From Nitratireductor sp. B36 (GTDB lineage Bacteria; Pseudomonadota; Alphaproteobacteria; Rhizobiales; Rhizobiaceae): a stretch of DNA of 64,000 nt. Shown here in pieces: positions 1 through 64,000 of the stretch; the stretch's first letter is position 1, and each line of letters begins with the position of its first letter. The notes beneath the pieces are model-generated. The model did not search any database. It was not told the DNA's origin and was given only the letters and a program-made list of their open reading frames with translations. The stretch is from NCBI RefSeq assembly GCF_020833685.1, contig NZ_JACKZY010000003.1:510997-574996 (forward strand), in the 5' to 3' direction. The translations under genes were made by a program, and so were the position numbers.

Positions 1-1
1 C

Positions 2-853
2 GTGACGGGCGGTGGCTCCGGTCATCTCCCGGTCTTCACCGGCTATGTGGGCACTGGCCTGCTCGATGCCTGTGCCATTGGAGATGTCTTCGCCAGCCCG
101 TCTGCCGAACAGATGGCCGAGGCCATCCGGCTGGCCGATGGCGGCGCGGGCGTGCTGCGCCTCTATGGGAATTACGGCGGCGATGTCATGAATTTCGACA
201 TGGCCGGTGAAATGGCCGAGATGGAACACGACATCCGCACGACCACCGTGCTTCTGACCGACGATGTGGTTTCAGCGCCAAAGGAAGAAGCCGAGAAGCG
301 GCGCGGCGTGGCCGGTATGGTGTACGCATTCAAGATCGCGGGTGCGGCCGCCGAGCGCGGCGACAACCTGGATGAAGTCACCCGTATCGCCCAGAAGGCG
401 GCGGATGCCTGCCGCTCCATCGGCATGGCGCTGACGCCGTGCACCATCCCGCAGGCGGGCAAGCCCACATTCGAGATCGGCGAGACGGAAATGGAAATGG
501 GCATGGGCATCCATGGCGAGCCCGGCATCTGGCGCGACGCGATCAAGCCGGCAGACGAGATCGCGGAGGAGATGCTGGAACGTCTCATGGCCGACCAGCC
601 GCTTGCGAAGGGTGACCGCATCTCCATTGTGGTGAACTCGCTTGGCGCAACGCCAGCCGAAGAGCTTTACATTCTTTATCGACAAGCAAAGAAAGTGCTT
701 GATGCGGCAGGTGTCGAAATCGTGATGCCTTTGGTCGGTCGTTATGCCACTTCCATGGAAATGACGGGCGCAACGATCACGATGATCAAACTGGACGATG
801 AACTGGAAGGCCTGCTGAACGCGCCGGCAGAATGCGCCTTCTGGCGTGTTTAG
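2..853 (+). CDS. dhaK: Dihydroxyacetone kinase subunit DhaK (5' end cut by window)
   Basis: This is the substrate-binding subunit that phosphorylates dihydroxyacetone or a related C3/C4 ketose together with DhaL. The visible 283 residues start inside the protein: the GGGSGH loop near fragment residues 3-8 normally lies about 45 residues from the N terminus, so the true start is upstream of the window. His171 of the fragment, in the MGIHGEPG context, matches the histidine that binds the ketose covalently. The dhaL gene follows after 9 bp, so the two are co-translated. No dhaM is visible, so whether the phosphate comes from ATP or from a PTS cannot be decided. A tetrose (erythrulose) kinase role is possible, because rhizobial paralogues of this type exist. 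Confidence 0.93.
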   Translation: MTGGGSGHLPVFTGYVGTGLLDACAIGDVFASPSAEQMAEAIRLADGGAGVLRLYGNYGGDVMNFDMAGEMAEMEHDIRTTTVLLTDDVVSAPKEEAEKRRGVAGMVYAFKIAGAAAERGDNLDEVTRIAQKAADACRSIGMALTPCTIPQAGKPTFEIGETEMEMGMGIHGEPGIWRDAIKPADEIAEEMLERLMADQPLAKGDRISIVVNSLGATPAEELYILYRQAKKVLDAAGVEIVMPLVGRYATSMEMTGATITMIKLDDELEGLLNAPAECAFWRV

Positions 854-862
854 GAGCGGGCG

Positions 863-1471
863 ATGATCGACAGCAAGGCGATTTCAGAAGCCCTCAAACG
901 CATCGCATCCCACACCGCTGCGGCCAGCGAGGAGCTTTGCGCTGCTGATGGTGCCCTCGGGGACGGCGATCTTGGGATCACCGTGTCAAAAGGGTTTGCG
1001 GAGGCTGCCGCGGCGGAGCTTCCCGATGATGTGGGCATGGCGCTCCTTGACGTGGCAAAGGCGTTTCAACGCGTCTCGTCATCCTCCTACGGTACGCTGC
1101 TCGCTACGGGCTTCATGGCGGCGGCGAAACTTGAAAAAGGAAAACCCGGGATCGAACCCGAGGAGATGCCGGGCCTCGTTGCTGCCGCGCGTGACGCCAT
1201 GATGGCGCGCGGAAAGGGCAATCTGGGTGACAAAACGGTGCTCGACAGTCTCGATGCCGTTGCCAGTGCGCTTGAGGGAACTTCACCGCAAATAATGGTC
1301 GAGACGGCGATCAAAGCCGCCGGGGACACTGTGGAGCGCTATCGGGATCTGCCGAACAAGCTGGGGCGCGCGCGCATGTTCGGTGAAAAGAGCGTCGGTT
1401 TGCCGGATCCTGGACAGCTCGCATTTCTTCGCATTGTGGAAGGACTGCGCAACGAGGCTCACGGGAGCTAG
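863..1471 (+). CDS. dhaL: Dihydroxyacetone kinase subunit DhaL
   Basis: This is the nucleotide-binding partner of DhaK. At 202 residues it has the normal length for a stand-alone DhaL. The Mg-nucleotide site is visible as Asp29, Asp34 and Asp36 in DGALGDGDLG. The SSYGTLLATGF stretch and the C-terminal GxxxLPDPGQ segment also fit the family. It starts 9 bp after dhaK and is followed by a strong hairpin with a T run at 1501-1542, so the kinase operon appears to end here. The sugar or polyol that feeds it lies outside the window. Confidence 0.93.
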   Translation: MIDSKAISEALKRIASHTAAASEELCAADGALGDGDLGITVSKGFAEAAAAELPDDVGMALLDVAKAFQRVSSSSYGTLLATGFMAAAKLEKGKPGIEPEEMPGLVAAARDAMMARGKGNLGDKTVLDSLDAVASALEGTSPQIMVETAIKAAGDTVERYRDLPNKLGRARMFGEKSVGLPDPGQLAFLRIVEGLRNEAHGS

Positions 1472-1500
1472 ATCCGGATTTCTTCGTCACCCGCGTCCTT

Positions 1501-1542
1501 ACAGGGGAAGCTGCCATATCCGTGGCGCTTCCCTCTGTTTTT
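1501..1542 (+). terminator. Rho-independent terminator after dhaKL
   Basis: A hairpin pairs GGGAAGC (1505-1511) with GCTTCCC (1527-1533). It is extended by ACAG/CTGT with one bulged T and by an inner GCCA/TGGC pairing. A run of five T follows at 1538-1542. It separates dhaKL from the downstream permease gene. Confidence 0.75.
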
Positions 1543-1638
1543 CTGAGGGCACACATTTCAACAAACGATTGGATCGGAGAAGGGGGAAGAGAGCAATGTC
1601 TCCCACAAGACATTGCTTCCCGGAGGTCTCCTCATCTC

Positions 1639-3087
1639 ATGAACGAACAATCGCCCCTGCCACTCCCGCGTTCTCTCGCGGGGCTTTCCAGGTTGGCCCC
1701 GCAAGGGGATGGGCAAGCGGGGAATGTTCTGAAATCGGCGGGTGTTCTTGCTGTCGCCGGTGCTGTCGGATTGGTCACCAGCCTGTTGTTACCGGCGCAA
1801 ATGGCGCTTGCGGCGGGGCTTGCCGTCTTCTGCATCGGCATGTGGGCGACAGCCGCGGTCCCCGAATACTGGACCGCGCTGATGTTCTTTCTCATCGCCA
1901 TGCTTTCCGGTATCGCCCCGGCGCAGGCGGTGTTTTCCGGCTTCTATTCATCGACCTTCTGGCTGCTCTTCGGGGGAATCATTCTGGGGGTGTCGATCCG
2001 TTACACTGGCCTTGGCAAACGCATGGCGGCAGTGCTCGCCGGCATGCTCGGCACGCGCTATTTCACCGTCATTGCGGGCGTGACCGGCTTCAGCCTGGTG
2101 CTGGCCTTCGTCATGCCGTCTTCCATCGGGCGCATCGTGCTGCTTCTGCCGATCGTCGTCGCGCTCGCCGATCACATGGGATATGGCAAGGAGAGCAACG
2201 GGCGGACCGGCATGATTCTGGCCGCAGCCTTCGGAACCTGCCTGCCAGCCTTCACCATCCTGCCGGCGAACGCACCCAACATGATCCTGGCCGGTATGGC
2301 CGAGACGCTTTATGGCGCGCGCATTTCCTACTGGTCTTATCTGACCATTCATTTCCCGGTTCTGGGCCTTCTGAAGGCGGGCGTGCTCGTCGTGCTGATC
2401 CTAAGGATGTTTCCCGATGGCGATCCGCAGCGCCAGCCGGAGGTGCCGGCGGACCTGCCGGGGATGTCCCCGGCGGAAACGCGGCTGACAATGGTGCTGG
2501 GGCTGTGCCTTGCCCTGTGGCTGACCGATACGCTCCACCATATCTCGCCGGGCTGGATCGCGCTTGCCGCCGGTCTCTATTGCCTGTGGCCCGGGTCCGG
2601 GCTCACCTCGAAAAAATGCATCAATGAGGACGTGAACTACGCCTCGCTCTTTTTCGTCGCCGGCATTATCGGACTTGGCACGGTGCTTTCGTCAACCGGG
2701 CTGGGCGAAGTGGTGGTGGAAAATCTGAGCGGTCTTGCCGGATTTCAGGCAGACCGGCCTTTCTGGAACGTCGCCATGCTGACGGGCATTTCGACGCTGG
2801 TGGCGATGATCACGAACCTGCCCGGCGTGCCCGCGATCATGACGCCGGTGGCGGAGAACCTTGCGACACTGACGGGGCTGCCGCTCACCACGGTGCTGAT
2901 GACGCAGGTTCTGGCCTTCTCCAACGTGTTTCTGCCCTATCAGGCACCGCCGCTGATAACGGCAATGCAACTGGGTGATCTGCCGACAGGTGCGGTGGTC
3001 CGGCTCTGCCTTGTGATGTTCGCCATCGGCGCGCTCGTGCTCATGCCGCTCGATCTCCTGTGGTGGTATGCTCTTGGCATGGTGTAG
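1639..3087 (+). CDS. SLC13/DASS-family anion permease
   Basis: A 482-residue polytopic membrane protein of the divalent anion:sodium symporter superfamily, which imports di- or tricarboxylates, sulfate and related anions. It has about a dozen hydrophobic segments and the two pseudo-symmetric hairpin loops of the family, in PANAPNMI and ITNLPGVPAIMTP. The open frame extends upstream, but the ATG at 1639 has GGAGG at 1622-1626 and gives a normal N terminus, so it was chosen. A LysR gene follows 33 bp after the stop on the same strand and may control it. The substrate cannot be read from the sequence. Confidence 0.8.
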   Translation: MNEQSPLPLPRSLAGLSRLAPQGDGQAGNVLKSAGVLAVAGAVGLVTSLLLPAQMALAAGLAVFCIGMWATAAVPEYWTALMFFLIAMLSGIAPAQAVFSGFYSSTFWLLFGGIILGVSIRYTGLGKRMAAVLAGMLGTRYFTVIAGVTGFSLVLAFVMPSSIGRIVLLLPIVVALADHMGYGKESNGRTGMILAAAFGTCLPAFTILPANAPNMILAGMAETLYGARISYWSYLTIHFPVLGLLKAGVLVVLILRMFPDGDPQRQPEVPADLPGMSPAETRLTMVLGLCLALWLTDTLHHISPGWIALAAGLYCLWPGSGLTSKKCINEDVNYASLFFVAGIIGLGTVLSSTGLGEVVVENLSGLAGFQADRPFWNVAMLTGISTLVAMITNLPGVPAIMTPVAENLATLTGLPLTTVLMTQVLAFSNVFLPYQAPPLITAMQLGDLPTGAVVRLCLVMFAIGALVLMPLDLLWWYALGMV

Positions 3088-3120
3088 ACATGCGTCTGGC
3101 GACCGAGCGATGAGGCGGGA

Positions 3121-3996
3121 ATGGATATTCAGCAACTGAGAACCTTCGTTGCCGTTGCTCGCGAGGGAAGCATTACGCGCGCCTCCGAGCGCATCCATCT
3201 CAGCCAGCCTGCCGTCAGCGCGCATATCAAGGCGATGGAGGAGACGCTTGGGCTTTCCCTCTTCGAGCGCACACCGCGCGGTATGGACCTGACGGGGGAC
3301 GGCGAACGCCTGCTTGCGAGGGCCGAACAGACGCTGGGCGCCCACCGTGAACTGCTTGAGGAGGCAACCCGTCTCAAGGGCAGCCTCACCGGGCGCCTGC
3401 GGTTTGGCATGGGTTGCAATTCCGAGCCTGAGGCGCTGGGGCGGCTGATGACGGGCTTTGCCGAGCGCTATCCGCAGGTGGATGTCGTGCTGCGGCATGG
3501 AACCTCGCGCTCCATTGCCGAAGGCATTCGCAGCGGCGGTCTGGATGCCGGCTTTTACAACGAGACAGGCGAACCCGGCGACGATCTGACTGTGGTCGAC
3601 GTCCTGCGCTTTGCCATCTATCTCGCGGTTCCGCCCGGGACCGTGGACGCGAAAGACAAACCCGACTGGCCGAAACTGGCGGAGATGCCGTGGATTTGCC
3701 CGGCCCCTGATACGTGCTGTGGGGAGGCGGCCGAGGCGCTCTTTCGCAGGCATAATTTTCGGCCCACCCGCATCATCAGCGTTGACCGGGAGCAGGTCAC
3801 GCGCACATTGATCGCAGGCGGGGTAGGCGTCGGTCTGCTGCACGCAGAAGCTGCGCGCTCGGCGGAGGCAGATGGCGAGGTGGACCTCATCTGCAAGGCG
3901 CATGCTGCCGCACGGCTCGTCTTTGCCAGCCTCAGAGAGAGGGACGACGACCCGCTGCTTCAGGCGGCGCGCTCCATCGTTACCGCCGCCGACTAA
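3121..3996 (+). CDS. LysR-family transcriptional regulator
   Basis: A 291-residue LysR-type regulator. The N-terminal winged helix-turn-helix (about residues 1-60, MDIQQLRTFVAVAREGS followed by the SQPAVSAHIK recognition helix) is intact. It is followed by a periplasmic-binding-protein-like effector domain (about 90-285). It lies 33 bp after the SLC13 permease gene and is convergent with the catabolic operon that starts at 12557. Its likely target is the permease, or perhaps its own operon. No divergent gene, the usual LysR partner, is present, so the target is an inference. Confidence 0.9.
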   Translation: MDIQQLRTFVAVAREGSITRASERIHLSQPAVSAHIKAMEETLGLSLFERTPRGMDLTGDGERLLARAEQTLGAHRELLEEATRLKGSLTGRLRFGMGCNSEPEALGRLMTGFAERYPQVDVVLRHGTSRSIAEGIRSGGLDAGFYNETGEPGDDLTVVDVLRFAIYLAVPPGTVDAKDKPDWPKLAEMPWICPAPDTCCGEAAEALFRRHNFRPTRIISVDREQVTRTLIAGGVGVGLLHAEAARSAEADGEVDLICKAHAAARLVFASLRERDDDPLLQAARSIVTAAD

Positions 3997-4007
3997 AGCA
4001 TATTGCA

Positions 4008-4097
4008 GTCAGGTGGGATCACCTGACGCCCGCACAAATGCGGAGAAACAGACAGATAGAGCGGAGCGGCGTTTTCCTGAAACGGTGAGCCGCTCTA
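4008..4097. repeat. REP-like cluster of three hairpins between convergent genes
   Basis: Three perfect inverted repeats lie back to back. GTCAGGTG/CACCTGAC (4008-4015/4020-4027) has a GGAT loop. CCGCA/TGCGG (4030-4034/4039-4043) has a CAAA loop. TAGAGCGG/CCGCTCTA (4057-4064/4090-4097) encloses an inner CGTTT/AAACG stem. Short intergenic elements ending in AGAGCGG/CCGCTCT arms recur widely in Rhizobiales genomes (general knowledge). The position between two convergent genes fits a bidirectional transcription stop or mRNA-protecting element. Confidence 0.6.
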
Positions 4098-4110
4098 ACG
4101 TGGCCCGCTG

Positions 4111-4839
4111 TCAAAGCTGCATGCTGCCCACGCTTGCACCACCGCAGACATAAAGCGTCTGGCCGGTGACGAAGCTGGCCTTCGGGTCGGCGAAGAACAT
4201 GAAGGCGTTGGTGACGTCTTCCACCGCACCGAGCCGGCCAACGGGAATGCGTTTGGCAAGCTCTGCTTCCCGCTCGCTGCCCTTCGGGATGATGCCCCAG
4301 AAATTGTCGGTCTGGATCGGTCCCGGCGCAACCACATTCACGGTGATACCGTGGGGCGCGAGCTCCAGCGCCCAGGTGCGCGCCATGCCCACCATGCCGG
4401 CCTTGGATGCGCCATAGGCGGTGCGGGTCTGCGCGCCGAGCGCTGCGCGCGATCCATTGAAGAGAACACGGCCGAAGCGGCGTTCCTTCATGGAGGGCAG
4501 GAAGGCTTTCAAAAGCGTGAGGGCGGAGCCCAGGTGAAGCTGGGCGAGGCCGGTAATGTCCTCGGCGCTGGCGTCTTCGATGAGGTTCGGCCAGATGAGG
4601 CCTGCATTCTGCACGAAATGGGTGACGTCGTGCCTGCCGGCGATTTCGGCTGCGGCTTCACGCACGGCTGCGTCGTCCAGCAGGTCGGCTTCGACCGAGC
4701 TCAGCCTTTCATGCGAGAACTCCGGCGCGCGGCGCGCGACCGAGATGACGCGATAGCCCGCATCCAGCATGGTCTGCGCCAGATTCGCGCCAATGCCCTT
4801 GTTGCCGCCGGTGATGACGGCTGTCAGCTCTTTGTCCAT
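4111..4839 (-). CDS. SDR-family NAD(P)-dependent oxidoreductase (catalytically complete)
   Basis: A classical short-chain dehydrogenase/reductase of 242 residues. It has the TGGNKGIG coenzyme loop, QNAG, a catalytic Ser in FNGSRA and the YGASK catalytic Tyr/Lys pair, so it should be active, unlike the SDR domain encoded at 5644-6903. The ATG at 4839 was preferred over the upstream ATG at 4863 because AGGA precedes it and it avoids a 20-nt overlap. It is the last gene of the eight-gene catabolic operon, 4 nt past the stop of the cyclase gene. It probably oxidises or reduces a hydroxylated intermediate of the unknown pathway. Confidence 0.87.
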   Translation of the reverse strand: MDKELTAVITGGNKGIGANLAQTMLDAGYRVISVARRAPEFSHERLSSVEADLLDDAAVREAAAEIAGRHDVTHFVQNAGLIWPNLIEDASAEDITGLAQLHLGSALTLLKAFLPSMKERRFGRVLFNGSRAALGAQTRTAYGASKAGMVGMARTWALELAPHGITVNVVAPGPIQTDNFWGIIPKGSEREAELAKRIPVGRLGAVEDVTNAFMFFADPKASFVTGQTLYVCGGASVGSMQL

Positions 4840-4843
4840 CGTG

Positions 4844-5647
4844 TCATGTCCTGCCGGGCACAAGCGCCACCACGCGCAGCGGGCTGCCGGTGCCGTTCTT
4901 GATCTTGAGCGGGGTTGCGATCAGCATCGCGCCGGTGGGCGGAAGCCGGTCGAGATTGTTGAGGCATTGCAGGCCGTAGCGCCCTGCGCCGTGAAGATAG
5001 AAATGGGCCGGGTAGGGCGGCGTGTAGTGCGATCCCTGACCGGCGTCGGTGCCGACGGTCTCGGTGCCGAAACCGCGAATCCCGCGTTCGTCCACGAGAA
5101 GCCGGATCGCCGCCGGCGTGGGGCCGGGCGAATGTGCGCCATCCTCGCGCATGTTGAGATAGGCCGCGCCGCGGCGCTTCGACCAGTCGGTGCGCATCAG
5201 AACCCAGCTTTCGGCGGGAATGCGGCCATGCTCGGCCTCCCACGCCTCGATGACCTCCGGCGTCAGCTCGAAATCCTCGTCTGCGGCAGCGCCTTCGGAG
5301 CAGTCGATCACGCAGACCGGGCCGATAAAGCGCTCGGCGGGAATCTCGTCGACGCTGCCATTGGGCACGTCGCGGCCGGAGATCCAGTGCGAGGGCGCAT
5401 CGAAATGGGTGCCGGTGTGCTCGCTGCAGGTGAAGTTGTGCCATTTCCACGCCGGGCCGCGATGGTCATAGGCGGACACTTCTTCCATGCGGAAGCGGGC
5501 GCACTGGCCGAATTCCGGTGGCAGCACGATGACCGGAAAATCCTGATCGAGCGTGTGAGTGAGGTCCACCACCTCGATTGCGCCGGTGGCGAGTGCCTCC
5601 GCCAGATTGCCCAGAAGGGCGGATGGGTCGGTTGCGTGGACGTTCAT
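4844..5647 (-). CDS. Cyclase-family (kynurenine-formamidase-like) metal hydrolase
   Basis: A 267-residue member of the cyclase/formamidase family, whose members hydrolyse amides, lactones or cyclic ketones with a bound divalent metal. The defining HTGTHFDAPSHW motif is present. Known relatives include kynurenine formamidase (KynB), isatin hydrolase and alicyclic ring-opening hydrolases. The start codon overlaps the stop of the OB-fold/SDR gene (ATGA at 5647-5644), which implies translational coupling. It is longer than KynB (about 210 residues) and there is no tryptophan gene nearby, so a ring- or lactone-opening step in the catabolic pathway is more likely than kynurenine formation. The substrate is unknown. 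Confidence 0.85.
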   Translation of the reverse strand: MNVHATDPSALLGNLAEALATGAIEVVDLTHTLDQDFPVIVLPPEFGQCARFRMEEVSAYDHRGPAWKWHNFTCSEHTGTHFDAPSHWISGRDVPNGSVDEIPAERFIGPVCVIDCSEGAAADEDFELTPEVIEAWEAEHGRIPAESWVLMRTDWSKRRGAAYLNMREDGAHSPGPTPAAIRLLVDERGIRGFGTETVGTDAGQGSHYTPPYPAHFYLHGAGRYGLQCLNNLDRLPPTGAMLIATPLKIKNGTGSPLRVVALVPGRT

Positions 5648-6903
5648 GCGCCGCCTCCGTCGGTTTCGCTCATCTCGCGTTCCAGCACTTTTGCGCCGGC
5701 GCGCCAGCGCTCGATCAGGTCCTTCGCCACATCGCCGACGAACACGTCTTCCAGCCCGTCCTTGAGGCCGGAGACGATGGCGCGGGCAAGGGCTGCGGGC
5801 GCGACCTTGGGCGGCGGCAGGGGCTGGTGCCATGCGTCGTCCGTCGGGCCGGTATAGACATTCATCACGCGCACGCCGCCGGGGCGCATCTCTGCGCGCA
5901 GGCACTGCGACAGCGAGTAGGCCGCGGCATTGGAGGCCGAGAAAGCGCCGAAGGCAGGCATGTTGGAATAAGCGTAGACCGACAGGATGTTGACCCAGGC
6001 GGCGGCGCTGTTGTCGCCATCTGCGCCGCGCCCGCGCATGGCCGGGCCGAAGGACTGGGCAAGCCGCATCAGGCCGAGATAGTTCACCTCCATCTCGTCG
6101 CGGGCGAACACGGTGTCTCCACGGTCCATGATGCCGCCGGGGCGCACGAATCGGGCATTGTTGACGAGAATGTCCGTCTTGCCGCCGATCTCGCCGGCAA
6201 GCTCGGTGACCGACGCGGTGTCGGTGACGTCGAGCGGCACGATCTGGACATTGGGGATCGCCTCGAGTGCCGCGCGGTGCGGATAGGGCCGCCAGCCCTC
6301 GGGCTCGCCGATGAAGATGATCGACGCGCCGGCCTTGGCGAAGGCTTCCGCCAGCGCCACGGCGTTTTCGCTCCTCGCATCGGTGATGAGCACACGGCGG
6401 AATTTCGGATCGGCGGTGATTTCGCGCAGTTGCGGATCGTCTTCCATGTGGGGCGTCCCTTCGGGAGGCAGGGCGTAGAGAACGCCCTGGCCCGACTTGT
6501 CGAGCCGGTTGATGATGCGCACCCTGCCGCCGCGCGGCGCGTCGCCATGGACATGGCACATGACGGAGGGGCCGGCGTCGAGCCGGACCGTGCCGACACG
6601 CCATGGGGTGCGTTCGCGGAAATAGGTGTTGGTGCTGGTGCGCACCGTGGTTTCGGCGATGAGCTCGCCCGCCGGGTCGATGTCGCGCCAAGGGAGGTCG
6701 GTCGACAGGCAGGTGGAGCAGGCGTCGCGCGGCGGATATTGCAGCGCGCCGCATTCGCCGCAGACCTGCAGCATGAAGCGCCCCTCGGCGGCAGCCGCCG
6801 TGAGCCCCAGCGCCGCGCGGCTTCTGAGGCCCGAGGGCAGTGTCTGTGTGCGGGTGCGCTTTTGCGGGTCTTTCTTCGGCGGCGGCAGGATGGCGTCGGT
6901 CAT
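5644..6903 (-). CDS. Zn-ribbon/OB-fold (DUF35) protein fused to a degenerate SDR domain
   Basis: A 419-residue two-domain protein. Residues about 44-150 form a rubredoxin-like zinc ribbon (Cys48, Cys51, Cys62, Cys65) followed by an OB fold, the DUF35 type that partners thiolase-like enzymes. Residues about 168-405 follow the SDR fold but have lost the key residues. The TGxxxGIG loop reads TDARSEN (174-180), NNAG is NNAR, and the YxxxK pair is Phe321/Asn325, although Ser308 remains. The domain is therefore unlikely to be a working dehydrogenase and may be a scaffold or binding module. The gene overlaps both neighbours by ATGA, with the thiolase-like gene upstream and the cyclase downstream. 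The ATG at 6903 was chosen because of that coupling. The first domain is certain; the loss of SDR function is inferred from motifs. Confidence 0.85.
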   Translation of the reverse strand: MTDAILPPPKKDPQKRTRTQTLPSGLRSRAALGLTAAAAEGRFMLQVCGECGALQYPPRDACSTCLSTDLPWRDIDPAGELIAETTVRTSTNTYFRERTPWRVGTVRLDAGPSVMCHVHGDAPRGGRVRIINRLDKSGQGVLYALPPEGTPHMEDDPQLREITADPKFRRVLITDARSENAVALAEAFAKAGASIIFIGEPEGWRPYPHRAALEAIPNVQIVPLDVTDTASVTELAGEIGGKTDILVNNARFVRPGGIMDRGDTVFARDEMEVNYLGLMRLAQSFGPAMRGRGADGDNSAAAWVNILSVYAYSNMPAFGAFSASNAAAYSLSQCLRAEMRPGGVRVMNVYTGPTDDAWHQPLPPPKVAPAALARAIVSGLKDGLEDVFVGDVAKDLIERWRAGAKVLEREMSETDGGGA

Positions 6904-8084
6904 GTGCCCGCTCCCGAAATGATGGCGGCGCTGGAACAAACGCCACGGTCGTAATTGATCATGCCGAAGCCGGAGACCATGGCGGTCGTCGCCCCTTCCA
7001 CCTGAGTGGGACCGGCTGTGCCGGTGATCTGGCGGATGGCCTCGACCAGCCCGATAAAGCCGCCGGCGGCTCCCGCCTGCCCGGCTGAAAGCTGACCGCC
7101 CGACGTGTTGTGCGGAAAATCGCCGGCAATGGTGAGATCGCGCTCGCGCACGAAGGCCGGACCGTCACCTTTCCCGCAGAACCCCAGATCCTCGAACTGC
7201 ATCATGGAGATGACCGGGTAGTCGTCATAGGTCTGCAACAGGTCCATGTCGTCGGGCCTGGCGTCGGCCATGGCGTAAAGCTCGTCGATATCCATGGCCC
7301 AGCCGCCGCGCATCTGGATCGGGTCTTCGGGGAAGGCGTTGTGACGTTCGATGCTGCCGCGAATATGCGCGTGAGGAAGGCCGGCGGCGCGGGCGTCCTC
7401 CTCACGCATCACGAGAAACGCTTCTGCGCCGCTGACGGGCATGACGCAATCGAACAGCGCGATGGGATCGGAGATCATGCGCGCGGAAAGATACTGATCC
7501 ATGGTGAGCGGCTTTTTCATCACCGCATGCGGGTTCTTCAGCGCATTGTCGCGCTGGGCGACGCAGATGCGGCCGAAATCCTCGCGGGTCGCGCCATAGG
7601 CGCTCATATAATGGTCGGTCAGGAGCGCGAAACAGGCATTCGGTCCCCCTGCTCCATAAGGGTATGAGGCATCTTGCGCGAAGCGGCTGAAGCTTGAGAG
7701 CATGCGCCGGAAACTGTCGACATGGTTGGTATCGCCGGCGACACAGGCGACGATGTCGGCGTCGCCCGCCTGCACCGCGCGGGCTGCGCGCCTGAGCGCC
7801 ACGACGCCGCTCGCCCCGCCCATGGGGATGTGATCGAGCCAGCGCGGGGTGAGACCGAGATGCTGGGTTAGCCCCACTGCCGTGTCGGGAAAGAGTGTGA
7901 AGCTTGAAACCGAGAAGCCGTCGACATCGCGGGGGCTGAGGCCGGCGCTTTGAAGCGACTGGCGCAGCGCGCGGGCGATCCACCAATGCGCCGTTTCCTT
8001 CGAAAAGCGCTGATAAGGCGTGGTGGCGGGCGCGGCGAGCACCACGCCCTCATAGCCCATCCGTTTTGAGGTGCGACCCGCCAT
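6900..8084 (-). CDS. Thiolase-like protein lacking catalytic Cys and His (Ltp2/SCPx-type, probable aldolase)
   Basis: A 394-residue thiolase-fold protein of the lipid-transfer/SCP-x branch. The nucleophilic Cys of the CxSG element is Gly90 (GASG, 90-93). The His of the GHPxGATG loop is Gln336 (GQAGAAGG). NTSGG and a late Cys383 remain. Thiolase-fold proteins that lack the nucleophile and pair with DUF35 proteins, such as Ltp2 with its ChsH2 partner, are retro-aldolases acting on acyl-CoA side chains. The next gene here encodes exactly such a DUF35 domain and overlaps by ATGA. The start ATG overlaps the stop of the acyl-CoA synthetase gene (TGATG at 8086-8082). The aldolase role is by analogy; a purely structural role is possible. 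Confidence 0.85.
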   Translation of the reverse strand: MAGRTSKRMGYEGVVLAAPATTPYQRFSKETAHWWIARALRQSLQSAGLSPRDVDGFSVSSFTLFPDTAVGLTQHLGLTPRWLDHIPMGGASGVVALRRAARAVQAGDADIVACVAGDTNHVDSFRRMLSSFSRFAQDASYPYGAGGPNACFALLTDHYMSAYGATREDFGRICVAQRDNALKNPHAVMKKPLTMDQYLSARMISDPIALFDCVMPVSGAEAFLVMREEDARAAGLPHAHIRGSIERHNAFPEDPIQMRGGWAMDIDELYAMADARPDDMDLLQTYDDYPVISMMQFEDLGFCGKGDGPAFVRERDLTIAGDFPHNTSGGQLSAGQAGAAGGFIGLVEAIRQITGTAGPTQVEGATTAMVSGFGMINYDRGVCSSAAIISGAGT

Positions 8085-9724
8085 CAGGCCGCGCGCCTTT
8101 TCTTCATGGAGCGTGTGTCGACCGTTCCCGGATCGGTGAGGAGCCGGGCGACCAGTGTTTTCAGTTCGCCGCGCTGGATCTTTTGCGTGGAGGTCAGGGG
8201 CAGGGCGTCGACAAAGGCGATGTAGCCCGGAACCTTGTAATAGGCGACGCGGTCCAGACACCATTCGGCGATCTCGCGGGCGCGCGCCTCATCGCGTTCG
8301 CCGCTCTCGACCACGAGACAGGCGAAGACCTCGTCGCCGCGCAGCTCGTCGGGTGCTGCTGCGACCGCTGCGGCCTTGATGTCGGGATGCTGCATCAAGA
8401 AGGATTCCACCTCCACGGCGGCGATGTTCTCGCCGGAACGGCGGATCACGTTCTTCTTGCGGTCGACGAAGAAGAAGTCGCCATCGGCGTCGCGCATGAC
8501 GATGTCGCCGGTGTGGAACCAGCCGCCTTCCCACGCTTCGGCGGTGGCCTCGGGGTTGGCGTAGTATTCGGAGAAGAAGCCGAAACGCGGATCTTCGCCC
8601 GCATGGCGCACCAGAAGTTCGCCGGGTTGCCCGGGGGCTGCCTCGCTGCCATCGTCTGCGACCACGCGGGCCTCGATGTCCGGGCCGGGCTGGCCAAGGC
8701 AGTTCGTGCCGCGCTTGCGGGGCTCGTGATTGGCAACGATGACCGCGCCGGCCCCCGTCTCCGTCATCGCCCAGCCCTCGATCAGCGGTATGCCGAAGCG
8801 CTCCTCGAACGGGCCGTGCAGCTTGGGGTCGATGCCCGCGCCGAAACCGAAGCGCACATTGTGCGCCCTGTCCTGTTCCGTGGGTTCGGCCTTCATGAGA
8901 ATGGACGGCATGACGCCCAGATAATGCAGGCAGGTGGCCCGGCTGTCACGCACGCTCCGCCACCAGCTGCGCGGGTGGAAACGGTCGAGCGCGATGAGGC
9001 AGCCGCCGACCGTGATCATCGCCATCAGCGAATAGGCCATGGCGTTCATGTGGAAGATGGGCAGCGGCGTGATCATGCGCTCGCCGTCTTCGTTCATGGC
9101 GCATAGGCCGCCCGCCTTCGCGTACCACCGGCCCGAATGCAGGAAATAGAGGTTGGAGAGGACGCAGCCCTTGGGCTTGCCCGTGGTGCCGGAGGTGTAG
9201 AGCATGGCCGCTTCGCGGTTGAGCGGCGCGCCCTGCGGCGTCTCCATGCCGGCAAAGCGTGGATCGAGCGGCGGGGTGTCGGCCTCTGGCGTGACGACCG
9301 GAAAGCCGACGCCGGAGACGGCGGCCGCCTGTTCGAGATCTGTCACACGGTTCGCGATGGCCACGGCCAGAACCGGGCGCGCGTGCCCGGCCATGTATTC
9401 CAGTTCAGCCGATTGCAGGTCGGGATTGACCGGCACGACCGAGAGCCCCAGCGCATTGAGGGCGAACCAGTGCAGGAAGAAGCCCGGCCGGTTTTCCATC
9501 AGGAGCATGACGCGCATGCCGGCGCGATAGCCCCCGTCGGCATAGGCGTCCCTCAAGCGCTCGATCCCGGCGAGAGCCGCGCCATAGGAGAGTTCGCCGG
9601 CGGGGATGTCGTAGACCGAGGCCGTCTCCTCCAGCACGTGCAGGAAGGGGCGCTCGGGCCAGCGCCCGGCGGTGTCGGCAAAGGCCGCGAACACGGTGTC
9701 GAACGGCGGGATCTGCGATTTCAT
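8084..9724 (-). CDS. AMP-forming acyl-CoA synthetase (acid:CoA ligase)
   Basis: A 546-residue ANL-superfamily enzyme that activates a carboxylic acid to its CoA thioester through an acyl-adenylate. The phosphate-binding loop YTSGTTGKPKG is at 176-186. The TGD and RSGENIA hinge-region motifs are present, as is a C-terminal Lys in STQKIQRGELK that should catalyse adenylation. The ATG at 9724 was chosen over an upstream in-frame codon because it lies just after the oxygenase small-subunit stop and gives a normal N terminus. In this operon it probably makes the CoA ester consumed by the thiolase-like protein. Substrate specificity cannot be inferred. Confidence 0.92.
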   Translation of the reverse strand: MKSQIPPFDTVFAAFADTAGRWPERPFLHVLEETASVYDIPAGELSYGAALAGIERLRDAYADGGYRAGMRVMLLMENRPGFFLHWFALNALGLSVVPVNPDLQSAELEYMAGHARPVLAVAIANRVTDLEQAAAVSGVGFPVVTPEADTPPLDPRFAGMETPQGAPLNREAAMLYTSGTTGKPKGCVLSNLYFLHSGRWYAKAGGLCAMNEDGERMITPLPIFHMNAMAYSLMAMITVGGCLIALDRFHPRSWWRSVRDSRATCLHYLGVMPSILMKAEPTEQDRAHNVRFGFGAGIDPKLHGPFEERFGIPLIEGWAMTETGAGAVIVANHEPRKRGTNCLGQPGPDIEARVVADDGSEAAPGQPGELLVRHAGEDPRFGFFSEYYANPEATAEAWEGGWFHTGDIVMRDADGDFFFVDRKKNVIRRSGENIAAVEVESFLMQHPDIKAAAVAAAPDELRGDEVFACLVVESGERDEARAREIAEWCLDRVAYYKVPGYIAFVDALPLTSTQKIQRGELKTLVARLLTDPGTVDTRSMKKRRAA

Positions 9725-9737
9725 CTGCTGCGCGCTT

Positions 9738-10220
9738 TCAAAGGAACATCTGGATATTGCCGAAGGCGGCATCGGAATTGAGCAGATCGACACGCTTGTG
9801 GGTGATCTTCAGCTTTCCGTCGATGAGTTTCAGCTCGTGGCGTGCCGTGGCGGCGAGCAGGATCTGGTCGTCGAGCCGCGTCTCCACATAGTGAAACGCC
9901 GTGTGGGTGACATACTCACCCTTCTCCTCGTCCATATGGTCGATGAAGGGGCGGTTCAGAACGTGGTGGCAGCGGGTTTTTGGCTTCTGGGAGAAGGTGC
10001 GCTCGCCCTTGAAGCGCTCGACGCGCAATTTGCGCATGAAGGCATCTTCATGCAGCAGCGAGGTGACGTGCTTGGCGTCTTCCTGATTGTAGTCGAGCGG
10101 CATCCAGTAATAGCTGTCGTGAGTCCACAGATCGAGCCATTCGTCAAAGCGCCCATCGTCCAGCATGCGGGCTTCTTCATAGACGAAGTCGATCAGGTCG
10201 TCGCGGGTGGGAGCCTTCAT
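9738..10220 (-). CDS. Ring-hydroxylating oxygenase beta (small) subunit
   Basis: A 160-residue protein of the ring-hydroxylating-oxygenase beta family (NTF2-like fold), the structural subunit of alpha3beta3 dioxygenases. Family features include the DEWLDLWTHDSYYWMP segment and the conserved C-terminal NIQMFL. Its ATG overlaps the stop of the alpha-subunit gene (TAATG, 10222-10218), as expected for stoichiometric subunits. It has no catalytic residues of its own. Confidence 0.92.
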   Translation of the reverse strand: MKAPTRDDLIDFVYEEARMLDDGRFDEWLDLWTHDSYYWMPLDYNQEDAKHVTSLLHEDAFMRKLRVERFKGERTFSQKPKTRCHHVLNRPFIDHMDEEKGEYVTHTAFHYVETRLDDQILLAATARHELKLIDGKLKITHKRVDLLNSDAAFGNIQMFL

Positions 10221-11551
10221 TACGCGTCTCCTTCCATCGTCATCGTCATGTATTTTTCCCACGCGTGGAACTGGTTGCGCATCTGGCGCTCGGTGGTGCC
10301 GTTTTCGACGGCGATCTCGTCGAAATTCTCGCCTTCCTGGTAAAGGCGCTGGACATTGACCCATTCCAGCCCGTCGGAATGCAGGCCCTCCTGCGCGCGC
10401 TCATACATTTCCAGATCGTCATGGCCGACCATGGAGGTGGGCGCGTTGATCATGCGGTTGTACATGGCGGTGCGCTCCAGAAGCATGTCGGGCGCGCCCA
10501 CCAGCCGGTAGATATAGCTTTCGACAAGCGTCTTGTCGGCGGCGATGGGGGTGAACAGCCGCAATTGCTGGATCGGCCCTTTGATCATGATGTTGGGGAA
10601 ATAGACCGTGTTGTGCCGGTTTTCGCCGAGGATCGCCTTTGCGCGCTCCTCGCCATAGGCCTCGACCATCTGCTCGTAATAGCCGGGAATCGCTGAATAG
10701 TCGGAGTGGATCGAGTGATGCACGCCGGTGTGGCCGTGGCCGTTCGGCCAGGTGCGGATGCCCATGTTCTCGAAGAACTCATAGGGGCTCATGAAGGGGG
10801 CGATCACCTCCATGGCCATGGGCTTTTTCGTGCCTTCGGGCTTGTCCATCTTCTCCCACAGGTCGATGGCCGTGCCGGCGGAGCTTTCATGCGCGACCAT
10901 GGGATGGCAGGTGTCGGTCTGGTTCTCGACCAGCATCTTCCAGTTGCAGCGATGCATGTAGCGCAGCGGCGGGCCGGCCACTTCCAGACGGCCCTCGGGC
11001 GAGCGGTCGACCATATTGTCGAAGGAGCTCAGCGATTCTCCGAAGAAGCTTTCGAAGTCCGGGCCTTCCTTGTTGAGGCGGGCGAAGATGAAGCCGCGAT
11101 AGTTTTTTACCGCACCGACCGGGGCCATGCCATGAACGGATTCGCTTTCTTCGAGGCCGGTGTCCTTGTAGCCCTTGCGCAACGGGATCGCCAGCAGGCA
11201 GCCATTCGTCTTGAACGACCATGCATGGTAGGGGCAGCGAAAGAACTTGCCCGTGTTGCCCGTCCGGTCGATGGCGATCTTCGTGCCCTTGTGCGGGCAG
11301 CGATTGTGCAGGACATAGATCTCGTTGTCGGAGTGGCGCACCATGATCACCGGCTGCGTGCCGATCTCGGTGGTGAAATAATCGCCCTTGTTGGGCGTCT
11401 GGCTCTCATGGCCGACAAAGACCCAGGTGTTGGCGAAGAGATGTTTCATCTCCAGCTCGAACACTTCCTGATCGATATAGACGTCGCGGTGGACTTCCGT
11501 GGGCCGGATCAGATTTCTGATCGCCTGGGGGTTGTTCGCGTAACGGCTCAT
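10220..11551 (-). CDS. Rieske ring-hydroxylating oxygenase alpha (large) subunit
   Basis: A 443-residue catalytic subunit. The Rieske [2Fe-2S] ligands are Cys85, His87, Cys106 and His109. The mononuclear iron site is visible as NQTDTCHPMVAH, where Asp213 is the electron-transfer bridge and His216 and His221 are metal ligands. With the beta subunit and reductase it forms a three-component-type dioxygenase in which the reductase carries the ferredoxin domain, as in benzoate or anthranilate dioxygenases. It hydroxylates an aromatic or related ring in the first committed step. Upstream in-frame codons exist, but the ATG at 11551, preceded by GGGAG and placed after the reductase gene, gives the normal start. 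The substrate is not recognisable. Confidence 0.94.
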   Translation of the reverse strand: MSRYANNPQAIRNLIRPTEVHRDVYIDQEVFELEMKHLFANTWVFVGHESQTPNKGDYFTTEIGTQPVIMVRHSDNEIYVLHNRCPHKGTKIAIDRTGNTGKFFRCPYHAWSFKTNGCLLAIPLRKGYKDTGLEESESVHGMAPVGAVKNYRGFIFARLNKEGPDFESFFGESLSSFDNMVDRSPEGRLEVAGPPLRYMHRCNWKMLVENQTDTCHPMVAHESSAGTAIDLWEKMDKPEGTKKPMAMEVIAPFMSPYEFFENMGIRTWPNGHGHTGVHHSIHSDYSAIPGYYEQMVEAYGEERAKAILGENRHNTVYFPNIMIKGPIQQLRLFTPIAADKTLVESYIYRLVGAPDMLLERTAMYNRMINAPTSMVGHDDLEMYERAQEGLHSDGLEWVNVQRLYQEGENFDEIAVENGTTERQMRNQFHAWEKYMTMTMEGDA

Positions 11552-11591
11552 GGCTTGCTGCTCCCTTGCTGGCCGCCGTCCAGTCGGTCTC

Positions 11592-12557
11592 CTAGAGGTC
11601 GAGGACGAGCCGGTCGGATTTTGCGCGTGACACGCAGATCTGCATGACGTCATTTGCCGCGCGTTCATCGTCGGTGAGGATGACATCGCGGTGGTCGGGA
11701 ATGCCGGACAGGACCGTTGTCTGGCAGATGCCGCAATCGCCGCGCTGGCAATCATAGATCAGGTCGACGCCTTCCTCCTCGAGCACTTCGATGATGGACT
11801 TGCCCGGCGGGATGGTGAAGACCTGACCCGTGGAGCTGATCTCGACCTCGAAGGGCTTGTCGCCCGCTTCGGCTTCATGCGCCTCGAACAGCTCGAAATG
11901 CACGTGATCCTTGGCGATGCCACGGGCATGGGCGATTTCGCGCACCGCCTCGATCATGCCGCGCGGGCCGCACACATAAATGTGGCCTTCGGCAGGCGCC
12001 TTGCCGATCAGCGCCTTGAGGTCAATGCAGGTCTCGGGCTCGTCGTCGCAATGGATGGTGAGGGCATTGGTTTCGATGGCTTCCAGCACATCGACAAAGG
12101 CCAGCAGAGTGCGCGAACGGCCCGCATAGTGAAACGAGAAAGGGCGGTCCTTCGCCTTGAGTTCGGCAGCCATGGAGATGAGCGGCGTGACGCCGATGCC
12201 GCCGGCGATGAGAAGGACAGGCGCTTGTGCATCGACCAGTGCAAAGTCGTTGCGCGGGGCGGAGGTTTCGATGATGTCGCCCTCCTTCAGCCCATGCATG
12301 AAACGCGAGCCGCCCTTGCTGTCCTCTTCGAGGCGCACGCCGAGGCGATAGGTGGAGGGCGTGTCGGTGGCACCTGCTTCGGTACTGGCATTGACGAGGG
12401 AATAGTGCCGGTCTGAGCCATCAGGCAGCGTGACACGGATATGTGCGCCGGCTGAAAAACCCGGCAACGGGCCGCCATCGACCGCCTCCAGTTCGAGCGC
12501 CCGGATCTGCGGTGTGAGTGCCTCGGATTTGCGTACCTTGAGCTTCAACTCGCTCAT
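11592..12557 (-). CDS. Oxygenase reductase (phthalate-dioxygenase-reductase family)
   Basis: A 321-residue electron-transfer protein. An FMN-type flavin domain (RHYSLVNA, 50-57) is followed by an NAD-binding domain (GGIGVTPLISM, 119-129, and YVCGPRGM) and a C-terminal plant-type [2Fe-2S] ferredoxin with Cys270, Cys275, Cys278 and Cys308. It passes electrons from NADH to the Rieske oxygenase encoded next. The start at 12557 has a GGAGGAGAG ribosome-binding site, so it is the first gene of the operon. The promoter lies in the divergent region at 12632-12661. Confidence 0.93.
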   Translation of the reverse strand: MSELKLKVRKSEALTPQIRALELEAVDGGPLPGFSAGAHIRVTLPDGSDRHYSLVNASTEAGATDTPSTYRLGVRLEEDSKGGSRFMHGLKEGDIIETSAPRNDFALVDAQAPVLLIAGGIGVTPLISMAAELKAKDRPFSFHYAGRSRTLLAFVDVLEAIETNALTIHCDDEPETCIDLKALIGKAPAEGHIYVCGPRGMIEAVREIAHARGIAKDHVHFELFEAHEAEAGDKPFEVEISSTGQVFTIPPGKSIIEVLEEEGVDLIYDCQRGDCGICQTTVLSGIPDHRDVILTDDERAANDVMQICVSRAKSDRLVLDL

Positions 12558-12631
12558 TGGCGATCTCTCCTCCTGCGACGGCCCTTCCAAATCTTCTTGT
12601 TGGTTGTGAGCAGTGGCCACGCTTTGCGATT

Positions 12632-12661
12632 AATATGAATTCGCATATTTTTCCCTGTCAA
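12632..12661 (-). promoter_or_regulatory. Promoter of the oxygenase operon with overlapping operator
   Basis: On the minus strand a perfect TTGACA (-35, 12661-12656) is followed after 18 bp by CATATT (-10, 12637-12632). The inverted repeat AATATG-N6-CATATT (12632-12649) covers the -10 box and part of the spacer, the position expected of a repressor site. The MarR regulator at 15595 in the divergent operon is the obvious candidate to bind it; that link is an inference. Confidence 0.6.
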
Positions 12662-12704
12662 GCTTCAAACCTAAAAAAGTGAAATTTCATCTTTTTAAGC
12701 TTGA
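12658..12704. promoter_or_regulatory. Nested inverted repeat in the divergent control region
   Basis: The arms TCAAGCTT (12658-12665) and AAGCTTGA (12697-12704) enclose AAAAAG/CTTTTT arms, which in turn enclose the palindrome TGAAATTTCA (12680-12689). The stretch is AT-rich within a GC-rich window. It lies between the two divergent operons and upstream of the first TRAP gene, so it may be a second operator or the plus-strand promoter region. Confidence 0.5.
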
Positions 12705-12764
12705 AGAGCATGAAAACTTATGGAAGCCTCATGCGCAGGAGGAGGCCGTCATGGAGAAAAGACA

Positions 12765-13790
12765 ATGACGCGCATGCTAAAAACATTTGTAACTGCATCT
12801 ATTCTGACGACTGTCATGAGCTTCGGCGCGATGGCGCAGGAGACAGTTCTGCGCATGTCGAACTGGCTGCCGCCATCTCATCCGATCGTCCGGGACATGA
12901 TGATCCCGTGGGCGGAGAAGCTGAAAGAGGCCAGCGACGGCCGCATCGAGGTGCAGATTCTCGACGCGCCGCTCGGGCCGCCGCCGGCACATTTCGATCT
13001 TGCCGCCAATGGCGCCGTGGACCTGACATTCGGCGTGCATGGCTATACGCCGGGGCGTTTCACCCTGACGGAAATCGCAGAAATGCCGTTCCTCGCCGAT
13101 ACGTCCGAGAGCCTTTCGGTGGCCTTCTGGCGTGTGTTCGAGAGCGATCTGGCGCAGGCCGAAGAGCATCGCGGCACCAAGGTGCTGGGCGTGTTCGGGC
13201 ATGGGCCGGGGCTGCTGTTCACCAAGGGAAAGCCGGTTTCGCCGCTGTCGGACCTTTCCGGTGCCAAGATCCGCGTTGCGGGCAACATCACCAACAAGCT
13301 TGCCGAAGCGATGGACATGGTGTCGATCCAGGCGCCGTCGCCGCAGTCTTATGAAATCCTGTCGGGCGGCATCGCCGACGGTATTTTCTTCCCGGTCGAA
13401 TCCGTGCCCTTCTTCAAGCTCGAAACACTGGTCGACAAGGCGCTGCGTGTGCCCGGCGGTCTCTACAATGTCTCGTTCTTCTTCGTAATGAACAAGGCGA
13501 AGTTCGACAGCCTGTCGGATGAGGACAAGGCGGCCATCGAAGAGGTTTCCGGTGAGGCGTTCTCGCGTATGGCGGGGCAGGCCTGGGATGCGGCGGATGC
13601 AGCCGGCATGGAAGTGATCGGCTCGACCGTCGACTTCCACGATGCGACCGAAGAAGAGCTTGCGACGCTGCGTGAGAAGACGCAGCCCATGTTTGACGAT
13701 CTGGCCAAGGCCTATGAGGCCAAGGGACTCGATTTCGACGTCGTGATGGGCAAGCTCAAGGACGAAATCAAAGCGGTGGCGGCTGAATAA
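12765..13790 (+). CDS. dctP: TRAP transporter substrate-binding protein (first system)
   Basis: A 341-residue DctP-type periplasmic binding protein. An N-terminal signal peptide ends near AMA-QE (residue 24). The mature part has the DctP fold with PLSDLSGAKIRVAG, where Arg normally contacts the substrate carboxylate. The ATG at 12765 is preceded by GGAG at 8 nt spacing. It heads the plus-strand operon and is divergent from the oxygenase operon. Its ligand is probably the organic acid degraded by that pathway. The permease subunits follow directly. Confidence 0.93.
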   Translation: MTRMLKTFVTASILTTVMSFGAMAQETVLRMSNWLPPSHPIVRDMMIPWAEKLKEASDGRIEVQILDAPLGPPPAHFDLAANGAVDLTFGVHGYTPGRFTLTEIAEMPFLADTSESLSVAFWRVFESDLAQAEEHRGTKVLGVFGHGPGLLFTKGKPVSPLSDLSGAKIRVAGNITNKLAEAMDMVSIQAPSPQSYEILSGGIADGIFFPVESVPFFKLETLVDKALRVPGGLYNVSFFFVMNKAKFDSLSDEDKAAIEEVSGEAFSRMAGQAWDAADAAGMEVIGSTVDFHDATEEELATLREKTQPMFDDLAKAYEAKGLDFDVVMGKLKDEIKAVAAE

Positions 13791-14299
13791 TGGCCGCCTC
13801 CTCCGAGCGGATCGCAATGCGGGCTCGGCGGTGGCTAAGACTGGCGACCGCCGTGCTTTGCGGCGCGTTTCTGGTGGCGCTGACGCTGGTGACGGTGGTC
13901 GATGTGATCGGCCGCTATCTCCTGTCGTCGCCGCTGCCGGGTGCCGCGGAATATACCGAAATCCTCCTGATGGCGATCGTGTTTGTGGGGCTGCCGGCGG
14001 TGTGCCTGGATGACGGGCATGTGAGCGTCGATCTGCTCACGGCCGGGCTCAAGGGCGTTGCTGAGAGAATTCAGCTCAATCTCGCCCGGCTTGTGGTTGC
14101 CGTGGTGCTGGGGCTCGTTTCCTGGCAGCTCTGGAACCATGGGGCCCAGCTCGACAGCTACAATGAGGTGACGGTTTATCTGCGTGCGCCGCTCGGGCCG
14201 TTCGCCAAGGCGACGGCAGTCATCACCGGTGTCTGTGCGGTGGTTACATTTGTCATGGCGGTGCTGCGCCTGCCTAAAAGCGATGGCGGGGGCGTTTGA
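13790..14299 (+). CDS. dctQ: TRAP transporter small permease (DctQ, first system)
   Basis: A 169-residue membrane protein with four hydrophobic segments, the normal DctQ topology. Its start overlaps the dctP stop (TAATG). It forms the membrane complex with the DctM protein encoded next, which uses the sodium gradient to import the ligand delivered by DctP. The conserved DVIGRYL region and E-YTEILL segment near the start of the second helix are visible. Confidence 0.9.
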   Translation: MAASSERIAMRARRWLRLATAVLCGAFLVALTLVTVVDVIGRYLLSSPLPGAAEYTEILLMAIVFVGLPAVCLDDGHVSVDLLTAGLKGVAERIQLNLARLVVAVVLGLVSWQLWNHGAQLDSYNEVTVYLRAPLGPFAKATAVITGVCAVVTFVMAVLRLPKSDGGGV

Positions 14300-15585
14300 T
14301 GGCGTGGCCAATCGGAATGGCGCTGCTTCTGGCGCTCATCTTCGCGGGCGTGCCCATCGCCTTTGCGATGACGGCGGTGGGGCTGATCGGCGTTGTCTCG
14401 ATCATAGGCTGGCACCCGGCGCTGGCCATGCTCGGGCAGGTCTTTTTCGACAGTGGCAGGAGCTATACGCTCTCCGTCGTGCCGCTGTTCCTTCTGATGG
14501 GCAATCTCGTGGTTCAGTCGGGCGTGGCGGGTGACCTCTACGCGGCGGCCAATGCCTGGCTGCGCCACCGCAAGGGCGGGCTTGCCATGGCGACCATCGT
14601 CGCCTGCGGCGGGTTCTCGTCGGTGTGCGGCTCGTCGCTCGCCACCACGGCGACCATGGCCCGCATCTCGCTGCCGGCGATGCGCAAATATGGCTATTCC
14701 GACCGGCTGGCCGCCTCTTCCATCGCTGCGGGCGGCACGCTCGGCATTCTCATCCCGCCGTCGGTGATCCTCGTTATCTACGGCATTCTCACGCAGCAGA
14801 ACATCGGCAAACTGTTTCTGGCCGGCCTGTTGCCGGGGGTGATCGGCGTAATCGGGTACATGATCGCCGTGCGTCTGTCGCTGGTGGTCTATTCAGAGCA
14901 TCTGGAAACGCAGCCCAAGCTGCCACTGATCGACCGCATTCGCGCTTTGCGCGGTGTGGTCTGGGCGCTGGCGCTTTTCGTGTTCGTTCTGGGCGGTATC
15001 TATCTCGGCGTGTTCACGGCGACGGAAGCGGCGGGCATGGGCGCGGGCGGGGCCTTTCTTCTCACCTTCATGCGCGGACGGCTGACCTTGCGCGCCACGC
15101 TTTCCACGCTGTTCGACACGGCAAAGACCACGGCGGTGATGTTCTTCATTCTGTTCGGGGCGCTGTACTTCCTGAACTATGTGAACTTCTCCGGCCTGAC
15201 GGGCGATCTGCGCAACTGGATCAACGCTTTCGGCGTCGGCCCGTATCCGGTGATCTTCATGATCGTGCTGATCTATCTGGTGCTGGGCTGCCTGCTTGAA
15301 AGCATCTCGATGATCACGCTCACCGTGCCGATCCTGTTTCCGATCGTCACCGGGCTTGGCTTCGATCCGATCTGGTTCGGCATCTTCGTGGTGATCGCCA
15401 CCGAGCTGAGCTTCATCACGCCACCCATTGGCATGAATGTCTTCGTCATGCGCACGGTGGCGCCCGACATTCCGCTGGAGCGCATTTTCGCCGGTATCCT
15501 GCCCTTTGTGGCGATGGATGTGGTGCGGCTTGCGCTTCTGATCGCGCTGCCGGCGATGGCGCTTCTGATCCCCAATTCGATGTGA
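14299..15585 (+). CDS. dctM: TRAP transporter large permease (DctM, first system)
   Basis: A 428-residue polytopic permease of the ion-transporter superfamily. DctM hallmarks include the GGFSSVCGSSLAT loop, AGGTLGILIPPS and ELSFITPPIGMNVFVM. The ATG at 14299 overlaps the dctQ stop (TGATG); an in-frame TTG lies one codon upstream. It ends 9 bp before the MarR gene, so the regulator is co-transcribed with the transporter. Confidence 0.93.
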   Translation: MAWPIGMALLLALIFAGVPIAFAMTAVGLIGVVSIIGWHPALAMLGQVFFDSGRSYTLSVVPLFLLMGNLVVQSGVAGDLYAAANAWLRHRKGGLAMATIVACGGFSSVCGSSLATTATMARISLPAMRKYGYSDRLAASSIAAGGTLGILIPPSVILVIYGILTQQNIGKLFLAGLLPGVIGVIGYMIAVRLSLVVYSEHLETQPKLPLIDRIRALRGVVWALALFVFVLGGIYLGVFTATEAAGMGAGGAFLLTFMRGRLTLRATLSTLFDTAKTTAVMFFILFGALYFLNYVNFSGLTGDLRNWINAFGVGPYPVIFMIVLIYLVLGCLLESISMITLTVPILFPIVTGLGFDPIWFGIFVVIATELSFITPPIGMNVFVMRTVAPDIPLERIFAGILPFVAMDVVRLALLIALPAMALLIPNSM

Positions 15586-15594
15586 CCGGACGAT

Positions 15595-16134
15595 ATGATG
15601 GCGAGTGAAGACGACAGAATAGAGATCGACATAGAGATCGACCGGGATGCGGGATTCGTGGGCGACTATCTGCTCTATCTGCTTGCCGCCGCCAGCGACG
15701 CAGCCAGTGCCGATTTTCACGCCCATGTGCGCGAGCAGGGGCTGCGTGTGCCCGAATGGCGCATCCTGGCCTGCCTCTGCGACGAGGATGGCCAGATGGT
15801 GACGCAGCTCGCTCAGCTTGCGTTGATGGAACAATCGCACCTGACCAAGATCGTCGACCAGATGGCGACGAAAGGGCTTGTCAAACGCCGCAGCGATGAG
15901 CGCGACCGGCGGCGTGTGCGCGTCTATCTGACCGCAGCCGGGCGGGTGCTCGGAACAGGCTTGGTGAAGAAGGCGAGAGAGCATGAAATGTCGATCGTTT
16001 CGCGCCTGGGCGCCACCGACGCAGCGCGCCTGAAGGCGGCGCTGAAGGACATACACGCAATTTGCCGGGGAGGGGATGACGCTGCGGGCAGGGCTTCGTC
16101 AGCGCCGGCAGAACTGGAGGCAAGCCTTTCATGA
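15595..16134 (+). CDS. MarR-family transcriptional regulator
   Basis: A 179-residue MarR-type winged-helix repressor. The core (about residues 45-125) contains VPEWRILACL, LMEQSHLTKIVDQM as the recognition helix and the RRSDERDRRRVRVYLT wing. It has an unusual acidic N-terminal extension. It overlaps the next gene by ATGA, so it is embedded in the transporter operon. It probably responds to the transported acid or its CoA ester and controls the divergent region at 12632-12704. MarR relatives often regulate aromatic-acid catabolism, but the target here is inferred. Confidence 0.88.
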   Translation: MMASEDDRIEIDIEIDRDAGFVGDYLLYLLAAASDAASADFHAHVREQGLRVPEWRILACLCDEDGQMVTQLAQLALMEQSHLTKIVDQMATKGLVKRRSDERDRRRVRVYLTAAGRVLGTGLVKKAREHEMSIVSRLGATDAARLKAALKDIHAICRGGDDAAGRASSAPAELEASLS

Positions 16135-16556
16135 CGGAAAACTCCGAACGCACTCTGCTGCATGAGACGGTGCACCCCGAGGGCTGGCCCCAGCCGAGGG
16201 GCTATGCCAACGCGGTCAAGACGGATGGCGGCATCATCTATACGGGTGGCCTGGTCGGGTGGGACCGGGAGGGGCGCTTTCCGAAAGGCTTTGTCGCGCA
16301 GGCTCATCAGACGTTCCGCAACATTCGCGATGTGCTGGAGGCGGCTGGAGCGGGGCCGGAGCATCTGACGCGTCTCACCTGGTATGTGACCAATGTTGAA
16401 GATTATCTCGCCGACCCGAAAGGGCTCGGAAAGGCGTATCGCGATGTCTTCGGGCGCTGCTTTCCGGCCATGGCGACCGTTCAGGTGACACGGCTCGTGG
16501 AGCCGGAGGCTGTCGTGGAAATCGAGGCGACGGCGGTCTTGCCTGCTCAAAAATAG
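16131..16556 (+). CDS. Rid/YjgF-family protein without the catalytic Arg
   Basis: A 141-residue member of the RidA/YjgF/YER057c family. Most RidA enzymes hydrolyse imines using an Arg in a PARxxVxV segment. Here the corresponding residue is Met114 (PAMATVQV), while the following EIEATA strand is kept. It is therefore not a canonical imine deaminase and belongs to one of the other Rid subfamilies, often found in catabolic operons. It lies between marR (ATGA overlap) and the opine-dehydrogenase-like gene, which would produce or consume an imine-type intermediate if it acts on amino acids. Confidence 0.85.
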   Translation: MTENSERTLLHETVHPEGWPQPRGYANAVKTDGGIIYTGGLVGWDREGRFPKGFVAQAHQTFRNIRDVLEAAGAGPEHLTRLTWYVTNVEDYLADPKGLGKAYRDVFGRCFPAMATVQVTRLVEPEAVVEIEATAVLPAQK

Positions 16557-16602
16557 AACAACCATCCGCAAGAAAATGCGCGGCAATGAGGGGAGTACAG
16601 GA

Positions 16603-17679
16603 ATGAAAGTAGCGGTTCTGGGCGGAGGCAACGGGTCTTATGCGGCTGCGGCGGATTTCGCCGAGGCGGGCCATGATGTCCGCTGGTGGCGGCGCGACCG
16701 CGCCAGTTTCGCCGATGTCGAGAAGGCAGGCGGCATCACCCTGACCGACCACGAGGGCAGCCGGAAGATCGCGGTCGTGCCGACCGACGATCTTGCTGCA
16801 GCGCTCAAGGGAGCGGAGCTGATCGTTGCGCCAACGCCGGCCTTCGCGCAGGAGGACATCGCCACGAAGCTCGCCCCGCATCTGGAGGACGGGCAGGTGA
16901 TCTACCTGCCGCCGGGCACGTTCGGGTCCTACCTGATGATGAAGCGGATTCGCGAAGCGGGCTCGAAGGCCGACATCGCGATTGCCGAAACGGGCACGCT
17001 GCCATGGCTGACGCGCAAGCAGGGGCCGCTCGAAGTGCGCGTGACGACGCGGGCCTCGCGCCTGCCCACGGGCGTGCTGCCGGCGCGGCATACGGATCAT
17101 GCGATAAAGGCGATTGCAGCTGTATTCCCGGCCTCCATCGAGCCGGTCGAGGATGCGCTGTCGGGCGCGCTGATGAATGCCGGCCCGATCATTCACCCGC
17201 CGCTGATCCTCATGAATGCCGGTCCCATCGAGCATTTCGATCGCTGGGACATTCACAATGAAGGGACGCAGCCCTCCATCCGCCGCACGCACACCGCGCT
17301 CGACAATGAGCGCATGGCGATCCGCGAGGCGCTCGGCTATGGCGCGCCGCATTTCCCGCTCGCTGATCACTACGAGACCAGCAACTGGATGTATGGCAAT
17401 CTGGCCCATGACAAGCTGGTGGATTCCGGCGACTGGCACGAGAAGCTGGACCTGAAATCGCACCGCTACATGCTGGAGGATGTGGGCATGGGACTCGCCT
17501 TCATGGTTTCCGTGGGTGAATGGGCAGGTGTGCCCTGTCCGGTGGCGACCGGCCTTCTGGCGATTGCCGGTGCGGTGGCCGAGCGCGATTTCCGCGCAGA
17601 GGGCCGCACGATGGAAAAGATCGGTCTTGCCGGTGAAAGCCGCGAGGCGGTGCAGACGATGCTGCGCGAGGGGCTGTGA
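16603..17679 (+). CDS. Opine/octopine dehydrogenase-like NAD(P)-binding protein
   Basis: A 358-residue protein. The N-terminal Rossmann domain (VAVLGGGNGSYAAAADF, 3-19) is followed by the C-terminal octopine-dehydrogenase-type helical domain (about 180-350) with NAGPIIHPPLILMNAG and ETSNWMYGN. Family members reductively condense an amino acid with a 2-oxoacid or catalyse the reverse oxidation, which here could release an amino acid and an oxoacid. The chosen ATG follows GAGGGGAG at 16588-16595; the earlier in-frame codon at 16576 has no site. It overlaps the hydroxyacyl-CoA dehydrogenase gene by TGATG. The actual substrate is unknown. Confidence 0.82.
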   Translation: MKVAVLGGGNGSYAAAADFAEAGHDVRWWRRDRASFADVEKAGGITLTDHEGSRKIAVVPTDDLAAALKGAELIVAPTPAFAQEDIATKLAPHLEDGQVIYLPPGTFGSYLMMKRIREAGSKADIAIAETGTLPWLTRKQGPLEVRVTTRASRLPTGVLPARHTDHAIKAIAAVFPASIEPVEDALSGALMNAGPIIHPPLILMNAGPIEHFDRWDIHNEGTQPSIRRTHTALDNERMAIREALGYGAPHFPLADHYETSNWMYGNLAHDKLVDSGDWHEKLDLKSHRYMLEDVGMGLAFMVSVGEWAGVPCPVATGLLAIAGAVAERDFRAEGRTMEKIGLAGESREAVQTMLREGL

Positions 17680-18662
17680 TGACGAGCGATGTGACCATCG
17701 CCTGCATCGGTGCCGGTCGCATGGGGCGGGGCATTGCGCAATGCGTCGCCTATGCCGGCCACGAGGTGCGGCTGATCGATGCCAAGGAGCGTGACGCCGA
17801 CGCCTTCGCAAAACTGCGCGACGAGGCGCTGGACGAGATCCGCACGGCGCTCGCCTCCATCGCAGCACTCGGTGCTTTCAAAGTCGATGCCGTTCCGCAG
17901 ATCATGAAGCGGGTGAGCATCGTGCCGCGCGGCGAGGCGGCAGCGGGCCTTTCCGGCGCGCGGATCGTGTTCGAGGGCGTGCCGGAGGTGACGGACGCCA
18001 AGCGCGATGCGTTTGCGCTGTTCGACGCCCATGCGGATGGCGACGCCATTCTGGCCTCGACCACCTCGACCATGCTGTCGACGGAACTGGCGGGCTTCAC
18101 CTCTGCGCCCGAGCGCTTTCTCAATGCGCACTGGCTGAACCCGGCCTTCCTGATGCCGCTGGTGGAACTGAGTCCTGCCGATGAGACGGCTGCGGAGACC
18201 ACCGCTTTCGTGCGCGCCTATCTTGAAGGCATCGGCAAGGTGCCGATCGTCTGCAAGGCTTCGCCCGGTTACATCGTGCCGCGCATTCAGGCGCTCGCCA
18301 TGAACGAGGCGGCGCGGATCGTGGAGGAAGGCGTTGCGAGCGCCGAGGATGTCGACAAGGCGGTGACCTATGGGTTCGGCCTGCGCTTCGGTGTGCTCGG
18401 CCTTCTGGAATTCATCGACTGGGGCGGCGGCGACATTCTCTATTATGCAAGCCGCTATCTCGCCGGGGCTTTCGATGACGAGCGTTATCAAGCGCCGGAG
18501 ATCATCAGTCGCCACATGGAGGAGGGGCGTATCGGCCTGAAGACCGGCTCCGGCTTCTTCGATTATTCCGACATGGATGTCGATGCCTATCGCCAGCGCC
18601 GCATGGCCGCCTTCCTGAAGGCGCTCGACAATGCGGGGCTTGTGCGGCCGCCAAAGCTTTAG
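17679..18662 (+). CDS. 3-hydroxyacyl-CoA dehydrogenase family protein
   Basis: A 327-residue NAD-dependent dehydrogenase. The N-terminal GAGRMGRGIAQ Rossmann loop, the ASTTSTML segment and the catalytic His in AHWLNPAFLMPLVEL are present, as is the C-terminal helical domain beginning near KASPGYIVPRIQ. Relatives include 3-hydroxybutyryl-CoA dehydrogenase and non-CoA hydroxyacid dehydrogenases such as L-gulonate or carnitine dehydrogenase. It could complete beta-oxidation-like steps on products of the divergent operon. The ATG at 17679 overlaps the previous stop; a GTG lies one codon earlier. Confidence 0.88.
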   Translation: MTSDVTIACIGAGRMGRGIAQCVAYAGHEVRLIDAKERDADAFAKLRDEALDEIRTALASIAALGAFKVDAVPQIMKRVSIVPRGEAAAGLSGARIVFEGVPEVTDAKRDAFALFDAHADGDAILASTTSTMLSTELAGFTSAPERFLNAHWLNPAFLMPLVELSPADETAAETTAFVRAYLEGIGKVPIVCKASPGYIVPRIQALAMNEAARIVEEGVASAEDVDKAVTYGFGLRFGVLGLLEFIDWGGGDILYYASRYLAGAFDDERYQAPEIISRHMEEGRIGLKTGSGFFDYSDMDVDAYRQRRMAAFLKALDNAGLVRPPKL

Positions 18663-18721
18663 GGAGCAGTTGAAACCAAAACCGGGTGGAACAAGCCCGG
18701 ACAACCAGAGAGGACGAAGAA

Positions 18722-19735
18722 ATGAACCAAGCCAAGACCAGATCGATCGCCAGGACCATCCGAAACGGCCTTCTTGCAACGGCGCTGACCAGCATCGCCT
18801 TTGCCGGACAGGCCAGTGCGGAAGAAACGCTGAAGGCGATTTCCGCCTTCCCGCAGTCGCTTGCCTTCTCGCAGAGCTTCAAGGGCTTTGTCGACCTCGT
18901 GAACGAGCGCGGCAAGGGCGTCATCCAGATCAATTATGCGGGCGGGCCGGAAATGTTTCCGCCGAACCAGCAGGTGGATGCCGTGCGCCGTGGTGTCGTT
19001 GACATGCAGTATGGCCCTGCATCCTACTATCTCGGCACGATGCCGGAGGCGGATGCCTGGGTCGGCTCGACCGTGACGGCGGCGAAGGCGCGCGAGAATG
19101 GCGGCTTCGGCATCATGCAGGAAGCCTTTTCCAAGAAGCTCGGCGTGAACCTTTTGGCTCACCTCGACACGGGTGTGAAATTCTACATCTACACGATCAA
19201 CGAGCCAAAGCGGACCGAGGATGGCGGTATCGATCTCGACGGTCAGCGCATCCGCTCGCAGCCGATCTACAACTCTTTCTTTGAAGCGCTGGGCGCAATC
19301 CCGGTCTCCGTTCCGGTGCCGGATGTCTATACCGGGCTGGAACGCAGCACGTTCGACGGTTCGGGCTGGCCGATTGTCGGCATTCAGGATCTCTCCTGGG
19401 ACAAGTTCCTGCGCTACCGCATCGATCCTGGCTTCTTCCAGACCGACCTCGCCGTGGTGGTGAACCCGGCGAAATGGGACAGCCTGAGCGATGAGGCCAA
19501 GAAGATCATCAACGATGCTGCCGCCGAATATGAGCAGACATCCTATGAGAACTTCCAGAAGGTGATCGAGGAGACCGACAAGGCAGTTCGCGAGAACGGC
19601 ATGGAAGTGATCACGCTCGAGGGTGAGGCAGAGGCGAAGTTTCTTGATCTGGCTTATGACAGCGCCTGGAAGCGGATGAAGGATTCCGGATCGGAATATT
19701 ACGACGCATTGCGCGAAGCGTATTACGACCGCTGA
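18722..19735 (+). CDS. dctP: TRAP transporter substrate-binding protein (second system)
   Basis: A 337-residue DctP-type protein, clearly diverged from the one at 12765. The signal peptide ends near ASA-EE (about residue 33). The mature domain carries GGPEMFPPNQQVDAVRRGVVDM and an LDGQRIRSQPIYN ligand-contact segment. It is preceded by a GAGAGGACGAAG site. Two different binding proteins in one operon suggest two related ligands or stages of the same nutrient. It is followed by its own dctQ and dctM. Confidence 0.92.
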   Translation: MNQAKTRSIARTIRNGLLATALTSIAFAGQASAEETLKAISAFPQSLAFSQSFKGFVDLVNERGKGVIQINYAGGPEMFPPNQQVDAVRRGVVDMQYGPASYYLGTMPEADAWVGSTVTAAKARENGGFGIMQEAFSKKLGVNLLAHLDTGVKFYIYTINEPKRTEDGGIDLDGQRIRSQPIYNSFFEALGAIPVSVPVPDVYTGLERSTFDGSGWPIVGIQDLSWDKFLRYRIDPGFFQTDLAVVVNPAKWDSLSDEAKKIINDAAAEYEQTSYENFQKVIEETDKAVRENGMEVITLEGEAEAKFLDLAYDSAWKRMKDSGSEYYDALREAYYDR

Positions 19736-19796
19736 TCCCGCACCGGCGGGGGGCTGACCGGCTCCCCGCCACACTCGCTTTGAAAAGCCGCGCACC

Positions 19797-20294
19797 ATGT
19801 TTCTGATACGTCTCTACAACCGGGTCATCACCGGGCTGGCCGTGCTGGGCGCCGCCAGTCTCGTTTTCATTTCGCTCGCCATCATTGTCGATGTTGTCTT
19901 GCGCAACACCGGGTTTCGCCCGTTCCAGTCGACCAGCGCCATCGTTGAATATGTGATGCTCTTCTCCACCATGGCGGCCGCCCCCTGGCTGGTGCGCAAC
20001 AATGGCCATGTGGCGATCTCTTCATTCGTGGGAGCGCTGCCGGAAACGATACGCCTGGTGGCGGGGCGGGTCGTGCTGCTTCTCGCCATCCTGACGCTTG
20101 CACTCCTGTGCTGGCGCTCGGCGGCGGTGGGGCTGGAGATGGTGCAGTCGCGCGCGGTCGACATGCGCTCCATCAACATCCCGTCCTGGGTTCTCTACGC
20201 CATGCTTTCCGTAGGCTTCGGCCTGATGGCGCTGGAGTTCCTGCGCATGCTGGTGCGGGGCGAAACCTATACGGGTAGCGGGGGAGCGCACTGA
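19797..20294 (+). CDS. dctQ: TRAP transporter small permease (DctQ, second system)
   Basis: A 165-residue protein with four membrane segments and the DctQ-type DVVLRNTGFRPF region. It starts 61 bp after the second dctP and overlaps dctM by TGATG. It has little recognisable identity with the first DctQ, so the second system is not a recent tandem duplicate. Confidence 0.9.
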   Translation: MFLIRLYNRVITGLAVLGAASLVFISLAIIVDVVLRNTGFRPFQSTSAIVEYVMLFSTMAAAPWLVRNNGHVAISSFVGALPETIRLVAGRVVLLLAILTLALLCWRSAAVGLEMVQSRAVDMRSINIPSWVLYAMLSVGFGLMALEFLRMLVRGETYTGSGGAH

Positions 20295-21610
20295 TGGCCT
20301 GGTATGAAGCCACACTCCTCATGATCGGCGGGCTGCTCGCGCTGATGTTCTTCGGCATGCCGGTGGCGATTGCCTTTCTGGCGATCAACATCGTCGGTGT
20401 TGTCATTTTCATGGGTGGCATGATCGGCATCGATCAGCTGGTCGCCAATGCCACCACATCGGTGACGAGTTTCGCGCTGGTGCCGGTGCCGCTCTTTCTC
20501 ATCATGGGCGAGCTTCTGTTTCACACGGGGCTTGCCATTCGCGTGTTCGATGCGCTCGACAAGTGTTTTGGCGGGATTAAGGGTCGGCTGTCCTATCTGA
20601 CAGTGGGCGGCGGCACGATCTTCGCCACCCTGTCGGGCTCCTCCATGGCCAACACGGCGATGCTGGGCACCACGCTGATGCCCGATATGATCAAGCGCGG
20701 ATACAAGCCGCACATGATCATGGGGCCGATCCTGGCGACGGGCGGTCTGGCCATGATCATTCCGCCATCCTCGCTGGCCGTGCTGCTCGGATCGCTGGCG
20801 CGGATCGATGTGGGTGCTCTGCTGATCGCGGGTCTGGTTCCGGGTCTTGTGCTGGCGCTCATGTTCCTTGCGACGATCCGCATACAGATCGCGCTCGATC
20901 CAGAGGCGGCACCCGGCTATGCGGCGGAACGGGCAAGCGTCTCCGAGATCGCCCGGGCGCTTGCTGTCGACGTGCTGCCGATGGGCATCGTGGTCTTTGC
21001 CGTGGTCGGGCTCATCCTGCTCGGCTGGGCGACGCCGACCGAATCCGCCGCCTTTGGCGCGCTGTCGGTGGTGGTGCTCGCGGCCTGCTATCGCACGCTG
21101 AGCTGGGAGGCCGTGGTGCGCTCGCTCACCGGCACGCTGAAAGTGTCGGCCATGATGCTGATGATCATCGTGGGCTCCACGACCTTTTCGCAGATCCTTG
21201 CCTTCTCCGGCGCGTCCTCCGGGCTGATCGCGTTTGCCACCAGTTTCGAGCTGAACGCCTATGTGGTGCTTGCCATCATGTTCCTGGTGCTTCTGCTTCT
21301 CGGCATGTTCATGGATCAGCTCTCGATCATGATGCTGACGCTCCCGATCTTTATGCCGCTGGTGGCACTCTACGGGTTCGATCAGATATGGTTCGGCGTG
21401 GTGATGCTTCTGGCGCTGGAGCTCAGCCTTGCGACCCCGCCCTTCGGCCTTCTGCTCTTCGTCATGGTTGGGGTGAGCCCGGCCGGCACGACCATCGGGC
21501 AGGTGGCGCGGGCCGCGCTGCCCTACATCGCCTGCACGCTTTTGCTGGTGGTCTTGCTGGCGCTTTTCCCGCAACTGGCCCTGTGGCTGCCGGGCCTCAT
21601 CAGGAGCTGA
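20294..21610 (+). CDS. dctM: TRAP transporter large permease (DctM, second system)
   Basis: A 438-residue DctM permease with GGGTIFATLSGSSMANTAMLG, GGLAMIIPPSSLAVLLG and LELSLATPPFGLLLFVM, the family's re-entrant and substrate-path motifs. It completes the second TRAP system and ends 4 bp before the racemase-fold gene, with which it must be co-transcribed. Confidence 0.93.
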   Translation: MAWYEATLLMIGGLLALMFFGMPVAIAFLAINIVGVVIFMGGMIGIDQLVANATTSVTSFALVPVPLFLIMGELLFHTGLAIRVFDALDKCFGGIKGRLSYLTVGGGTIFATLSGSSMANTAMLGTTLMPDMIKRGYKPHMIMGPILATGGLAMIIPPSSLAVLLGSLARIDVGALLIAGLVPGLVLALMFLATIRIQIALDPEAAPGYAAERASVSEIARALAVDVLPMGIVVFAVVGLILLGWATPTESAAFGALSVVVLAACYRTLSWEAVVRSLTGTLKVSAMMLMIIVGSTTFSQILAFSGASSGLIAFATSFELNAYVVLAIMFLVLLLLGMFMDQLSIMMLTLPIFMPLVALYGFDQIWFGVVMLLALELSLATPPFGLLLFVMVGVSPAGTTIGQVARAALPYIACTLLLVVLLALFPQLALWLPGLIRS

Positions 21611-21614
21611 CCGC

Positions 21615-22388
21615 ATGAAGATCTGGTATCAAAGCTATGTCGATTACGAGAACGGCGCGGGCTACTGGGACGAACTGAGGAAGCATCTCGATGCGATTGT
21701 CGATCCCGGTACTGAGATCGACATCAAGGGCATTACCCCGCATGACAGCTACGCCCACGCCATTGTGGAGTTTCGCTGCGCGCGCGAGGTGATCTGCAAT
21801 GCGGTGCGGGCAGAGCGCGAGGGCTATGACGCCTTCATCATTGGCCATTTTCAGGATGCCGGCCTCTATGAGGCGCGATCGGTGGTCGACATTCCTGTGC
21901 TGGGCATGGGCGAGGCGTCCATGCTGCATGCCTGCCAGCTTGGCCAGCGCTCGGGCATCGTCACCATCAACCGCCGCTACATTCCCTGGTTTCATCACCA
22001 GATCGGCAAATACGGTTTGAGAGAGCGGGTGACCGGCGTTCACGCTATGGATTTTGAGCCGGGGCAGATCCTTGCCGCCTTCGGCTCCGACGAGCGGCTT
22101 GAGACGGTGCGCGCCCTGTTCGAGGAACAGGCAAGGCCATTGGTGCGCGACGGTGTCGACGTGCTGATCCCCGGTGGCGGCATTCCCATGCTTTTATTCT
22201 CGCAATTGCAGGCGCACCGGGTGGATGGCGCGCCGGTGATCAACGGCATTCCGATCGTCGTGAAACTGGCGGAAATGGCCGTGAAGTTGCGGGCGTTGAC
22301 CGGCCTTGGCGTCAGCCGTACCTCGGATTTCGTGAAACCGCCCGAGGAAATCATCGAAGAGTTCATGACCCATCCGAAGGGACTATAA
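21615..22388 (+). CDS. Asp/Glu/hydantoin racemase-fold protein lacking both catalytic cysteines
   Basis: A 257-residue protein of the aspartate/glutamate/hydantoin racemase superfamily. The two Cys that act as acid and base in true racemases are absent. The GCFGDPGL-type site reads GHFQDAGL (His78), and the second site, normally GCAGM, is PGGGIP (Gly188). A racemase using two thiols is therefore excluded. A related decarboxylase or isomerase, or a binding protein, remains possible. As the last gene of the TRAP operon it probably acts on the imported compound. It starts 4 bp after dctM. Confidence 0.82.
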   Translation: MKIWYQSYVDYENGAGYWDELRKHLDAIVDPGTEIDIKGITPHDSYAHAIVEFRCAREVICNAVRAEREGYDAFIIGHFQDAGLYEARSVVDIPVLGMGEASMLHACQLGQRSGIVTINRRYIPWFHHQIGKYGLRERVTGVHAMDFEPGQILAAFGSDERLETVRALFEEQARPLVRDGVDVLIPGGGIPMLLFSQLQAHRVDGAPVINGIPIVVKLAEMAVKLRALTGLGVSRTSDFVKPPEEIIEEFMTHPKGL

Positions 22389-22479
22389 GGGAAGCGATAA
22401 TTCTCCAGGTCTGTTGACTGGCTTTTGCAAAGCTCCCCCAATATCGTGGGAGGATATCGGCAGCGCCTGGAGGATTGCC

Positions 22480-25400
22480 ATGTTTGGGGCACGCGGACTC
22501 TCCCTGTTTTTGCTTTTTCTTCTCGGATTTGGGGCCATGGCTGCCGCGCAGGATGCGCGCCGGATCGTCACCAGCGAGAATGCCGATTATTTCGGCTTCG
22601 ACCTGCGCACCGAAAAGGATGTGACGCTCGACCAGTGCAAGGCGGTGTGCCTTGCCGATCCGCAGTGCCGGGCCTTCACCTACAACACCAGCGCGGAATG
22701 GTGCTTTCTGAAGTCGGACTTCAATCGCCTCAATGCGTTTGACGGCGCGGTGGCCGGCAAGGTTGTGGCCGGTGGAGACGCAACCGATATCGGAGCGCCG
22801 CCTGCGCTGCGCTTCGTGCCCGAGCACATCCAGCGCGAGGCTGGCGAGTATCGCGCCGAGATACTGCGCGCGGTGCGTCCCGAGAATGCAGGGTTTGTTC
22901 AATTGAGTGCGGCGGGCGGGCAGGCGCTGGCAAATGGTGATCCGTTCAATGCCATGCAGGCGTTTTCAACCGCGCTCCTCATGGAGCCGCAGAATGTGGG
23001 CCTTTGGTTGGAACTTGCGCGTGCCGCGACCGCCTCGCAGCCCGTGGGTGACATGAACCTGTATCGGCTTCAGCGCGCCGGCACCGGCGCCGCGATCAAT
23101 GCCTATAATCTGTCGCGCAGTGCGGGTGACCGCGCCGAGGCGCTGGCTGTGCTTGCGCCTGCTCTTGAGCGGCGCAACCTGTTCCGCCCCGCGCTCAGCG
23201 CCTATGAAGCGAGCCTGGCGCTCAGGACCGCGCGCGATGTGCAGGAGGCCTATGCCGACCTCAAGCGCCGCAAGGGGTTCCGGGTGATCGATCATTCGGT
23301 CGATTCCGACAGCGCCACGCCGCGCGCCTGCGTGCAGTTTTCCGAGGAGCTGGTGAAGAGCGGCATCGACTATGCCCAGTTCGTGACCGTCGACAATCTG
23401 CGCTCCTTCGCCGTCGATCGCAGCGACAAAGAGCTTTGCGTCAGCGGACTGAAGCATGGCGAGCAGTATCGCATCGTCATCCGGCAGGGCCTGCCGGCGG
23501 CCATTGGCGAGGTGATCGCCGAGCCGGTGCCGCTGGAAATTTACGTGCGGGACCGTGCGCCTTCACTGCGCTTTACCGGCGAAAATTTCGTGCTGCCGTC
23601 CTCGGCGCGCCGGGGCATTCCGTTCGTTTCGGTCAATGCCGACAGTGCGAAACTCTCCGTCTATCGCGTCGGTGAACGCGCTCTGGCGCAGCTGTTGAGC
23701 AAGGGGCAGTTTCTGCGCCAGCTCAATGAATATGGGGCCAATGAAGTTGGCGATGACATGGGGGCGCCGGTCTTCGAGGGTACCATTGAGATCAAGGCGG
23801 AACTGAACAAGGATGTCGTCACCAGCATCCCCATCGATGAGGCGGTGCCGGAGCGCAGGCCCGGCGTCTACATGATGACGGCGGTGCCGGAAGGCGACAC
23901 CAGCCAAAGCTGGGACAACCGCGCCACGCAGTGGTTCCTTGTCTCCGATATCGGGCTTTCCACTTTTGCCGGCGAGGACGGGCTTTCGGTCTTCGCGCGC
24001 TCGCTGGCGAGCGCGAAGCCGCTGGAGGGGCTGAAGCTTAGGCTGGTGGCGCGCAACAATGAGGTGCTTGGCGAGGCGGAGACCGATGGAGATGGCCATG
24101 CGCGCTTCGATCCCGGTCTGGCGCGAGGCGCGGCCGGGCTGGCGCCGGCGGCGATCATCGCTGAAAATGGGACTGAGGATTTCGTCTTCCTTGACATGAC
24201 GCGCGCGGGCTTCGATCTTTCGGATCGCGGCGTGACAGGGCGTCCTTCGCCCGGACCGCTCGACGTGTTCGCGTGGACGGAGCGCGGCATCTATCGCGCC
24301 GGTGAGACGGTGCATGCGAGCGCGCTCACGCGAAATCCCGCTTCGGATGCGGTGGAGGATCTGCCGCTGACCTTCATCTTCCGCCGTCCTGACGGCGTGG
24401 AGGATCGGCGCGTCGTTTCCGATGGCGCGGCGCTTGGCGGTCATGTGGTGGCGCTTGAGTTGCCGGACAATGCGGTGAGGGGCACCTGGGTGCTCGGCAT
24501 TTATGCCGATCCGAAAAAGCCGGCGCTGGCCGAGAAGAATTTTCTGGTCGAGGATTTCGTGCCCGACCGCACCGAGTTCGAGCTTGCGAGCGCGAATGAG
24601 ACCGTGCCGGTCGGCGGTGTGACGGATGTGACCGTCGATGGCCGCTATCTCTATGGCGCACCGGCGGCGGGGCTTGCGCTCGAAGGCGAACTGACGGTCG
24701 CGCCGACGCGCGAATGGAAAGCCTTTCCCGGCTATGTCTTCGGCCTCGATGATGAAGAAGACGTGGAGGCGCTGCGCGTTTCGCTGCCCGGCCTGCCCGA
24801 GACCGATGCGGAGGGGCAGGCGCAGTTCCCGGTGGCGCTGGATGGCGCGCCTTCGACCACGCGTCTTCTAAAAGCGCAGGTGAATGTGCGCATGCGCGAG
24901 GCCGGTGGCCGCGCAGTGGAGCGCGCGCTGGAGATCGATGTCGAGCCGGAAAGCGCGATGATCGGCCTGAAGCCGGAATTTACCGGCGGGCGCGTTGCCG
25001 AGGGAGCGACGGCGAACTTCCGCGTGATCGCGGTCGATCCGAAGGGCGAGCGCATCGCCATGGACGGCCTGGAATGGAATCTGCTGAAGGTGGAGCGGCA
25101 CTATCAGTGGTATCGCGACGGCGGTTCCTGGAACTATGAGCCGATCACCACGACGAGCCTCGTGCGCGAGGGAACGGTGGACGCGAAGGCCGACAGCGAA
25201 CCGCAGATCAGCGTTTCCGTGGACTGGGGGCGGTATCGCCTCGAGGTGCAAAGCCCGGATGCGGGCGGGCCGATCACCAGCGCGGCGTTCGATTCCGGCT
25301 GGTATGTGGAGGCAGGTTCCACAGAGACGCCGGACGGGCTGGAAGTGGCGCTCGACCGTGACGCCTATGCGGTGGGCGAGACGGCGAAGCTGAAGATTTC

Positions 25401-27942
25401 GCCACGCTTTGCCGGCGAGGTTCTGGTGACGGTGGGCTCTGAGAGCCTCCTGGAAACCTTCACCGCAAAAGTGCCGGAAGCCGGCGCGACCGTGGACATT
25501 CCGGTGACCGAGGCACTTGGCGCCGGGGCCTATGTGACCGCAACGCTGTTCCGCCCCGGCGACGATGCCGAGAATCGCCTGCCCATGCGCGCCATCGGCG
25601 TGCGCTGGCTCAAGGTCGATCCGGGTGCGCGCGATCTTTCGGTTGAACTCGGCGTGGAGGAACAGGCGCGCCCCGATGAGAGTCTTTCCATCCCCGTCAG
25701 CGTTGGCGGGCTAGAACCGGGCGAAGAAGCCTATGTGACTGTTGCGGCGGTCGATGTGGGTATTCTCAACCTCACCCGCTACGAACCGCCACAGCCGGAC
25801 GCTTGGTATTTCGGCCAGCGTATGTTGGGCATCGAGATGCGCGACATTTACGGGCGGCTGATCGATGGTTCGCTCGGCGCGATGGGACGGTTGCGCACCG
25901 GTGGCGATGGCGGCGGCATGACCGCGACCGGCAGCGCGCCGACACAGAAGCTGCTCGCCTTCTTCTCCGGCATCGTGAAGGTGGATGATGACGGGAAGGC
26001 AGCGGTCTCCTTCGATATTCCGCAGTTCAACGGCACGGCCCGCATCATGGCGGTCGCCTGGTCGAAGAAGGGTGTGGGCAGCGCGCAGCAGGATGTGATC
26101 ATCCGCGATCCCGTTGTGCTGACCACCAGCCTTCCGCGCTTCCTGGCTCCGGGCGATGAAGCGCGGCTGCTGCTTGAAATCGCCAACACGGATGGTCCTG
26201 CCGGCGACTATCGCCTCACGGTGATGGCAGAAGGGCCGGTAGACGCCGATCTGCGGTCGCTCTCCGATAAGGTGGCGCTTGAGGTGGGCGGCAAGGCCAC
26301 GCTCTCCGTGCCCATCTCGGCGACCAACGAGACGGGCGAGGGTGCGCTGACGGTGACGCTTGCGCATGAGAGCGGGCTTGCCGTTGAGAAAAGCGTGTCC
26401 CTGCCGGTGCGGCCCGGCGTGATGCCGGTCGCCACCCGCAGCGTGGTGACGCTTGCGGCCAATGGCGGTAGTGTCACGCTGGACGGTGCGCTTCTGGAAG
26501 AGAGCTTCGCCGAGAACGCGTCGGTGAGCCTCAACATTTCGCGGGCCGACGGGTTCGACATTCCGGCACTTTTGATGTCGCTCGACCGCTACCCTTATGG
26601 ATGCACGGAGCAGACCACGAGCCGCGCCCTGCCGCTGCTCTATGTGAGCGAGCTTTCAAAGGCTGCGGGGCTGGAAGACGATCCGGCGCTGAAGGGGCGC
26701 ATCGAGGACGCCATCACAAGCGTGCTTGCCGCCCAGTCTTCGTCTGGCGGTTTCGGTCTCTGGGGACCGGGATCGGGCGATCTGTGGCTTGACGCCTATG
26801 TGACGGACTTCCTCACCCGCGCCGGCGAGCAGGGCTTTGCCGTGCCCGAGGCGGCGATGGGCCAGGCGCTGCAGAACCTGCAGAACACGCTCGCCTATGA
26901 CACGGATGTCTCCTCGCGCGGCAGCGAGATCGCCTATGCGCTCTATGTGCTGGCGCGCAACCGCAAGGCTTCCGCCGGCGATCTGCGCTACTATCTCGAC
27001 ACGCGGTTCGATGAGTTCTCCACGCCGCTGGCGCGCGCGCAGCTTGCCGCGGGTCTCGCGCTCTATGGCGATGCGGAACGCGCGGAACGGGGCTTTGCCT
27101 CGGCCTTCCGTCTCGCTCAGGGCATGAGCGGGCGCTACACGGCGCGCTCCGATTACGGATCGCGTCTGCGCGACGGCGCGGCGATGCTGGCGCTGGCGGC
27201 AGAGAGCCGGCCCGAACCGGCGCTGGTGCCGCAGATGGTGCAGCTTGTCTCCGATGTGCGCGGTGACACAAAGCACATGAGCACGCAGGACGAGGCGTGG
27301 ATGCTGCTTGCCGCCCGCGCGCTGAGCCAGTCGAGTGACGATCTGAGCCTGACCGTGGACGGCAATGCGCATCAGGGCGCATTCTCGCGGCGGCTTTCGG
27401 GACTGGAGATCGAGGCTGCGCCGCTGACGGTGGCCAATCAGGGCGATGAACCGGTCGATGCGGTGATGACAGTCGTTGCCGCGCCGCAGCAGCCTTTGCC
27501 GGCGGGCGGGGAGGGCTTCACCATCGAGCGGCGCTACTACACGCTTGACGGTGAAGAGGCGAATGTCTCCGACGCACGCCAGAACGAGCGCTATGTCGTG
27601 GTGCTGGAGATGATGGAACAGAACGCTTGGCCTTCACGCGTGCTGGTCTCCGACCTGTTGCCGGCGGGCTTCGAGATCGACAATCCGCGCCTTGTTGGCA
27701 GTGCGGATCTGGCGAATTTCGAGTGGCTTGGTCAGACGGATGCGGTTCACACCGAGTTCCGCGACGACCGCTTCATCGCCGCCTTCGACCGCAGTGGGGG
27801 CGGCAATTTCAGGCTCGCCTATGTGGTGCGTGCGGTGACGCCGGGCGTCTACACGCATCCGGCGGCGAGTGTGGAAGACATGTACCGTCCGCAATTCTCC
27901 GCCCGCACGGCCACCGGCTTCATGGAGATCGTGGGGCAGTAG
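22480..27942 (+). CDS. Alpha-2-macroglobulin family protein with N-terminal PAN domain
   Basis: A 1820-residue periplasmic protease-trapping protein. The signal peptide (FLLFLLGFGAMAAAQ) ends near residue 23 with no lipobox Cys, so it is not the lipoprotein form known as YfhM/ECAM. A PAN/apple-like domain with four Cys (about 45-75) follows, then the bait-region/MG domains. The thioester motif CTEQ begins at Cys1375, so covalent trapping should work. The ATG at 22480 has TGGAGG at 7 nt spacing; the frame opens earlier but without a site. pbpC follows after 9 bp. This pairing is widespread and is thought to defend and repair the envelope when cell-wall breaching proteases enter. Confidence 0.93.
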   Translation: MFGARGLSLFLLFLLGFGAMAAAQDARRIVTSENADYFGFDLRTEKDVTLDQCKAVCLADPQCRAFTYNTSAEWCFLKSDFNRLNAFDGAVAGKVVAGGDATDIGAPPALRFVPEHIQREAGEYRAEILRAVRPENAGFVQLSAAGGQALANGDPFNAMQAFSTALLMEPQNVGLWLELARAATASQPVGDMNLYRLQRAGTGAAINAYNLSRSAGDRAEALAVLAPALERRNLFRPALSAYEASLALRTARDVQEAYADLKRRKGFRVIDHSVDSDSATPRACVQFSEELVKSGIDYAQFVTVDNLRSFAVDRSDKELCVSGLKHGEQYRIVIRQGLPAAIGEVIAEPVPLEIYVRDRAPSLRFTGENFVLPSSARRGIPFVSVNADSAKLSVYRVGERALAQLLSKGQFLRQLNEYGANEVGDDMGAPVFEGTIEIKAELNKDVVTSIPIDEAVPERRPGVYMMTAVPEGDTSQSWDNRATQWFLVSDIGLSTFAGEDGLSVFARSLASAKPLEGLKLRLVARNNEVLGEAETDGDGHARFDPGLARGAAGLAPAAIIAENGTEDFVFLDMTRAGFDLSDRGVTGRPSPGPLDVFAWTERGIYRAGETVHASALTRNPASDAVEDLPLTFIFRRPDGVEDRRVVSDGAALGGHVVALELPDNAVRGTWVLGIYADPKKPALAEKNFLVEDFVPDRTEFELASANETVPVGGVTDVTVDGRYLYGAPAAGLALEGELTVAPTREWKAFPGYVFGLDDEEDVEALRVSLPGLPETDAEGQAQFPVALDGAPSTTRLLKAQVNVRMREAGGRAVERALEIDVEPESAMIGLKPEFTGGRVAEGATANFRVIAVDPKGERIAMDGLEWNLLKVERHYQWYRDGGSWNYEPITTTSLVREGTVDAKADSEPQISVSVDWGRYRLEVQSPDAGGPITSAAFDSGWYVEAGSTETPDGLEVALDRDAYAVGETAKLKISPRFAGEVLVTVGSESLLETFTAKVPEAGATVDIPVTEALGAGAYVTATLFRPGDDAENRLPMRAIGVRWLKVDPGARDLSVELGVEEQARPDESLSIPVSVGGLEPGEEAYVTVAAVDVGILNLTRYEPPQPDAWYFGQRMLGIEMRDIYGRLIDGSLGAMGRLRTGGDGGGMTATGSAPTQKLLAFFSGIVKVDDDGKAAVSFDIPQFNGTARIMAVAWSKKGVGSAQQDVIIRDPVVLTTSLPRFLAPGDEARLLLEIANTDGPAGDYRLTVMAEGPVDADLRSLSDKVALEVGGKATLSVPISATNETGEGALTVTLAHESGLAVEKSVSLPVRPGVMPVATRSVVTLAANGGSVTLDGALLEESFAENASVSLNISRADGFDIPALLMSLDRYPYGCTEQTTSRALPLLYVSELSKAAGLEDDPALKGRIEDAITSVLAAQSSSGGFGLWGPGSGDLWLDAYVTDFLTRAGEQGFAVPEAAMGQALQNLQNTLAYDTDVSSRGSEIAYALYVLARNRKASAGDLRYYLDTRFDEFSTPLARAQLAAGLALYGDAERAERGFASAFRLAQGMSGRYTARSDYGSRLRDGAAMLALAAESRPEPALVPQMVQLVSDVRGDTKHMSTQDEAWMLLAARALSQSSDDLSLTVDGNAHQGAFSRRLSGLEIEAAPLTVANQGDEPVDAVMTVVAAPQQPLPAGGEGFTIERRYYTLDGEEANVSDARQNERYVVVLEMMEQNAWPSRVLVSDLLPAGFEIDNPRLVGSADLANFEWLGQTDAVHTEFRDDRFIAAFDRSGGGNFRLAYVVRAVTPGVYTHPAASVEDMYRPQFSARTATGFMEIVGQ

Positions 27943-27951
27943 GCGGCGGCG

Positions 27952-30039
27952 ATGAGAACGCGTCGACATATGCGCCGGGTCGCCATGGCCACTGGCCTTG
28001 CGGCCCTGCTCGCCATCGGTGGGGCGGTGACGCTCAACCGGCTGGACGCGGCCTATCCGCCGCCGCTCGATCCCGCCCCGCTTTCGGTGGAGGTGCTCGA
28101 CCGTGAGGGCGCGCTGCTGCGGGCCTATGCGGCATCCGACGGGCGCTGGCGTCTGCCGGCGGATATCGACACGCTCGACCCGCAGTTTCTCAGGATGCTG
28201 GTCGCCTATGAGGACAAGCGCTTCTGGTCGCATCCGGGTGTCGACATGCGCGCGCTTGGCCGCGCCGCATTGCAGCTATTGCGGAACGGGCGCATCGTCT
28301 CGGGTGGTTCAACACTGTCGATGCAGCTCGCCCGCCTCACCGAGCCGCGCGCGGCGCGCAGCTTCAGCGCCAAGTTCCGGCAGATCGCGCGGGCGCTGCA
28401 GATTGAGCGCAGGCTTTCCAAGCGGGAGATACTGGAGCGCTATCTGACGCTCGCGCCCTATGGCGGCAATCTTGAAGGGGTGCGCGCGGCGAGCCTCGCC
28501 TGGTTCGGCAAGGAGCCGCACAAGCTGGGACTGGAGGAGGCCGCTCTTCTGGTCGCCCTGCCGCAATCGCCGGAGGCGCGCCGGCCCGACCGTCATCCGC
28601 AAATGGCAAAAGCCGCGCGCGACCGCGTGCTGGCGCGCATGGCGGGGGCTGGCGTCATCATCGAAAGCGAGGTCGCGCGCGCGTCTGAGGCGAGGCTTGC
28701 CGGGCGGCGTCTGCCCATGCCGGCCTATGCTGCGCATCTGGCCGATGCGGTGGTGCGGAAGGAGCCTGAAAAGCGTGTGCATCGTCTGACCATCAGTCGG
28801 TCCGCGCAGGCCAATCTGGAAGCCGTTGCCGCCAAAGCCGCGCGAAAGCTCGGACCACGCGTTTCCGTGGCGATGGTGCTTGCGGATGCGCAGACCGGCG
28901 CGGTGCTCGCGCGGGTCGGATCGGCGGGGTACTTCAACGTCGCTCGCGCCGGCTGGATCGATATGAGTGTGGCAGAGCGTTCGCCGGGCTCCACGCTCAA
29001 ACCCTTCATCTATGGCCTTGCCTTCGAGGAGGGGCTGGTGATGCAGGAAACCATGATCGAAGACCGGCCCGGCAATTTCTCGGGCTATCGTCCGCGCAAT
29101 TTCGATATGGCCTATCAGGGCGATGTTTCGGTGCGCACGGCCTTGCAGATGTCGCTCAACGTGCCGACGATCCGGCTGCTTGATGCGGTGGGGCCGGTGC
29201 GGCTTGTGGCGCGCATGCGGCAGGCTGGCGTGTCGCCCGCTCTGCCGCCCGGCGAAACACCCGGTCTTGCCATCGGGCTTGGCGGTGCGGGGCTGACGCT
29301 GGAAGGGTTGGTGCAGCTTTATGGAGGGCTCGCCAATCGGGGGCGGGTGCGCCCGCTGCACTATCTGGACGGTGCAGAGATTGCCGCGCATCCTCCTTCC
29401 GTTCTGACGCCGCAGGCCGTCTGGCAGGTCGCAGACATCCTGTCCGGTGTCGCGCCGCCCAGAGACGCGCCGCACCTCGGTATCGCCTACAAGACTGGCA
29501 CGTCCTATGGCTACCGCGATGCGTGGTCGGTGGGCTATGACGGGCGGCATGTGCTGGGCGTGTGGGCCGGGCGGCCCGATGGCGGCTCGGTGCCGGGGCT
29601 GACCGGCTATCTCGCCGCCGCCCCCATTCTGTTCGAGGCGTTTTCGCGCTCGGGCGTGGGCATCGTTCCATTCCCGCCTGCGCCGGCAGGCGCGATCCGG
29701 CTTGCCGCGTCCGATCTTCCGTTTCCCATGCGGCGGTTCTCCGTCTCGGGTGGCGGGTTCCGGGCCGGCGCGCCGGTGGAGCCCGCGCCGGAAATCGTGT
29801 TCCCGCCGCAGGGTGCGCGCATCGATGTGGGGCTTGCGCGTGGCGCGCGGGTCATGCCGCTGGCGCTCAAGATCAATGGCGGCCGCGCGCCGTTTCGCTG
29901 GCTGGCCAATGGCGAGCCGCTGCCGGAGGCCTATCGCCGCCGCAGGGCAAGCTGGGTGCCCGATGGCAGTGGTGCTTCGACGCTGACGGTGATCGACGCG
30001 GCTGGGCGAACCGCCAGCGTGGATGTTTTCCTGGAGTAG
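27952..30039 (+). CDS. pbpC: Penicillin-binding protein 1C (bifunctional)
   Basis: A 695-residue class A PBP. An N-terminal membrane anchor (about 11-28) is followed by a GT51 glycosyltransferase with catalytic Glu87 (YEDKRFW) and GGSTLSMQLARL. The transpeptidase has Ser347-x-x-Lys350 (STLK) and a KTG box at 514-516, and the protein ends in a BiPBP_C-type domain. It polymerises lipid II and may cross-link peptidoglycan in the periplasm. It is co-transcribed with the alpha-2-macroglobulin gene. It is convergent with the sugar-kinase gene, with only one base between the stops. Confidence 0.93.
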   Translation: MRTRRHMRRVAMATGLAALLAIGGAVTLNRLDAAYPPPLDPAPLSVEVLDREGALLRAYAASDGRWRLPADIDTLDPQFLRMLVAYEDKRFWSHPGVDMRALGRAALQLLRNGRIVSGGSTLSMQLARLTEPRAARSFSAKFRQIARALQIERRLSKREILERYLTLAPYGGNLEGVRAASLAWFGKEPHKLGLEEAALLVALPQSPEARRPDRHPQMAKAARDRVLARMAGAGVIIESEVARASEARLAGRRLPMPAYAAHLADAVVRKEPEKRVHRLTISRSAQANLEAVAAKAARKLGPRVSVAMVLADAQTGAVLARVGSAGYFNVARAGWIDMSVAERSPGSTLKPFIYGLAFEEGLVMQETMIEDRPGNFSGYRPRNFDMAYQGDVSVRTALQMSLNVPTIRLLDAVGPVRLVARMRQAGVSPALPPGETPGLAIGLGGAGLTLEGLVQLYGGLANRGRVRPLHYLDGAEIAAHPPSVLTPQAVWQVADILSGVAPPRDAPHLGIAYKTGTSYGYRDAWSVGYDGRHVLGVWAGRPDGGSVPGLTGYLAAAPILFEAFSRSGVGIVPFPPAPAGAIRLAASDLPFPMRRFSVSGGGFRAGAPVEPAPEIVFPPQGARIDVGLARGARVMPLALKINGGRAPFRWLANGEPLPEAYRRRRASWVPDGSGASTLTVIDAAGRTASVDVFLE

Positions 30040-30040
30040 T

Positions 30041-30964
30041 TCAGGCCGCGTCGGCGAGTGCCTTTAGAACCGCCTCACGCATGGGCATCGGAGCGACCGC
30101 GCCGAAACCCTGTGTGGACAGAGCAGCGGCCGCGTTGGCGAAACGCGCTGCCTCAAACGGATCACCATGCCGGTTGAGCTCGGCGAGGAAATTGCCATCG
30201 AATGTGTCGCCCGCACCCGTGGCATCCACAGCGCTGACCTTGATGCCGGGCACGCGGCGGCGCTCGTCCGGCGTGGCGACGAGGCAGCCATCCTTGCCGA
30301 GCGTCAGCGCCACAACGCCGGCGCCAAGACCCAGATAGTGATCGGCGATGGCGTCCGGATCGCTGATGCCGACCAGCTGTTCGGCGTCTTCCAGACCGGG
30401 AAGCGCGATGTCGGCCTTGCGCATGGCAGCTTCGGTCAGCGCGCGGGCGCGCTCGAGCGGCCACAGTTTCAGGCGCAGATTGGTGTCGAAGGAGATTTTG
30501 GTTCCAGCTGAGCGCGCAATGTCGATCGCTTCGAAGGCGGCGTCGCAAGCTTCTGCGCTGATCGCCAGAGAGATGCCGGACAGGTGAAGAATGTCGGCGT
30601 TCTGGATAGCGCTTTGGGGCAGGTCGCGCGGGGTGATACGGCTTGCCGCCGAGCCCTTGCGAAGATAGGAAAACACATGCCCGTTCTCGCCATGGCTGAC
30701 GAAATAGATGCCCGTATGGGCGTCGGGATTGCGCAGGACGTGGCTGGCATCCACATTATTGTCGGCCCAGAGTTGCATAAGGCTGTCGCCGAACTCATCC
30801 GCGCCGAGGCCGCTGAAGAAGCCGACAGAAGCCCCGGCACGCGCTGCAGCGATGGCACAATTCGAGGTGTCGCCGCCGTGACCGAAGAGATAGTGGCCCG
30901 TGGCGTCGACCTGATTGAACTCGATGAGCGGTTCGCCCATGCAGATGATTTTCGGATCGCTCAT
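30041..30964 (-). CDS. kdgK: PfkB-family sugar kinase, probably 2-dehydro-3-deoxygluconokinase
   Basis: A 307-residue ribokinase-fold enzyme. The N-terminal GEPLIEFN and GGDTSNCAIAAARAG bind sugar, and the C-terminal DATGAGDTFDG holds the anion hole and catalytic Asp. Overall the motifs resemble KDG kinase, which makes KDPG for the Entner-Doudoroff pathway, but PfkB specificities are hard to assign without neighbours. No aldolase or uronate genes lie beside it. The gene symbol is tentative. Confidence 0.7.
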   Translation of the reverse strand: MSDPKIICMGEPLIEFNQVDATGHYLFGHGGDTSNCAIAAARAGASVGFFSGLGADEFGDSLMQLWADNNVDASHVLRNPDAHTGIYFVSHGENGHVFSYLRKGSAASRITPRDLPQSAIQNADILHLSGISLAISAEACDAAFEAIDIARSAGTKISFDTNLRLKLWPLERARALTEAAMRKADIALPGLEDAEQLVGISDPDAIADHYLGLGAGVVALTLGKDGCLVATPDERRRVPGIKVSAVDATGAGDTFDGNFLAELNRHGDPFEAARFANAAAALSTQGFGAVAPMPMREAVLKALADAA

Positions 30965-31063
30965 GATGTTGTGTCTCTCCCTGGCGCAGCGTGTGCTTCT
31001 CTTTAGGCGATTGTGCGCCAGTGGTGAATATCCGACTGGAGAAGCGCCTGTGCTGAGATGAGC

Positions 31064-32425
31064 TTATCGGGCGCCGCGTCCAAAAAGAACGGTGCTCACG
31101 GTCGAAAAAATGATCAGGAGGTCCAGGTCGAACGAAAGATGTTTGATGTAGTAGAGATCGTAGGAGAGCTTGTGAATCTCTTCGTGCGTGTTGCCTGCGT
31201 ATCCGGAGTTCACCTGGGCCCAACCGGTGATGCCGGGCAGGACCATGGTGCGGTGGATAAATTTCTTCTCCGCAGTCTCGCTTTCCTGCGCCACATATTC
31301 AGCGACAGGGCGTGGCCCGACCAGGCTCATTTCTCCCCGCCATATGTTGATCAGCTGCGGCAGCTCATCCAGCCTTAGACGGCGCAGGAACGCACAGCCG
31401 GTGATGATCCGCTCGTCATTGGTCTGCGTCGCCCCTCCTTGCTGGCCACGATACATGGTGCGGAACTTCAACATGTTGAAGGAGCGGCCACCATATCCGC
31501 GCCGCGCCTGAACGAAAATTGCGGGGCCACCATCAAGCGACCGGATATAGAGCCACAGAGCCAGTCCCAAAGGGATTGTTATCGGCGCTGTGAGGACCAC
31601 GGCAAAGAGGTCGAGCGCGCGCTTTGCTTTGCTGTAGTAGATTTGGCTGGGGGTGTAGGCGAGATGCGATACGTCAAAGGTGTCGACGTCCACGCGTCCT
31701 TCACGCAGTTCAAGAAAATTGAACCAGGGCGTGACGTCGATACCGACCATATAAGCCTTTGTAAGGAAGGCCGACCATTCCGGGTTGTGATGCGTCCTGG
31801 TGTCGATCAAAAGTCGGTCATAAGCGCCGATGTCCGCGGTCTTGTCACTGATCACGGCCACGTGACCGGCGAGTCTTGCGGCAACTTCTTGGGCCTTTGG
31901 GAAATCCAAGAGCGCCACACGATCTTCCAATGACCGATGGAGCCTGAGATTGGCTATGATCATTGCTGCGGTGGCGATCAGATAAGCGGTCAACAGGGCC
32001 GTGTAGCTCACCGGAATGCGCAGCCCAGACAAGACTGCCACGGCGACGTTGAAGCAGACAAACGTTACAAAAATCGCGATGGAGAACGTGTTGCGCTGAC
32101 GGCGAAAGCCCAGGAGCGCCAACGCAATGGCGAAAGGCAACGCAAACAGCACAGTGCATACGATCGCGAGATTGTTCCAGTCGTTGCGCGATGCATTCAA
32201 AATGAATGCCGTATAGACGACGCATTGCAGAAACGAAGCCGCGAGAATCTCCGGGAGCATGGGGCGCAGATTGCGCAAGAGCCGCCTTTTGCGCAGAGAG
32301 GCTCCGTGTTGAAGAACGTCTTCAAGATCAGGACTCGTTTCAGCCAGGCTACGCTTCAGGACGCGCCTTGCTTTGCGAATGTCTGGGCGGTCATCTTCGC
32401 CCGGTGCTTTTGAGCCGTCGTTCAA
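31064..32425 (-). CDS. Polyprenyl-phosphate sugar-1-phosphate transferase (exopolysaccharide initiation)
   Basis: An initiating glycosyltransferase of the WcaJ/ExoY class that moves a sugar phosphate from a nucleotide sugar to undecaprenyl phosphate. Four membrane helices (roughly 60-165) and a central soluble stretch precede a fifth membrane segment and the catalytic domain. That domain has KFRTM, RRLRLDELPQLINIWRGEMSLVGPRP and GITGWAQVN. The start is uncertain: TTG at 32425 has AGGA at good spacing and was chosen, while an open frame begins at a TTG at 32497 without a site. No other capsule genes are adjacent, so it stands alone here. Confidence 0.88.
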   Translation of the reverse strand: MNDGSKAPGEDDRPDIRKARRVLKRSLAETSPDLEDVLQHGASLRKRRLLRNLRPMLPEILAASFLQCVVYTAFILNASRNDWNNLAIVCTVLFALPFAIALALLGFRRQRNTFSIAIFVTFVCFNVAVAVLSGLRIPVSYTALLTAYLIATAAMIIANLRLHRSLEDRVALLDFPKAQEVAARLAGHVAVISDKTADIGAYDRLLIDTRTHHNPEWSAFLTKAYMVGIDVTPWFNFLELREGRVDVDTFDVSHLAYTPSQIYYSKAKRALDLFAVVLTAPITIPLGLALWLYIRSLDGGPAIFVQARRGYGGRSFNMLKFRTMYRGQQGGATQTNDERIITGCAFLRRLRLDELPQLINIWRGEMSLVGPRPVAEYVAQESETAEKKFIHRTMVLPGITGWAQVNSGYAGNTHEEIHKLSYDLYYIKHLSFDLDLLIIFSTVSTVLFGRGAR

Positions 32426-32598
32426 CGTTACTTCCTGCCGCCCAGTAAGAGCTCGTACAACCGCGCTTTGCCATGCAAAAAACGGAAGCGCAATCAATGA
32501 TTGTTCGCACGTCCACAGACGACCTCCACGGAGGATTGTGAATCCAGAGCGATTCGACTGACTTTAGACCGGTTCATTGTTTCAAGGAAACGCGCAAC

Positions 32599-32622
32599 CG
32601 CAGGCCATTCTCTTGGCCTGCG
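32599..32622. repeat. Perfect 9-bp inverted repeat upstream of the DMT exporter gene
   Basis: CGCAGGCCA (32599-32607) pairs with TGGCCTGCG (32614-32622) across a TTCTCT loop. There is no T run, so it is not a standard terminator. It lies in the divergent space between the sugar transferase and the exporter gene and may be an operator or a 5' leader hairpin. I see no other structure in 32426-32723. Confidence 0.5.
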
Positions 32623-32723
32623 CCCTTGTGCCGTATTTAGAATGTCGATTTATGACGCTGGCATTTACGATTTCGGCTCGAGGCTCTATCAGGCGAGGTC
32701 AACACTGTTGTGACTGTGATCCC

Positions 32724-33635
32724 ATGTACCGCCAAGCCTATCTCTTTCTCTGCCTGACCACGCTTTTCTGGGGCGGCAATGCCGTGGCCGGTCGGCTGGC
32801 TGTGGGCCATGTATCGCCGATGATGCTGACAACGCTTCGCTGGATTATCGGCTGTGTGTTGCTTGCCTCCGTCGCATGGCCCCATCTGCGGCGCGATTGG
32901 CCAGCGATCAGGCCGAGACTGCCCCTGCTGGCTGCCCTGGGCGCTCTTGGCTTTACCGGGTTCAACGCGGTTTTCTACAGTTCGGCCCAATTTACTTCCG
33001 CCATCAACATCGCCATCGAACAGGGCGCTATACCGATGGTTATTTTCCTCGCCAATTTTGTCCTGTTCCGCCAGCGCGTGAGCTTTCTGCAGATTGCCGG
33101 TTTTGTTCTGTCTCTCGTCGGTGTCGCGCTGGTCGCCAGCCATGGCGAATTTTCCCGCCTCCTGGAACTGGACGTGAATTTTGGTGACGCGCTCATGCTT
33201 GTCGCCGTGTTGCTCTATGCAGGCTACACGGTCGGGCTCCGGCTGAAACCGGCTATCCATTGGTTGAGCCTGATGTTCATGCTTTCGGTTTTCGCGCTTC
33301 TGGCCTCGTTGCCACTAGTGGCGTGGGAGGCCGCGACGGACCGGCTCATCGCGCCCGATCTGCAGGGCTGGATGGTGGTCTTTTACGTGGCGCTCTTCCC
33401 CTCGATCTTTGCTCAGACGCTCTACATTCGCGGCAATGAGCTGATCGGCGGAAACCGCGCCGGTTTGTTCATCAATCTTGTGCCGATCTTCGGAACGCTG
33501 CTGTCGATCGTCATTCTGCGCGAAGCGTTCTTCACCTATCACGCGGTCGCGCTGGTTCTGGTTCTGGGTGGGATATGGCTGGCTGAACATGGCGGCCGGA
33601 AGCTGGCATCCAGACAGGCAAATGCCGGCGCATGA
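32724..33635 (+). CDS. EamA/DMT-superfamily transporter
   Basis: A 303-residue membrane protein with ten predicted helices in two EamA repeats (about 10-140 and 155-290). It starts with the typical LFLCLTTLFWGGNAVAGRLA first helix and has a conserved GNELIGGNRAGLFINLVPIFG in the second repeat. Members export amino acids or other metabolites. The ATG at 32724 begins exactly at the first helix; the longer open frame adds a non-homologous tail. It is convergent with serA. Confidence 0.85.
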   Translation: MYRQAYLFLCLTTLFWGGNAVAGRLAVGHVSPMMLTTLRWIIGCVLLASVAWPHLRRDWPAIRPRLPLLAALGALGFTGFNAVFYSSAQFTSAINIAIEQGAIPMVIFLANFVLFRQRVSFLQIAGFVLSLVGVALVASHGEFSRLLELDVNFGDALMLVAVLLYAGYTVGLRLKPAIHWLSLMFMLSVFALLASLPLVAWEAATDRLIAPDLQGWMVVFYVALFPSIFAQTLYIRGNELIGGNRAGLFINLVPIFGTLLSIVILREAFFTYHAVALVLVLGGIWLAEHGGRKLASRQANAGA

Positions 33636-33670
33636 CGCCGGCATTTCATGTTCAACAGATTGTGTGACGC

Positions 33671-35269
33671 CTACGCTGCCACGTCGAAGGAGAGCGGCTT
33701 GGCTGACAGGATCACGTCGGTGGCGCGAAGCTCGCGCAGGACTTCCGGCGGGAAGGGCGCATCGAGATAAAGCAGCGCGATGGCATCGCCGCCCTGCCGG
33801 TTTCGGCCGAGCTGGAAGTTGGCGATGTTGACCTGGTGCTTGGCGCAGATCGAGCCCAGAAGGCCGATAATGCCCGGCACGTCGTAATTGGTCGTGTAGA
33901 GCATGTGCTGGCCGACCTCGGCATCGAGATTGATGCCCTTGATCTGGATGAAGCGCGGCTTGCCATCCGAGAACACGGTGCCGGCAATGGTGCGCGTCTT
34001 CTCTGAGGTTTTCACCGTCAGCTTGATGTAGCCGTCGAACACGCCTGACTTGTCGCGCTTGACCTCCGACAGGATGATGCCGCGCTCCTTGGCCATGATC
34101 GGGGCCGAGACCATGTTGACGTCGGCCACCTGGGGGCGGATCAGGCCGGCGAGTGCCGCGCTGATGAGCGCCTTGCGGTTCATCTCGGTGGTGGAACCGT
34201 CGAACAGGATCTCCACTTCCTCTATGGCCTCGTCGGTCACCTGGCCGACGAATGCGCCCAGCACTTCCGCGAGCTTGATAAAGGGTTTGAGGCGCGGGGC
34301 TTCTTCGGCGCTGATCGAAGGCATATTGATCGCATTGGTGACCGCACCCTTGGTCAGGTAATCCGACATCTGCTCCGCCACCTGGATGGCGACGTTCTCC
34401 TGGGCCTCGCTGGTGGAGGCGCCAAGATGCGGCGTGCAAACCACGTTGGGCATGTTGAAGAGCGGATTTTCGGTTGCCGGCTCCGTCTCGAAAACGTCGA
34501 TGCCGGCACCGGCCACCTTGCCGGACTTCAGACCTTCGACGAGATCGGCCTCGACCACGAGCCCGCCGCGCGCGCAGTTGATGATGCGCACGCCCTTCTT
34601 CATCTTGGCGATCGCATCCTTGTCGATCACACCACGGGTCTTGTCCGTCAGCGGCGTGTGCAGGGTGATGAAATCGGCGCGCTTGAAAAGTTCATCGAGC
34701 TCGACCTTCTCGACACCCAGCTCCGAGGCGCGTTCCGCCGAGAGGAACGGGTCGAAGGCCACCACATGCATCTTCAGGCCGATGGCCCGCATGGCGACCA
34801 CGGAGCCGATATTGCCGCACCCGATGACACCCAGTGTCTTGCCGGTGATCTCGACACCCATGAAGCGGTTCTTCTCCCACTTGCCGGCATGGGTGGAAGC
34901 GTTGGCCTCCGGGATCTGGCGTGCGACCGCAAAGAGCATGGCAATCGCGTGCTCGGCCGTGGTGATGGAATTGCCGAAAGGCGTGTTCATCACGATGATG
35001 CCGCGGCGCGATGCTGCCGGAATGTCGACATTGTCGACGCCGATGCCGGCGCGACCCACCACTTTCAGATTGGTGGCGTTGTTGATGAGCTTTTCGGTGA
35101 CCTTGGTCGCAGAGCGGATGGCAAGGCCGTCATACTGGTCGATGACGGAAAGAAGCTTTTCCTTGTCCTTGCCCAGATCGGGCAGGTAATCCACCTCGAC
35201 GCCGCGATCCTTGAAGATCTGAACGGCAGTGGGCGACAGTTTGTCGGATACGAGTACGCGGGGCGCCAT
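33671..35269 (-). CDS. serA: D-3-phosphoglycerate dehydrogenase
   Basis: A 532-residue long-form SerA, the first enzyme of serine synthesis. It has the catalytic and NAD-binding domains (GVIGCGNIGS near 147-156, RAGIGVDN, INCARGGLV). An intervening ASB-type domain and a C-terminal ACT domain with NYDVPGIIG follow. The start at 35269 has AGGAGG. It lies 71 bp after serC and is translated from the same transcript, whose leader lies at 36517-36580. Confidence 0.96.
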   Translation of the reverse strand: MAPRVLVSDKLSPTAVQIFKDRGVEVDYLPDLGKDKEKLLSVIDQYDGLAIRSATKVTEKLINNATNLKVVGRAGIGVDNVDIPAASRRGIIVMNTPFGNSITTAEHAIAMLFAVARQIPEANASTHAGKWEKNRFMGVEITGKTLGVIGCGNIGSVVAMRAIGLKMHVVAFDPFLSAERASELGVEKVELDELFKRADFITLHTPLTDKTRGVIDKDAIAKMKKGVRIINCARGGLVVEADLVEGLKSGKVAGAGIDVFETEPATENPLFNMPNVVCTPHLGASTSEAQENVAIQVAEQMSDYLTKGAVTNAINMPSISAEEAPRLKPFIKLAEVLGAFVGQVTDEAIEEVEILFDGSTTEMNRKALISAALAGLIRPQVADVNMVSAPIMAKERGIILSEVKRDKSGVFDGYIKLTVKTSEKTRTIAGTVFSDGKPRFIQIKGINLDAEVGQHMLYTTNYDVPGIIGLLGSICAKHQVNIANFQLGRNRQGGDAIALLYLDAPFPPEVLRELRATDVILSAKPLSFDVAA

Positions 35270-35340
35270 GGCGGCCTCCTGTTTCAATGAAATGAAATGA
35301 ATTGGGGAGGCGGCTCCGATTGCGGAGCCGCAGTTCAACG

Positions 35341-36516
35341 TCAGGCCGCAGCCTTGAGGCTTGCCTTCTGGGACTGGAACGCCCAGTCGAGCCAGGGCAT
35401 CAAAGCTTCCAGATCGGAAGCTTCAACCGTGGCGCCGGCCCAGATCCGCAGGCCAGACGGCGCGTCGCGGTAATGGCCGATGTCGAAGGCAACCTTCTCT
35501 TTGGCCAGCGCGGAGACCATTCCCTTTGCAAAAGCCGCCTGTTCGCTCGCATCGAGTGCGGTGATCTCGGGGTCGACGATTGTCAGGCACACGGATGTGT
35601 TGGAGCGCGTGGCCGGCACTTTCGCCAGATGGTCGAGCCAGGGCGTCTTGCGGACGAACTCATCGATCACGGCGAAATTCGCATTGGCGCGGGCGACGAG
35701 ACCGTCGAGGCCGCCAATGGATTTCGCCCAGTTCAGCGCGTCCAGATAGTCTTCCACGCAGAGCATGGAGGGTGTGTTGATCGTCTCGCCCCGGAAGATG
35801 CCCTCGATCAACTTGCCGCCCTTGGTCAGGCGGAAGATCTTTGGCAGCGGCCATGCGGGCGTGTAGCTTTCCAGCCTTTCCACCGCGCGCGGCGAGAGGA
35901 TGATGACGCCGTGTGCGCCTTCGCCACCCAGCACTTTCTGCCAGGAGAAGGTGACCACGTCGAGCTTGTCGAAGGGCAGACGCTGCGCGAAAGCCGCCGA
36001 TGTGGCATCGCAGATGGTCAGGCCAGCGCGGTTCGCGGGGATGAAATTGCCGTCGGGCACGCGCACGCCGGAGGTGGTGCCGTTCCAGGTGAACACCACA
36101 TCACGGTCGAAATCGATGGAGCCGAGATCCGGCAGATCGCCATAATCGGCTTCGATGCGGCGCACATCATCGAGTTTCAGCTGCTTGACCACATCGGTGA
36201 CCCACCCGGCACCGAAAGATTCCCAGGCAACCATGTCGACGCTGCGCTCGCCCAGAAGCGACCAGAGCGCCATTTCCACCGCGCCGGTGTCGGATGCAGG
36301 AACGATGCCGATGCGGTAATCGGCGGGAACCTGCAGAATTTCACGGGTAAGATCGATGGCCTCTGCCAGTTTCGCCTTGCCGATGGAAGAACGATGCGAC
36401 CGGCCAAGTGGAGCGTCGGCAAGCGCGTCGAGCGACCAGCCGGGACGTTTTGTGCAGGGACCTGAGGAAAAATGCGTATTGGCCGGACGGAGGTCCGGCG
36501 TGGGGAGTGTGCTCAT
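35341..36516 (-). CDS. serC: Phosphoserine aminotransferase
   Basis: A 391-residue class V aminotransferase that converts 3-phosphohydroxypyruvate and glutamate to phosphoserine. The PLP lysine sits in [15 protein letters not shown] and [12 protein letters not shown] marks the N terminus of the alphaproteobacterial subtype. The ATG at 36516 follows a GGATAGGAT site and a structured leader. It is the first gene of the serC-serA operon. Confidence 0.95.
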
Positions 36517-36575
36517 GATATATCCTATCCTTCCAGATAGCACGCCTCTCGGTGGGGAGAGGTGGCCCACGGACG
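36517..36575 (-). ncRNA. Probable serC leader RNA motif
   Basis: On the minus strand the transcript leader contains CCGTGGGCCACC, then a six-pair stem CCTCTC/GAGAGG (36562-36557 with 36550-36545) and a second stem CTATC/GATAG just before the ribosome-binding site. A conserved serC RNA motif is described upstream of serC-serA operons in alphaproteobacteria, close to the transcription start. The position, the operon and the two-stem layout agree. The identification is by recall, not by a covariance-model search. Confidence 0.65.
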
Positions 36576-36604
36576 GAGTTACGCTGATCCGCTTTTTCCG
36601 TCAA
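36576..36604 (-). promoter_or_regulatory. Promoter of serC-serA
   Basis: On the minus strand TTGACG (36604-36599) and TAACTC (36581-36576) are separated by 17 bp. The implied start lies within about ten bases of the leader structure, so the RNA motif would occupy the very 5' end of the transcript. Confidence 0.55.
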
Positions 36605-36754
36605 GTGCGATATGAGCGCCATTCGCTGCGGAAATCGGTTTGGGAGAGTTCGAGATGGTTCCCAGCGGGGCTCTGAGGCTCTATAGAGGCCTTTCGATTT
36701 CTTAGATCATCCAGGCGGGGGACCCGCCGGACGTTGCGCCGGAAGGACATTTTC

Positions 36755-38053
36755 ATGGCAAATGTGGTGGTTGTCGGCTCACAGTGGGGCGACGAGGGCA
36801 AAGGCAAGATCGTGGACTGGCTGTCGGAGCGTGCCGATGTGGTGGCGCGCTTTCAGGGCGGGCACAATGCCGGGCATACTCTCGTTATCGACGGCGTGAG
36901 CTACAAGCTGTCACTCCTGCCTTCGGGTGTGGTGCGCCCCGGAAAGCTTTCCGTCATCGGCAATGGTGTGGTCTTCGACCCGCATGCTTTTGTTGCGGAA
37001 ATGGGGCGCCTCGCCGAGCAGGGCGTGGAGGTGACGCCTGATCGGCTGAAGATTGCCGAGAACACGGCACTGATCCTTTCGCTTCACCGCGAGCTTGATG
37101 GTTTCCGCGAGGATGCCGCTTCCAATTCGGGCAACAAGATCGGCACGACGCGTCGCGGCATCGGGCCAGCCTATGAAGACAAGGTGGGCCGCCGCGCCAT
37201 CCGCGTAATGGACCTGGCCAACAAAGACACGCTGCCGATGAAGATCGACCGCCTGCTCACGCATCACAATGCGCTGCGTCGTGGTCTTGGGCATGAAGAA
37301 GTTACGCATCAGGCGATCATGGAAGAGCTGACGTCTGTCGCCGACAAGATTCTTCCCTATGTCGACCGCGTCTGGAAAATTCTTGAAGATGCGCGCCGGG
37401 CCGGTCAGCGCATATTGTTTGAGGGTGCGCAGGGCACCATGCTCGACATCGACCACGGCACATATCCGTTCGTGACATCTTCCAACACCATTGCAGGGCA
37501 GGCGGCGACCGGCTCCGGGCTTGGACCAGGCTCGATCGACTATGTGCTGGGCATCACCAAGGCCTACACCACCCGCGTGGGCGAAGGGCCGTTTCCGACC
37601 GAGCAGAAGAACGAGGTCGGTGAATTCCTCGGCACACGCGGTCATGAGTTCGGCACCGTGACCGGACGTCAGCGGCGCTGCGGCTGGTTTGACGCTGTTC
37701 TGGTGCGCCAGGCCGTGGTTACCAATGGCATGAATGGCATCGCGCTTACCAAGCTCGACGTTCTCGATGGTATGGATGAGATCAAGATCTGCACGGGTTA
37801 CAAACTGGATGGCGAGCTGATCGACTATCTTCCGGCCGGTCAGGGTGCGCAGGCGCGTCTTGAACCCGTTTATGAGACGCTGGAAGGCTGGAAAGGCACC
37901 ACCAGGGGCGCGCGTAAATGGACCGATCTGCCAGCGCAGGCCGTCAAATATGTGCGCCACGTGGAGGAATTGATCGGCGCGCCTGTGGCAATTCTTTCCA
38001 CCAGTCCCGAACGCGAAGACGCCATACTTGTGACAGATCCTTTTCAGGACTAG
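36755..38053 (+). CDS. purA: Adenylosuccinate synthetase
   Basis: A 432-residue GTP-dependent enzyme joining IMP and aspartate in AMP synthesis. The N-terminal [18 protein letters not shown] contains the P loop and catalytic Asp. [20 protein letters not shown] and the VGEGPFPTE loop are all present. The start at 36755 has GGAAGGA; the earlier in-frame ATG at 36734 has no site. The length is normal. Confidence 0.97.
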
Positions 38054-38127
38054 TTTCGCGTGCAAAATTGCGTTGCGTGCTATTCAGATGAGTGCGCGTT
38101 CTGGAAGTAACACAGGTTTGATACGGC

Positions 38128-39612
38128 ATGGCGGATTTTTCTGCAGTTCTGAAGAAGACGATCGACGCATTGTCGGAAAACACTCCGGCGGCGCGCGAGC
38201 GGATCTATCAGAAAGCCCGGGCGACGATCGAGAACAAGCTCAAGGCAATGGACCCGGCTCCGTCTGCCGCCGTTGCCGACCGCCAACGCAAGCTGCTCGA
38301 GGACGCAATCGCCCGGGTCGAAGCCGAGTACGCGCCTCCGCCACAGCCTGAAGAACCCGCGCAGGACGAGCTCGACCAGATCTTTGCCGAGCTGGATGTT
38401 GATCCGGCAAAGCCGCGCGATCCTGTCCCTTCAGCCTTTCAGTCTCAGCCAGCGCCTCCTGAACCTGCTTCTTTCGACGTCGGGACACCACAGAAGACCG
38501 GGTCTGAGACAGCGGATGGAGAAGCGGACCAGGCCACGCGGGGTGATGCGCCATCGTTTTCGGCAGCGGAACCTGCTCTCGAAACCCCACCACCGCCACC
38601 GCGCAGGAAATCAGGCAAAGGTGGCGCAACCGGGTTGATTGCGGGCGTGGTCCTGCTTCTTGCTGTACTCGCGGCCGGGGCCTGGTTCTTCAAAGACGAT
38701 CTCACACGTCTCGCCGATTTTGAGAATGCTGAGCAAACGGTCGCCGAGAGCGGTGAACCTGCGGCGAATTCCGGCGATGAGACACCCGCCAATAATGAGA
38801 GCGCCGCGCCTGCTCCTTCGGAGACAAGCGACACGAGCGCGAGCCAGCAGCCGGCTCAGCCCGAACCGGTGCGGAAATTCACCCAACGTCTGCTCGCAGA
38901 CGGGCGCGAGGTCGACGAGGGCCCGGCTGGCGGTGAGCCTGGTCTGGGTGAGGGAACCTCGGTCGCACAGGCAACCGTGCCGAGCGATGGAGAAGCAACC
39001 CAGCCCTCATCGTCTCAGAACGGTCAGTCAGAGAGCCCCGGAGCCAGCGAGGCGCTGCCTGTCGGGCAAAAAGCCATTTACTATGAAGAGCGGACAAGCG
39101 TTTCGCAGGGGTCGGCCGATCTCGGCGCGGTTGTCTGGTCGGTCGTTCAGGAATCGCCGGGCAACGACCTCCCACCGGAACCGGCCATCCGCGCCGATGC
39201 GACCATTCCGGAGAAGAATCTCCAGCTGAAGATGACGATTCGGCGCAATGCCGATGAGTCCCTGCCCGCCAGCCATATTCTCGAGATCATCTTCCTGACG
39301 CCGGATGATTTTGATGGTGGTGGGATAGACAATGTTCTGCGGGTTTCCCTGAAACGGTCCGAGCAGGATACGGGCAACCCGCTGCTTGGCATCCCGGCCA
39401 AAATTGCCGACGGCTTCTTCCTGGTGGCGCTGAGTGACAGCACTGCGGATACAGAAACGAATATGCTTCTGCTGCGCCGCCAGAGCTGGATCGACATACC
39501 GGTGGTTTACAAATCGGGGCGGCGTGCGCTCATCACGATTGAGAAAGGCATCCCGGGAGACAAGGTGTTCAACGATGTTCTCAACGCCTGGCAGGCTGCG
39601 ACGAGCGGCTGA
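38128..39612 (+). CDS. Single-pass membrane protein of unknown function, low-complexity linker
   Basis: A 494-residue protein I do not recognise by function. Residues about 1-70 are charged and helical, then a Pro/Glu/Ala-rich linker leads to one membrane helix (about 171-190, GATGLIAGVVLLLAVLAAGAWFF). A second Ser/Glu/Gln-rich linker follows, and a folded C-terminal domain of about 175 residues begins near KAIYYEERTS. The topology suggests a cytoplasmic N terminus and periplasmic C-terminal domain. Similar proteins sit beside purA in other rhizobia (recalled, not checked). A bidirectional terminator follows at 39655. Confidence 0.75.
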   Translation: MADFSAVLKKTIDALSENTPAARERIYQKARATIENKLKAMDPAPSAAVADRQRKLLEDAIARVEAEYAPPPQPEEPAQDELDQIFAELDVDPAKPRDPVPSAFQSQPAPPEPASFDVGTPQKTGSETADGEADQATRGDAPSFSAAEPALETPPPPPRRKSGKGGATGLIAGVVLLLAVLAAGAWFFKDDLTRLADFENAEQTVAESGEPAANSGDETPANNESAAPAPSETSDTSASQQPAQPEPVRKFTQRLLADGREVDEGPAGGEPGLGEGTSVAQATVPSDGEATQPSSSQNGQSESPGASEALPVGQKAIYYEERTSVSQGSADLGAVVWSVVQESPGNDLPPEPAIRADATIPEKNLQLKMTIRRNADESLPASHILEIIFLTPDDFDGGGIDNVLRVSLKRSEQDTGNPLLGIPAKIADGFFLVALSDSTADTETNMLLLRRQSWIDIPVVYKSGRRALITIEKGIPGDKVFNDVLNAWQAATSG

Positions 39613-39654
39613 CAGGCATCCATCTTACAGGCACCCATCTTCATGCATGAACGC

Positions 39655-39686
39655 AAAAAAGCCGGCGGTATTCCGCCGGCTTTTTT
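39655..39686. terminator. Bidirectional terminator between the membrane-protein gene and rpoH
   Basis: GCCGGCGG (39661-39668) pairs with CCGCCGGC (39673-39680) across TATT. It is flanked by six A on the left and six T on the right, so it can stop transcription of both convergent genes. Confidence 0.9.
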
Positions 39687-39731
39687 GATTGTAGACCGCT
39701 CCCGATCCCGGGGGGCGTATCAGGGGGCGTA

Positions 39732-40655
39732 TCAGGCGCCTGCCTGCCGGTGTGCCTCAGCAGCCGTGGCCTTGGCGGCCATCGCCTGCTGACGGGCGGA
39801 GTTCTGCACGGCTTCCTGCACCTTCTCGAATGCGCGAACCTCGATCTGGCGCACCCGCTCGCGGCTGATGTCGAACTCGCCTGAAAGCTCTTCCAGGGTC
39901 ATCGGGTCCTCGGAAAGGCGGCGTGCCTGAAAGATGCGCTTTTCACGGTCGTTGAGTACGGACATCGCGTCGCCGAGCATGCGGCGGCGGGTTTCCAGTT
40001 CGTCCTGCTCGACCAGTATGTCTTCCTGGCTTTCGCCATCGTCGACCAGCCAGTCCTGCCATTCGCCCGATTCACCTTCCGTCGCCCGAATGGGCGCGTT
40101 GAGCGAAGCGTCGCCGGAAAGACGGCGGTTCATGGAAACCACCTCTTCCTCGCTCACATTCAGGCGGGTGGCAATCTCCGTAACCTGCTCCGGGTTCAGG
40201 TCGCCGTCGTCGAGCGCCTGAATCTTGCTCTTAACCTTGCGAAGGTTGAAGAACAGGCGTTTCTGGTTCGCCGTGGTGCCCATTTTCACCAGGCTCCACG
40301 AGCGCAGGATATATTCCTGGATCGAGGCCTTGATCCACCACATGGCGTAGGTGGCGAGGCGGAAGCCGCGTTCCGGTTCGAATTTCTTCACGGCCTGCAT
40401 CAGGCCGACATTGCCTTCTGAAATAACCTCGCCGATCGGCAGGCCATAGCCGCGGTATCCCATCGCGATCTTAGCCACGAGGCGCAGATGGCTCGTAACG
40501 AGCTTGTGAGCCGCGGCCGTGTCGTCATGCTCTGAATAACGCTTGGCGAGCATGTATTCTTCCTCAGGCTGAAGCATGGGGAAGCGGCGAATCTCCTCCA
40601 GGTAGCGGGTCAGTCCGCCTTCACCTGAAGCGATGCTGGGTAATGTCTGGGCCAT
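39732..40655 (-). CDS. rpoH: RNA polymerase heat-shock sigma factor RpoH
   Basis: A 307-residue sigma-32 factor. Region 2 (YAMWWIKASIQEYILRSWSL) and the RpoH box (QKRLFFNLRK), the segment specific for heat-shock sigma factors, are present. Region 4 with the helix-turn-helix FDISRERVRQIEVRAFEK closes the protein. It directs transcription of chaperone and protease genes. Rhizobiales often have two rpoH copies; which one this is cannot be told. The 198-bp region upstream (40656-40853) is AT-rich and presumably holds its promoter. Confidence 0.95.
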   Translation of the reverse strand: MAQTLPSIASGEGGLTRYLEEIRRFPMLQPEEEYMLAKRYSEHDDTAAAHKLVTSHLRLVAKIAMGYRGYGLPIGEVISEGNVGLMQAVKKFEPERGFRLATYAMWWIKASIQEYILRSWSLVKMGTTANQKRLFFNLRKVKSKIQALDDGDLNPEQVTEIATRLNVSEEEVVSMNRRLSGDASLNAPIRATEGESGEWQDWLVDDGESQEDILVEQDELETRRRMLGDAMSVLNDREKRIFQARRLSEDPMTLEELSGEFDISRERVRQIEVRAFEKVQEAVQNSARQQAMAAKATAAEAHRQAGA

Positions 40656-40853
40656 TTAAGCACCCTCCTTTGCCGGATATGCCCTCATGCGGGGACGCCT
40701 TGAAAACCTGGCGTTTGCTGGAATGAGAGACAGTGCGACCATCTTTGATGCATCGCACCATATCCTATGTAGGAACGAATTCCGACGGTTAAAGTTTCAT
40801 TCTGCTGTCAACATTATGTCACCAGACGGTGAACAATATTATTGTACCGATAA

Positions 40854-41861
40854 TTACAAAATATCCAGCGCCTTTGTCAATGCCGTCATATCAAGAGGCG
40901 GTTCGGCCTCGAAACGCATGACATCACCGGTCTCCGGATGACGGAAAGCCAACAGGCGCGCATGAAGAGCCTGACGCGAAAAAGCGGCGACTGTGGGGCG
41001 TATCTCTTCCGGCAATCGATTGACCTTTGTTCGGAATGCGCGGCCATAGTCAGCGTCACCGATAAGCGGGTGGCCGATATGAGCCATGTGGACACGGATC
41101 TGATGCGTACGACCCGTTTCCAGCCTGCATTCAACTTTTGCGGCAAATGCCTTGCCGTTGCCATCGGTTCCGTAGCGTTTCTGCACCTGGTAGCGGGTCA
41201 CCGCGTGGCGGGCATCGCTGCGCCCCGCCGGCACGACGGCGCGCAAGGTTCTGCTTTGCGCATGACGACCGAGCGGCGCGTCGATGGTCCCGGCCATCCG
41301 TTCCGGGGCACCCCAGACGAGGGCGACATAGGCGCGCTCCAGGTCGCCGCTGCGACCATGGTCAGCAAAGCTCTCCGAAAGAAGACGATGGGCATTGTCC
41401 GTCTTGGCGACGACCATCACGCCGCTGGTATCCCGGTCGAGCCGGTGGACGATACCCGGCCGGCGTACACCGCCAATGCCTGAGAGAGAAGCACCGCAAT
41501 GATGCAGAAGCGCATTCACCAGTGTGCCCGACCAGTTTCCCGGAGCAGGATGAACGACAAGCCCTGCCGGCTTGTTGATGACAATCAGGGCATCGTCTTC
41601 ATAAAGCACATCAAGTGGGATCGCTTCGGCTTCAGGTTCGGCCGGCTCCGCTTCGGGGACGGCGAGTGTATAAACCTCACCTTCCGCGATCTTGTGCTTG
41701 GTTTCGGTGAGAGGTTTTTCACCCAGCATTACCGATCCGGCGCGAATGAGCGCCTGTAGCCGGCTGCGTGAAACCGACGCGCCCAGGCGGCCTGAAAGCC
41801 AGCGATCCAGCCTTTCTCCCGCGTCTTCTGCCTCGACGGTAAATGCTTTGCACGTGTTCAT
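40854..41861 (-). CDS. 23S rRNA pseudouridine synthase, RluD/RluA family
   Basis: An N-terminal S4 RNA-binding domain (about 10-70, AGERLDRWLSGRLGASVSRSRLQ) is followed by the pseudouridine synthase domain. The catalytic Asp lies in HRLDRDTSGVMVVAKT, and ETGRTHQIRVHMAHIGHPLIGD is also seen. It isomerises uridines in rRNA, most likely the RluD sites of helix 69. The start is uncertain between the ATG at 41861 and the ATG at 41903, and neither has a strong site. It is divergent from the small membrane-protein gene at 41930. Confidence 0.9.
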   Translation of the reverse strand: MNTCKAFTVEAEDAGERLDRWLSGRLGASVSRSRLQALIRAGSVMLGEKPLTETKHKIAEGEVYTLAVPEAEPAEPEAEAIPLDVLYEDDALIVINKPAGLVVHPAPGNWSGTLVNALLHHCGASLSGIGGVRRPGIVHRLDRDTSGVMVVAKTDNAHRLLSESFADHGRSGDLERAYVALVWGAPERMAGTIDAPLGRHAQSRTLRAVVPAGRSDARHAVTRYQVQKRYGTDGNGKAFAAKVECRLETGRTHQIRVHMAHIGHPLIGDADYGRAFRTKVNRLPEEIRPTVAAFSRQALHARLLAFRHPETGDVMRFEAEPPLDMTALTKALDIL

Positions 41862-41929
41862 GGCTTCCCATTCACGGTGGTCTTCGGTATCAGGATCGCC
41901 CATTGGAACTGCTTTCGAAACGGTGAGAC

Positions 41930-42304
41930 ATGGCCACGCCACAAGAACAGGAAGACCTGGAGCAGGAAGAGCTCGACCCGGCGGCCGAGCGTGTGCGCCG
42001 CAAAATGGTCCGCTTTATGGCTATCAACCTGGGCATTCTGTTCGCTGCGGTTATGGCTGTCGTGCTCGCTTTTGTCTACAAGACCCTTAGCAGCGCACCT
42101 GAAGAACCTGCGGCGACGATTGCGTTGCCCGGCGATGCAGTCGAGGGCCGGATTGATCTGCCGCAGGGAGCCCGCATCCTCTCTCAGTCGCTCGATGGTG
42201 TGCGGGTGTCGCTCCATCTCCGGTTGGCGGATGGTGCGGAGGAACTGCGTCTTTTCGATCTCACCAGCGGTCAGATGATCGCCCGGTTCGTTCTGGAGCC
42301 GTGA
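41930..42304 (+). CDS. Small membrane-anchored protein of unknown function
   Basis: A 124-residue protein with an acidic N terminus, one membrane helix (about 30-50, FMAINLGILFAAVMAVVLAFVY) and a soluble C-terminal part probably in the periplasm. I do not recognise the family. It overlaps the VOC-protein gene by GTGA and therefore forms a short operon with it. Confidence 0.75.
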   Translation: MATPQEQEDLEQEELDPAAERVRRKMVRFMAINLGILFAAVMAVVLAFVYKTLSSAPEEPAATIALPGDAVEGRIDLPQGARILSQSLDGVRVSLHLRLADGAEELRLFDLTSGQMIARFVLEP

Positions 42305-42711
42305 CTTTGCCAGGCCGGCGGATCGCGCTGACGACACTTGTCGTGCGTGACTATGACGAGGCGATTGGCTGGTATCGCGACAAACTGGGCTTCCACCTTT
42401 TGGAGGACACTCCGCTTTCACCCGGAAAGCGCTGGGTGGTCATGGCGCCGGAAAATCGTGCGCCCGGTGCCTTGCTTCTGGCGCGCGCTGCGAGCGAGGA
42501 GCAGTCTGCTGCTGTCGGCAATCAGGCGGGTGGACGCGTATTTCTGTTTCTTCATACCGATAATTTCCAACGCGATTATATTGCCATGCGCGAAGCGGGC
42601 GTCATGTTTCATGAAGATCCTCGTGAGGAGCCCTATGGCACAGTGGCGGTCTTTTCGGATCTCTACGGCAATCTCTGGGATCTTTTGCAGCCGAAATCAC
42701 AGGTAACGTAA
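42301..42711 (+). CDS. VOC (glyoxalase/dioxygenase-fold) protein
   Basis: A 136-residue vicinal-oxygen-chelate protein with two beta-alpha-beta-beta-beta units (TTLVVRDYDEAIGWYRDKLGF and RVFLFLHTDNFQRDYIAMREAG) and a C-terminal FSDLYGNLWDLLQP. The usual metal-binding His after the first strand is Thr or Leu here, so the activity, if any, is unclear. The GTG start at 42301 overlaps the preceding stop. tRNA-Glu follows on the same strand. Confidence 0.8.
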   Translation: MTLPGRRIALTTLVVRDYDEAIGWYRDKLGFHLLEDTPLSPGKRWVVMAPENRAPGALLLARAASEEQSAAVGNQAGGRVFLFLHTDNFQRDYIAMREAGVMFHEDPREEPYGTVAVFSDLYGNLWDLLQPKSQVT

Positions 42712-42762
42712 AACCGCTGTTGCATTTGCCGGCGAAGGCGACTATATCGCCGCAATCGCTGC

Positions 42763-42838
42763 GCTCCCATCGTCTAGCGGTCTAGGACGCCGCCCTCTCA
42801 CGGCGGAAACAGGGGTTCGAGTCCCCTTGGGAGTGCCA
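42763..42838 (+). tRNA. tRNA-Glu (CTC)
   Basis: The cloverleaf is complete. The acceptor GCTCCCA pairs with TGGGAGT, the anticodon stem CCGCC/GGCGG encloses CTCTCAC with anticodon CTC at 42797-42799, and the T loop reads GGTTCGAGTCC. The CCA end is encoded at 42836-42838. No integrase or att-like duplication is seen nearby. Confidence 0.95.
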
Positions 42839-43027
42839 TTCCTTCTTCTCATGTTTATTTTCCGGGATTGCTGTCATCTGTCCAGCGACGGGCAAGTTCC
42901 GTCTGGCAGGGTGGGCTGCGAACACATCTTATGCTTTGCAAATCGTTAAGTCTTGGGCACCAAACTGAGGCTGATGCGTTGGGAACACGAGAAGGTTCGA
43001 TAGTGCCTTTCTGGGGAGCGTGCGGTT

Positions 43028-46000
43028 TTGGGAACCGGTGAGGGGTCAGATGTTGAGGAGCGATTTCGCGGTGAAGCGTTGGCCGCGTTGCTTCGGTCTG
43101 CCTCCGGTTGGGTGTGGGAAACCGACGAAAACCATCGCCTGACCTGGATTTCAAAAGAATTTCAGACTGTTACAGGGCTCGATCCGAAGCGTTTCATCGG
43201 CAGGTCACGTATCACCCTTGCGCGCAATGCCTTCCATCCCGTTGGCGATGTGGAAGCGCATGAGAGGCTTCTTGCTCAACGCCAGCCATTCGGACAATTC
43301 GTTTACGACCTCGAAGGCGGTCCGCAGGACTGTCGCTGGATCTCCGTTTCAGGCTTCCCGATATTCGATGAGGAACACCAGTTCTGCGGCTATCGGGGTG
43401 TGGCGCAGAATGTCACTCCGATTATGGGTCTTCTGCGTGATGCTGATCGTTCGAATGACGAAACGGATCCGAAAGAGCGTTACCCGGGCAGTGGCGGCCA
43501 CTTTGCCAGGTTGATGACCGCGCTGGATGTCACCCGAGATGCTTTGTGCTGCTACGATGCGGATGATCGGCTTGTGCTGAGCAACCAGGCAATGCATGTG
43601 ATGTACGCCGGTCTTGAGGATTTCATTCGTCCTGGCACATCTTTCGAAGCACTCCTTCGTGCGGGGGTGGAACGCGGAATCCTCTCAACCGAGGGTGCCG
43701 ACCCCGAAGTCTGGCTTCAGAAGGTCCTTGCGCTGCGAAGTTGTGAAGATGCATTTGAAAGCGTTATCCGCTTCACGGATGGCCGCTGGATCATGCATAG
43801 GGAGAAGCGGACCGCCGATGGCGGCACGATCGGCATATGTACCGATATAACCCGGCTCAGGCGTCATGAGGACGCGCTGGCGGCAGCGCTCGAGAAAGCG
43901 AAACTTGCCGAGGCAATTCTCGATGAACTGCCAAATCCTGTTTTTGCAAAAGATCAGGACCTCCGGTTCGTTCTGGTCAACAGGGCGTTCAAACGGACGC
44001 TTGGCGTGGAAGTTCCCGACATACTCGGACGGCGCGCGACAGATTTCACGTCGCCCGAACTCGCCGAAAGCTTCGAGAGAAGCGAACGTCATGTGCTCGA
44101 GACGCATGAGGATTTCGAAATTGAGGAGGATTTCGACCAGCCGGGCATCGGCAAGTATCGTATCGTGCGCAAGTGTCGTGTGGAGACGGAAAGCGGAACG
44201 CCCTACGTGGTGGGGGCCCTGTTCGACATCTCCGATATCCGCAAGCGCGAGAACGATGCCGAGGACGCCCGTCGGCAGCTTGCAGAAGTTCTGGAGACGC
44301 TGCCGGCCGGTGTCGTCATCTACGATCGTGACGATCGCTATGTTCTGGCCAACCGCAAGATGCAGGAAGCTCTGCCGGCCATGATTCCGGCCATGCGGCC
44401 GGGCAAGTCCTTGCGGCATGCGGTCGAGCTTGCCCATGACGCCGGATATTTCCGGCAAAGCGGTGATGCAGAGCTTGATGCATTATACGATACTGATCGA
44501 GAAGCGTGGATCGAAGGCTATCTCAAGTCCTATCAGGTGCGCCATCGCATCTTTGAGCGCAGTCACGCAAATGGTCGCTGGGTGAAAGCCATTGACACCC
44601 GGACAGAGGATGGGACCTTTGTCGGTGTGCGGGTGGATATAACCGAGCTGAAACAGCGGGAGGCCGAGCTGCAGGCGGCGCGAGAAGAGGCCGTCCTCGC
44701 CGACCGGGCAAAATCCGAGTTCCTTGCCAATATGAGCCATGAAATCCGAACGCCGATGAACGGTGTTCTGGGCATGACCGAGCTGTTGGCAAAAACAGAT
44801 CTCACAGCCAAGCAGAAAACCTTCACGGATATCATCCTGAAGTCGGGAAACGCGCTTCTGACCATCATCAACGACATTCTCGATTTTTCGAAGATTGATG
44901 CCGGACACATCGTCCTCGAAGCGGAGCCGTTTTATCTTGGGGAGGCCGTCGGCGATGTGGCGACTCTCATGTCTTCCCGGGCGAAGGAAAAAGACATCGA
45001 GCTGATCGTCCGGGTGGATCCCGGGATCACGCGGGCCGTGGTGGGTGATGTCGGACGCGTTCGCCAAATACTCACAAATCTCGTGGGCAATGCCGTCAAA
45101 TTCACCGAAAAAGGTCATGTTCTGGTGAATGTGAGCGGCAGCGATACCCCGGAGGGTGAACTCGCACTGCAATTCAGTGTGACGGACACGGGTATCGGTA
45201 TCCCGAAAAACAAGCTTCATCTGGTCTTCGACAAGTTCAGCCAGGTTGATGCCTCGTCGACCCGGCGTCATGAGGGGACCGGTCTCGGGCTCGCCATCAC
45301 GTCGCGTCTCGTTGGCCTTATGGGTGGCCAGATCGGTGTCGAGAGCGTTGAGGGGCGGGGGTCGACCTTCTGGTTCACACTGACGCTGCCCAAGGCCGCT
45401 GGCGTCACGCAGCAGCCGCTGGCCCCACGCGAAGTGAAGAACGCCCGCGTGCTCGTCGTGGACGACAATTCGGTCAACCGGATGATTTTGCGCGAGCAGA
45501 TGGAGTACTGGGGCTTTGATGCCTGCGTCGCCCGCAATGCCCTTGAAGGGCTGGAAGTGCTTCGTGCCGTGGCGCGAATGGGGTTGCGGGTCGACTGTAT
45601 GGTTGTCGACTATCAGATGCCGGGCATGAACGGGCTGGAGATGGTGGAAGCGATCCGCGCCGAACCCGAGATCGCCGAAGTGCCGGTGGTTTTGCTCACC
45701 TCTGTCGATCAGTCTCTGTCTGGTTTCGGTGCGCGCGAGCTGTCAATCGCAGCGCATCTGATCAAGCCAGCGCGGTCCTCAGCGCTTCTCGAGGCGATGA
45801 TCACGGCGATGCAGACCACGGTGGACGGCCCCACGACGGGCAGCCTCTCGGACCGAGACACAGCGGCGACCGCGGTCGGGGATGCGGGAGAGCTCGCCGA
45901 ACCGCTTCGGGAGGTGGAGAAGGTGTCACCGGATGATGATGGCACCTCCCCTAGCATCGATGTTTTGGTTGCAGAAGACAATGAGGTCAACCAGCTCGTC

Positions 46001-46348
46001 TTCCGGCAAATTCTCAGCGAAGCAGGATTGCGTTTCGAAATCGTGGAAAACGGTCGACGTGCGCTCGAAGAATGTGCGCGCAAGAAACCCCGACTGATTT
46101 TAATGGACGTTTCGATGCCCGAGATGAACGGGCTGGAAGCGACAAGGGAGATTCGCCAACGTGAAACTGGCGCTCGCACACGTGTCCCTATCATTGGCGT
46201 GACCGCTCATGCATTGAAGGGCGATCGCGAATTGTGCCTGGAGGCGGGGATGGACGATTATCTCTCCAAACCGATCAGTCCCAGGGCGCTTTTGGAGAAA
46301 ATCAACTCCTGGGTGAATTCCCTATCCGTAAAATCAATTCAGAAATGA
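43028..46348 (+). CDS. Soluble hybrid histidine kinase with multiple PAS and two receiver domains
   Basis: A 1106-residue hybrid sensor kinase without any membrane segment. About four PAS domains occupy residues 20-545. A HisKA domain carries His571 (MSHEIRTPMNGVLGM), and an HATPase domain has its N box (LVGNAVKF) and DTGIGIP. Two receiver domains follow, with acceptors Asp861 and Asp1027. It resembles ArcB/BarA-type phosphorelay kinases but lacks an Hpt domain, so a separate phosphotransfer protein is needed. The start is a TTG after GGGGAG at 43015. It occupies the place that phoR often has before pstS in rhizobia, but is not PhoR. The signal is cytoplasmic and unknown. Confidence 0.9.
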   Translation: MGTGEGSDVEERFRGEALAALLRSASGWVWETDENHRLTWISKEFQTVTGLDPKRFIGRSRITLARNAFHPVGDVEAHERLLAQRQPFGQFVYDLEGGPQDCRWISVSGFPIFDEEHQFCGYRGVAQNVTPIMGLLRDADRSNDETDPKERYPGSGGHFARLMTALDVTRDALCCYDADDRLVLSNQAMHVMYAGLEDFIRPGTSFEALLRAGVERGILSTEGADPEVWLQKVLALRSCEDAFESVIRFTDGRWIMHREKRTADGGTIGICTDITRLRRHEDALAAALEKAKLAEAILDELPNPVFAKDQDLRFVLVNRAFKRTLGVEVPDILGRRATDFTSPELAESFERSERHVLETHEDFEIEEDFDQPGIGKYRIVRKCRVETESGTPYVVGALFDISDIRKRENDAEDARRQLAEVLETLPAGVVIYDRDDRYVLANRKMQEALPAMIPAMRPGKSLRHAVELAHDAGYFRQSGDAELDALYDTDREAWIEGYLKSYQVRHRIFERSHANGRWVKAIDTRTEDGTFVGVRVDITELKQREAELQAAREEAVLADRAKSEFLANMSHEIRTPMNGVLGMTELLAKTDLTAKQKTFTDIILKSGNALLTIINDILDFSKIDAGHIVLEAEPFYLGEAVGDVATLMSSRAKEKDIELIVRVDPGITRAVVGDVGRVRQILTNLVGNAVKFTEKGHVLVNVSGSDTPEGELALQFSVTDTGIGIPKNKLHLVFDKFSQVDASSTRRHEGTGLGLAITSRLVGLMGGQIGVESVEGRGSTFWFTLTLPKAAGVTQQPLAPREVKNARVLVVDDNSVNRMILREQMEYWGFDACVARNALEGLEVLRAVARMGLRVDCMVVDYQMPGMNGLEMVEAIRAEPEIAEVPVVLLTSVDQSLSGFGARELSIAAHLIKPARSSALLEAMITAMQTTVDGPTTGSLSDRDTAATAVGDAGELAEPLREVEKVSPDDDGTSPSIDVLVAEDNEVNQLVFRQILSEAGLRFEIVENGRRALEECARKKPRLILMDVSMPEMNGLEATREIRQRETGARTRVPIIGVTAHALKGDRELCLEAGMDDYLSKPISPRALLEKINSWVNSLSVKSIQK

Positions 46349-46886
46349 GTAAGAATTCCTTACAAGCTTTTGATAAATAATGATTTTTCAACCAAACATG
46401 CGCGTTTCGTATTACTAGCGTGATCGCACCATTTAGGGAAAACGACGCTCTCATTAAAGTTGAGACAAATGGTCAATGCTTGGCCATGGTTTTTCCGGGC
46501 GGGTGGAGGTCCACAGGCCATGGGTGGTCCAAACGAGCCCCAACAGGATCTATCCGGGTTTTAAACCCAGCCCAGTGTGATTTGCCATTCAATATGGCCT
46601 TTCCCCCGCCCGGCTTTTTCTGATCTCAAGAGATGTGTCTCAGAGCTGAGCGGCGGCTCGGTGTCGGCGCTCCTGGTGTCAGCGCTCCTGGTGTCGGGGG
46701 CTGGCGAATGGATATGCCCGCCCACCGTGCCCTTTTGCATCCCTGCCGATTTAAGAAGGCGACGCTGATTTTCGTTCGTAATCAGGCTGACACGGAACTG
46801 TCATGGAACTGTTACACAGAGTTGTTATTCCGCTCCCCGACGCCGGCAGGGCGTCTGACCGAATTCCGAACAGGGAGCTGTCTCCA
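46349..46886. other. 538-bp intergenic region before pstS
   Basis: No gene could be supported here; the short open frames have no ribosome-binding site or family resemblance. Contents: an inverted repeat CCGGGCGGG (46495-46503)/CCCGCCCGG (46605-46613), and a near-palindrome GGGTTTTAAACCC (46556-46568) lying between those arms. A 15-bp tandem repeat GGTGTCRGCGCTCCT occurs twice plus a partial copy at 46660-46696. The PHO box is at 46787-46815. Confidence 0.6.
46787..46815 (+). promoter_or_regulatory. Triple-repeat PHO box of the pst operon
   Basis: Three 7-mers, CTGACAC (46787-46793), CTGTCAT (46798-46804) and CTGTTAC (46809-46815), are each separated by GGAA, giving an 11-bp period. The consensus PHO box is two CTGTCAT-type repeats with 4-bp spacers, so PhoB should bind strongly, possibly as more than one dimer. 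It lies 71 bp before the pstS start. Confidence 0.9.
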
Positions 46887-47924
46887 ATGAAAAAATTCCT
46901 TCTTACCGCTTCGGCGGCCACGATCGCCCTTGCCGGTGCGGTCGGCGCGGCCGCGGCCCGCGATCAGGTTCAGATCGCCGGCTCTTCGACCGTTCTCCCC
47001 TATGCGAAGATCGTTGCCGAAAACTTCGGCGAAACCTTCCCGAACTTCAAGACGCCGGTCGTCGAGTCCGGTGGTTCGTCCGCTGGTCTGAAAGAGTTCT
47101 GCAAGGGCGTCGGTGAAGCCACGATCGACATTGCCAATGCATCGCGCAAAATCCGCGAAAAGGAAGTTGCAGCCTGCGCCGAAGCAGGTGTAACCGAAAT
47201 CCAGGAAATCCAGTTTGGCTATGACGGCATCGTCTTCGCCACCGATATCCAGGGTCCGGATTGGGCGCTTGAGCCTGTTGATGTCTACAAGGCACTGGCG
47301 GCGAAGGTCGCAGTCGACGGCAAGCTGGTCGACAATCCCTATAAGAAGTGGAACGAAGTGAACCCGGATCTGCCGGATTGGGACATCGCTGCTTACATCC
47401 CCGGTGAAAAGCACGGCACCCGCGAAGTCTTCGAGGAGAAGGTGCTTGCAGCCGGTTGTGAGGTTGCTGGTGGTCTCAAGGCTGCCGAAGAGGCTGGCCT
47501 CGACGAAGACGCTGCCGAAGCCGCATGCATTGCGGTTCGCAAGGATGGCGGCGCGGTCGACATCGACGGCGACTACACCGAGACGCTCGCCCGCATCGAC
47601 GCCAACAAGACCGGCGTCGGCGTGTTCGGCCTCTCCTTCTACGAGAACAATGCCGACAAGCTGAAGGTCGCCACCATCAACGGCATCACGCCGTCGGTCG
47701 ACACGATCTCCACCGGCGAATACCCCGTGTCGCGCCCGCTTCAGTTCTACGTGAAGAAGGCTCATATCGGGGTCGTTCCTGGCCTGAAGGAATATGTCGA
47801 GTTCTTCCTCGACGATCAGATGGTCGGCCCGGAAAGCCCGCTCGCCGATTACGGTCTGGTTCCGGCTCCGGATGCGGAGCGTGATGCTCAGCGCAAGGCT
47901 TTCGAGGCTGGCGAAACCATGTAA
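46887..47924 (+). CDS. pstS: Phosphate ABC transporter substrate-binding protein
   Basis: A 345-residue periplasmic phosphate-binding protein. The signal peptide ends near AAA-RD (about residue 25). The mature protein opens with the phosphate-contact segment IAGSSTVLPYA and has ESGGSSAGLKEFC and GTREVFEEK. It belongs to the longer PstS subfamily with an insertion carrying several Cys. The ATG at 46887 follows AGGGAG. It is the first gene of the PHO-regulated operon and is expressed under phosphate starvation. Confidence 0.94.
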   Translation: MKKFLLTASAATIALAGAVGAAAARDQVQIAGSSTVLPYAKIVAENFGETFPNFKTPVVESGGSSAGLKEFCKGVGEATIDIANASRKIREKEVAACAEAGVTEIQEIQFGYDGIVFATDIQGPDWALEPVDVYKALAAKVAVDGKLVDNPYKKWNEVNPDLPDWDIAAYIPGEKHGTREVFEEKVLAAGCEVAGGLKAAEEAGLDEDAAEAACIAVRKDGGAVDIDGDYTETLARIDANKTGVGVFGLSFYENNADKLKVATINGITPSVDTISTGEYPVSRPLQFYVKKAHIGVVPGLKEYVEFFLDDQMVGPESPLADYGLVPAPDAERDAQRKAFEAGETM

Positions 47925-47941
47925 TCCGGTTTCCGCATGAC

Positions 47942-47969
47942 AACGCAGGCGGCTCAAGCCGCCTGCGTT
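47942..47969. terminator. Strong hairpin between pstS and pstC (partial terminator or stabiliser)
   Basis: AACGCAGGCGGCT (47942-47954) pairs perfectly with AGCCGCCTGCGTT (47957-47969) across a two-base loop. No T run follows. It lies 17 bp after the pstS stop, where a processing or attenuating hairpin would leave more pstS than pstCAB mRNA, as is usual for binding proteins. Confidence 0.65.
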
Positions 47970-48028
47970 CGGTCTTTGCGGAGAGATTGTGAACTGGACG
48001 CCCGGCCAGGTGCCGGAGAGGGGGCTTC

Positions 48029-49501
48029 GTGGCCTGGGGACTTCTCCTTACCATCATCGTTTTCATTGGCGTTGTCGGATACGTTCTCGGCAGTGCACGT
48101 GCGAAGAAGCAAATTGCCTCGTCGGCCGAGAAGCCGCATTCGCGTGCACATTATCATGGCTGGTGGGTGTTCCTGCTTGCTGTTTTGCCGGCGGTGTTTT
48201 TCATGGCGGCCTGGTCTGCCGGTAGCTATGCCTATGTGGATCGCGCAATCAGCGAGCGGATGCCCGAGCAAACGGCGGACAGCGCGATCGCAAGCCGTTC
48301 TCTGGCTTTGGGGATGGTGCGCAATCTTGCAGCCGGCATGCGCAGGCTCGAAACCGATCCGGCCATTGCCGAAGTGCCGGAAAGTTTTGAGGAGCTGCGT
48401 CCTGTCCTTGCAGAGCGCGGTGTTGCGCTGGCTTCGGATACGCAGGATTACATGATCCCCATCGCGGCCGAGCTTAACGCCATGCAGGACAATGCAGCGT
48501 GGATCGGCACGGTAATCGCGATCCTGCTGTCGCTGGGAGGCGCGGTACTCGGCTTACGAAGTGTTCGACCTCGGGGCCGGGCCAGGAACAATGTCGAGCG
48601 CATCATTACCTTGGGCCTCTTGGCCGCCTCCACCATCGCCATCCTGACGACGGTGGGCATCGTCTTTTCCATGCTGTTCGAGACGATCCATTTCTTCCGC
48701 TCGGTGTCGCTGAGCAACTTCTTTTTCGGAACCGTCTGGGACCCGCGCTTCGCTGCGGCCGGTGCGGAGGCGCAGGAGGGGCAGTTCGGTCTCATCCCGC
48801 TGCTTGCCGGTACGATCTATATTGCTTTCGTGGCGATGCTGTTTGCCGTGCCTGTGGGACTGATGGCGGCGATTTACATGGCCGAATATGCCTCCAAGCG
48901 CGTGCGTTCGGTGGTCAAGCCCCTGCTAGAGGTTCTGGCCGGAATTCCGACCATTGTCTACGGTTTCTTCGCCCTGGTTACGGTCGGTCCATTCCTGCGC
49001 GACATGAGCGCGGCGATCGCCGGCGGCCCCGGCTTTATCCAGGCGCAAAGCGTTCTGACAGCAGGTCTCGTTATGGGCATCATGTTGATCCCCTTCGTCT
49101 CGTCGCTGTCGGATGACATTATCACAGCAGTGCCGCGTGCTATGCGCGATGGTTCGCTCGGCCTCGGCGCGACGCGCTCCGAAACGATCAAACGGGTCAT
49201 CCTGCCAGCCGCGCTGCCAGGCATTGTCGGCGCATTGCTGCTGACGGCTTCCCGCGCCATTGGCGAAACCATGATCGTCGTGCTGGCTGCCGGTGTTGCT
49301 GCCAACCTCACGCTCAACCCGTTCGAGGCGATGACGACCATCACCGTGAAGATCGTCAACCAGCTTACGGGCGACCTTGAGTTCACCTCGCCTCAAACGC
49401 TGGTTGCCTTCGCGCTGGGCATGACCCTGTTTGTGCTCACACTCGGCATGAATGTTTTCGCGCTCTACATCGTGCGCAAGTACCGGGAGCAATACGAATG
49501 A
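48029..49501 (+). CDS. pstC: Phosphate ABC transporter permease PstC
   Basis: A 490-residue membrane subunit, longer than the E. coli protein (about 320) because of an N-terminal extension with two extra helices and a periplasmic loop (about 1-180). This form is common in rhizobia. The core has the six-helix permease with the coupling loop LGLGATRSETIKRVILPAALPGI. The GTG start at 48029 has GGAGAGGGGG. It overlaps pstA by ATGA. Confidence 0.93.
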   Translation: MAWGLLLTIIVFIGVVGYVLGSARAKKQIASSAEKPHSRAHYHGWWVFLLAVLPAVFFMAAWSAGSYAYVDRAISERMPEQTADSAIASRSLALGMVRNLAAGMRRLETDPAIAEVPESFEELRPVLAERGVALASDTQDYMIPIAAELNAMQDNAAWIGTVIAILLSLGGAVLGLRSVRPRGRARNNVERIITLGLLAASTIAILTTVGIVFSMLFETIHFFRSVSLSNFFFGTVWDPRFAAAGAEAQEGQFGLIPLLAGTIYIAFVAMLFAVPVGLMAAIYMAEYASKRVRSVVKPLLEVLAGIPTIVYGFFALVTVGPFLRDMSAAIAGGPGFIQAQSVLTAGLVMGIMLIPFVSSLSDDIITAVPRAMRDGSLGLGATRSETIKRVILPAALPGIVGALLLTASRAIGETMIVVLAAGVAANLTLNPFEAMTTITVKIVNQLTGDLEFTSPQTLVAFALGMTLFVLTLGMNVFALYIVRKYREQYE

Positions 49502-50814
49502 CCGATGCTGTCTACAAAGGAGGGGATGCTCCCCGCGCATCTGTGCGCCGCGATATCGGCATCAAGAAGCGTTATGCGGCAGAACAGCGTTTCCGGATGT
49601 ATGGGATCATTGCGATTGCCATCGGCATCTTCTTTCTGGCTGCGCTTTTATGGTCGGTGATCTCCAACGGCTACACCGCCTTTTGGCAAACATCCATCAA
49701 TCTGGACGTCACCTTCGCCGAGAATATCATTGACCCGGATAATGAGCGTGCGTCCGACCCCAACACGCTGCTCACCGCCAATTACCCGAAACTGGCCACC
49801 GATGCCCTGGCGGCAAAGCTTGGCGTCGATCCGGAGAACCGGCGATTGGTTCGCGAGGTGGGCGGCTTGATCTCAAATGGTGTACGCACGCAATTGCGTG
49901 ACATGGTGATAGCCGATCCTTCGATCATTGGAACGACACAGAATGTCTGGGTCCTGGCGAGCGGAGACGTTGATTCCGCTCTCAAGGGGCAGGTCAATCT
50001 CGAGGTGGAGGAAAGCCGCCGCAAGGTCTCCGACCAGCAGCTCGAATGGATGCGCGTCATGGAAGCAGACGGCGTTCTGGAACAGCGCTTCAATACAGGG
50101 CTTTTCACCCGCGGTGCCTCGAGCCGGCCTGAAACGGCAGGTATGGGGGTGGCCATCGTGGGCTCGCTCTACATGATGTTGATCGTGCTCCTTCTGGCGC
50201 TGCCGATCGGCGTTGCCGCCTCGATTTATCTTGAGGAGTTCGCGCCGCAGAACAAGCTGACCGATCTGATCGAGGTCAACATCAACAATCTGGCGGCCGT
50301 GCCGTCCATCGTCTTCGGTCTCCTCGGTCTCGCCGTGTTCATCAACTTCATGCATCTGCCGCGCTCTGCGTCTCTTGTGGGCGGTCTGGTGCTGACGCTG
50401 ATGACATTGCCGACGATCATAATTGCGACGCGTGCAGCGCTGCGCGCCGTACCGCCCTCGATCCGCTCGGCAGCTCTCGGCCTTGGTGCCTCGCGCACAC
50501 AGACGGTGTTTCACCATGTGCTGCCGCTGGCTGCGCCCGGCATTCTGACGGGCACGATCATCGGCCTCGCCCAGGCACTCGGCGAAACGGCCCCGCTGCT
50601 TCTGATCGGCATGGTGGCTTTCGTGGCCGATTACCCCACCACGCCGCTCGATCCCGCTACGGCGCTGCCGGTACAGATCTATATGTGGGCGAACGAAGCC
50701 GAACGCGCCTTTGTCGAGCGTACCTCGGGCGCTATCATCGTATTGCTGCTGTTCCTCGCCGTGATGAACATCACCGCCATAATTCTGCGGCGGCGCGTCG
50801 AGCGTCGCTGGTAA
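49498..50814 (+). CDS. pstA: Phosphate ABC transporter permease PstA
   Basis: A 438-residue partner of PstC, also extended relative to E. coli by a large N-terminal periplasmic loop (about 60-210). The coupling loop [23 protein letters not shown] and the [11 protein letters not shown] cytosolic segment are clear. It starts within the pstC stop codon and precedes pstB by 14 bp. Confidence 0.94.
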
Positions 50815-50828
50815 CGGAGTGGAAGGAC

Positions 50829-51644
50829 ATGAATATGCTCACTGATGCTGCTGTCGAAGAAGCACTGGATGCGAGCCAGAAGCCAAAACCTCTCAAGATG
50901 CGCGGTGAGAATGTGCGTGTCTTCTACGGCGAGAAGCAAGCGCTTTTCGATGTGAATCTGGATGTTCTGGAAAACCAGGTGACGGCGCTTATCGGCCCTT
51001 CGGGCTGTGGCAAGTCCACGTTTCTGCGTTGTCTCAACCGCATGAATGACACGATCGATATTTGCCGGATCGAAGGCAAGATCACGCTTGATGATCAAGA
51101 CATCTATGATCCTAAGATCGATGTGGTGGAGCTGCGTGCCCGTGTTGGCATGGTTTTCCAGAAGCCAAATCCATTCCCCAAGTCGATTTACGAGAACATC
51201 GCTTATGGGCCGCGCATCCATGGGCTGGCTTCCAAGAAGGCTGAGTTCGATGAAATCGTCGAGTCCAGCCTGCAGAAGGCCGGCCTCTTCAACGAGGTGA
51301 AGGACCGTTTGCATGAGCCCGGCACGGGTCTCTCCGGCGGCCAGCAGCAGCGTTTATGCATTGCGCGCGCCATCGCGGTTTCGCCCGAGGTGATCCTCAT
51401 GGATGAGCCGTGCTCGGCTCTTGATCCCATCGCCACCGCCAAGGTGGAAGAGCTGATCGACGAACTGCGCGAGAACTACACGATCGTCATCGTCACGCAC
51501 TCCATGCAGCAGGCGGCGCGCGTTTCGCAGCGCACGGCCATGTTCCATCTGGGCAACCTTGTCGAGGAAGGTCCGACGGACAAGATGTTCACCAATCCGG
51601 ATGACAAGCGCACCCAGGATTACATCACCGGTCGCTTCGGTTGA
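50829..51644 (+). CDS. pstB: Phosphate ABC transporter ATP-binding protein
   Basis: A 271-residue ATPase with Walker [10 protein letters not shown], the signature [14 protein letters not shown], Walker [13 protein letters not shown] and the switch His in VTHSMQQ. The PstB-specific CLNRMND and [18 protein letters not shown] are present. The ATG at 50829 has GGAAGGA. It powers the PstCA channel and with PhoU signals phosphate status. Confidence 0.97.
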
Positions 51645-51666
51645 CGCACAGATAAGGAACCAGATC

Positions 51667-52377
51667 ATGGGCGAGCACACAGTCAGCTCCTTCGATGAGG
51701 AACTCGGTGAGATCGACCGCCTCATTCGCGATATGGGCGATCTCTCCGGTGCGATGACCCGCGCCTCCACCAATGCCCTTCTTCATTCCGATACCGCGCT
51801 GGCACAGCGCGTTATCTCCGATGACACGATCATGGACGCCAAGCAGCGCGATCTCGACGAACGCGCCATAACACTGATCGCCAAGCGCCAGCCGATGGCA
51901 CAGGATCTGCGAAGCGTCGTCGGTGCCATTCGTATGGCGGCGGATCTGGAGCGTATCGGTGATCTTGCGAAGAACATCGCCAAGCGCGTCAGCGCGGTGG
52001 GCCAGAGCGCTACACCGCGAACACTAGCGCATTCCATAGACGCCATGGCAGGCCTGGTGCTGCAGCAGGTTAATGCTGTGGTCGAGCATTACGTGAAGCG
52101 CGATGCCGATGCCTTGATCCAGTTACGCGACGACGACGAGAAAATCGACATTCAGTATACGTCGGTGTTCCGGGAATTGCTGACTTATATGATGGAAGAT
52201 CCGCGCAACATCACCTCGTGCACGCATCTTCTCTTCTGCGCGAAAAATCTGGAACGCATTGGCGATCATGTGACGAATATCGCCGAGAATGCCTATTATG
52301 TGGTGACGGGGGAGCAGCTTCCGGTCCAGCGGCCGAAGCTTGATGAAACACAGATGACGGTCGATACGGATGCCTAA
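51667..52377 (+). CDS. phoU: Phosphate signalling protein PhoU
   Basis: A 236-residue protein made of two three-helix repeats, each with an acidic metal-binding motif of the ExxxD type (ADLERIGDLAKNIA and KNLERIGDHVTNIAE). It couples Pst activity to the sensor kinase and PhoB. The ATG at 51667 was chosen; the frame opens within pstB. It lies 22 bp after pstB and 34 bp before phoB. Confidence 0.96.
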   Translation: MGEHTVSSFDEELGEIDRLIRDMGDLSGAMTRASTNALLHSDTALAQRVISDDTIMDAKQRDLDERAITLIAKRQPMAQDLRSVVGAIRMAADLERIGDLAKNIAKRVSAVGQSATPRTLAHSIDAMAGLVLQQVNAVVEHYVKRDADALIQLRDDDEKIDIQYTSVFRELLTYMMEDPRNITSCTHLLFCAKNLERIGDHVTNIAENAYYVVTGEQLPVQRPKLDETQMTVDTDA

Positions 52378-52411
52378 GCGGCCGTAGCAATGCTTTAGGA
52401 GAATGCCTTCC

Positions 52412-53101
52412 ATGATTGCCCCCAAGGTCATGGTCGTTGAAGACGACGAACCGCTCTGCGTCCTGTTGAAATACAATCTGGAGGCGGAAGGGTATCAGGT
52501 AGAGATGATCTCGCGCGGCGATGAAGCCGAGGTGCGGTTGCAGGAGAATGTCCCGGATCTGCTCGTTCTGGACTGGATGGTTCCGGCCGTATCAGGCATC
52601 GAACTGTGCCGCCGGCTGCGCATGCGTCCTGAAACCGAGCGTCTTCCCATTATCATGCTCACCGCGCGCGGTGAGGAAAGCGACCGCGTTCGCGGTCTTT
52701 CCACCGGTGCCGACGATTATCTGGTCAAGCCGTTTTCGACGCCCGAGTTCGTTGCGCGTGTGCGGGCGCTCCTGCGCAGAGCCAAGCCTGAGGTTCTCTC
52801 AACGGTGCTGTCTGTGGGCGATATTGTGCTCGACCGCGAATCGCATCGCGTTTACCGGCGCAAGAATGAAATCCGTCTGGGACCGACCGAGTTTCGCTTG
52901 CTGGAATTCATGATGCAGCATCCGGGGCGGGTCTTTTCGCGCAGCCAGCTGCTCGACAATGTATGGGGTGAGACGATCTATATCGACGAGCGCACCGTGG
53001 ATGTCCATGTGGGCCGGTTGCGCAAGGCCGTGAACCAGGGGCGGCTTCCCGATGTGATCCGCACCATTCGCGGCGCAGGCTACGCCATTCGAGAAGCCTG
53101 A
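52412..53101 (+). CDS. phoB: Phosphate regulon response regulator
   Basis: A 229-residue OmpR/PhoB-type regulator. The receiver domain has the acidic pair in VEDDEP, the phosphoacceptor Asp in LLVLDWMVP, and LVKPF. The C-terminal winged helix includes RVFSRSQLLDNVWGE and the DVHVGRLRKAVN recognition region. The ATG at 52412 sits 10 nt from AGGAG; an ATG at 52403 is too close to that site. It binds the PHO box at 46787. Its kinase PhoR is not in the window. Confidence 0.95.
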   Translation: MIAPKVMVVEDDEPLCVLLKYNLEAEGYQVEMISRGDEAEVRLQENVPDLLVLDWMVPAVSGIELCRRLRMRPETERLPIIMLTARGEESDRVRGLSTGADDYLVKPFSTPEFVARVRALLRRAKPEVLSTVLSVGDIVLDRESHRVYRRKNEIRLGPTEFRLLEFMMQHPGRVFSRSQLLDNVWGETIYIDERTVDVHVGRLRKAVNQGRLPDVIRTIRGAGYAIREA

Positions 53102-53104
53102 TAC

Positions 53105-53133
53105 AAAAACCCCGGCACTTGGCCGGGGTTTTT
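53105..53133 (+). terminator. Terminator of the pst-phoU-phoB operon
   Basis: CCCCGGC (53110-53116) pairs with GCCGGGG (53122-53128) across ACTTG, with five A before and five T after. It can work in both directions. Confidence 0.9.
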
Positions 53134-53151
53134 GCTGAAGCTGTTGTCTGA

Positions 53152-53478
53152 TTACTCGGTGAAGATGTTCTTCTGACGCGCATGCTCATTGTGAGCGACT
53201 GCGAAGCTGTTGACCGGTTCCAAAGAGGCCGTCAGCTTCCCGTCTTTGGTGATGTCCCACTCCAGCACAGCGTCATCGTAGACGAGTGCAGGATCCACAA
53301 AGACGCACGTTGCCATAACCCGTGGCGCCTCGCCTTCAAGCTCGCGCAGGGAAATGGGCTTCTCGGCCTCGCACTCCTCAAAGGTTTCGTAAATCGGAGC
53401 GGGGGCAGGAAGTTCGCGGCATTCAGCCATGTTGCCGGAGCAGCCGACAACCAGAAGAAGCGCAGCGATATGTTCCAT
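53152..53478 (-). CDS. Small exported protein of unknown function
   Basis: A 108-residue protein. The first 13 residues form a short hydrophobic segment ending in LVVGC, which resembles a lipobox but lacks the usual positive charges. Cys20, Cys36 and Cys58 follow in a mostly acidic soluble domain. I do not recognise the family. It may be a lipoprotein or a disulfide-bonded periplasmic protein. It is convergent with phoB and shares the terminator at 53105. Confidence 0.65.
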   Translation of the reverse strand: MEHIAALLLVVGCSGNMAECRELPAPAPIYETFEECEAEKPISLRELEGEAPRVMATCVFVDPALVYDDAVLEWDITKDGKLTASLEPVNSFAVAHNEHARQKNIFTE

Positions 53479-53568
53479 GGCGTTCTCCTTTCACTGTCTG
53501 CCCGACGCGGAAGCCATGGATGGTCCGCATCGTCGGATGCCGCATTCGTTTACGTCAGGTGTACTCGT

Positions 53569-53736
53569 TTAACCGCGCCCTCTAATCAGTCCCATGACCA
53601 GAGAAATCACGAGAAGGGCGAGAAAGATGTAGAACAGGATCTGTGCGATCCCTGCGGAAGCGCCTGCAATACCGCCAAAACCAAGGGCGCCGGCGATAAG
53701 AGCGACGACGAGGAATATAAGTGCCCAGTAAAGCAT
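53569..53736 (-). CDS. DUF1328 small membrane protein
   Basis: A 55-residue protein beginning [16 protein letters not shown] and ending LIRGRG, with two membrane helices separated by a Gly/Ala-rich turn. This is the DUF1328 (YtjA-like) family. The gene is too short for common length cut-offs. A perfect EcfG-type promoter lies 30 bp upstream (53766-53790), which places it in the general stress regulon. A function is not known. Confidence 0.9.
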
Positions 53737-53765
53737 TCTGTCTCTCCGTTTAGTTATGGCAGTTA

Positions 53766-53790
53766 AACGCTATCCACGGAGATTGGTTCC
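53766..53790 (-). promoter_or_regulatory. EcfG-type promoter of the DUF1328 gene
   Basis: On the minus strand GGAAC (53790-53786) is followed by 16 bp and then CGTT (53769-53766), matching the general stress sigma-factor consensus exactly. It lies 30 bp before the start codon. Confidence 0.85.
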
Positions 53791-53812
53791 CGGAGAAAGA
53801 AAACCGGCAAAC

Positions 53813-53840
53813 AAAAAGGCCGCCCGAAGGCGACCTTTTT
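53813..53840 (-). terminator. Terminator of phyR
   Basis: AAAAAGG-CGCC pairs with GGCG-CCTTTTT around a CGAA loop, with one mismatch in the stem. On the minus strand it ends in a T run 24 bp after the phyR stop, and it insulates the DUF1328 promoter. Confidence 0.8.
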
Positions 53841-53863
53841 CATCAGAAAGGTGTTGCGCTGCC

Positions 53864-54658
53864 TCAGGCCGCCGCACGAGCCTGGTGATCGAAGAAAAGC
53901 GCCTGGCTGATCAGCGCTTTGACCATCTCCGGGCTGAAAGGCTTCGTCACAAGGAAAGTCGGCTCCGGGCGCTCGCCAGTCAGCAAACGCTCCGGGAAGG
54001 CTGTGATGAAGATCACAGGGACTGTCGCCCCTTCAAGAATCTCGTTCACCGCATCAAGGCCCGAGCTTCCATCTGCAAGCTGAATGTCTGCCAGCACCAT
54101 TTTGGGCTGGGTTTTGGCAAACATCTCGACAGCCTGCTTGTGGGTGCGGGCGTTGCCGACGACGCGATGACCGAGGCTTTCGACCATCTCCTCGATATCC
54201 ATGGCGATCAAGGGCTCATCCTCGATGATGAGGATGTCGGTGGCCACCTGACGGGAGATTTCCTCGCTGGCCTCGTGCAGCATCGCATTGATGCCATTCA
54301 TGTCGGTTTCCAGAATTTCCGCCGCTTCCTCCGGACGGAAGTTTTCGACAGCCACCAGAAGGAACGCCTGGCGTGGGCGGGGTGCAAGTGACGACAAGTT
54401 TCTTGAAGCGCGTTCTTCCCAAGCGGATGTCGGGGCACTTTCGGGGATGCGCACATCGAGCGTTTCAAAGAGCGATGTGAAAAGCCTGAAGAGCGCGATC
54501 TTGTCCGTTGACGCTTCGGGGAAAATGCTTGTGTCGGCAATCAGCGCTTCAAGCGCCGCGGCCACCAGGGCGTCACCGCTTGTCTGGGAGCCGGAGACGG
54601 CTCTGGAAAAGCGCCGCAGATATGGAAGGTGCGGTGCGATACGCGCTGACAAGGTCAT
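53864..54658 (-). CDS. phyR: General stress response regulator PhyR (anti-anti-sigma)
   Basis: A 264-residue protein. Residues about 1-135 resemble ECF sigma regions 2 and 4 but lack DNA-binding function. Residues about 140-258 form a receiver domain with Glu146/Asp147 (IIEDEP) and phosphoacceptor Asp191 (LADIQLADG), ending with VTKPF. When phosphorylated, the sigma-like part binds NepR and releases EcfG. The ATG at 54658 was preferred over 54688. It is divergent from nepR-ecfG across a 202-bp region with an EcfG promoter in each direction, giving positive feedback. The phosphorylating kinase is not in this window. Confidence 0.95.
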   Translation of the reverse strand: MTLSARIAPHLPYLRRFSRAVSGSQTSGDALVAAALEALIADTSIFPEASTDKIALFRLFTSLFETLDVRIPESAPTSAWEERASRNLSSLAPRPRQAFLLVAVENFRPEEAAEILETDMNGINAMLHEASEEISRQVATDILIIEDEPLIAMDIEEMVESLGHRVVGNARTHKQAVEMFAKTQPKMVLADIQLADGSSGLDAVNEILEGATVPVIFITAFPERLLTGERPEPTFLVTKPFSPEMVKALISQALFFDHQARAAA

Positions 54659-54716
54659 GGATTTCAGGTCTCCCTCATAATGTGGCAATGGGAATAATGC
54701 ATATTTATGAGGTCAA

Positions 54717-54741
54717 AACGCCTGTTGTGCGAAAATGTTCC
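54717..54741 (-). promoter_or_regulatory. EcfG-type promoter of phyR
   Basis: On the minus strand GGAAC (54741-54737), 16 bp, then CGTT (54720-54717). It reads towards phyR and lies 58 bp before its start. Confidence 0.85.
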
Positions 54742-54749
54742 ATAAGCAG

Positions 54750-54774
54750 GGAACGATTTCTGCTCGGTGGCGTT
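54750..54774 (+). promoter_or_regulatory. EcfG-type promoter of nepR-ecfG
   Basis: GGAAC (54750-54754), 16 bp, then CGTT (54771-54774). It is oriented towards nepR-ecfG, 86 bp before the start, and lies back to back with the phyR promoter. Confidence 0.87.
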
Positions 54775-54860
54775 TTGTTTCGTATGGAAGAGTGGTGGCG
54801 CGGGCGATATCGATGTGCCCGCTTCATTGGGAGACAAGATTATATGGACGAAGATAGGGC

Positions 54861-55064
54861 ATGAATTACGGCAAACCCAATACCCATAGGGGCCAGGAGA
54901 AGCGCGGAAAGGACAGCGATCCTCTCGGTGCAAATTCCGAGATCGGGCGCAAGCTCAGGCAGTATTACGACGATTTGATAACGGAAGACATTCCGGACCG
55001 CTTCAGTGATCTTCTCAACCAACTGGAACAGAAGAGCACTGAGCCCGCCGGGAACAAGGATTGA
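54861..55064 (+). CDS. nepR: Anti-sigma factor NepR
   Basis: A 67-residue anti-sigma factor. The conserved helix pair is LRQYYDDLITEDIPDRFSDLL (helix 1 then helix 2), with a disordered basic N terminus. It holds EcfG inactive until phosphorylated PhyR displaces it. Its stop overlaps the first in-frame start of ecfG (TGATG), so the two are co-translated. Confidence 0.93.
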   Translation: MNYGKPNTHRGQEKRGKDSDPLGANSEIGRKLRQYYDDLITEDIPDRFSDLLNQLEQKSTEPAGNKD

Positions 55065-55069
55065 TGTCG

Positions 55070-55621
55070 ATGAGTGTATATCCTGGCTTTCGTGATGATC
55101 TTCTCGCCACCGTACCGAGTTTGCGTGCGTTTGCAGTCTCGCTTTCGAAGAACGCTGACCGAGCCGATGACTTGGTACAGGAGGCGCTTGTCAAAGCGTG
55201 GGACAAGCAGGCGAGCTACCAGCCGGGCACCAACCTGAAGGCATGGCTCTTTACGATTCTGCGTAATGAGTTCTATTCCCAAATGCGAAAGCGCAAGCGG
55301 GAGGTGGAAGACAGTGACGGGGCCATCACCGGGCGTCTGTCCGTACATCCAGCTCAGGAAGGCTCTGTCGATCTCAAAGACTTTCGCCGGGCGCTGGAGC
55401 AACTGCCAGAAGATCAGCGTGAGGCGATCATCCTGATTGGTGCCTCGGGCTTTTCCTATGAAGAGGCAGCAGAAATCTGCGATTGTGCTGTCGGCACCAT
55501 AAAGAGCCGGGTCAGCCGAGCGCGTACGCGTCTACAAGAGATTCTGGGCATCACCGGCGAGAACGACTTCGGTCCGGATGCAATTTCCGCCCAGATAACG
55601 AATTCTGTCTTCACCGCTTAA
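55070..55621 (+). CDS. ecfG: General stress response ECF sigma factor EcfG
   Basis: A 183-residue ECF sigma factor of the ECF15 group. Region 2 includes ADDLVQEALVKAWD and LKAWLFTILRNEF. Region 4 has LPEDQREAIILIGASGFSYEEAAEI and GTIKSRVSRAR. It recognises GGAAC-N16/17-CGTT promoters, five exact copies of which are in the window. The ATG at 55070 lies 9 nt after AAGGA; an ATG at 55064 is too close. Its 3' end overlaps the convergent response-regulator gene by four bases. Confidence 0.95.
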   Translation: MSVYPGFRDDLLATVPSLRAFAVSLSKNADRADDLVQEALVKAWDKQASYQPGTNLKAWLFTILRNEFYSQMRKRKREVEDSDGAITGRLSVHPAQEGSVDLKDFRRALEQLPEDQREAIILIGASGFSYEEAAEICDCAVGTIKSRVSRARTRLQEILGITGENDFGPDAISAQITNSVFTA

Positions 55622-56016
55622 TCCGAGCGGGAACCATTTTCATTCGAAGAGTCAATCGCCTGCGCCAAAGCTTGGATCAGGTCGCTGTCCTTGTACGGTT
55701 TTTCGATAATGGTAATGCCGTTAAAGGGTTCAAAGACCTGATGGTTGGCGGCGTAGCCCGTGGCAAAAATAAAGGGAATTCGCCGGCTTTGTAGCAGGTG
55801 GGCGAATTCGTTTGTCCAATTGTCGGAAATTTTGATGTCGAGGATTGCGGTCGAAATTCGCCCGGTCTCGAGAACGTCGGGATTTAGCGCGTTGAATGAG
55901 GTTACGGTTACGACGTCCTCTGCGCCATGTTCCTTGCAGAGCTCTTCAATGCTCATGGCAATCAGGGCTTCATCTTCGACCAGAAGTACACGAGCCCCGT
56001 CGAGGGTTTTTTTCAA
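55618..56016 (-). CDS. Single-domain response regulator with FATGUY motif
   Basis: A 132-residue stand-alone receiver domain with acidic pocket VEDEA, phosphoacceptor Asp60 (ILDIKISD) and Lys106 (EKPY). The FATGY sequence at 84-88 marks the FATGUY family of single-domain regulators, which in other alphaproteobacteria (SdrG, MrrA) participate in the PhyR phosphorelay. The start is a TTG at 56016 with GGAAGGA at 7 nt spacing. It lies convergent to ecfG, overlapping by four bases. A role in relaying phosphate to PhyR is an inference from family and position. Confidence 0.88.
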   Translation of the reverse strand: MKKTLDGARVLLVEDEALIAMSIEELCKEHGAEDVVTVTSFNALNPDVLETGRISTAILDIKISDNWTNEFAHLLQSRRIPFIFATGYAANHQVFEPFNGITIIEKPYKDSDLIQALAQAIDSSNENGSRSD

Positions 56017-56156
56017 ATGGGCATCCTTCCGAAACCAGAGAAATTTTCTCCTGAAATCTCATTAGTTGACTGACTTGTCATTAAAAAAAGACATGGTACC
56101 AAATAAGCCGAAGGGATCGGCGGACATGCTTCCGGATCCGCGGATCGAGGCAAGCT

Positions 56157-56906
56157 GTGACAAAAGAACAAGAACGCGCTCACGCCAGTCTACCGTGTGA
56201 AAAATGCCCCTTGAGGAAACGCGAGCTTTTTCGTGATTTTGATGCATGTGAGCTCGAGTTTATCGGTCGCTTCAAAAAAGGTGACCTGGCTGTCAAAAAG
56301 GGCGCGACCGTATTGGTCGAGGGCGCACATAACCCGCACCTTTACACCGTTCTTTCCGGATGGGGATTTCGATACAAACTGCTTGAAGATGGCCGCCGGC
56401 AAATCGTCAATTACGTAATGCCCGGCGATCTTGTCGGTTTGCAGGGCAGCCTGCTGGGCGAGATGAAGCACTCGGTTGAGGCGCTCTCAAACATGGTTTT
56501 GTGCGTGTTTGAAAAAGCCGAGCTTTTTTCCCTCTACCGAGAGTTTCCTGAGCTGGCCTATGATATCACCTGGATCGCCTCGCGTGAGGAATGCATGCTC
56601 GACGATAACCTTCTTACGGTTGGTCGTCGTACCGCGTTGGAAAAAGTTGCCTATCTTTTGATGTTCATCCTGGAACGAAGCCGGCAAAGCGGTCTGACCA
56701 GGAACGGCACGGTGTCGCTCACGCAGCAGCATGTGGCTGACACGCTCGGCCTCTCTCTTGTCCACACCAACAAAACCATTGCCCGTCTCGCCGAGCGGGG
56801 TCTTTTGAAATGGGAGGATGGCGGCTGCCGGATACTCAATCCGGAGGCCTTGGCCGAACTGGCGGACTGGACGGCCGAGAAAGTGGCGAAGCGGCCTTTT
56901 CTATAG
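56157..56906 (+). CDS. Crp/Fnr-family transcriptional regulator
   Basis: A 249-residue regulator with an N-terminal cyclic-nucleotide-binding fold (about 30-145) and a C-terminal winged helix (about 160-230, SLTQQHVADTLGLSLVHTNKTIARL). Only two Cys lie near the N terminus (CEKC), and a further Cys is at VLCVFEK, so it lacks the four-Cys iron-sulfur pattern of true FNR and resembles the stress-linked Crp group of rhizobia. The GTG start at 56157 has GAGG at 6 nt. Its last 71 bases overlap the convergent AI-2E-type gene. Confidence 0.9.
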   Translation: MTKEQERAHASLPCEKCPLRKRELFRDFDACELEFIGRFKKGDLAVKKGATVLVEGAHNPHLYTVLSGWGFRYKLLEDGRRQIVNYVMPGDLVGLQGSLLGEMKHSVEALSNMVLCVFEKAELFSLYREFPELAYDITWIASREECMLDDNLLTVGRRTALEKVAYLLMFILERSRQSGLTRNGTVSLTQQHVADTLGLSLVHTNKTIARLAERGLLKWEDGGCRILNPEALAELADWTAEKVAKRPFL

Positions 56907-58029
56907 GCGGTTTTGGGTGGATGGACCGCTTTGATACGTGCGGTTTGGCAGGTGCAGGAGGCTCAATTCCCGGAATGATGTTGCCGGCTATCGCGTAAAG
57001 CGTCAGCAACGCGGGGATGGCGATGAAGCCGCCAATCGGGCCCCACATCCAAAGCCAGAACGCAATGGCAAGGAAAACAATGAACGGGTTAAGCGTCATC
57101 CGGCGGCCGATCACGGTGGGAGTGACGAACTGCGCCTCGATGGCATTGAGGCCCAAATAGGTAAGAGGCGGAAGAAAACTCGCTGTCAACGTGTCGAAAG
57201 TGCCAAGGCCGACAGCCAGAAGAACGCAGGCCATGACGGCGGGGCCGATGTAAATCACGAAATTGAGCAATGTCGCCATTGCTCCCCAGAGCGCGGGGGA
57301 GGGAACGCCAAGCAGCCACAATGCGATGCTGACAGCGATGCCCAGTCCAATATTGATGATCGTGATCGACAACAGGTAATCCGAGACCGCGTTTTCAACA
57401 TCCCGGAAGATGTGCGCGACCCGCCAACGCAAACGACGATTGAAGCAGAGGCGCAATATCGCCGCTCGCGTCTCGTGCCGTGTGGCCACGAAGAAATAAA
57501 GGCTCGCAAAGAAAATGAGCAGTTGCGCCAGCAAAGACGGTGCAAGCACCGCCACACTTTCCACCGTGGTGTCTTCCTTTACGGCGACTGTCACGCTGGA
57601 GCCGCCGGTAGCGGAGCGGATCTGCTCTTGAAGATCCTTTATCGTGCCAAGAGGCTGTCTCAGGCTCGAGAGCTGCAACTGCAATTCGTTCCAGATCTGG
57701 GGTAGACGGTCGGCCCAGGCCGTCAGCGGAGCTGCGATCGCTGTCAGGAAACCGCCCACGAGGCCGATGAAGATCAGCACCACCGCTACAGCCGACACCG
57801 CTGGCCAAATGCCCATTCGTTCCAGGCGGGTGGCGATGGGCCCCAGCATCAAGCCAATGAAGATCGCGAGTGACATCGGCGCCAGAAGAAATCGCCCGAA
57901 GTGCAACGCCACGATCAGCGCCAGCAGACCCAGAAGCAGAACAGAGCCTTGCGCGCCATAGGTCAGCGCCATCTCGAGAGTCATGATGTGCGAGCGTTTG
58001 CGCGTGGTGTTGAGAGACTTGTGATCCAT
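56836..58029 (-). CDS. AI-2E-family transporter (PerM/TqsA type)
   Basis: A protein of 397 residues from the chosen ATG at 58029, with about eight membrane helices. Motifs include the PLTAWADRLPQIW amphipathic loop and GPAVMACVLLAVGL, EAQFVTPTVIGRRMTLNPF and LAIAFWLWMWGPIGGFIAIPAL, the family signature. A start at 57984 (MTLEMA) is also possible. The last 24 residues, Pro/Arg-rich, are encoded antisense to the 3' end of the Crp/Fnr gene. A near-match stress promoter precedes it (58059-58083). Confidence 0.85.
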   Translation of the reverse strand: MDHKSLNTTRKRSHIMTLEMALTYGAQGSVLLLGLLALIVALHFGRFLLAPMSLAIFIGLMLGPIATRLERMGIWPAVSAVAVVLIFIGLVGGFLTAIAAPLTAWADRLPQIWNELQLQLSSLRQPLGTIKDLQEQIRSATGGSSVTVAVKEDTTVESVAVLAPSLLAQLLIFFASLYFFVATRHETRAAILRLCFNRRLRWRVAHIFRDVENAVSDYLLSITIINIGLGIAVSIALWLLGVPSPALWGAMATLLNFVIYIGPAVMACVLLAVGLGTFDTLTASFLPPLTYLGLNAIEAQFVTPTVIGRRMTLNPFIVFLAIAFWLWMWGPIGGFIAIPALLTLYAIAGNIIPGIEPPAPAKPHVSKRSIHPKPPIEKAASPLSRPSSPPVRPRPPD

Positions 58030-58058
58030 CCGGTTATCCGCCGACGTTTCCAGTGGAA

Positions 58059-58083
58059 AGCGTGCGGGCGGGCAAATGGTTCC
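58059..58083 (-). promoter_or_regulatory. Possible EcfG-type promoter of the AI-2E-family gene (imperfect)
   Basis: On the minus strand GGAAC (58083-58079), 16 bp, then CGCT (58062-58059) instead of CGTT. The spacing is right but one -10 base differs, so it may be weak. Confidence 0.45.
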
Positions 58084-58092
58084 TTGGAGAAG

Positions 58093-58117
58093 GGAACTTC
58101 GTGGGATGTTTCGCGTT
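58093..58117 (+). promoter_or_regulatory. EcfG-type promoter of the DUF883 gene
   Basis: GGAAC (58093-58097), 16 bp, then CGTT (58114-58117), 64 bp before the ATG at 58182. Confidence 0.87.
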
Positions 58118-58181
58118 GGGCTGTGAGCAAAGCTTGCAAGAAACATGGCCCCGAACATGGCCGAACCATGGGAGACTGTAC

Positions 58182-58520
58182 ATGGCAACGACCACCGCGA
58201 AATCCGCCCGGTCCCAGAAAGACGATGCCGTAACGACCGGCGATCTGGAAAAGGATATTCAGCAGTTGCGCACCGATATGGCGCAGCTGGTGAGCCATCT
58301 CAAAGACATGGGTGGTCAATCCGGCGAGGCGGCGCGAAAGGCCGCTGGAGAGCGCATTGAGCAGTTGCGCGGTCAGGGCGAAGCCGCCTTGAACAGCGTT
58401 CGGGACAGCACGCAGGAGCTGGAGCAGGAACTGGCCCGCACGGTGCGTGAGCGTCCGTTCACCTCGCTTGCGCTGGCCGTCGGAGCCGGGTTTCTCATCG
58501 CCCTTGCCACCCGCCGCTAG
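58182..58520 (+). CDS. DUF883 (YqjD/ElaB) membrane-anchored protein
   Basis: A 112-residue protein with a long amphipathic, coiled-coil-like helix (about 20-85) and one C-terminal membrane helix (FTSLALAVGAGFLIALATRR). This is the DUF883 family, of which YqjD and ElaB bind ribosomes at the inner membrane in stationary phase. The ATG at 58182 has GGGAGA at 8 nt. The exact EcfG promoter upstream fits a stationary or stress role. Confidence 0.88.
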   Translation: MATTTAKSARSQKDDAVTTGDLEKDIQQLRTDMAQLVSHLKDMGGQSGEAARKAAGERIEQLRGQGEAALNSVRDSTQELEQELARTVRERPFTSLALAVGAGFLIALATRR

Positions 58521-58529
58521 GCCTTCGCC

Positions 58530-58970
58530 ATGATGGCAAGGCTGTTGGCTTCACTCGCCGCCGGAGAGTTTTCGGGTGTGTTCAAGCGCATGAAAGTCGC
58601 AACCGGCTTTTATGCGCTGGCTGCGCTGCTTGGCCTTTTCGGTCTCGGCTTTCTGGTGCTGGCCGGGTTCATTGCGGCATCACGGCAATGGGGCGTGATC
58701 GAGGCCTCGCTTGGCTTCGGTATTGCTTTCATGGTCATGGCGATCATCGTCCTCGTCGGCCTCAAGGTGTGGAGCCGGATTCAGGCTCGCCGCGCGCGCC
58801 GTCGCCGCGTCGCTGATGCAGGCGTGCTTGCCGGCACTGCGGCTCTGACCCTTTTGCCGTCGGTTCTCGCGCGGACGGGACGTCTTGGCGCGGTGGCGCT
58901 GCCCGTTCTGGCTGTTCTTGGATATGCGATTTACCGAGAGAATAGCGGTCAGGATCCGGACGACCGTTAA
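58530..58970 (+). CDS. Small membrane protein, YqjE/holin-like superfamily
   Basis: A 146-residue protein with two central helices (about 26-50 and 58-82), then a very basic segment (RIQARRARRRR) and a C-terminal helix. Its place after a DUF883 gene resembles yqjD-yqjE-yqjK clusters, and the fold is often annotated as phage holin-like, but there is no phage context. It starts 9 bp after the DUF883 stop and should share its promoter. An ATG lies one codon in from the chosen start. Confidence 0.8.
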   Translation: MMARLLASLAAGEFSGVFKRMKVATGFYALAALLGLFGLGFLVLAGFIAASRQWGVIEASLGFGIAFMVMAIIVLVGLKVWSRIQARRARRRRVADAGVLAGTAALTLLPSVLARTGRLGAVALPVLAVLGYAIYRENSGQDPDDR

Positions 58971-59004
58971 CGCAAGGATTTCAGCGCAGCTCCTGCATTT
59001 TCAT

Positions 59005-59029
59005 GGAACTCTCCTCTGACCTTGGCATT
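59005..59029 (+). promoter_or_regulatory. Possible EcfG-type promoter of the small membrane protein-dps pair (imperfect)
   Basis: GGAAC (59005-59009), 16 bp, then CATT (59026-59029) instead of CGTT, 30 bp before the ATG at 59060. It could serve both the small protein and dps. Confidence 0.5.
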
Positions 59030-59059
59030 GATTGAGGCACAGAAACAGGAGCATTGACC

Positions 59060-59254
59060 ATGCCCGAAACCAATCGAAAGACAACGCCGCAGGACGCTCG
59101 TCAAGGGCGTCGAGGCTTTCCAGTGCTGATGGTGCTGGTGTGCGGTCTCCTGCTGGCTGCCCTGGTCTGGTGGGGCGTCGAAGTCTACGGCCTGATGCTG
59201 GATGATCAGCAGGCTATAGAGCTGCCGGCCGCACAGGATGAACCGACGAGCTGA
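59060..59254 (+). CDS. Small single-helix membrane protein of unknown function
   Basis: A 64-residue protein with a basic N terminus, one membrane helix (FPVLMVLVCGLLLAALVWW) and a short acidic tail. The ATG at 59060 lies 8 nt from AGGAG; an upstream TTG at 59054 overlaps less well. I do not recognise the family. It lies 46 bp before dps and is probably co-transcribed with it. Confidence 0.7.
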   Translation: MPETNRKTTPQDARQGRRGFPVLMVLVCGLLLAALVWWGVEVYGLMLDDQQAIELPAAQDEPTS

Positions 59255-59300
59255 TCTGCCTGATTACCTCGTCAAAACCCTTCAACCAAAGGAGTACCCC

Positions 59301-59810
59301 ATGAGCGATGCTGCTGAAGTTCTCAAACCCAAAACCCATGCCGAGAAGATGGATATCGGCCTGACCGCAGCAGACAGAAAGGAAATTTCTGCCGGGCTTT
59401 CGGAGATCCTTGTTGATACCTATAGGCTCCTGATCAAGACACATATCTACCACTGGAACGTGGTGGGGCCGCTTTTCCATTCGATCCATGTGCTGACCGA
59501 AGAGCAGTACAACACGCTGTTCGAGGCGACCGACATCATTGCCGAGCGGGTGCGCGCCTTGGGCCATCACGCTCCCATCCTGAGTGGCAAGGGTGTCGAC
59601 ACATCCATTGAGCTTCGCGCCTCCGGCCGCTCGGCGCTGGAGATGGTTCAGGATCTGGTCGAAGACCATGAAGAGGCTGTGCGCAAGATGCGCGAGATCG
59701 GTACCAAGGCCGACGAGAAGGGCGACCTTGTCACCGCCGACATGCTGACCGATCGGCTGACCTTCCATGAAAAGGCGCTGTGGATGCTGCGTGCTCTTAT
59801 CGCGGACTGA
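59301..59810 (+). CDS. dps: Dps-family DNA-protecting ferritin-like protein
   Basis: A 169-residue Dps with the ferroxidase ligands contributed from IKTHIYHWNVVGPLFHSIH and the facing helix EATDIIAERVRALGH. It forms dodecamers that store iron and shield DNA in stress and stationary phase. The ATG at 59301 has AAAGGAG. Its place in an EcfG-controlled neighbourhood agrees with Dps being a frequent general stress target. A terminator follows at 59836. Confidence 0.94.
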   Translation: MSDAAEVLKPKTHAEKMDIGLTAADRKEISAGLSEILVDTYRLLIKTHIYHWNVVGPLFHSIHVLTEEQYNTLFEATDIIAERVRALGHHAPILSGKGVDTSIELRASGRSALEMVQDLVEDHEEAVRKMREIGTKADEKGDLVTADMLTDRLTFHEKALWMLRALIAD

Positions 59811-59835
59811 TAATTTAACCTCCTCCCAAGACTAC

Positions 59836-59863
59836 CCGGCCGGTTCGTTCCGGCCGGTTTTTT
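59836..59863. terminator. Terminator of dps (and of the convergent lipid kinase)
   Basis: CCGGCCGG (59836-59843) pairs with CCGGCCGG (59850-59857) across TTCGTT, followed by six T. The convergent kinase gene ends at 59865, immediately beyond. Confidence 0.9.
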
Positions 59864-59864
59864 G

Positions 59865-60782
59865 TCAGGAGAGGCTGCTCTCCTGTTTCGGCGCCAGAAC
59901 GCGCAGCGCCTTCGGATGAAGGACGATCCGTGTTTCTCTCGGCAATGGCCGCAATTCGCCGTCGATGGCGCATTTGAAGCGCTGGGTCCCGGAGCGAACG
60001 CGCACCGTCACCTCGTTCGCCTGATGGATCTCCACCTGCTCGTTTTTCCGCCAGCGGCCGATACCCATATTCAGAAAAAAGAGAAGCATTTCGGCGCGGG
60101 TCCGCGCGTGGGTTATGTATATGCCCAGTTGGCCGCCGTCAGGGCGGTCGGTGAACGGCAGCCGCTGACCTTCTCCGTAGAGATTGTTGGTTACCGCCAG
60201 GTTCGAGGTCGTGGCGAGCATCTTCGTCTCGGGCAGTTCCAGCTCGAGCTCCAGCTTCGGGGGGCGGACCATGGTTGCGATTGCCGCGCGCACTGAGGCG
60301 ATAATCTTGCCCACTCGGGATCGGAACTCCATGCGTTCGCGCAGGCGGATAAGTTGCGGATGCATACCGATCGACAACTGGTGCACATAAAAAGTGCCAT
60401 CCGCTTCCGCTATGTCTACACGCCTGATCGAGCCCTGGGCGAGAGCCTGCATGGCCGCCTGCAGGTCTTGCGGAATGCCAAGGCTGCGGGCAAAAAGGTT
60501 CATCGTGCCGGCGGGGAGGATGGCAAGCGCCTTTTCGGAATGGGCGAGCAGGCCGGCAGCAAGCGAGATCGTGCCATCACCGCCGCCTGCAAGAAGAACA
60601 TCCGCGTTCTCATCACTGGCCGCCTCTTCCATCATCGACACGATATTCTTGCCGGAGCAAAGCCTGACCTCGATGGAATGGCCGGCTGTTTCGAAAATAT
60701 CTCTTATCTCTTCCGCAAGCGCGTCCGTGTCGAGAGTTCGGAGTGTTCCTCCGTTGCGGTTGAGAACGGCCAGAACATGCAT
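59865..60782 (-). CDS. Diacylglycerol/lipid kinase family protein
   Basis: A 305-residue DAGK-catalytic-domain protein. The nucleotide loop GGGDGT (about 66-71) and the downstream LPAGTMNLFARSLGIP are diagnostic of the YegS/DgkB/sphingosine-kinase superfamily. It phosphorylates a membrane lipid or prenol-linked substrate that cannot be specified. The ATG at 60782 is at the natural N terminus (MHVLAVLNRNGG). A GGAAC element lies upstream on its strand but without a CGTT at 16-17 bp. Confidence 0.87.
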   Translation of the reverse strand: MHVLAVLNRNGGTLRTLDTDALAEEIRDIFETAGHSIEVRLCSGKNIVSMMEEAASDENADVLLAGGGDGTISLAAGLLAHSEKALAILPAGTMNLFARSLGIPQDLQAAMQALAQGSIRRVDIAEADGTFYVHQLSIGMHPQLIRLRERMEFRSRVGKIIASVRAAIATMVRPPKLELELELPETKMLATTSNLAVTNNLYGEGQRLPFTDRPDGGQLGIYITHARTRAEMLLFFLNMGIGRWRKNEQVEIHQANEVTVRVRSGTQRFKCAIDGELRPLPRETRIVLHPKALRVLAPKQESSLS

Positions 60783-60878
60783 CGGGGTTTTCCTAAAGGT
60801 TTCTCTGCGGTCCGACTTTAAGGGGAGGCGGAAAGAATGGTTCCCGAAAGAAGACTGTCAGAGTGAGAAGAAAATCGC

Positions 60879-60903
60879 GGAACAAGAATCGGGGCGGCGC
60901 GTT
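60879..60903 (+). promoter_or_regulatory. EcfG-type promoter of the PRC-barrel gene
   Basis: GGAAC (60879-60883), 16 bp, then CGTT (60900-60903), 92 bp before the ATG at 60996. Confidence 0.87.
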
Positions 60904-60995
60904 CTAAGGGTGCAAACGGCCACACACCAATCCTCCCTGGCAGGTTCGGTTCGGTGCGTGGCCTGTACAGAAACACTGCACACGGAGAGCTTATC

Positions 60996-62027
60996 ATGTT
61001 CCGCAACCTTTTGGCGACCACCGCAATTGCAACTCTTGTGGCGACCGGTGCGGTCGCGCAGACGTCGACCACGACGGGAACTGGCGCACCGGCAGCTGCA
61101 CCCACCGAGCAGCCCACCGAAATGGTGGTGCGCGCTGACGGCCATCTGGCTACCGATCTCATCGGCAAGACCGTTTACAATGGCACCGGCGAAGAGGCCG
61201 AGAACATTGGCGAGGTCAATGATCTTGTTCTGGACGAAGAAGGCGAAGTCAGCGCCATTGTCGTCGGCGTGGGCGGCTTCCTCGGCATTGGTCAGAAGGA
61301 AGTTGCACTCGAGTATGATCTGGTCGAGTGGGCTGAGCAGGATGGCGAGCGCTGGCTCGTGGTAGAGACGACAGCCGAGGCGCTGGAGGCTCAGGAAGAG
61401 TTCGATCGCTCTGCTTATCGTCCGATGCCGGCTGATGCCGATGTGTCGGAAGCAAAGCCTGCTTCCAAGGATGATCTTGCCAAAGCTCCGGCCAAGGCCG
61501 ACGATAATGCGGAAGAGACCGCTATGGCACCGGCCACCGATGCGGCAAGTGGCGATGAAGCTGTGAAGACCGATGATATGGCTGCAACGCCTGCTCCAGA
61601 GGCTGACGATGCTTCCAAGCCCGTCGATCAGGCCGCCGACACGCAGGATCAGGCGACCGACGATACGATGACCGCTGCAATCGACCGTTCCAGCCTTCAG
61701 GAAATGCCGGCGAATGAAATTCGCACCGAGGAACTCACGGGCACCACGGTTTACGGCGCCAATGAGGAGAACATCGGTGAAATCGGCGATGTCATCATCT
61801 CGCAGGACGGCAAGGTTGATGCCATCATCGTCGACGTCGGCGGCTTCCTCGGCATTGGTGAAAAAGAGGTCGCCATTGGCATGGACAATCTCGCTTTCAT
61901 GAGCGACGGCAATGGTTCGCTCTACCTCTACACCGAGTTCACCGAGGAAGAGCTGGAACAGCAGCCGGCTTATGACGAGGCGAGCTATGGTGAGCGTCGC
62001 GACGAAATGCGGATGCAGGTTCAGTAA
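60996..62027 (+). CDS. Exported protein with two PRC-barrel domains
   Basis: A 343-residue protein. A signal peptide (AIATLVATGAVAQ) ends near residue 21. Two PRC-barrel domains (about 45-135 and 240-330) each carry the same signature, IGEVNDLVLDEEGEV...VGGFLGIGQKEV and IGEIGDVIISQDGKV...VGGFLGIGEKEV. They are joined by an acidic Ala/Asp/Glu/Lys-rich linker (about 150-230). It is periplasmic or surface-located; the ligand or partner is unknown. Its exact EcfG promoter puts it in the stress regulon. A terminator follows at 62051. Confidence 0.88.
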   Translation: MFRNLLATTAIATLVATGAVAQTSTTTGTGAPAAAPTEQPTEMVVRADGHLATDLIGKTVYNGTGEEAENIGEVNDLVLDEEGEVSAIVVGVGGFLGIGQKEVALEYDLVEWAEQDGERWLVVETTAEALEAQEEFDRSAYRPMPADADVSEAKPASKDDLAKAPAKADDNAEETAMAPATDAASGDEAVKTDDMAATPAPEADDASKPVDQAADTQDQATDDTMTAAIDRSSLQEMPANEIRTEELTGTTVYGANEENIGEIGDVIISQDGKVDAIIVDVGGFLGIGEKEVAIGMDNLAFMSDGNGSLYLYTEFTEEELEQQPAYDEASYGERRDEMRMQVQ

Positions 62028-62050
62028 TCTGCGCGTATCGCATTAGAACG

Positions 62051-62080
62051 AAGAGCCCCGTGCCAAGCGCGGGGCTCTTT
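62051..62080 (+). terminator. Terminator after the PRC-barrel gene
   Basis: AAGAGCCCCG (62051-62060) pairs with CGGGGCTCTT (62070-62079) across a nine-base loop, ending in a short T run. Confidence 0.8.
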
Positions 62081-62199
62081 GTTCATGGAGCGTTGACAAT
62101 CCGTTTGATCGTTACAGCTTTCATCGACGCGCATTTGTCGCCATCTTGGCGTGAGAGGTCGTCGCAAACATGCGATGGCCAAGTGTGAAAGGAATTGCC

Positions 62200-63132
62200 A
62201 TGCTGACCCAGATAGAAGGCATTCACCACATCACTTCCATGGCCCGCGATGCGCTGGCGACGGACCGGTTCACCACCGATACGCTCGGCCTGCGCCGTGT
62301 GAAGAAAACCGTCAATTTCGATGCACCAGATGTCTATCATCTCTACTACGCCAATGGCTCCGGGCAGCCGGGGACAGTGATGACCTACTTTCCGTTTCCC
62401 AACATCGTTGCCGGGAAACGAGGAGCAGGGGAGGTGGGAACCACCGTTTATTCCGTTCCGAAAGGCAGTCTCGACTACTGGGCGAAACACCTGGAAGCGC
62501 AGGGCGTGACCGGGCTTTCGCGCGAGAGCCGTTTCGGCGAAGATCGCCTGCTTTTTGCGGGCGTGAACGGTGATGGCTTTGCCCTGAACGAGGTGGAAGG
62601 CGATGCGCGTGAACCGTGGAATGGTGCGAAGGTCGACGATGATGCGGCAATTCGCGGCTTTCACTCCGCGTCGCTGGTCCTGCGCGACCGTGGGGGCACG
62701 GAAGCGCTTCTTTCGTTCATGGGTTACACACCGCTCGGCGAAGAGAATGGTGTGCTGCGCATGGTCAGGAAGGATGGCAACGGTGCCAACGTGATCGACC
62801 TCGAAACCCGGCCCGATGCACCCGTGGCGCGGCAGGGTGCGGGCTCGGTTCATCACATCGCCTTTGCCGTGGCCAATGATGAAGCGCAAATTGCCGTGCG
62901 CGAGGAACTGGTGGCACAGGGCTTTCAGATCACGCCGGTCATCGACCGGGATTACTTTCATTCGATCTATTTCCGCGCGCCAGGCGGCGTGTTGTTCGAG
63001 ATCGCCACCAACGAGCCGGGCTTTGCCAGTGACGAAGACATGGCCCATCTGGGCGAGGCTTTGAAACTGCCCAAACAGCACACGCATCTGCGCGAGCGGC
63101 TCGAAGCGTCACTTCCCAAGATCGGGAACTGA
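62200..63132 (+). CDS. VOC-family ring-cleaving dioxygenase, MhqO-like
   Basis: A 310-residue protein with two VOC modules. Metal-ligand positions are visible in GIHHITSMA near the N terminus, SVHHIAFAV in the second half, and the acidic ligand in VLFEIATNEPGF. This is the family of MhqO and related hydroquinone or catechol extradiol dioxygenases, which open electrophilic quinol rings. The ATG at 62200 has GAAAGGAA upstream; the earlier frame start is not supported. It lies 3 bp before the MhqD-like gene, the same pair as in the quinone-responsive mhq operon of Bacillus. Confidence 0.88.
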   Translation: MLTQIEGIHHITSMARDALATDRFTTDTLGLRRVKKTVNFDAPDVYHLYYANGSGQPGTVMTYFPFPNIVAGKRGAGEVGTTVYSVPKGSLDYWAKHLEAQGVTGLSRESRFGEDRLLFAGVNGDGFALNEVEGDAREPWNGAKVDDDAAIRGFHSASLVLRDRGGTEALLSFMGYTPLGEENGVLRMVRKDGNGANVIDLETRPDAPVARQGAGSVHHIAFAVANDEAQIAVREELVAQGFQITPVIDRDYFHSIYFRAPGGVLFEIATNEPGFASDEDMAHLGEALKLPKQHTHLRERLEASLPKIGN

Positions 63133-63135
63133 GCC

Positions 63136-63762
63136 ATGACGACCGACCACTACGTCCATCACCTGGCCTCCGCGGGGCCGGGAAAACCGCTCCTGTTCCT
63201 CTTCCATGGAACAGGTGGCGACGAGCGTCAGCTCCTGCAGCTGGGTGCGGAGCTGGCGCCCGGAGCCGGCATTGTCTCCCCGCGTGGCGATGTAAGCGAA
63301 CAGGGCGCGGCGCGCTTCTTCCGGCGCACCGGCGAGGGGGTCTACGACATGGACGATCTGGCGCGGGCGAGCGACAGGATGCGTGAATTCATCGCCGCCC
63401 ATGTGCAGCGGGAAAAGCCCAGCGCGGTGCTCGGTCTGGGCTACTCCAACGGAGCGAACATTCTCGCTTCCGTGACCTTTGCCGCGCCGCAGCTTTTCGA
63501 TGCTGCCGTGCTGATGCATCCGCTCATTCCCTTTGCGCCCCGCTGGGGCGAGGGGACGGCAACAACGCGGTTTTTGCTCACGGCAGGTCGGACGGATCCA
63601 ATCTGCCCGGCTCATCTCACGACACGGCTTGGGGATTATCTCACCGAAGCCGGTGCAGAGACCGAGATCGAATGGCATGAGGGCGGGCATGAAATACGCC
63701 CGAACGAAACCGTGGCGGCGGGGCGTTTTCTGCATTCGTTTCTGAAAGGAGTGGAGCAATGA
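63136..63762 (+). CDS. Alpha/beta hydrolase, MhqD/carboxylesterase family
   Basis: A 208-residue phospholipase/carboxylesterase-type hydrolase. The oxyanion-loop region is LFLFHGTGGDE, the nucleophile elbow GLGYSNGANI carries the catalytic Ser, and Asp in TAGRTDPICP and His in EGGHEI complete the triad. In the mhq system the hydrolase acts on or protects against quinones and related ring-cleavage products. It overlaps the GNAT gene by ATGA. Confidence 0.9.
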   Translation: MTTDHYVHHLASAGPGKPLLFLFHGTGGDERQLLQLGAELAPGAGIVSPRGDVSEQGAARFFRRTGEGVYDMDDLARASDRMREFIAAHVQREKPSAVLGLGYSNGANILASVTFAAPQLFDAAVLMHPLIPFAPRWGEGTATTRFLLTAGRTDPICPAHLTTRLGDYLTEAGAETEIEWHEGGHEIRPNETVAAGRFLHSFLKGVEQ

Positions 63763-64000
63763 GTGTGAGCGAATCCATCATCGTCGAGGACAATGACAGC
63801 AAGGGCCGTTATCTCTATCGCGCCGAAGGCCACGAGGCCGAGATGACCTACTCCAAGATCGGAACGAGCCAGATTATCATCGATCACACCGGTGTGCCGG
63901 ACGCCTTTCGCGGGCAGGGAGTCGGTCTCGCACTTGTCACGCGCGCCGTGGAAGACGCACGCGCCAATGGCATCAAGATCAGGCCGCTGTGCCCGTTTGC
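63759..64000 (+). CDS. Small GNAT-family N-acetyltransferase (3' end beyond window)
   Basis: The first 80 residues are visible. The acetyl-CoA loop reads GVPDAFRGQGVGLALVTRAV, typical of the short GNAT branch with YidJ/YjdJ-like proteins, followed by IRPLCPF. The gene starts within the stop of the hydrolase gene (ATGA) and runs off the window end. The substrate is unknown. Confidence 0.85.
   Translation, partial: MSVSESIIVEDNDSKGRYLYRAEGHEAEMTYSKIGTSQIIIDHTGVPDAFRGQGVGLALVTRAVEDARANGIKIRPLCPF

Follow-up and report, generated by a model that had tools for sequence, protein, structure and literature searches.

The window, a 64,000-nucleotide stretch of a Nitratireductor sp. B36 contig, carries the genes listed in Table 1. 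P0001 and P0002 are iadG and iadH of the iad (indole-3-acetic acid degradation) locus. The gene order in the window matches the published iadC–J order, and the iadDE Rieske oxygenase is present together with the iadF–J genes. IadD matches the solved structure of IadDE from Variovorax CL014 (9O71) with an E value of 3e-175 and 7YLS/8H2T with 9e-176, while the next family reaches only 2e-39. The best solved match of the MarR regulator is 3CDH (4e-47), which is reported to bind IAA and to stem from an IAA-degrading host (PMC9613470). Plasmids of Labrenzia, Sulfitobacter, and R. pomeroyi DSS-3 have an identical gene order. In Labrenzia and Sulfitobacter, too, TRAP genes lie beside the locus, and the transporter, judged by its position, probably serves the locus for uptake. 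Steroid side-chain degradation was considered as the pathway and abandoned because the oxygenase, the regulator, and the hydrolase all point to IAA. As first noted, neighboring genes overlap by one to four bases (iadF/iadG by 1, iadG/iadH by 4, and iadH/iadI by 4).

Table 1. Genes and domains of the iad locus, with positions in the window
Feature	Position	Strand	Characteristics
iadJ	4111..4839	-	SDR; TGGNKGIG, NAG, and YGASK motifs all intact
iadI (P0003)	4844..5647	-	isatin hydrolase; HTGTHFDAPSH metal motif
iadH (P0002, 419 aa)	5644..6903	-	DUF35 (zinc ribbon, OB fold) joined to a degenerate SDR domain
pseudo-SDR part of IadH (about residues 166-412)	5668..6408	-	PF00106, broken motifs
DUF35 part of IadH (residues 36-130)	6514..6798	-	Cys48, 51, 62, 65; PF12172 and PF01796
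iadG (P0001, 394 aa)	6900..8084	-	predicted retro-aldolase of thiolase fold, lacking both the nucleophilic Cys and the GHP His
iadF	8084..9724	-	AMP-forming acyl-CoA ligase; predicted activator of dioxindole-3-acetate
iadE	9738..10220	-	Rieske oxygenase beta subunit; same place as annotated beta subunits in Labrenzia, Sulfitobacter, and R. pomeroyi DSS-3
iadD	10220..11551	-	Rieske oxygenase alpha subunit; solved match is IadDE of Variovorax (9O71)
iadC	11592..12557	-	PDR/VanB-type oxygenase reductase; same place as annotated reductases of Labrenzia, Sulfitobacter, and R. pomeroyi DSS-3
TRAP transporter genes (substrate-binding protein, small and large permease)	12720..15585	+	identified by eye
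MarR regulator	15595..16134	+	best solved match Ruegeria pomeroyi 3CDH, IAA-binding IadR

The original prediction had named the products of iadG and iadH as the strongest candidate for an undescribed complex; that they are undescribed is not supported, as both genes belong to a published auxin-degradation locus. A 2025 preprint shows by deletion that both are needed for anthranilate and reports that bacteria carrying the locus shield roots against an auxin excess and are under development as engineered inoculants (PMC12633357). The labels that this text gives to iadG ("ketothiolase") and iadH ("alcohol dehydrogenase") come from annotation only. A literature search, with most subscription papers outside its reach, showed among the papers listed none that gives an aldolase or a DUF35 protein a part in IAA degradation, which is not proof that none exists; PMC12633357 and PMC11630574 do not contain the word "aldolase", nor does PMC9613470 contain "retro-aldol". 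In the preprint, removal of the auxin side chain is assigned by annotation only, and a mechanism with named residues would be testable by one assay.

Active sites of IadG and IadH

IadG matches PF22691 (1e-34), with PF00108 below its cut-off. Alignment to thiolases bore out that Gly90 (codon 7815-7817) replaces the nucleophilic Cys and Gln336 (7077-7079) the GHP His, so that both residues looked for in a classical thiolase are absent. The protein also contains a Y286-D-D-Y289 motif (7218-7229). Across homologous loci (n=94 for IadG), Gly90, Gln336, and YDDY occur together in 92/94 proteins, the exceptions being L035 (Arg90) and L094 (gapped), and all 94 lack a Cys at position 90 and a His at 336. 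Tyr286 is found in 93/94 (one gap), YDDY is near-invariant (93/94), and columns 114, 213, and 303 hold a conserved Cys in >90%. The unusual features of the two proteins are not due to chance or a sequencing fault: they recur across IadG and IadH homologues.

The closest solved folds are Sal–DUF35 and Ltp2–DUF35 aldolases, in keeping with the likeness to Ltp2 and ChsH2 proposed earlier. Foldseek placed CtSal (9MYR) first (TM 0.85) and Ltp2 (6OK1) second and third, above every thiolase among the matches listed. A tree of IadG with the solved enzymes gave no firm grouping with Sal and is uncertain near its base because the branches to these enzymes are long. In the alignment, CtSal Tyr302, Gln347, Gln352, and Gly89 correspond to IadG Tyr286, Gln331, Gln336, and Gly90, while Cys304 aligns with Asp288 and Gln161 with Pro148. 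The known catalytic acids, Sal Cys304 and Ltp2 Tyr344, are not kept in IadG, which has Asp288 and Gln336 at those places; the Sal paper equates the Tyr344 place with CtSal Gln352 (PMC12329534).

IadH matches PF12172, PF01796, and PF00106, as expected of a protein in which a four-Cys zinc ribbon and an OB fold precede an SDR domain in one chain. The DUF35 part, which is expected to bind IadG, is the sole PF12172/PF01796 match found in the genome. The SDR fold itself is present, and TDARSENA, NNAR, and F321-SAS-N325 stand in place of TGxxxGIG, NNAG, and YxxxK, just as these broken motifs had first been read. The TGxxxGxG cofactor motif and Tyr-Lys pair of classical SDRs are absent, and the window IadH lacks Tyr, Lys, and all three motif glycines. 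No shifted copy of the lost motifs was seen in the alignments. The provisional labels thiolase (iadG) and alcohol dehydrogenase (iadH) are at odds with these active sites.

Conservation of the fused SDR domain

Among the 65 loci for which 19 kb or more of sequence was available, IadG was found in 65, IadI in 64, IadF in 63, IadD in 50, and IadJ in 49. IadG adjoins IadH in 94/97 loci, and in the other 3 the sequence starts at a contig end immediately ahead of iadH. One locus (L036) has IadG and IadH, and IadI was not found in the stretch covered. SDR and OB models matched 53/53 sampled IadH proteins and the zinc ribbon 52/53; the fusion thus recurs as a lineage, with an architecture distinct from the MaoC partners of ChsH2 and Shy, both as predicted.

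All IadH proteins (n=97) contain the four zinc-ribbon Cys. The first SDR cofactor glycine is present in 0/97, versus 17/17 of the nearest SDRs that lack any DUF35 match, and the NNAG-position Gly is kept in 2/97. Tyr is kept in 23/97, Lys in 34/97, and both in 5/97 (L008 ends before those columns), while the SDR-fold residues Asp225 and Asn248 are kept in 95/97 and 96/97. As Tyr is also absent in 6/17 of the nearest SDRs, its loss alone says little. The expectation of a lineage sharing the FxxxN change was correct only in part: Phe-xxx-Asn, found in 9/97, was rejected as a family signature, and Tyr/Lys loss is not family-wide. At the sequence level, the mark of the family is the lost first glycine.

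The pseudo-SDR part is under purifying selection (dN/dS 0.06-0.20, six comparisons). Since the first cofactor glycine is lost throughout the family and the domain is nevertheless maintained, it is probably a scaffold, serving as a structural or docking module. It may also bind CoA or dock other pathway enzymes, as first suggested. The domain clearly illustrates how selection can maintain part of an enzyme whose cofactor motif is gone. In benzylsuccinate degradation, the dehydrogenase BbsCD reportedly contains one inactive SDR subunit, which a look-up did not bear out.

Proposed cleavage of the auxin side chain

We consider it likely that IadG–IadH is the DUF35-type retro-aldolase of the iad pathway, which would split dioxindole-3-acetyl-CoA into isatin and acetyl-CoA, with the SDR part of IadH probably structural or docking. 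In Variovorax, IadCDE and IadJ are published to convert indole-3-acetate to dioxindole-3-acetate. IadF would form its CoA thioester, as also proposed in print, giving a beta-hydroxyacyl-CoA with a tertiary alcohol at its beta position. Such an alcohol is not oxidisable to a beta-ketoacyl-CoA; ordinary thiolysis would therefore be closed, and retro-aldol cleavage would be the direct route for removing the side chain. Tyr286 is predicted to remove the C3 hydroxyl proton, whereupon the C-C bond would break and isatin be released, and Asp288, at the place of Sal Cys304, may protonate the acetyl-CoA enolate. Changing CtSal Cys304 to Ala, Ser, or His leaves no detectable activity (PMC12329534), so that Asp288 is unproven as the acid. 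CtSal Gln161, part of the proposed oxyanion hole, is Pro148 in IadG, which counts against a retro-aldol reaction. Further points against it are the loose grouping with Sal in the tree, the conserved Cys elsewhere in IadG, which may have a role, and locus L036, where IadI was not found. By homology with Sal–Shy and Ltp2–ChsH2, the DUF35 part would flank the IadG dimer in a predicted alpha-beta-beta-alpha complex. The SDR part of the window protein would not be a working dehydrogenase, and selection most likely keeps it for a structural or docking role. On this reading, the product is isatin, and the range of DUF35 aldolases would widen from steroids to include a plant hormone.

IadI, as an isatin hydrolase, would convert isatin to isatinate. 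Over 252 aa, the window protein shares 80.6% identity with LaIHA, which was solved with isatinate (PMC6117287), and Labrenzia IadI, encoded directly after Labrenzia iadH, is 98.4% identical to LaIHA. Isatin itself is reported from Variovorax cultures. The 2025 Variovorax preprint reports, without IadI, C8H7NO2 (the formula of dioxindole) and not isatin (C8H5NO2), accumulating in an iadI deletion and in an iadCDEFGH_JK2 strain, and reads the step as reductive (PMC12633357). The two additional hydrogens count against a retro-aldol reaction, which would therefore need a side reduction of isatin.

The published provisional assignment, in which a ketothiolase (IadG) and an alcohol dehydrogenase (IadH) reductively remove the acetyl side chain to give dioxindole, would explain this compound in both strains and is in line with the few IadH proteins that keep Tyr and Lys and with the near-universal Asp225 and Asn248. 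It is nevertheless very improbable: the nucleophilic Cys is missing from every IadG and the first cofactor glycine from every IadH, no beta-ketone can arise from the tertiary alcohol, and the enzyme that follows is an isatin hydrolase. Moreover, one gene set (L118: IadF, IadG, a lone 157-aa DUF35 protein, IadJ, IadD, IadE, and IadI) has no SDR domain on its DUF35 protein.

C8H7NO2 would also be accounted for if IadG were a retro-aldolase and the SDR part of IadH still reduced isatin to dioxindole, or bound NAD(P) in an altered way. Lys is kept in about a third of the family, including Variovorax L074, and 5U4S, the closest solved relative, was crystallised with NADP despite a Leu at the Tyr place. 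Given the loss of Tyr, Lys, and all motif glycines in the window protein and the near-complete loss of the NNAG glycine, we regard this variant as improbable.

The dead SDR might instead pair with the active SDR IadJ and tie dehydrogenation to the aldolase, for which the non-catalytic MaoC and DUF35 of ChsH2, acting with ChsH1, are a direct precedent (PMC11321319). IadJ directly follows IadI in Labrenzia, Sulfitobacter, and R. pomeroyi. This pairing seems unlikely, as CoA activation by IadF intervenes between the two steps and 16/65 long loci have no IadJ-like match (>=120 bits) in the flanks covered, while IadH retains its SDR domain; an obligatory pairing is weakened accordingly. One of these 16 loci (L031) has other SDR genes.

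A more speculative extension of the retro-aldolase reading, which we regard as possible but doubtful, is that the Tyr/Asp pair of YDDY defines a third active-site type of thiolase-fold aldolase, common to a wider uncharacterised clade, and that IadG, IadH, and IadI stay together in one fixed complex. There, the dead SDR would either take over isatin or hold on to the isatin hydrolase, which would keep the reactive compound from escaping.

Comparison with known systems

The iad loci of Variovorax paradoxus CL14/CL014, Bradyrhizobium japonicum, and Ruegeria pomeroyi share the gene order C-D-E-F-G-H-I-J with the window (PMC9613470, PMC10374108, PMC12633357), and published iad loci supply the best matches of its oxygenase and MarR regulator. 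In the Variovorax paradoxus ISL-79 locus (L074), IadG is 65% and IadH 56% identical to the window proteins. Variovorax iad includes an ABC binding protein, IadK2, whereas the window locus has TRAP transporter genes. The IadG/IadH reaction of the published loci was assigned from annotation; here, it is proposed from active-site residues and neighboring genes.

The best sequence and fold match of IadG is the steroid aldolase Sal–Shy of Comamonas testosteroni (9MYR; PMC12329534). Both have a Gly at the Cys site, keep the residues equivalent to Tyr302, Gln347, and Gln352, and act, or are predicted to act, with a DUF35 partner fused to another domain. They differ in YDCY versus YDDY, in Gln161 versus Pro, in the zinc site (Cys3His1 in Shy, four Cys in IadH), in the partner domain (MaoC versus an SDR relic), and in the predicted substrate of IadG, an indole derivative. 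The steroid aldolase Ltp2–ChsH2 (6OK1) likewise combines a Cys-less thiolase fold with DUF35 and carries a non-catalytic enzyme domain on ChsH2; IadG keeps the equivalent of its catalytic Tyr294. Unlike IadG, Ltp2 has YDHF and uses Tyr344 as acid, and the inert domain of ChsH2 is a MaoC that binds the steroid. BbsAB benzoylsuccinyl-CoA thiolase (7PXP) and PhlABC (5M3K) also pair a thiolase-fold protein with a DUF35 partner, but BbsB retains the thiolase Cys and His. Finally, no difference was seen between the window IadI, encoded directly after iadH, and isatin hydrolase A of Labrenzia aggregata (5NNA/5NNB; PMC6117287), to which it is 80.6% identical.

Gene content and identity of the locus

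The genes studied here can be identified with very high confidence as an iad locus for indole-3-acetic acid (IAA) degradation, in which P0001 is the thiolase-fold protein IadG and P0002 is IadH, a DUF35 protein (zinc ribbon and OB fold) fused to a degenerate SDR. The oxygenase alpha subunit matches 9O71, IadDE of Variovorax paradoxus CL014 (E 2.7e-175), and 7YLS/8H2T (E 8.6e-176), with the next family following only at E 1.7e-39, and is 58% identical to IadD of the Variovorax locus L074. The order iadC-D-E-F-G-H-I-J agrees with the Variovorax locus as described in a 2025 preprint (PMC12633357), and recurs in the annotations of plasmids from Labrenzia, Sulfitobacter and R. pomeroyi DSS-3. IAA degradation has been published for R. 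pomeroyi (PMC9613470). The solved protein that best matches the MarR protein binds IAA (Conway et al., PMC9613470). A MarR match was not found in the DSS-3 plasmid stretch around the iad genes, unlike in the R. pomeroyi strain of L045, where it adjoins the locus, so the published IAA degradation of DSS-3 may rest on this or on another copy. The host appears close to Nitratireductor aquimarinus, going by the single protein compared (99% identical in L039).

Features of the iad locus and its MarR gene in the window
Feature	Position	Strand	Remark
SDR (J in iadC-J order)	4111-4839	-	after PF04199 hydrolase
PF04199 hydrolase, IadI	4844-5647	-	adjoins P0002
P0002 / IadH, 419 aa	5644-6903	-	overlaps P0001 by 4 bases
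P0001 / IadG, 394 aa	6900-8084	-	overlaps P0002 by 4 bases
CoA ligase (F)	8084-9724	-	adjoins P0001
Rieske oxygenase (D, E)	9738-11551	-	before CoA ligase
Oxygenase reductase (C)	11592-12557	-	before Rieske oxygenase
MarR protein	15595-16134	+	best match R. pomeroyi 3CDH

Of the 65 loci for which 19 kb or more of sequence was covered, all have G, 64 have I, 63 have F, 50 have D and 49 have J; D and J are discordant in three. Because of these counts, F-G-H-I looks like a core and C-D-E-J like a second module. Nine Bradyrhizobium loci (L096, L100, L103-L105, L107, L111, L116 and L117) contain iadGHI with the CoA ligase further off; iadC, D, E and J were not found above thresholds in the flanks examined, and any oxygenase these strains have must be encoded outside them. 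Three loci carry a gene annotated on their plasmids as aspartate/glutamate-racemase-family near iadGHI (L030 12118-12891, L031 12039-12857, L037 10046-10852), and a similar ORF, judged by eye, lies further along the window (21615-22388).

The SDR part of IadH

P0002 is the only protein of the host genome found with either DUF35 model. Its relatives, the best 80 of 361 confirmed by scan plus 11 plasmid and 6 genome loci, form a set of 97 with IadH scores of at least 250 bits from Alpha-, Beta- and Gammaproteobacteria, including near relatives, one of which is almost identical to the window. All 97 keep the four zinc-ribbon Cys, and Pfam detected both the SDR and the OB domain in every one of 53 proteins sampled, and the zinc ribbon in 52. 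In the SDR cofactor motif, the first glycine is replaced by Asp, Asn or Glu in all 97; 2 proteins retain the second glycine and 59 retain the third. The five proteins with both Tyr and Lys all come from Betaproteobacteria, Gammaproteobacteria or loci with no label finer than Proteobacteria. Among L010-L026, the nearest SDRs in which no DUF35 was matched, all 17 carry the first glycine and the Lys, and 11 carry the Tyr. The IadH match of L007 contains one in-frame TGA in the genome search.

The SDR part is likely to be non-catalytic. Its dN/dS is 0.06-0.20 in six comparisons, similar to the DUF35 part (0-0.30), and it is kept in 16 loci without IadJ. Since its predicted structure (whole protein pLDDT 90.9, pTM 0.90) is similar to that of the SDR 5U4S, which was determined with NADP, cofactor binding should not be called impossible. 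We prefer a scaffold role, which is conjectural. The alphaproteobacterial locus L118 has the same pathway genes without the dead SDR: at 7928-9132, a lone DUF35 protein of 157 aa is followed by an intact IadJ-type SDR. In the tree, the IadG of L118 is placed within the IadG clade (93/98), as the partner of that of Variovorax L074 (85/92). From this one example it follows that an otherwise similar gene set can lack the SDR part; it says nothing on IAA degradation there.

A predicted retro-aldol step to isatin

According to the preprint, single deletions showed that iadG and iadH are each required for anthranilate, and loss of either leads to build-up of C10H9NO4, assigned as dioxindole-3-acetate; its authors, falling back on annotation, assign ketothiolase function to IadG and alcohol dehydrogenase function to IadH (PMC12633357). 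None of the matches listed in our literature search gives an aldolase or DUF35 reading of these proteins in IAA degradation. As a beta-hydroxyacyl-CoA whose alcohol is tertiary, dioxindole-3-acetyl-CoA could be oxidised to a beta-ketoacyl-CoA only by breaking a bond to C3, which closes the route of dehydrogenation followed by thiolysis. Retro-aldol cleavage by IadG-DUF35 would instead yield isatin (C8H5NO2) and acetyl-CoA, products that balance with C10H9NO4. IadI shares 80.6% identity with the Labrenzia aggregata isatin hydrolase LaIHA across 252 residues, and the IadI encoded directly after iadH in Labrenzia L027 is 98.4% identical to LaIHA. LaIHA was solved with isatinate (PMC6117287), and Variovorax cultures contained isatin, dioxindole and isatinic acid (PMC9613470). 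We therefore consider it highly probable that IadG-DUF35 is a retro-aldolase yielding isatin. The chief tension with this reading is the C8H7NO2 reported in the preprint (PMC12633357), which would, conjecturally, arise by cellular reduction of free isatin.

IadG compared with steroid aldolases

Among solved proteins, the best sequence match of IadG is 9MYR, a Sal-Shy(DUF35) aldolase (183 bits), followed by 4U4E and the steroid aldolase Ltp2 (6OK1); in a fold comparison, the predicted structure (pLDDT 87.5) again has 9MYR as its top hit, with 6OK1 in the next two places. Sequence and alignment checks bore out the active-site residues that the original prediction had read in P0001 and P0002. Gly90, Gln336 and a YDDY motif occur together in 92 of 94 IadG proteins, the exceptions being L035 (Arg90) and L094 (a gap there), and in 54 of 55 genome loci thinned at 85% identity. 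On the Azospirillum thermophilum plasmid of L035, the gene table has no CDS at the IadG and IadH places, and both genes are possibly decaying. Thiolase-fold paralogues in L137 (7563-8825, -), L138 (7144-8835, +) and L139 (7583-8833, -) share 37-39% identity with IadG. They have Gly in place of the Cys, a YDDF motif and Gln in place of the GHP His; those of L137 and L138 are adjoined or overlapped by a low-scoring DUF35-like match of about 20 bits. They may be further Tyr/Asp aldolases.

Tyr302, Gln347, Gln352 and Gly89 of the Comamonas testosteroni aldolase CtSal are all kept in IadG (Tyr286, Gln331, Gln336 and Gly90), whereas Cys304 is replaced by Asp288 and the oxyanion-hole Gln161 by Pro148. 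Since the known aldolases likewise lack the thiolase Cys and His, this state is shared and not distinctive of IadG; it is the Asp that sets IadG apart.
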